Shown here one piece after another: positions 1-13,413 of a DNA stretch of 13,413 nt. Source of the DNA: an uncultured Eubacteriales bacterium (GTDB taxonomy: Bacteria; Bacillota_A; Clostridia; Lachnospirales; Cellulosilyticaceae); contig USPX01000037.1 of NCBI GenBank assembly GCA_900556665.1, positions 1-13,413 of the forward strand. The letters are read 5' to 3'. Below the pieces are notes generated by a model that saw only the letters and a program-made list of their open reading frames with translations, was not told the origin of the DNA and did not search any database. Numbering within the stretch: the first letter of the stretch is position 1; each line of letters begins with the position of its first letter. The position numbers and the translations under genes were made by a program.

Positions 1-63
1 TGATTTAATGAATCGACTGGTTTATATGATTACTATTTTGTTTTCAAAGTTCATTTATTTTTC

Positions 64-87
64 GTTAGCGGTTTGTGTCCCGCTGAC
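64..87 (-). other. 5' leader hairpin of the left-edge stable-RNA transcript
   Basis: On the minus strand the arms are GTCAGCGG and CCGCTAAC, eight positions with one C-A mismatch, closing an eight-base loop GACACAAA. The hairpin starts at the predicted transcription start, so it would sit at the extreme 5' end of the RNA. The same arms occur at 8099-8122 before tRNA-Glu, where only one loop base differs. It has no T-run and is not a terminator. Confidence 0.6.
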
Positions 88-123
88 TTATATAATATTA
101 CACTTATTTTCTACATACGTCAA
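64..123 (-). promoter_or_regulatory. Strong stable-RNA-type promoter firing out of the left edge
   Basis: On the minus strand there is a -35 box TTGACG (118-123), a 17-base spacer and a -10 box TAATAT (95-100). Start of transcription is expected near 87-89. A-rich tracts at about 124-150 directly upstream of the -35 box resemble an UP element. The predicted transcript begins with a hairpin (64-87). The 60-base unit matches the tRNA-Glu promoter at 8099-8158 at 51 of 60 positions by hand count. Downstream, minus-strand positions 63 to 1 hold no coding sequence; they include the motif CTTTGAAAAC, of a kind often seen in pre-16S leaders. I infer that an rRNA or tRNA operon begins just left of the window. 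Confidence 0.75.
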
Positions 124-166
124 CCCCTTTTTTCTATTTTTTTCAAAGAAATTATATCAACCTCTA

Positions 167-1264
167 TTATCCTTGTATTTTCAAGGTTTTCCTTATTAAA
201 AAAATCTCTACGATACTACAGAAAATCAAACCTATTTGACTACTTCTGCAAATTATTTGTATAGATTTAGGGTATTCTTCCATTTGTACTAGTATATTTT
301 TGATTGGTGTACATACTTCAACAAGTTCTTCTATAAACCGTTCCCCTATAAAAATGCTTATTCCACCTACAGCCATTATTATGATTATTTGTTTAAGTAT
401 CACTTTTGCATTATTCCTTATGTATTTATGCAGATATTCTTTTTTTAGTCCTTCCTGTAACTTTATATATGCTGATTTTCCTCTAGCTCTGATCTGGTTC
501 CATAAACAAATTAATAGCATAACCAAAATACTACTTCTCACAAGCTGCATTGTATGATTCAGCCTTTCCATCTGCTGCTTGACTGAAATATACATATAGT
601 CCTCTTTATTTCTTCCTAAAGTAGCTAGTAGCGTATTAATTATTTCTTGATTTTTTAACTTCTCATCCTCAAGATTACAGACTACAAATCCCTTTAGTGT
701 TACGTCATCCTTTTTGCCTAAACTATATGCTGTCCCCTTTATCTTTTTCTTTTTATATTTATATCTATCATACAATCTTTGTTTTATTACCCCTTCTACC
801 TTGTATGATTGCCCCTCTATTTCTACTTTTTTTCGCTGCTCATTCTCTAGCAACTCTGTTGTTCCAAATAAATTAAAAGCCACTTGATGATCTAGTACAA
901 TTTGCTGCTTAGCATATGGATTATTATTTAAAAAAACACCATGGCATAAACTTAATTTATTCCATTTGTTATAATTTTCATTAGTTTGAATAAGCCAGAT
1001 TAAATACGCTCTATTATCTGATTCTATAACTTGTGTAGATTCATAACTATAAGATATTTCTAGTTCTGGATATTTTTCTTCTAACTCCTCTATATCTTTT
1101 ATAGTAAATAGCTTTTCTTTATGTGTAGAATCTTTGGCTGTAATATAAGCGATTTCCTTTGCCCCCATCTTCTCACTCCAACTTGAAACAATTAAGCTTA
1201 TAAGTCCTATAAAGCCTATTATTACAATAAATTTTATATCTCTAAAAATACCTAATCTATTCAT
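167..1264 (-). CDS. MacB/FtsX-like permease protein without ATPase domain
   Basis: This 365-residue membrane protein has the layout of a MacB/FtsX-type permease: one N-terminal membrane segment (about residues 12-28), a large external domain (about 30-238), then three membrane segments (about 243-256, 290-306 and 342-357). Residues 109-160 follow the MacB periplasmic core pattern: a GVFL turn, a VLDHQVAFNLFG stretch and a YKVEGVI strand. Family members normally pair with, or are fused to, an ABC ATPase that drives conformational change for export or signalling across the envelope. None is encoded here. The ATG overlaps the end of the HlyD-like gene by eight bases, so the two are translationally coupled and likely partners, as MacA and MacB are. 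It ends with tandem stops TAA TAG. No clear terminator follows before the left-edge promoter. The topology is seen directly; the family assignment rests on motif recognition. Confidence 0.75.
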   Translation of the reverse strand: MNRLGIFRDIKFIVIIGFIGLISLIVSSWSEKMGAKEIAYITAKDSTHKEKLFTIKDIEELEEKYPELEISYSYESTQVIESDNRAYLIWLIQTNENYNKWNKLSLCHGVFLNNNPYAKQQIVLDHQVAFNLFGTTELLENEQRKKVEIEGQSYKVEGVIKQRLYDRYKYKKKKIKGTAYSLGKKDDVTLKGFVVCNLEDEKLKNQEIINTLLATLGRNKEDYMYISVKQQMERLNHTMQLVRSSILVMLLICLWNQIRARGKSAYIKLQEGLKKEYLHKYIRNNAKVILKQIIIIMAVGGISIFIGERFIEELVEVCTPIKNILVQMEEYPKSIQIICRSSQIGLIFCSIVEIFLIRKTLKIQG

Positions 1265-2621
1265 TCACTAAAACCTCATTTTCATTTTCTAGTCTTATGC
1301 GCATACCTTCTGATATTTCATCTTCACTTGTGATAATAACTTTGTCTAAAACAGTAATGCCTTCTGAAATAGCAACATACGTGTCATTATAATCCGCCAT
1401 ATATACTTTTTTCTTTTTAACCATATAAGATTTCCCCAATGCATCATCTATTTCTTCTGCCACAAATACAAAGTAACTATTTTCTTCTTTGTACACCGCA
1501 CTATATGGAATTACATTATCATAGATTTTATCCTCTTCTTTAAAGACAATAGTCATCTCATCTCCTACATTAACTACTTCTGAATTAAACGTTATTCCAA
1601 TCTTTAAATGATCCTTTTCTTTTTTTATTTGATTAATACTCCCTTTTAAATCAACTACATCTTCGCTCTTTACATCTACTAAATCATCTATTTTCATAAA
1701 GTCTATTTCTGGTTCTATTTCTACCTCTAATCTATATCCAGCCTCTAAACTTCCAAGTTGTAAAAGTAATTGGTTTTCACTTATTCTTTGTCCTTCTGCC
1801 GCCATTTCCCCCTCTTTAGGCTCTAATACTCTTCCTCCGCTACTGGCTATAATCATTCCGTTCTGGCTTTTTATCTTTTCTAAGTCAGCTATCTCTAATT
1901 TAATTTGCTCTATTTCTAGTTGTTGTAATTCCTCTTGCCCCTGTAGTTCTTTTTTTTCATCTTGCAAACTTATAATCTCTTCTTTTAATAGTTTGATTAT
2001 TTCTTCTTTAGCTTTTTCATGCTCTTTTAATTCCTTTTGCTGCGCATTTACTAAGCTTTCTAATGCTATTTGTGATTTTCTAAGTTCACTTTCTGAAATC
2101 AGTTCATTTCTATATAAATCCTCATTAACAGCTACTAATGCTTTGGCTTCTTTTATTTCTAATGTTTTATCTTCTACTAAACTTTGTTTTCCCTGTTCTT
2201 CATTTATCTCTTGTTCTACTTTATTTAATTTCTCATAAATACTAGTTACTTTATCGACTTGTAATTTTAAATTTACTTCAGCCTTTTTTAATTCTATTTG
2301 TTTGGTTTGTAGTTCTTTTTTTGTCTCCTCAATATCTAATTGATAAAGTATATCTCCCTTATTTACTTCATCCCCTGGTTTTACATAGACCTTTAATACT
2401 TTTCCCTGAAAAGGCGCATAAATAGGTACTTCTTTTTGAAATATTGCATTTGCTTTACATTCTAATGTTTTACTTAAGTTCATTTGCGCCGCTTTGCCTA
2501 CTCTTACCTTTGGTAAAGTCATATTCATAAGTGTTTTTGAAAAAAAAGTGAGCACTAAAATAATGCTCATAAAAATCATTCCTATCTTAGTAATTTTCTT
2601 CTGTCCTAATTTCCTCTCCAT
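1257..2621 (-). CDS. HlyD/MacA-like membrane-anchored adaptor protein
   Basis: This 454-residue protein is an adaptor (membrane fusion protein) of the HlyD/MacA type. A single N-terminal anchor (residues 11-28) is followed by half of a biotinyl-lipoyl-like domain (about 64-98, with the typical APFQGKV and VKPGDEVNKGD turns). A long charged coiled-coil hairpin spans about 99-252 and is very rich in E, K, Q and L. The second lipoyl half is at 255-290 (IASSGGRV, EGEMAAEGQ), and beta-barrel and membrane-proximal domains run to the C-terminus. In Gram-positive bacteria such proteins stand on the outer face of the membrane and assist ABC exporters. The gene starts with AAAGGGG eight bases before its ATG, five bases after the stop of the permease gene, and overlaps the next gene by eight bases. 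The next gene looks like a MacB permease, which makes it the probable partner. Confidence 0.85.
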   Translation of the reverse strand: MERKLGQKKITKIGMIFMSIILVLTFFSKTLMNMTLPKVRVGKAAQMNLSKTLECKANAIFQKEVPIYAPFQGKVLKVYVKPGDEVNKGDILYQLDIEETKKELQTKQIELKKAEVNLKLQVDKVTSIYEKLNKVEQEINEEQGKQSLVEDKTLEIKEAKALVAVNEDLYRNELISESELRKSQIALESLVNAQQKELKEHEKAKEEIIKLLKEEIISLQDEKKELQGQEELQQLEIEQIKLEIADLEKIKSQNGMIIASSGGRVLEPKEGEMAAEGQRISENQLLLQLGSLEAGYRLEVEIEPEIDFMKIDDLVDVKSEDVVDLKGSINQIKKEKDHLKIGITFNSEVVNVGDEMTIVFKEEDKIYDNVIPYSAVYKEENSYFVFVAEEIDDALGKSYMVKKKKVYMADYNDTYVAISEGITVLDKVIITSEDEISEGMRIRLENENEVLVNE

Positions 2622-2626
2622 TTTAT

Positions 2627-3463
2627 CTACCCCTTTATCCCTGAAAGTTCTATGCCTTCAACTAAATAATCTTGTCCATATAAAAACACTATAATTACAG
2701 GAATCATATAAAAACATGATGCTGCAAATATACTTTCTACTTGCTGCTCACTGATTGTTGATAAAAATAGTGATAATGGCTGCTTATAGATATCTTGTAA
2801 AAATACAATCGCCTGTTCTACTACATTCCAGTATTCAATAAACGCTAAGATTACTAATGCAAATAATCCTGCTTTTGTAATCGGCAAAAATATATTGATT
2901 AAAATATCCATTTCATTACATCCATCCATATAAGCAGCTTCTATATATTCCTTTGGAATGGCCTTCATATATTGGGTTAATAAAAACACACCAAAAGGTG
3001 AAAAAATCCCTGACAAAATAATGGCTAAATGACTATCCATAAGTCCTAATTTTTGTATAATCATAAAATTTGGAACTAGTACAACCTGAAGTGGCAATAA
3101 CATAACGATGATATACATATAAAAAATAATTTGTTTCCCTTTAAAATCAGATTGTATAAAACCATAAGCTCCTAAAAAAGATATAATAGCCTGTCCCACA
3201 ATAATACTCACTGTAATCTTTACCGAATTCCAAAATAAAATAAGGTATTTAGGCTTATAAAAAAGCAAGTATACATAACTTTTAAAAGTAACTTGTTCTG
3301 GGATTAGCATCATATTGCTGCCTTCTAATGTGTAATGTCTCACGATTTCTTCTGAGCCCATAAAGGAATTGGTAAATGTACTGAATAATGGGTACAAGAG
3401 CATCATGCTTAATATAACAAACCAAAATCCTAATACTAAGGTTTTAGATTTAGATTTCATCAT
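2627..3463 (-). CDS. Carbohydrate-type ABC importer permease (MalG-like)
   Basis: This 278-residue inner-membrane permease belongs to the MalG/CUT1-type group. It has a signal-anchor-like first segment (8-30), further membrane segments (about 78-102, 110-136, 146-164, 198-218 and near 250-268), and the cytoplasmic EAA loop at about 172-194 (EYIEAAYMDG followed by a conserved LP). That loop docks onto the ATPase. With the MalF-like gene upstream it should form the membrane channel for the substrate delivered by the lipoprotein encoded two genes upstream. The first ATG overlaps the preceding gene by 14 bases. AAGGGGG lies only about three bases before it, so the second Met codon, three bases in, is an equally good start. 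No ATPase gene accompanies it; many CUT1 importers in Firmicutes share an MsmK/UgpC-type ATPase encoded elsewhere. Confidence 0.9.
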   Translation of the reverse strand: MMKSKSKTLVLGFWFVILSMMLLYPLFSTFTNSFMGSEEIVRHYTLEGSNMMLIPEQVTFKSYVYLLFYKPKYLILFWNSVKITVSIIVGQAIISFLGAYGFIQSDFKGKQIIFYMYIIVMLLPLQVVLVPNFMIIQKLGLMDSHLAIILSGIFSPFGVFLLTQYMKAIPKEYIEAAYMDGCNEMDILINIFLPITKAGLFALVILAFIEYWNVVEQAIVFLQDIYKQPLSLFLSTISEQQVESIFAASCFYMIPVIIVFLYGQDYLVEGIELSGIKG

Positions 3464-4304
3464 CTGCCCCCTTTTGTCCCAATCGTAGAATAAACATTAA
3501 TATAAGTATAAAAGTAACAAGTATATAGGCTGCTGTACTTAACTTCTGATAGTTTAATGATAAGAACATATTGTTCATATAATGTTGAATCATATAAATC
3601 GATTCATGTGGATACCCTCCTGCTATAAGATATATTTCTTTAAACACCTTAAAACTATTGATGATAGACATAATAAACACCAATACTGTTGTAGGCAATA
3701 AATATACCCATGTAATATATTTAAATCTTGCTATGCCATTGGCACCTTCAATAGCAGCACTTTCATAATATGTAGTTGGAATACTATATAACCCAGCTGT
3801 GAAAAGAATGGTATTGTACCCTATGTTTTTCCATATAAAAATATAAATCATAACCCCTAGTGCATATTGGGAATTTAACCAATCAATAGCTTCTATTCCT
3901 CTTATACTCAAAACCCTATTTAATAACCCTTCTAAACTAAAAAATTCCTTCCAGAAGAACGCAATAGAGGCTGTTGGTATAATCATTGGCATAAGTACAA
4001 TGCACTGCAATAATCTTTTTTGATGATGTAATGTTTTTATTCCCATAGCTACTACTAAAGAAAGCATCATACTAATCGGTACACATATCCCAATAAATAG
4101 TACTGTATTCTTTAAGGCATCTATAAAAATATCATTTTGAAATAATTGCATGTAGTATGTGAACCCTACAAAATCTGCATTCACTCCTTGATCTACAACT
4201 GTATAATAAAAAGCCATTATAAAAGGGATGAGATAAAAAACACTAAATCCTACTAAACTAGGCAGTAGAAATACTATCCCCTTAAAATTTCTTTTATGAG
4301 TCAT
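3450..4304 (-). CDS. Carbohydrate-type ABC importer permease (MalF/UgpA-like)
   Basis: This 284-residue permease is the first of the two importer channel subunits. Membrane segments are visible at about 10-33, 66-89, 98-118, 148-170, 200-218 and 255-274. The EAA loop at 179-203 reads YYESAAIEGANG and ends in a conserved LP, typical of the UgpA/MsmF group; the length is normal for it. The gene starts 26 bases after the lipoprotein gene, with GAGGGGTGA about eight bases before ATG, and its end overlaps the next permease gene by 14 bases. Sugar transport is the usual role of the family, but the substrate here cannot be read from the sequence, and its downstream partners make a plain sugar importer doubtful. 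Confidence 0.9.
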   Translation of the reverse strand: MTHKRNFKGIVFLLPSLVGFSVFYLIPFIMAFYYTVVDQGVNADFVGFTYYMQLFQNDIFIDALKNTVLFIGICVPISMMLSLVVAMGIKTLHHQKRLLQCIVLMPMIIPTASIAFFWKEFFSLEGLLNRVLSIRGIEAIDWLNSQYALGVMIYIFIWKNIGYNTILFTAGLYSIPTTYYESAAIEGANGIARFKYITWVYLLPTTVLVFIMSIINSFKVFKEIYLIAGGYPHESIYMIQHYMNNMFLSLNYQKLSTAAYILVTFILILMFILRLGQKGADDEI

Positions 4305-4330
4305 TTTTTATTCACCCCTCTCATATTTCA

Positions 4331-5689
4331 TTATTCATTTAACATAGTATAAACCTTAGTTTGTATCTTTTGTGCCACTTCTTCCGCACTTTTATTGCCT
4401 TTAAAGAACTGCTCCGTTTCTTCATAAACAACATCATCAATTTCTATAACTGATTTCTTGATATACGGTATACTTACCCATTTTTCAAGTGCCTCTTTTA
4501 ATTCATTAGCAATCTCTTCAGGTTCCTTCTGTAATTTAAGTCCTTCATGTCTAAGTTCCTTTTTTAACGTTTTAGCTGTCTCAGTATTTCTCATAAAAGC
4601 TGCATTCTTATTAACCGGAATACCATCTACCTCCGGACTCTTTTGCATTTCTTCAGATAACATAGTTTGAATAAGCTCCCAGCAAAGCGCTTGATCTTTG
4701 GCATCCTTTGTAATAGCTATTTCACTTGTTGCATTTAACTCTATTTTTCCTTCTTCATTCATACGTGGCTTTGTATAATTCATATCCCCTGCGTGCCCAA
4801 TGTATTCTGGTTGATATAAACAATATCTACGACCACCTAAACAATTAGCAAATAAACTATTTTCTGCTTGGTTTTCAAATTCCCCATTGTATAATAATCC
4901 CTTATCTTCTGCTGCTTTACACTCTTTTAAAAGCTGAATAAACTGCCCATTATCAAAGTTCACTACTTTATCTTCTATCTGTATGAACTGTTCTTCTTCT
5001 AATCCATATTTATCATGGAATAAGCTGTTTGCATCCCCATTTTGTAAATATACCTCTTCTTTATTTGGCGCAGTATCTAATAACTTTTCCATGCTCTTGT
5101 AATCCCAATACTCCCCATTAATTGCTGCTTCATCTATACCCGCCTTAATCATAGCCTTTTCATTTATACCTACCATCGTTACATCAAAACCTACTGGTAT
5201 AGCATAAATATTCTCTTTATAAGTACTACTTTTTAAAACGTTCATATAATACTGCTTATCCGTCAACTGACTTGTTCCTTCTATATAAGAAGTTAAATCC
5301 ACTAAATAACCGCTTTGAGCATATTTATATTCCGGTAACCAACTTAGCATTAATAAATCTAGTGCTGTATTCCCCATGAAAGCTGTATTTAAATAGGTGA
5401 TATAATTTTCAAGTGTACGCTCTGGGTTCATATCCTGCCCAGGTACCTCTATTCCTTCTGAAACCCTTGTTGGTTCTCCAAATTCTTTAAAAGCTTCTAT
5501 TGTCACCTCTACATCAGGATGTTCTTTTTCAAATTGCTTCACTACAGTCTCTAAATAAGGACTTGGAAAGTATGTAGAAATAACAAGTTCTTTATCCTTT
5601 ACTTTTTCATTTCCTACACTAGCACCACAGCCTGTTACCATGCTAATAACAAGCATAGCAGTGCTAGCTTTCTTTATATTATTAAACAT
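4331..5689 (-). CDS. ABC importer solute-binding lipoprotein (family 1 type)
   Basis: This 452-residue protein is an extracellular solute-binding protein. It has a short signal sequence with basic residues (KK), a hydrophobic stretch (11-18) and a lipobox VTGC, so Cys21 should be lipidated and tether it outside the membrane. The mature part opens with the ELVISTYFPSPYLETVVKQF pattern of type 1 (sugar-type) binding proteins, and length fits the group. It leads the five-gene operon, followed by the two matching permeases. The start is secure: AGGAGG lies five bases before ATG. A terminator for the upstream kinase gene at 5800-5832 implies a separate promoter in 5690-5800. I see no good -35/-10 pair there, which would fit a promoter needing an activator such as the neighbouring LytTR regulator. 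The ligand is unknown; a peptide or other signal molecule is as possible as a sugar. Confidence 0.88.
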   Translation of the reverse strand: MFNNIKKASTAMLVISMVTGCGASVGNEKVKDKELVISTYFPSPYLETVVKQFEKEHPDVEVTIEAFKEFGEPTRVSEGIEVPGQDMNPERTLENYITYLNTAFMGNTALDLLMLSWLPEYKYAQSGYLVDLTSYIEGTSQLTDKQYYMNVLKSSTYKENIYAIPVGFDVTMVGINEKAMIKAGIDEAAINGEYWDYKSMEKLLDTAPNKEEVYLQNGDANSLFHDKYGLEEEQFIQIEDKVVNFDNGQFIQLLKECKAAEDKGLLYNGEFENQAENSLFANCLGGRRYCLYQPEYIGHAGDMNYTKPRMNEEGKIELNATSEIAITKDAKDQALCWELIQTMLSEEMQKSPEVDGIPVNKNAAFMRNTETAKTLKKELRHEGLKLQKEPEEIANELKEALEKWVSIPYIKKSVIEIDDVVYEETEQFFKGNKSAEEVAQKIQTKVYTMLNE

Positions 5690-5720
5690 ATTTGCCTCCT
5701 AAGACTTCTTCACTTTTCCT

Positions 5721-5792
5721 TCACTCTAACATCTTTTTCACTAGAAATTTTAGTAACCGTCTTAATGGCATGCCTACATGTCTAAATAACAT
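5721..5792 (-). CDS. Possible small cationic amphipathic peptide (23 aa)
   Basis: A short open frame sits in the gap between the sensor-kinase terminator and the solute-binding lipoprotein gene. It starts at ATG 5790-5792 and stops at TGA 5721-5723. The core, residues 8-21, reads MPLRRLLKFLVKKM. Leu/Val/Met at 10, 13, 14, 17, 18 and 21 would line one face of a helix and Arg/Lys at 11, 12, 15, 19 and 20 the other, with six K/R against one E. No convincing ribosome binding site precedes either the first ATG or the internal ATG at 5769-5771, and the first ATG directly follows the terminator T-run. It has no AgrD-like motif that I recognise. It may be a real signal or effector peptide, or a chance frame in regulatory DNA. 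Confidence 0.3.
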   Translation of the reverse strand: MLFRHVGMPLRRLLKFLVKKMLE

Positions 5793-5799
5793 ATTTAGC

Positions 5800-5832
5800 A
5801 AAAAAATATCTCTATTGCTATGCAATAGAGAT
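5800..5832 (-). terminator. Rho-independent terminator after the sensor kinase gene
   Basis: A perfect 11-base-pair stem (arms ATCTCTATTGC and its complement, loop of three) is followed on the minus strand by seven Ts (5800-5806) after a two-base ATA-type join. The kinase stop codon TAG (5818-5820) lies at the hairpin loop, so the last codons form one arm. It separates the two-component operon from the lipoprotein operon. Confidence 0.88.
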
Positions 5833-7113
5833 TAATATAGAAACACTAAATATATTTTCCTCACATTTATAATTTAAATAACCATCATACTTATTTACCA
5901 CATATTGGATACTCTTCATACCATAACCATGTTCTTTAGCATTTTCTTTTTTTCGCCGCATCAATTCTCCATGATTAATGGGGTTAGAAAGTACTGCATT
6001 TGATACTTCTACTAATAATTTTTTATGATGAATATTAATATCAATCATTCTTTTTTCTTCATCTACTTCTCTAACAGCCTCGATTGCATTATCTAATAGA
6101 TTAGATAATAATGCCCCTAAATCAGTTGCTGTAATTTTTATTTCTTCTGGCACCTTCACCTTGATATTAAATTTTATATGATCAGCTTTCCCCACTTCTA
6201 TTTTTTGATTGATTACAGCATCAGCAATAATATTACCTGTCTTAAAATAAGCACTGGGCTGCTCTACTTCTTTTTGTAAATCATTAATATACGCTGTCGC
6301 CTTTGTTAAATCTTGATTATCTATCAAATATCTAAGTACACTAAAATGATTCAACATATCATGTTTTTGCTTACGAATTATTTTTTCCTTATTATCTACT
6401 TCGATGATAGATTTTTTTAACATCTCTTGAGAATTAATAATAATTTTTAATGTATTTTGTTCTTCTAAATACCTACCAATTTGATTAATCAGTACTACTA
6501 TGGCCATATTCAATATAATAAAACATGTAATCATTATTGAAGCTACTCTACAAACCTGAACTTCTTTCGTTTCCAAAGCAATCTTCGTAACAATTGCAAT
6601 ACATAACATGGAGAAAATGACAATTCCCATTAACATATACTTGTATTTATGGCTTATCTCTAAATTCAAATACATTTTGAGATTCTTTAGCATTCTTACA
6701 ATAAACAAACTTAATATTTTTACTAAAGTAACGATACATATTCTACTTACGGTATGAAATGCCATAATCTCATCAATGCTTTTCATAGTAACACCAGCAG
6801 CTAAATTTATAACTAACAAACTAATGCCCATTAATACTCCATCGAATAAAATACTTGCTAATAATAACGTTCTTATATCCTCTTTAAAATATATAAAAGC
6901 ATATGCACTCATTAAAATGAAGCAAATCATATCCGCTGAAACTTTATATAAATGAAATTGTGTCACATAATTGGATAACATTGAAAATACAATGATGCCA
7001 ATAATGACTGTACAAGTTTTATTGCTCCGTTTCTTATGTAAGAAAATATTTAAATACATATTTAAATAAACAAAATCTAATGCCGAAAATATAAATTCTA
7101 AAACCCCGTACAT
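5818..7113 (-). CDS. AgrC-like GHKL sensor histidine kinase
   Basis: This 431-residue membrane kinase has an N-terminal half of about six hydrophobic segments (roughly 5-25, 34-52, 58-76, 82-108, 122-141, 157-178 and 188-212). A short linker leads to a phospho-acceptor helix with His251 in KQKHDMLNH. A GHKL ATP-binding domain follows: N box around 337-344 (SNLLDNAIEA) and G box HGYGMKS at 395-401. This layout is that of the AgrC/HPK10 group, whose usual ligands are secreted peptides. It starts seven bases after the regulator's stop, so the pair is co-transcribed; GGGG lies close to the ATG with AAGG further upstream. No AgrB- or AgrD-like gene is visible in the window, so its signal is unknown. 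The operon downstream, with a binding lipoprotein and a MacA/MacB-like pair, is the natural candidate for both target and signal handling. Confidence 0.9.
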   Translation of the reverse strand: MYGVLEFIFSALDFVYLNMYLNIFLHKKRSNKTCTVIIGIIVFSMLSNYVTQFHLYKVSADMICFILMSAYAFIYFKEDIRTLLLASILFDGVLMGISLLVINLAAGVTMKSIDEIMAFHTVSRICIVTLVKILSLFIVRMLKNLKMYLNLEISHKYKYMLMGIVIFSMLCIAIVTKIALETKEVQVCRVASIMITCFIILNMAIVVLINQIGRYLEEQNTLKIIINSQEMLKKSIIEVDNKEKIIRKQKHDMLNHFSVLRYLIDNQDLTKATAYINDLQKEVEQPSAYFKTGNIIADAVINQKIEVGKADHIKFNIKVKVPEEIKITATDLGALLSNLLDNAIEAVREVDEEKRMIDINIHHKKLLVEVSNAVLSNPINHGELMRRKKENAKEHGYGMKSIQYVVNKYDGYLNYKCEENIFSVSILISIA

Positions 7114-7120
7114 ACAACCC

Positions 7121-7846
7121 CTACCTTATATATGAAATAAAACTATCATAAAACTCTTTTTTCTTAGTTCTGCCTAATGAAAAACTTTCTTCTTCTTCGC
7201 AATATCTTACGATGACTTCATCTTTTTTGGTAATCTCATCTACATATCTAAGGTTTAATAATACTGAGCGATTTGGTTGTTCAAAAAAATTATTTCTTCC
7301 TAGTACCTCAGTAATATCCTCAAATTTATCTATTATAATCCTATATTTCCCCTTGGTAGATTTCACATAGAACTTTCGAAGGCTTCTTTCAAAATATATT
7401 ATTTCTTTCTCCACAAGTTTCAACATGCCTTCTGGGGTATTAAATGTATAGCTAGCCTTTAATCCTATTACATGCATTAAACACTCTTTAAATAAACTTC
7501 TAATACGCTGCTCATCATAACTTTTTAAAATAAATCGATAAGCATTATATCCAAAGGTATCATAAACCCTATTTTCCATCATAGTTAAAAAGGCAATAAC
7601 AACTTGATCATTCATATCTCTAATCTTTTTAGCCACCTTAATGCCATCTAGCTGCGGCATATCTATATCTAAGAAAATCAAATCTAATCCTTCTATCTCC
7701 TTGCTATAGTCTTCAAGCAATGAATTACCACTGGTATAGGTTTCAATATCATATTTCAAATTTAATGCTTCTAGTTCCATTACAATTAATTGCTTCATTC
7801 TATCTAAATGTACGTTCTGATCATCACAAAAAGCTATTCTTAGCAT
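7121..7846 (-). CDS. LytTR-family response regulator (AgrA-like)
   Basis: This 241-residue regulator has an N-terminal receiver domain and a C-terminal LytTR DNA-binding domain. Receiver residues are intact: acidic pocket Asp8-Asp9 (CDDQ), phospho-acceptor Asp60 in IFLDIDMPQLDG, Thr88 and Lys108. Residues of about 130-240 form the LytTR domain, with the conserved IIYFERSLRK and NLRYVDEI strands. LytTR proteins bind paired nine-base sites, often in front of operons for secreted peptides, exporters or virulence genes. It is the first gene of the two-gene signalling operon, in the order regulator-kinase. The ribosome site is modest (GGGG about ten bases before ATG). Its targets probably include the lipoprotein operon beginning at 5689, but I found no clean pair of LytTR direct repeats there. 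Confidence 0.92.
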   Translation of the reverse strand: MLRIAFCDDQNVHLDRMKQLIVMELEALNLKYDIETYTSGNSLLEDYSKEIEGLDLIFLDIDMPQLDGIKVAKKIRDMNDQVVIAFLTMMENRVYDTFGYNAYRFILKSYDEQRIRSLFKECLMHVIGLKASYTFNTPEGMLKLVEKEIIYFERSLRKFYVKSTKGKYRIIIDKFEDITEVLGRNNFFEQPNRSVLLNLRYVDEITKKDEVIVRYCEEEESFSLGRTKKKEFYDSFISYIR

Positions 7847-7938
7847 ACTTACTCAGCCCCCAATAAAATATATTTTTAAAGTTAAATATGTATTAACTAT
7901 CTATATTTTTATACTGATTATTTTTGTATTTTCGATAT

Positions 7939-7966
7939 ATTATAACATTTTTATTAGATAAAACAA
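7939..7966 (-). promoter_or_regulatory. Probable promoter of the two-component operon
   Basis: A perfect -10 box TATAAT (7939-7944) is preceded by TG one base upstream, an extended -10 element. TTGTTT lies 16 bases upstream (7961-7966), overlapping the T-run of the tRNA-Glu terminator. The leader to the regulator ATG is about 85 bases and very AT-rich. It contains an inverted pair AGTTAA/TTAACT with a seven-base gap at 7880-7898. Confidence 0.5.
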
Positions 7967-7995
7967 AAAGCACCATAACCTGAGTTATGATGCTT
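7965..7995 (-). terminator. Rho-independent terminator of tRNA-Glu
   Basis: On the minus strand the arms AAGCATCATAAC and GTTATGGTGCTT form a 12-base-pair stem with one G-U pair and a TCAG loop, followed by a run of Ts. It begins ten bases after the 3' end of the tRNA and isolates the tRNA from the two-component operon. Confidence 0.85.
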
Positions 7996-8005
7996 CTTAT
8001 AAGTA

Positions 8006-8077
8006 TGACCCGTACGAGAATCGAACTCGTGTTACCGCCGTGAAAGGGCGGTGTCTTGACCGCTTGACCAACGGGCC
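8006..8077 (-). tRNA. tRNA-Glu (anticodon UUC)
   Basis: A 72-base cloverleaf is visible. The acceptor arms GGCCCGT and ACGGGTC pair with one G-U. The anticodon stem CCGCC/GGCGG encloses loop CTTTCAC with anticodon TTC, and the T loop is TTCGATTC-like. The discriminator is A, and no CCA is encoded. It has its own promoter, leader hairpin and terminator, so it is a single-gene transcription unit. Confidence 0.96.
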
Positions 8078-8098
8078 TTATTGTTTATTTCTTTTCTT

Positions 8099-8158
8099 GT
8101 TAGCGGTTCGTGTCCCGCTGACTTGTATAATATTACACTATAAGATTACATACGTCAA
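8099..8158 (-). promoter_or_regulatory. tRNA-Glu promoter with 5' leader hairpin
   Basis: The -35 box is TTGACG (8153-8158), the spacer 17 bases and the -10 box TAATAT (8130-8135). Several A-tracts lie directly upstream (about 8159-8200), like an UP element. The predicted transcript begins with a hairpin at 8099-8122 (arms GTCAGCGG and CCGCTAAC, loop GACACGAA), about 20 bases before the tRNA. The unit is nearly the same as the one at 64-123. Confidence 0.85.
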
Positions 8159-8237
8159 GCGTTTTTATAAACTTTTTTTAAGTTTTTTTGTTTCTTTTAT
8201 TATTATACCCTTAAAACCCTTGAAAATACGTCATTTA

Positions 8238-8729
8238 TCATAATTTATTTTGTGTAAAATCTTGGACATCTTTTACGCGTACTACCTTGTTTTGATAAAA
8301 TTTTAATCTTTTTTCAAAGATATGACGTGTTTTTTCAAAGTCTTTATTCCACTGTAACATGAGTGAAAGCATCTTAAAGTCAGATTTATAATTACATTTA
8401 TCTAATCCTAACTGCTGTTTAATGAATCTTATCACGATATTTTTTCGTCTTTCTTCAAAAGGTGTATCTAAATAAATAATCTTATCGCATCTATCTAATA
8501 GGCAATGATAACTTTTTCGATACACACCTTCACAGATCCATTTGCCCTGCTTATCTATTTCATTTAATTGCTCCAGCTGCTCCTCATTACTTATACGTCT
8601 TCTTTTACCCCTTTCTCTCTTATAAGCAATATTATCAAGTTCATAATAAGGGATATCTATTTCCCTAGATAATTTCTTCGCTAAAGTCGTCTTTCCGCTG
8701 CCTACACAGCCTATAATATAAATCTTCAC
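8238..8729 (-). CDS. Small P-loop nucleotide kinase-like protein
   Basis: This 163-residue cytoplasmic protein opens with beta strand MKIYIIG and a Walker A motif GCVGSGKT (residues 7-14). ELDNIAY (about 30-36), GKWICEGVY (about 63-71) and KIIYLDTPFEER (about 83-94, the second strand and lid start) follow. This resembles the small adenylate-kinase-like family often annotated as DNA topology modulation protein FlaR; its true substrate is unknown, so I give no symbol. The start codon is GTG: the frame has a stop seven codons upstream and no ATG, and AGGAG lies ten bases before the GTG. It stands alone between two tRNA units. Its 3' end comes 79 bases before the tRNA-Glu -35 box, with no obvious terminator between. 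Confidence 0.8.
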   Translation of the reverse strand: MKIYIIGCVGSGKTTLAKKLSREIDIPYYELDNIAYKRERGKRRRISNEEQLEQLNEIDKQGKWICEGVYRKSYHCLLDRCDKIIYLDTPFEERRKNIVIRFIKQQLGLDKCNYKSDFKMLSLMLQWNKDFEKTRHIFEKRLKFYQNKVVRVKDVQDFTQNKL

Positions 8730-8757
8730 CTTCTCACTTCTCCTAACTTATATCCTG

Positions 8758-8785
8758 CTAATATAATAATAGACCTCTTTTTCAA
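8758..8785 (-). promoter_or_regulatory. Possible promoter of the P-loop kinase gene
   Basis: TTGAAA (8780-8785), a 16-base gap and TATTAG (8758-8763) on the minus strand would place the transcript start about 20 bases before the GTG. The -35 box lies in the loop side of an imperfect hairpin (8771-8792). Only moderate matches to consensus. Confidence 0.35.
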
Positions 8786-8792
8786 GAAGTCT

Positions 8793-8957
8793 ACCCTATC
8801 ATTATTGGATTGATGAAATAATTTCTACTAACTTATTTATCGCCACTTTACTTGACTTCTACTTTTAATACACTAGAAGTAACTCAAATGTTGCATTCGT
8901 ATAAATATTTTTTAAGGTTATTTTATCATATATCCTTACTTTACTATTTTTAAATGC
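8793..8957. other. Non-coding AT-rich gap between kinase gene and tRNA-Gly terminator
   Basis: I see no supportable gene here on either strand; the longest open frames are about 20 codons and lack ribosome sites. The only structure noted is an inverted repeat, ACTTCTA (8855-8861) and TAGAAGT (8874-8880), with a 12-base gap and no T-run. Confidence 0.6.
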
Positions 8958-8988
8958 AAAAAAGGCTTAGATATTCAATATCTAAGCC
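8958..8988 (-). terminator. Rho-independent terminator of tRNA-Gly
   Basis: A perfect 11-base-pair stem (GGCTTAGATAT and its complement, three-base loop) at 8964-8988 is followed on the minus strand by six Ts (8958-8963). It begins 12 bases after the tRNA 3' end. Confidence 0.93.
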
Positions 8989-9000
8989 TCTTATCATTAG

Positions 9001-9073
9001 AGCGCGAGACGGGACTCGAACCCGCGACCCTCTCCTTGGCAAGGAGATGCTCTACCAACTGAGCCACTCGCGC
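9001..9073 (-). tRNA. tRNA-Gly (anticodon GCC)
   Basis: A 73-base cloverleaf is visible. Acceptor arms GCGCGAG/CTCGCGC pair perfectly. The anticodon arm TCTCC/GGAGA holds loop TTGCCAA with anticodon GCC, and the T arm is GCGGG/CCCGT around TTCGAGT. The discriminator is U, as usual for bacterial tRNA-Gly. No CCA is encoded. Confidence 0.97.
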
Positions 9074-9097
9074 ATATATCTCTTAAAGACAAAACTT

Positions 9098-9126
9098 ATC
9101 TTACACTAATAGTTTACTTCTGTCAA
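9098..9126 (-). promoter_or_regulatory. tRNA-Gly promoter
   Basis: A consensus -35 box TTGACA (9121-9126), a 17-base spacer and -10 box TAAGAT (9098-9103), about 25 bases before the tRNA. A-tracts lie upstream of the -35 box. As at the tRNA-Glu promoter, the spacer ends in GTG, but the leader hairpin is absent here. Confidence 0.85.
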
Positions 9127-9249
9127 TGCTTTTTAAGATTTTTTAGGAGATATTATCCAAAACTATTTATAAAGTATTATCTTTTACATTCTATAACTCA
9201 CCTTATAACTAGGCTTTTAAATTTATATTTATTCTCTTCAAATTTAAAT

Positions 9250-9280
9250 AAGAGGATCTGCTATTATACCAGCTCCTCTT
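9250..9280 (-). terminator. Probable terminator of the phn-nucleotidase operon
   Basis: Arms AAGAGGA and TCCTCTT form seven pairs, then one mismatch and three more pairs (CTG/CAG) around a nine-base loop. On the minus strand the downstream sequence is TTATTTAAATTT, a weak U-tract. It begins ten bases after the nucleotidase stop codon. The 9127-9249 stretch between it and the tRNA-Gly promoter shows nothing else that I can support. Confidence 0.55.
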
Positions 9281-9289
9281 ACTCAAATA

Positions 9290-10852
9290 TTATTTAGTTG
9301 TAATAATTTTAAAATCTGGCTTTGCCATGATTTCTACTACTTGATGCTTTTTGATATATTCAATTGCTAATGCTTGAATATCTACATCATATTCTTTAAC
9401 CACTTCACATTGTTGATAGCATTCATAACCACCAGTTCCTGTTGCACGGTAATCGCTCATAGCTAAAGTATACTTTTTATCACCTAATGGCTGGCCATCT
9501 TTTAAGATTTCTACTACTCTCTCACCTACAGGCTTTGTAAGATCAAATGTATAGCTTAATCCGGCAAAGAAATCATAATTATAATGTTCTACTTTAGGAT
9601 TAATGAAGCAATCTGAAATCACTACTTCTCCATCTTCTTTAAGCGTATAATACTGTGCACAACGCTCTAAAGCCTGGCGAAGTACTTTTTCATCTACTTC
9701 TAATACTTTCACTGTATTAGGGAACTGATATGCCCCCATAACGTCTCTTGTCGTTACTTCTTTCTTAAATCCAATTGGGTTGTTTCCTAAGCTGATACAA
9801 GAGAAATCTGCACCTGAAAGTTCTAATTGTAACTGATTACAGAAATCAGCTAATCTAGAACCTTCTAATGCTAATGTTAATTTATCTAAAGCTGGAATCT
9901 CTTCTGTGAATCCACCTAATTTTTTATCTAACCATTCTTCTACTGCTTGTTGCATGCTAAACCACTTATTTGCAAGTTCAACTGATCCATGAGTTCCTAC
10001 TGCTTGAATAGCCTCTGGGCTCATTTCAATAGCTTTAGGTGCTTTACATGTAGAAGTAATTTCAAGTTCACCATTTTCTTTAACTTCAACTAAAACTTCA
10101 GCATACTTTTGTGCATTAGCTGGTAATTGAAGTGTATAAGTACCATGTATCATTCTGCCTTCTACTGGCATATGTTGATGTGCTGTAAGTACTACATCAT
10201 AGCTTAATTCTTTACAAATACGGTAACCCACATTTTCTTTTCCTTTAGCTAAACTTTTGCCTGTTTCAAGGTCAGCTTCAAATCCACCATGATAAATACA
10301 TACTGTTACATCACATTGATCCTTAATTTCTTCTAATGTGACTTTTGCAGCTTCAAAAGTATCTTTTACTTCTAAGTTTGTAAGATGTTCAGGTTTTTCC
10401 CATAAGTTAACATAGTCTGTAACGATTCCTACTAAACCTACTTTTAAACCATTTTCAAGTGTATGAATCACATAAGGTTTTATATTTAATTTACCTGCTT
10501 TATCAATTACATTAGCTGCTAAAGCACCAGCTTGTAATGTGTCTAAATATTTTTGAAGCCCTGTGTAGTCATAATTGAAATCATGATTGCCAAGTGCTAC
10601 ATAGTCATATGGTGCAGTATTAAATACTTCTGCAATAGGAAAACCTCTTTCTGAGTTCTCCCACATATATTTCACAAATGCAGACCCTTGAATTGTGTCA
10701 CCACCATCTAAAATAAGTGTATTACCATCTTTATTAAATTCATTTATGCAGCTTAATACACCCATATCTCTGCTTGATTTAGTAATATAATCTGTTGGGA
10801 ATAAATAACCATGTGTATCTGACGTATAATACATCTTTAATGTTCTTTTCAT
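9290..10852 (-). CDS. Cytoplasmic 5'-nucleotidase/metallophosphatase
   Basis: This 520-residue two-domain enzyme is of the UshA/5'-nucleotidase family, which removes phosphate from nucleotides or related phosphoesters using two metal ions. The N-terminal metallophosphatase domain shows the metal ligands: Asp12-x-His14, Asp52 in LDGGDTIQG, GNHD at 88-91, His188 in YHGG, and His225-x-His227 in TAHQH. The C-terminal domain (about 310-510) contains the substrate-binding GNNPIGF region and a late TGTGGYE motif. There is no signal peptide, unlike classical periplasmic UshA or wall-anchored relatives, so it should act inside the cell. It is the last gene of the operon, five bases after the second permease gene, with AAGGGGG eight bases before ATG. 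In this context it may release phosphate from an imported organophosphorus compound or its product. Exact substrate unknown. Confidence 0.88.
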   Translation of the reverse strand: MKRTLKMYYTSDTHGYLFPTDYITKSSRDMGVLSCINEFNKDGNTLILDGGDTIQGSAFVKYMWENSERGFPIAEVFNTAPYDYVALGNHDFNYDYTGLQKYLDTLQAGALAANVIDKAGKLNIKPYVIHTLENGLKVGLVGIVTDYVNLWEKPEHLTNLEVKDTFEAAKVTLEEIKDQCDVTVCIYHGGFEADLETGKSLAKGKENVGYRICKELSYDVVLTAHQHMPVEGRMIHGTYTLQLPANAQKYAEVLVEVKENGELEITSTCKAPKAIEMSPEAIQAVGTHGSVELANKWFSMQQAVEEWLDKKLGGFTEEIPALDKLTLALEGSRLADFCNQLQLELSGADFSCISLGNNPIGFKKEVTTRDVMGAYQFPNTVKVLEVDEKVLRQALERCAQYYTLKEDGEVVISDCFINPKVEHYNYDFFAGLSYTFDLTKPVGERVVEILKDGQPLGDKKYTLAMSDYRATGTGGYECYQQCEVVKEYDVDIQALAIEYIKKHQVVEIMAKPDFKIITTK

Positions 10853-10857
10853 TTATC

Positions 10858-11667
10858 TTACCCCCTTGCGAGTTTAATACGAATTTTACCTGAAAGCCAT
10901 TCGATAATTAATACTAATACAATAAGTCCAGCTAAGATAGCCCCTACTTGATTCCATTTATAAGCATTCATCGCAAAGATTAATGGCGCCCCGATACCAC
11001 CAGCACCTACTAAACCTAAAACTGTAGCATCTCTTAAATTCATATCGAAACGATAAATAATTGTTGATGCGAAGTCTGGCATAAGTTGTGGTAAAATACC
11101 GAAACGAATTTTTTGGAATGTTGTACATCCACAAGCATCTAATGATTCTAAAATTTTAGTATCAATGTCTTCAATAGATTCAATGTACATTTTTGAAATC
11201 ATACCAATTGAACAAACTGACATTGTTAAAAGCCCTGCAAACGCCCCAGGTCCTGTTACCCTAATGAACATAAGACCATATACGAAAGCTGGAATTGTTC
11301 TTATTGCCATAATAATAACGCGTCCAATAACTGCAATTGGCTTAGGCATAATATTACTTGCACTTAAGAAAGAAATAGGAATCGCTAAAATAGCCCCTAC
11401 AATTGTTCCTAAAAATGCAATACACATTGTTTCTAATAAAAGGTATGGTACCCCTTTATTTGTAAAGTTAAATAAAAGTTCAGTATCAGGTTGCAAAATA
11501 CCCATGAAAATACTTTTTGCTACATCTGTACCACCATCTGTTACACCTTTAAAGTCAACTGTACTACTTGACCATGCCATAAGTACAACAAAAATCAAGG
11601 CCGCTGCTAATTGAAAGATCCAGCTTTTAGGCTCTTTTGCTAACTGTTGTTTAATTTCTGCTCTCAC
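10858..11667 (-). CDS. phnE: Phosphonate-type ABC importer permease (second PhnE)
   Basis: This 269-residue permease of the PhnE family has a membrane anchor at 17-34, further segments at about 78-103, 112-136, 140-160, 212-232 and 240-258, an EAA-like docking loop at about 170-194 (ILESLDACGCTTFQ ending in ILPQLMP), and the PhnE hallmark NLRDATVLGLVGAGGIG at 210-226. It should pair with the neighbouring PhnE-type subunit in one importer driven by PhnC. The start is GTG (11665-11667), supported by AAAGGG seven bases upstream; the gap to the preceding gene is 14 bases. Whether the substrate is a phosphonate, phosphite or a phosphoester is not decided by the sequence. Confidence 0.88.
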   Translation of the reverse strand: MRAEIKQQLAKEPKSWIFQLAAALIFVVLMAWSSSTVDFKGVTDGGTDVAKSIFMGILQPDTELLFNFTNKGVPYLLLETMCIAFLGTIVGAILAIPISFLSASNIMPKPIAVIGRVIIMAIRTIPAFVYGLMFIRVTGPGAFAGLLTMSVCSIGMISKMYIESIEDIDTKILESLDACGCTTFQKIRFGILPQLMPDFASTIIYRFDMNLRDATVLGLVGAGGIGAPLIFAMNAYKWNQVGAILAGLIVLVLIIEWLSGKIRIKLARG

Positions 11668-11681
11668 GTTAGTACCCTTTC

Positions 11682-12503
11682 TTAAGTTAATTTCTTACGT
11701 AAATAATGACTGATTCCCTCAATAATCATAACTGTTATAAAGAGCGTCACAAGAATCATACCTACACTACTGTATTCTCTCCAACCAATCTTTTCATTTA
11801 AGATTAGCCCAAGACCACCTGCACCTACATATCCTAAGATTGAAGCATATCTTACATTTCCTTCAAAACAGAATAAACAGTTTGCAATATAACTTGGTAA
11901 AACTTGAGGCATAATCGCTGCAACAAAAGCACGTAACTTAGTTGCTCCAAAGGACTCCATTGCTTCATATGCACCCATATCTACTGTTTCAATTTGCTCA
12001 TATAAAAGTTTACCAATATAAGCAAATGTAAATACAGCAATAGCTGTTGTACCAGCTAAAGTACCAAGCCCAAATACATAAGTTGCAATAAGCGCAATAA
12101 CTAATGTAGGAACTGTTCTTACTAAACTTAAGAATAAACGTGTAATAGACACAACTACTTTATTATGCACAACATTACTTGCCGCAAGCATTGCAAATGG
12201 AATTGCAACTACTGCACCAATAACTGAACCTAATAAAGACATTTTAATTGTATCAAATAATGGTCCCCAGATTGCACTTATATAGCTTGTCTCTGGTGGA
12301 AACATTTGTCCTAAGATAACAAAGAACTGTTCCCCTCTTTTCATTAATACAGATAAATCAAAACCTGTAATATCAATTGAAATCCAAGAAGCAATAACTA
12401 ATAATAAAACAATTAGTGGCATTCTTGAACGACGCTCTAAGACTTCTCTTCCATCTGAAAGAGTTAACTTTTTCGGTGGGAAAATCTTATCATATAAGCT
12501 CAT
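11682..12503 (-). CDS. phnE: Phosphonate-type ABC importer permease (first PhnE)
   Basis: This 273-residue PhnE-family permease has membrane segments at about 28-45, 84-108, 115-140, 144-163, 210-235 and 245-262, an EAA-like loop with GAYEAMESFGATKLR followed by IMPQVLP (about 173-195), and the hallmark NVRYASILGYVGAGGLG. I chose the ATG at 12501-12503 because GGAGG lies seven bases before it and because it starts two bases after the phnC stop. An in-frame ATG 36 bases upstream would overlap phnC, lacks a comparable ribosome site and would add an unusual basic extension. Two permease genes per operon, probably forming a heterodimer, is common for phosphonate-type importers. Confidence 0.9.
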   Translation of the reverse strand: MSLYDKIFPPKKLTLSDGREVLERRSRMPLIVLLLVIASWISIDITGFDLSVLMKRGEQFFVILGQMFPPETSYISAIWGPLFDTIKMSLLGSVIGAVVAIPFAMLAASNVVHNKVVVSITRLFLSLVRTVPTLVIALIATYVFGLGTLAGTTAIAVFTFAYIGKLLYEQIETVDMGAYEAMESFGATKLRAFVAAIMPQVLPSYIANCLFCFEGNVRYASILGYVGAGGLGLILNEKIGWREYSSVGMILVTLFITVMIIEGISHYLRKKLT

Positions 12504-12505
12504 TC

Positions 12506-13264
12506 TTATGCCTCCATTTTTCCAATTTCTTGACCACAATAAATACTATCTAACACTTCTTGTGTTACTTTGCTACTTGGCCCATCATATACAATTTCAC
12601 CAGCTCTAACACCAATTACACGATCAGCATATTCTAATGCTAAATCAACATGGTGAATATTAATTAAAATAGAGATATTCATTTCTTTATTAATACGTCT
12701 AAAGTCATCCATAACTTGTCTAGCTGTTACAGGGTCTAAAGCTGCTACTGGTTCATCAGCTAACATAATTTTTGGTTGTTGTGCTAAAGTTCTAGCTAAA
12801 GCTACCCTTTGTTGTTGTCCACCAGAAAGTTGATCACATCTTGTATAAGCTTTATCTAAAATACCAACTTTATCTAAAGCTTCTAATGCGATAACTTTTT
12901 GCTCTTTAGGATATGCACCTAAAAGCACACGCCAAAATGGAAGATCTGGAATATTAGAAGTAAGTACGTTATTAAGTACTGTTGTTCTTGTAATAAGATT
13001 AAATGATTGGAAAATCATCCCTACACTTCTACGATATTTTCTAAGTGCTTTTCCTTTTAATGAATTAACATCTACACCATCTACTGTTAATTGACCTTCT
13101 GTAATATCATGTACACGATTAATTGTACGAATTAATGTAGATTTACCAGCTCCTGAAAGCCCGATAATTGCTACGAATTCACCTTGTTCAATTTCAAGTG
13201 ATACATTTTTAAGGCCCTTGTACCCATTCGGGTATACTTTGCTTACATTTTCAAATTTAATCAT
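12506..13264 (-). CDS. phnC: Phosphonate-type ABC importer ATPase PhnC
   Basis: This 252-residue ABC ATPase powers the PhnE permeases. It has Walker A GLSGAGKST (35-43), Q-loop Gln86 in IFQSFNL, signature LSGGQQQR (146-153), Walker B IMLADE (166-171) followed by the D-loop (AALD), and switch His204 in INIHHVDLA, the usual PhnC form. The start is ATG 13262-13264, with GGAGA six bases upstream. The frame runs 29 codons further to an ATG at 13349-13351, but that would read through a terminator-like hairpin and add a sequence unlike any ABC N-terminus. The binding protein PhnD is not in the window. Confidence 0.93.
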   Translation of the reverse strand: MIKFENVSKVYPNGYKGLKNVSLEIEQGEFVAIIGLSGAGKSTLIRTINRVHDITEGQLTVDGVDVNSLKGKALRKYRRSVGMIFQSFNLITRTTVLNNVLTSNIPDLPFWRVLLGAYPKEQKVIALEALDKVGILDKAYTRCDQLSGGQQQRVALARTLAQQPKIMLADEPVAALDPVTARQVMDDFRRINKEMNISILINIHHVDLALEYADRVIGVRAGEIVYDGPSSKVTQEVLDSIYCGQEIGKMEA

Positions 13265-13282
13265 AAAAATTCTCCAGTTCTT

Positions 13283-13294
13283 ATTGTATACAAT
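13283..13294. promoter_or_regulatory. Perfect palindrome, possible operator before phnC
   Basis: ATTGTATACAAT is a perfect 12-base palindrome eight bases upstream of the phnC ribosome site. Its GTATAC core with TTG/CAA flanks resembles sites used by GntR-family regulators (family knowledge; no regulator gene is in the window). It also contains TATACA, usable as a -10 box, but the -35 position would lie inside the upstream hairpin and matches poorly. Confidence 0.4.
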
Positions 13295-13304
13295 TTGTTT
13301 TGCG

Positions 13305-13345
13305 AAAAAATAATGGATGAGCATAATTGCTTCATCCATTATTTT
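13305..13345. terminator. Bidirectional terminator-like hairpin upstream of phnC
   Basis: A 12-base-pair stem (AATAATGGATGA and its complement, 13309-13343) extends by three pairs (GCA/TGC) with one bulged base. On the minus strand six Ts follow (13305-13310); on the plus strand ATTTTTATC follows. It could end an upstream minus-strand gene, an incoming plus-strand transcript, or act as an attenuator for phnC. Beyond it, 13346-13413 shows no complete gene. Two minus-strand frames remain open at the edge and stop at 13379 and 13368, and either could be the tail of an upstream gene. Confidence 0.6.
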
Positions 13346-13413
13346 TATCATTTAATTATCATAGCCGTTAACTTAAGACTAAGTTTTTCCAGTAATAATG
13401 AGTTGTTCTAAAT

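Follow-up and report, generated by a model that had tools for sequence, protein, structure and literature searches.

Whether parts of an importer and parts of an exporter that are encoded side by side act as one machine, and what would power it, is the question raised by a five-gene set from an uncultured Eubacteriales bacterium of the Cellulosilyticaceae. The set lies in a stretch of 13,413 nucleotides (contig USPX01000037.1), here called the window. It encodes a solute-binding protein (SBP), two permease subunits (MalFG), an HlyD/MacA-like adaptor and a MacB-like protein. In textbooks, MacB core domains and membrane-fusion adaptors belong to exporters. The positions of the five genes (Table 1), the gaps of 26 and 5 bases and the overlaps of 14 and 8 bases given in a preliminary description of this DNA were all confirmed.

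Table 1. Features of the five-gene set and its neighbours, in window coordinates.
Feature	Position	Strand	Basis
Extracellular solute-binding lipoprotein, CbpC-like	4331..5689	-	SBP_bac_8/SBP_bac_1; lipobox-like VTGC in sequence
MalF-like permease subunit	3450..4304	-	BPD_transp_1; UgpA 87 bits (cut-off 335, not reached)
MalG-like permease subunit	2627..3463	-	BPD_transp_1; UgpE 87 bits (cut-off 297, not reached)
HlyD/MacA-like membrane-anchored adaptor	1257..2621	-	Domain layout and fold match
MacB periplasmic-core-domain protein, non-FtsX membrane anchor	167..1264	-	MacB core, no FtsX domain
GHKL-type histidine kinase, neighbour	5818..7113	-	HATPase_c_5, SPOB_a
LytTR response regulator, neighbour	7121..7846	-	Response_reg, LytTR
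Terminator-like hairpin at the kinase end, before the SBP gene	5808..5832	-	11 pairs, T-rich tail; pattern match only

The five genes are one conserved, co-inherited unit, and gene order and co-inheritance across relatives agree with the earlier claim to that effect. The survey was built on MalG and gathered 129 loci: 120 matches in 392 genomes of the order, 8 further matches in 393 genomes of the phylum, and the window, with the best few candidates per genome scored in the large searches. A total of 103 loci were examined, 6 were added later, and the remaining 20 all lie at 222–276 bits. At MalG scores of at least 380 bits, an HlyD gene came next in 58/58 loci, followed by the MacB-like gene in 55/58. 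Loci picked by MalG and lying outside the seeds of the MalG profile (n=37) had HlyD next in every case and the MacB-like gene after it in 34; two of the three absences are cut off by a contig edge. Ordinary MalG genes from three of the same genomes served as controls, and a clear HlyD match within about 1.5 kb was found beside 0/25 of them (0.5–1.5 kb of downstream sequence per gene; three marginal HlyD matches of 6–11 bits). Across 80 loci, co-inheritance reached 0.787 for MalG–HlyD versus 0.795 for MalF–MalG, and neither value was attained in any of 500 permutations.

In weaker relatives, HlyD is retained more often than the MacB-like gene. The latter was not recognised as the next gene in 19 of 100 loci with HlyD. 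Five of these 19 end within 0.8 kb of the contig end, and 14 have 1.9–8.6 kb of sequence left. The HlyD and MacB-type HMMs were built from seed loci and may let divergent copies escape; some short adaptors or cores may represent broken genes, and the HlyD reading frame of L001 begins about 30 residues late. From one listing of 30 loci, wider regions were taken for five (L098, L100–L103), and also for one row that had no locus. Among six late-examined loci at 207–224 bits, only two had HlyD, which places the family boundary at about this MalG-profile score. Module-type MalG occurs in up to 91 of the 392 sampled Lachnospirales genomes. In four genomes, it scored 294–453 bits versus 43–142 bits for the other 36 MalG-like places. 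The SBP used alone as query found no relative in the genome contigs, and the viral contigs and plasmids searched gave no match.

The last two proteins are of a type usually met in drug exporters. Fold comparison assigned them HlyD and MacB-core folds. The adaptor comprises one membrane helix, a barrel-sandwich, a long alpha-hairpin, a beta-barrel and a membrane-proximal domain, and both domain and fold agree with an HlyD/MacA assignment. Its anchor and membrane-proximal parts were matched in about 94–97 of 100 relatives and are the best kept regions. The MacB periplasmic core domain is present in the last protein of the set, and the corresponding profile (MacB_PCD) was found in 49 of the 51 relatives scanned, out of 81 module proteins. 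The FtsX domain appeared in 0/51. True MacB controls contained both domains in 11/11 cases. The label "MacB/FtsX-like permease" in the preliminary description must therefore be dropped, and a MacB permease needing its own ATPase is ruled out. Without the FtsX domain there is no reason to expect a MacB ATPase, and export, as once suggested, is unlikely. No MacB/FtsE-type ATPase lies beside or fused to a permease in the window's set. In 7/103 loci, short MacB-like ATPases are encoded on the same strand no more than 9 kb away; none of the gene orders viewed places one inside the set.

The permeases point to import. The window contains two BPD_transp_1 permeases with EAA loops together with an SBP, as in CUT1 importers. 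In 80 relatives, at least 90% conservation was seen for E181, A183 and A188 of the MalF loop and for E175, A176, A177, D180 and G181 of the MalG loop. Both permeases keep the EAA loop, the docking site for a MalK-type ATPase. The nearest solved chains to the MalG profile are AlgM2, SugB and MalG, and all seven of its solved relatives are importer permeases. At least one SBP is encoded within 9 kb in 94/103 loci, and two or more in 26.

An ATPase does belong to the family. The window's set was described as having none, which holds; across relatives, 9/103 loci have a UgpC/MalK-type gene within the operon or next to it, ruling out a family with no ATPase at all. In L038 and L048, a UgpC-family gene scoring over the cut-off directly follows the MacB-like gene. 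The genomes of Cellulosilyticum ruminicola (G001) and G004 each encode one UgpC over the cut-off, on a contig other than the operon's. The suggestion of ATPases encoded elsewhere may hold for the MalK type; for a MacB-type ATPase it loses its basis with the missing FtsX domain. A dedicated ATPase beside the set had been named as evidence against a composite machine. The adjacent enzymes are of MalK type, which drives MalFG, so the composite idea becomes an ATP-driven importer with extra subunits and is not ended. An ATPase of this type may be shared from elsewhere, as with the multitask ATPases described in the accessible text of one source (PMC7658222).

The identity of the cargo is approached through the SBP. 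Its best solved relative is CbpC (7x0o), with E 1.9e-11 alone and 2.9e-31 as a profile. CbpC ranked first for all four module SBPs tried, and not for a control SBP; for the L141 protein, it led Lmo0181 by 1 bit only. In the portions available of a 2022 study, CbpC of Clostridium thermocellum bound none of the sugars tested, its pocket was blocked by a loop, and mutant growth was normal (PMC9601137). Sugar binding had been reported by an earlier study, as recounted in excerpts of PMC9601137 and PMC11212667. Expression of cbpC-operon genes rises with glucose or fructose (PMC8303734) and with xylose (PMC7471329), as far as the consulted parts of these papers describe it. A cello-oligosaccharide cargo is not favoured. 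As a weakly held guess, the cargo may be a peptide or an envelope-derived molecule, on the basis of 2/103 RiPP-linked loci, 14/103 Ytr-like loci and the regulator types. CcpM radical-SAM peptide clusters were discarded as a general partner of the set: 2/103 loci show the link, and CcpM itself is over the cut-off in 8/392 genomes. The notion of neighbourhoods free of catabolic genes was likewise abandoned: L053 carries uronate-catabolism genes (UxaC, altronate dehydratase) a few kb away. Together with the expression reports, this takes a little weight from the favoured explanation and from the receptor alternative, both given below.

The explanation that we favour, with confidence somewhat above even, is a type I (MalFG) ABC importer to which two accessory subunits have been added at the outer face of the membrane, using a shared ATPase in Cellulosilyticum. 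A UgpC/MsmX-type ATPase encoded elsewhere would drive MalFG there, and the lipoprotein would deliver its ligand to the permeases. The adaptor and the MacB-type domain may contact MalFG and form a collar around its outer mouth. Such a collar could dock the loaded SBP or shape the entry path. A bolder proposal, put forward tentatively, is that import-type permeases with a MalK-type ATPase serve as the motor of an outer-face MacA/MacB-core assembly in Gram-positive bacteria, for guided uptake at the wall or mechanical work at the surface. This group may include CbpC, whose long-standing label "cellodextrin transporter" would then be a misassignment.

A related but rather unlikely alternative gives up import: MalFG and its ATPase would work an outer-face MacA/MacB-core machine for mechanical work or outward movement, the import-type permeases replacing the lost FtsX helices. 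In MacAB, it is HlyD and the MacB core that move. With the FtsX domain and MacB ATPase absent, the element that ATP drives in this set is MalFG with its MalK-type ATPase. Upstream, 14/103 loci carry three further genes, which encode a GntR regulator, an ATPase and a large membrane protein (GntR and ATPase by family test). The frequency of SBP genes, two or more of them in 26 loci, and the uniformly importer-type solved relatives of MalG speak for import instead. It is improbable that the set is a Bce-like ligand receptor for two-component systems, with transport secondary. A two-component pair does lie within 7 kb in 24/103 loci, the window included, and six loci share another family of GHKL kinases. 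The pair was not seen in the other 79, the count of 24 being a lower bound obtained with six query proteins. The pairs are not close relatives of each other; the resemblance between the pair in the window and that in L004 goes no further than a broad class. A fixed link to these genes, raised earlier as something to check, is consequently ruled out. In the window, the pair and the SBP gene have a terminator-like hairpin between them, and the kinase gene probably belongs to a separate transcript; the pattern search found 5 such hairpins in the region versus 2.2 expected.

Two further readings treat the parts as unrelated, and both are very improbable. Chance placement of two independent machines in one operon would accord with HlyD–ATPase–FtsX sets that lack SBP and MalFG in the same bacterial order, with a MacB-type ATPase beside the permease in 12/28 regions around MacB-like matches, and with L046, where the HlyD and MacB-like pair stands without MalFG nearby. 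It is opposed by the gene order of the non-seed loci, by co-inheritance, by the ordinary-MalG controls, and by an FtsX domain missing from the module and present in every MacB control. The other reading, an ordinary MacAB-type exporter with a distant ATPase adjoining an unrelated importer, has the two folds on its side. It conflicts with the FtsX result, with the lack of a MacB-type ATPase in the set, and with an anchor that hydropathy resolves as a single helix in 3/80 relatives, among them L004 and L042.

Literature searches found no published description of the five-gene set, in line with the earlier remark that it is not a described system. CUT1/MalFGK2-type importers (MalFGK2, UgpABCE, AlgM1M2SS, SugABC) share the SBP, the two EAA permeases and a UgpC/MalK-type ATPase, adjacent in some relatives of the module or possibly shared from elsewhere; the module differs by adding two exporter-type surface subunits. 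Unlike MacAB-TolC, Spr0693-0695 and YknWXYZ, it lacks the FtsX domain and MacB-type ATPase and has MalFG permeases and SBPs. The additional genes of the 14 loci presumably resemble Bacillus subtilis YtrGABCDEF, which is not known to have an SBP, MalFG or HlyD; the window has none of these additional genes. A Legionella system was set aside as a MacAB-like exporter on the basis of the accessible text (PMC11559062). Transporter C of C. thermocellum (CbpC, Cthe_2125-2128) resembles the module in its SBP and in combining SBP and two permease genes in one four-gene operon (msdC1 Cthe_2125, msdC2 Cthe_2126, cbpC Cthe_2128; PMC8303734, in the part available). A MacB-core gene or an ATPase is not mentioned in the available parts of its descriptions. 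The legend of Fig. 1 in PMC9601137, as accessible, lists AcrA-like and radical SAM genes among the drawn clusters without stating which cluster holds AcrA.

The joining of exporter parts to import permeases in a large conserved family breaks the exporter-only rule for these parts. It also offers a clean system for asking what MacB core and adaptor domains do without an exporter. The set is frequent in Lachnospirales, where annotations probably split its genes into sugar importers on one side and drug-efflux parts on the other. The family may explain the missing sugar phenotype of transporter C, and its real cargo becomes a testable question.

Clustering of the neighbouring genes yielded eight families, each in 5–9 loci and none general. 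With one member of each scanned for naming, they correspond to MscL, DUF711, a GHKL kinase, phosphoglycerate mutase, a LacI-type regulator, an Fe-alcohol dehydrogenase, a cation-efflux protein and a metallo-hydrolase.

The set encoding a solute-binding (SBP) lipoprotein, MalF-like and MalG-like permeases, an HlyD-like adaptor, and a MacB-like protein is a real conserved unit. A MalG profile (A7), made from 22 loci and searched at E 1e-60, matched in 91 of 392 genomes of the order and in 9 of 393 genomes of the phylum. This survey defined 129 loci (120 + 8 + the window), of which 103 were examined and 6 more were added later. The five-gene order suggested for comparison in the preliminary description recurred across genomes. 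At MalG scores of at least 380 bits, HlyD lay next in 58/58 loci and was followed by the MacB-like gene in 55/58; omission of the 21 seed loci left 37/37 and 34/37. Among the exceptions, the contigs of L195 and L210 stop 82 and 0 bases past HlyD, and no MacB-like gene was recognised in the 8 kb after HlyD in L219.

At 300-380 bits, HlyD was next in 22/23 loci and the MacB-like gene followed in 10/23, while the 240-300 bit class gave 20/22 and 16/22. The MacB-like gene was not recognised in 19 of the 100 loci with HlyD next, and 5 of those 19 lie at most 0.8 kb from a contig end. Three of the 103 loci lack HlyD next to MalG: the contig of L226 stops 329 bases past MalG, and L260 and L263 have their HlyD match upstream of MalF. 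In the six later loci (MalG 207-224 bits), HlyD was found in 2/6. As a control, 36 ordinary MalG-like places were taken from three genomes (G001, which is Cellulosilyticum ruminicola, G004, and G066), 25 of them usable as loci; within the 0.5-1.5 kb downstream of each, a clear HlyD match occurred in 0/25, with marginal matches of 6-11 bits in three. Pairwise distances over 80 loci correlated for MalF-MalG (0.795), MalG-HlyD (0.787), MalF-HlyD (0.719), MalG-core (0.668), MalF-core (0.659), and HlyD-core (0.637), where core denotes the MacB-like protein; for all pairs, 0/500 permutations were equally high.

In the window, the five-gene set was confirmed with the gaps and overlaps first described. 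Since a pattern search located a terminator-like hairpin at the end of the histidine kinase gene, the response regulator and kinase genes are probably transcribed separately from the set. The stretch below position 167 contains a 25-base motif with 14 copies in the related genome G004 (at most 2 mismatches). This stretch is probably an rRNA leader, and the operon therefore seems to end there. Sequence resembling an rRNA leader abuts the 3' operon border in three relatives (window 1-166, L004 19331-19547, and L001 6811-6824).

Features of the window and examples of large binding proteins at related loci
Locus	Feature	Position	Strand	Support
Window	LytTR response regulator	7846-7121	minus	Pfam and NCBIfam
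Window	GHKL-type histidine kinase	7113-5818	minus	Pfam and NCBIfam
Window	SBP	5689-4331	minus	Pfam and NCBIfam
Window	MalF-like	4304-3450	minus	Pfam and NCBIfam
Window	MalG-like	3463-2627	minus	Pfam and NCBIfam
Window	HlyD-like	2621-1257	minus	Pfam and NCBIfam
Window	MacB-like	1264-167	minus	Pfam and NCBIfam
Window	tRNA-Glu (ttc)	8006-8077	minus	
Window	tRNA-Gly (gcc)	9000-9073	minus	
L139	Large SBP	2812-5220		
L060	Large SBP	3033-5441		

Among 5.8 billion proteins, in a search that sees close relatives only, 6 other proteins match the MacB-like gene and 4 match the SBP. When genomes were scanned with the MacB-like protein family, 2/24 in the taxonomic family of C. ruminicola matched. One is C. 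ruminicola itself, where locus L001 holds the same five genes, with an HlyD open reading frame that starts late; the other is G004, in which these five genes come after those for a kinase and a regulator. An ABC-exporter ATPase-like gene occupies L001 105-1109, near the contig start and upstream of the SBP, instead of the two-component pair; exporter-type genes of at least 330 aa lie near 7/103 loci. Across the 392 order genomes the scan matched in 63, and 28 regions around such matches were taken for gene-order comparison. MalFG with HlyD occurred in 13/28, and an FtsX permease adjoined by a MacB-type ATPase in 12/28; contig ends cut off the upstream part of L043 and L047. In L046 (7881-11273), the gene for a module-type HlyD (211 bits) precedes that for a MacB-like protein of 660 aa, and neither MalFG nor a MacB-type ATPase was flagged across the 19 kb region.

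EAA loops are kept in both permeases. Directly 3' of the MacB-like gene, L038 and L048 carry a UgpC-family ATPase gene (467 and 461 bits versus the NCBIfam cut-off of 432) whose product has OB_MalK and TOBE_2 domains. A UgpC-type ATPase also follows the MacB-like gene in L139-L143 and L262 and precedes MalF in L240. With such a gene in 9/103 loci, the lack of an ATPase proved wrong as a trait of the family. In line with the suggestion of an ATPase elsewhere in the genome, G001 and G004 each encode exactly one UgpC over the cut-off; neither a CUT1 permease nor an SBP was flagged within the 13 kb surrounding each gene. One ATPase common to several importers is established (PMC7658222), and that of Clostridium thermocellum transporter B is encoded elsewhere (PMC9601137). 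By analogy, the window's organism may drive MalFG with a shared ATPase from elsewhere. The composite machine first proposed holds in outline; the description of its last gene as a permease does not stand, nor does the idea that the family has no ATPase. The set is a widespread, putative ABC importer of new make-up. Searches of a mainly open-access library listed no paper describing SBP-MalFG-HlyD-MacB-core sets.

Eight neighbour families recur around the module, each in 5-9 loci, and none is general. In L053, glucuronate isomerase and altronate dehydratase genes of uronate catabolism (14825-16258 and 16447-17949) lie a few kb away. Two loci place the module inside radical-SAM peptide clusters (CcpM TIGR04068 with TIGR04066; L040 1058-11000 and L130 7717-18345). 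The CcpM clusters L132 and L134 have several SBPs resembling CbpC, the transporter C binding protein of C. thermocellum, and no MalFG in the region examined. In 14 loci (L053, L057, L138, L195, L196, L199-L206, and L208), MalF is preceded by a set that combines a GntR regulator with a DrrA-type ATPase and a ~725 aa membrane protein; these loci represent a composite of the module with a second ABC system.

CbpC is the top solved chain for the window SBP and three relatives, with a lead of only 1 bit in one of the four. The SBP profile also ranks it first among solved chains; a control SBP does not. In PMC9601137, CbpC showed no binding to any sugar tried, a loop obstructs its pocket, and growth of a mutant in transporter C was normal on glucose, cellobiose, and Avicel. 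On the contrary, an earlier study reported sugar binding by CbpC, and a review still lists it so (PMC11212667). Genes of the cbpC operon are up on glucose or fructose (PMC8303734) and on xylose (PMC7471329). AcrA-like and radical SAM genes appear among the clusters drawn in Figure 1 of PMC9601137, whose legend does not assign them to a cluster. Many relatives have large SBPs of 716-971 aa, with one of 1287, in which a C-terminal CbpC-like core is preceded by ~320-470 aa; this N-terminal part gave weak beta-propeller matches in 2/4 scanned. A peptide or envelope-derived cargo is only a guess.

Some proteins depart from the usual architecture. Database protein P0007 begins with sequence resembling the C-terminus of the HlyD-like protein and continues into the MacB-like protein, reflecting a fusion or an assembly deletion. 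A 557 aa MacB-core protein (L051 9090-10763) seemingly carries a C-terminal HAD-type hydrolase fusion, with Pfam Hydrolase in 1/51 members. After the MacB-core gene of L055, a 372 aa protein (7777-8895) with no Pfam or NCBIfam match reads as an outer-membrane-factor-type coiled protein. Elsewhere in the window, a P-loop kinase-like open reading frame with a GTG start (8238-8729) weakly matches "DNA topology modulation protein" (65 bits versus a cut-off of 215). A second ABC gene group on the minus strand (9290-13351) encodes a 5'-nucleotidase-like protein along with an ATPase and two permeases, and appears phosphonate-uptake-like by reading of its sequence only.
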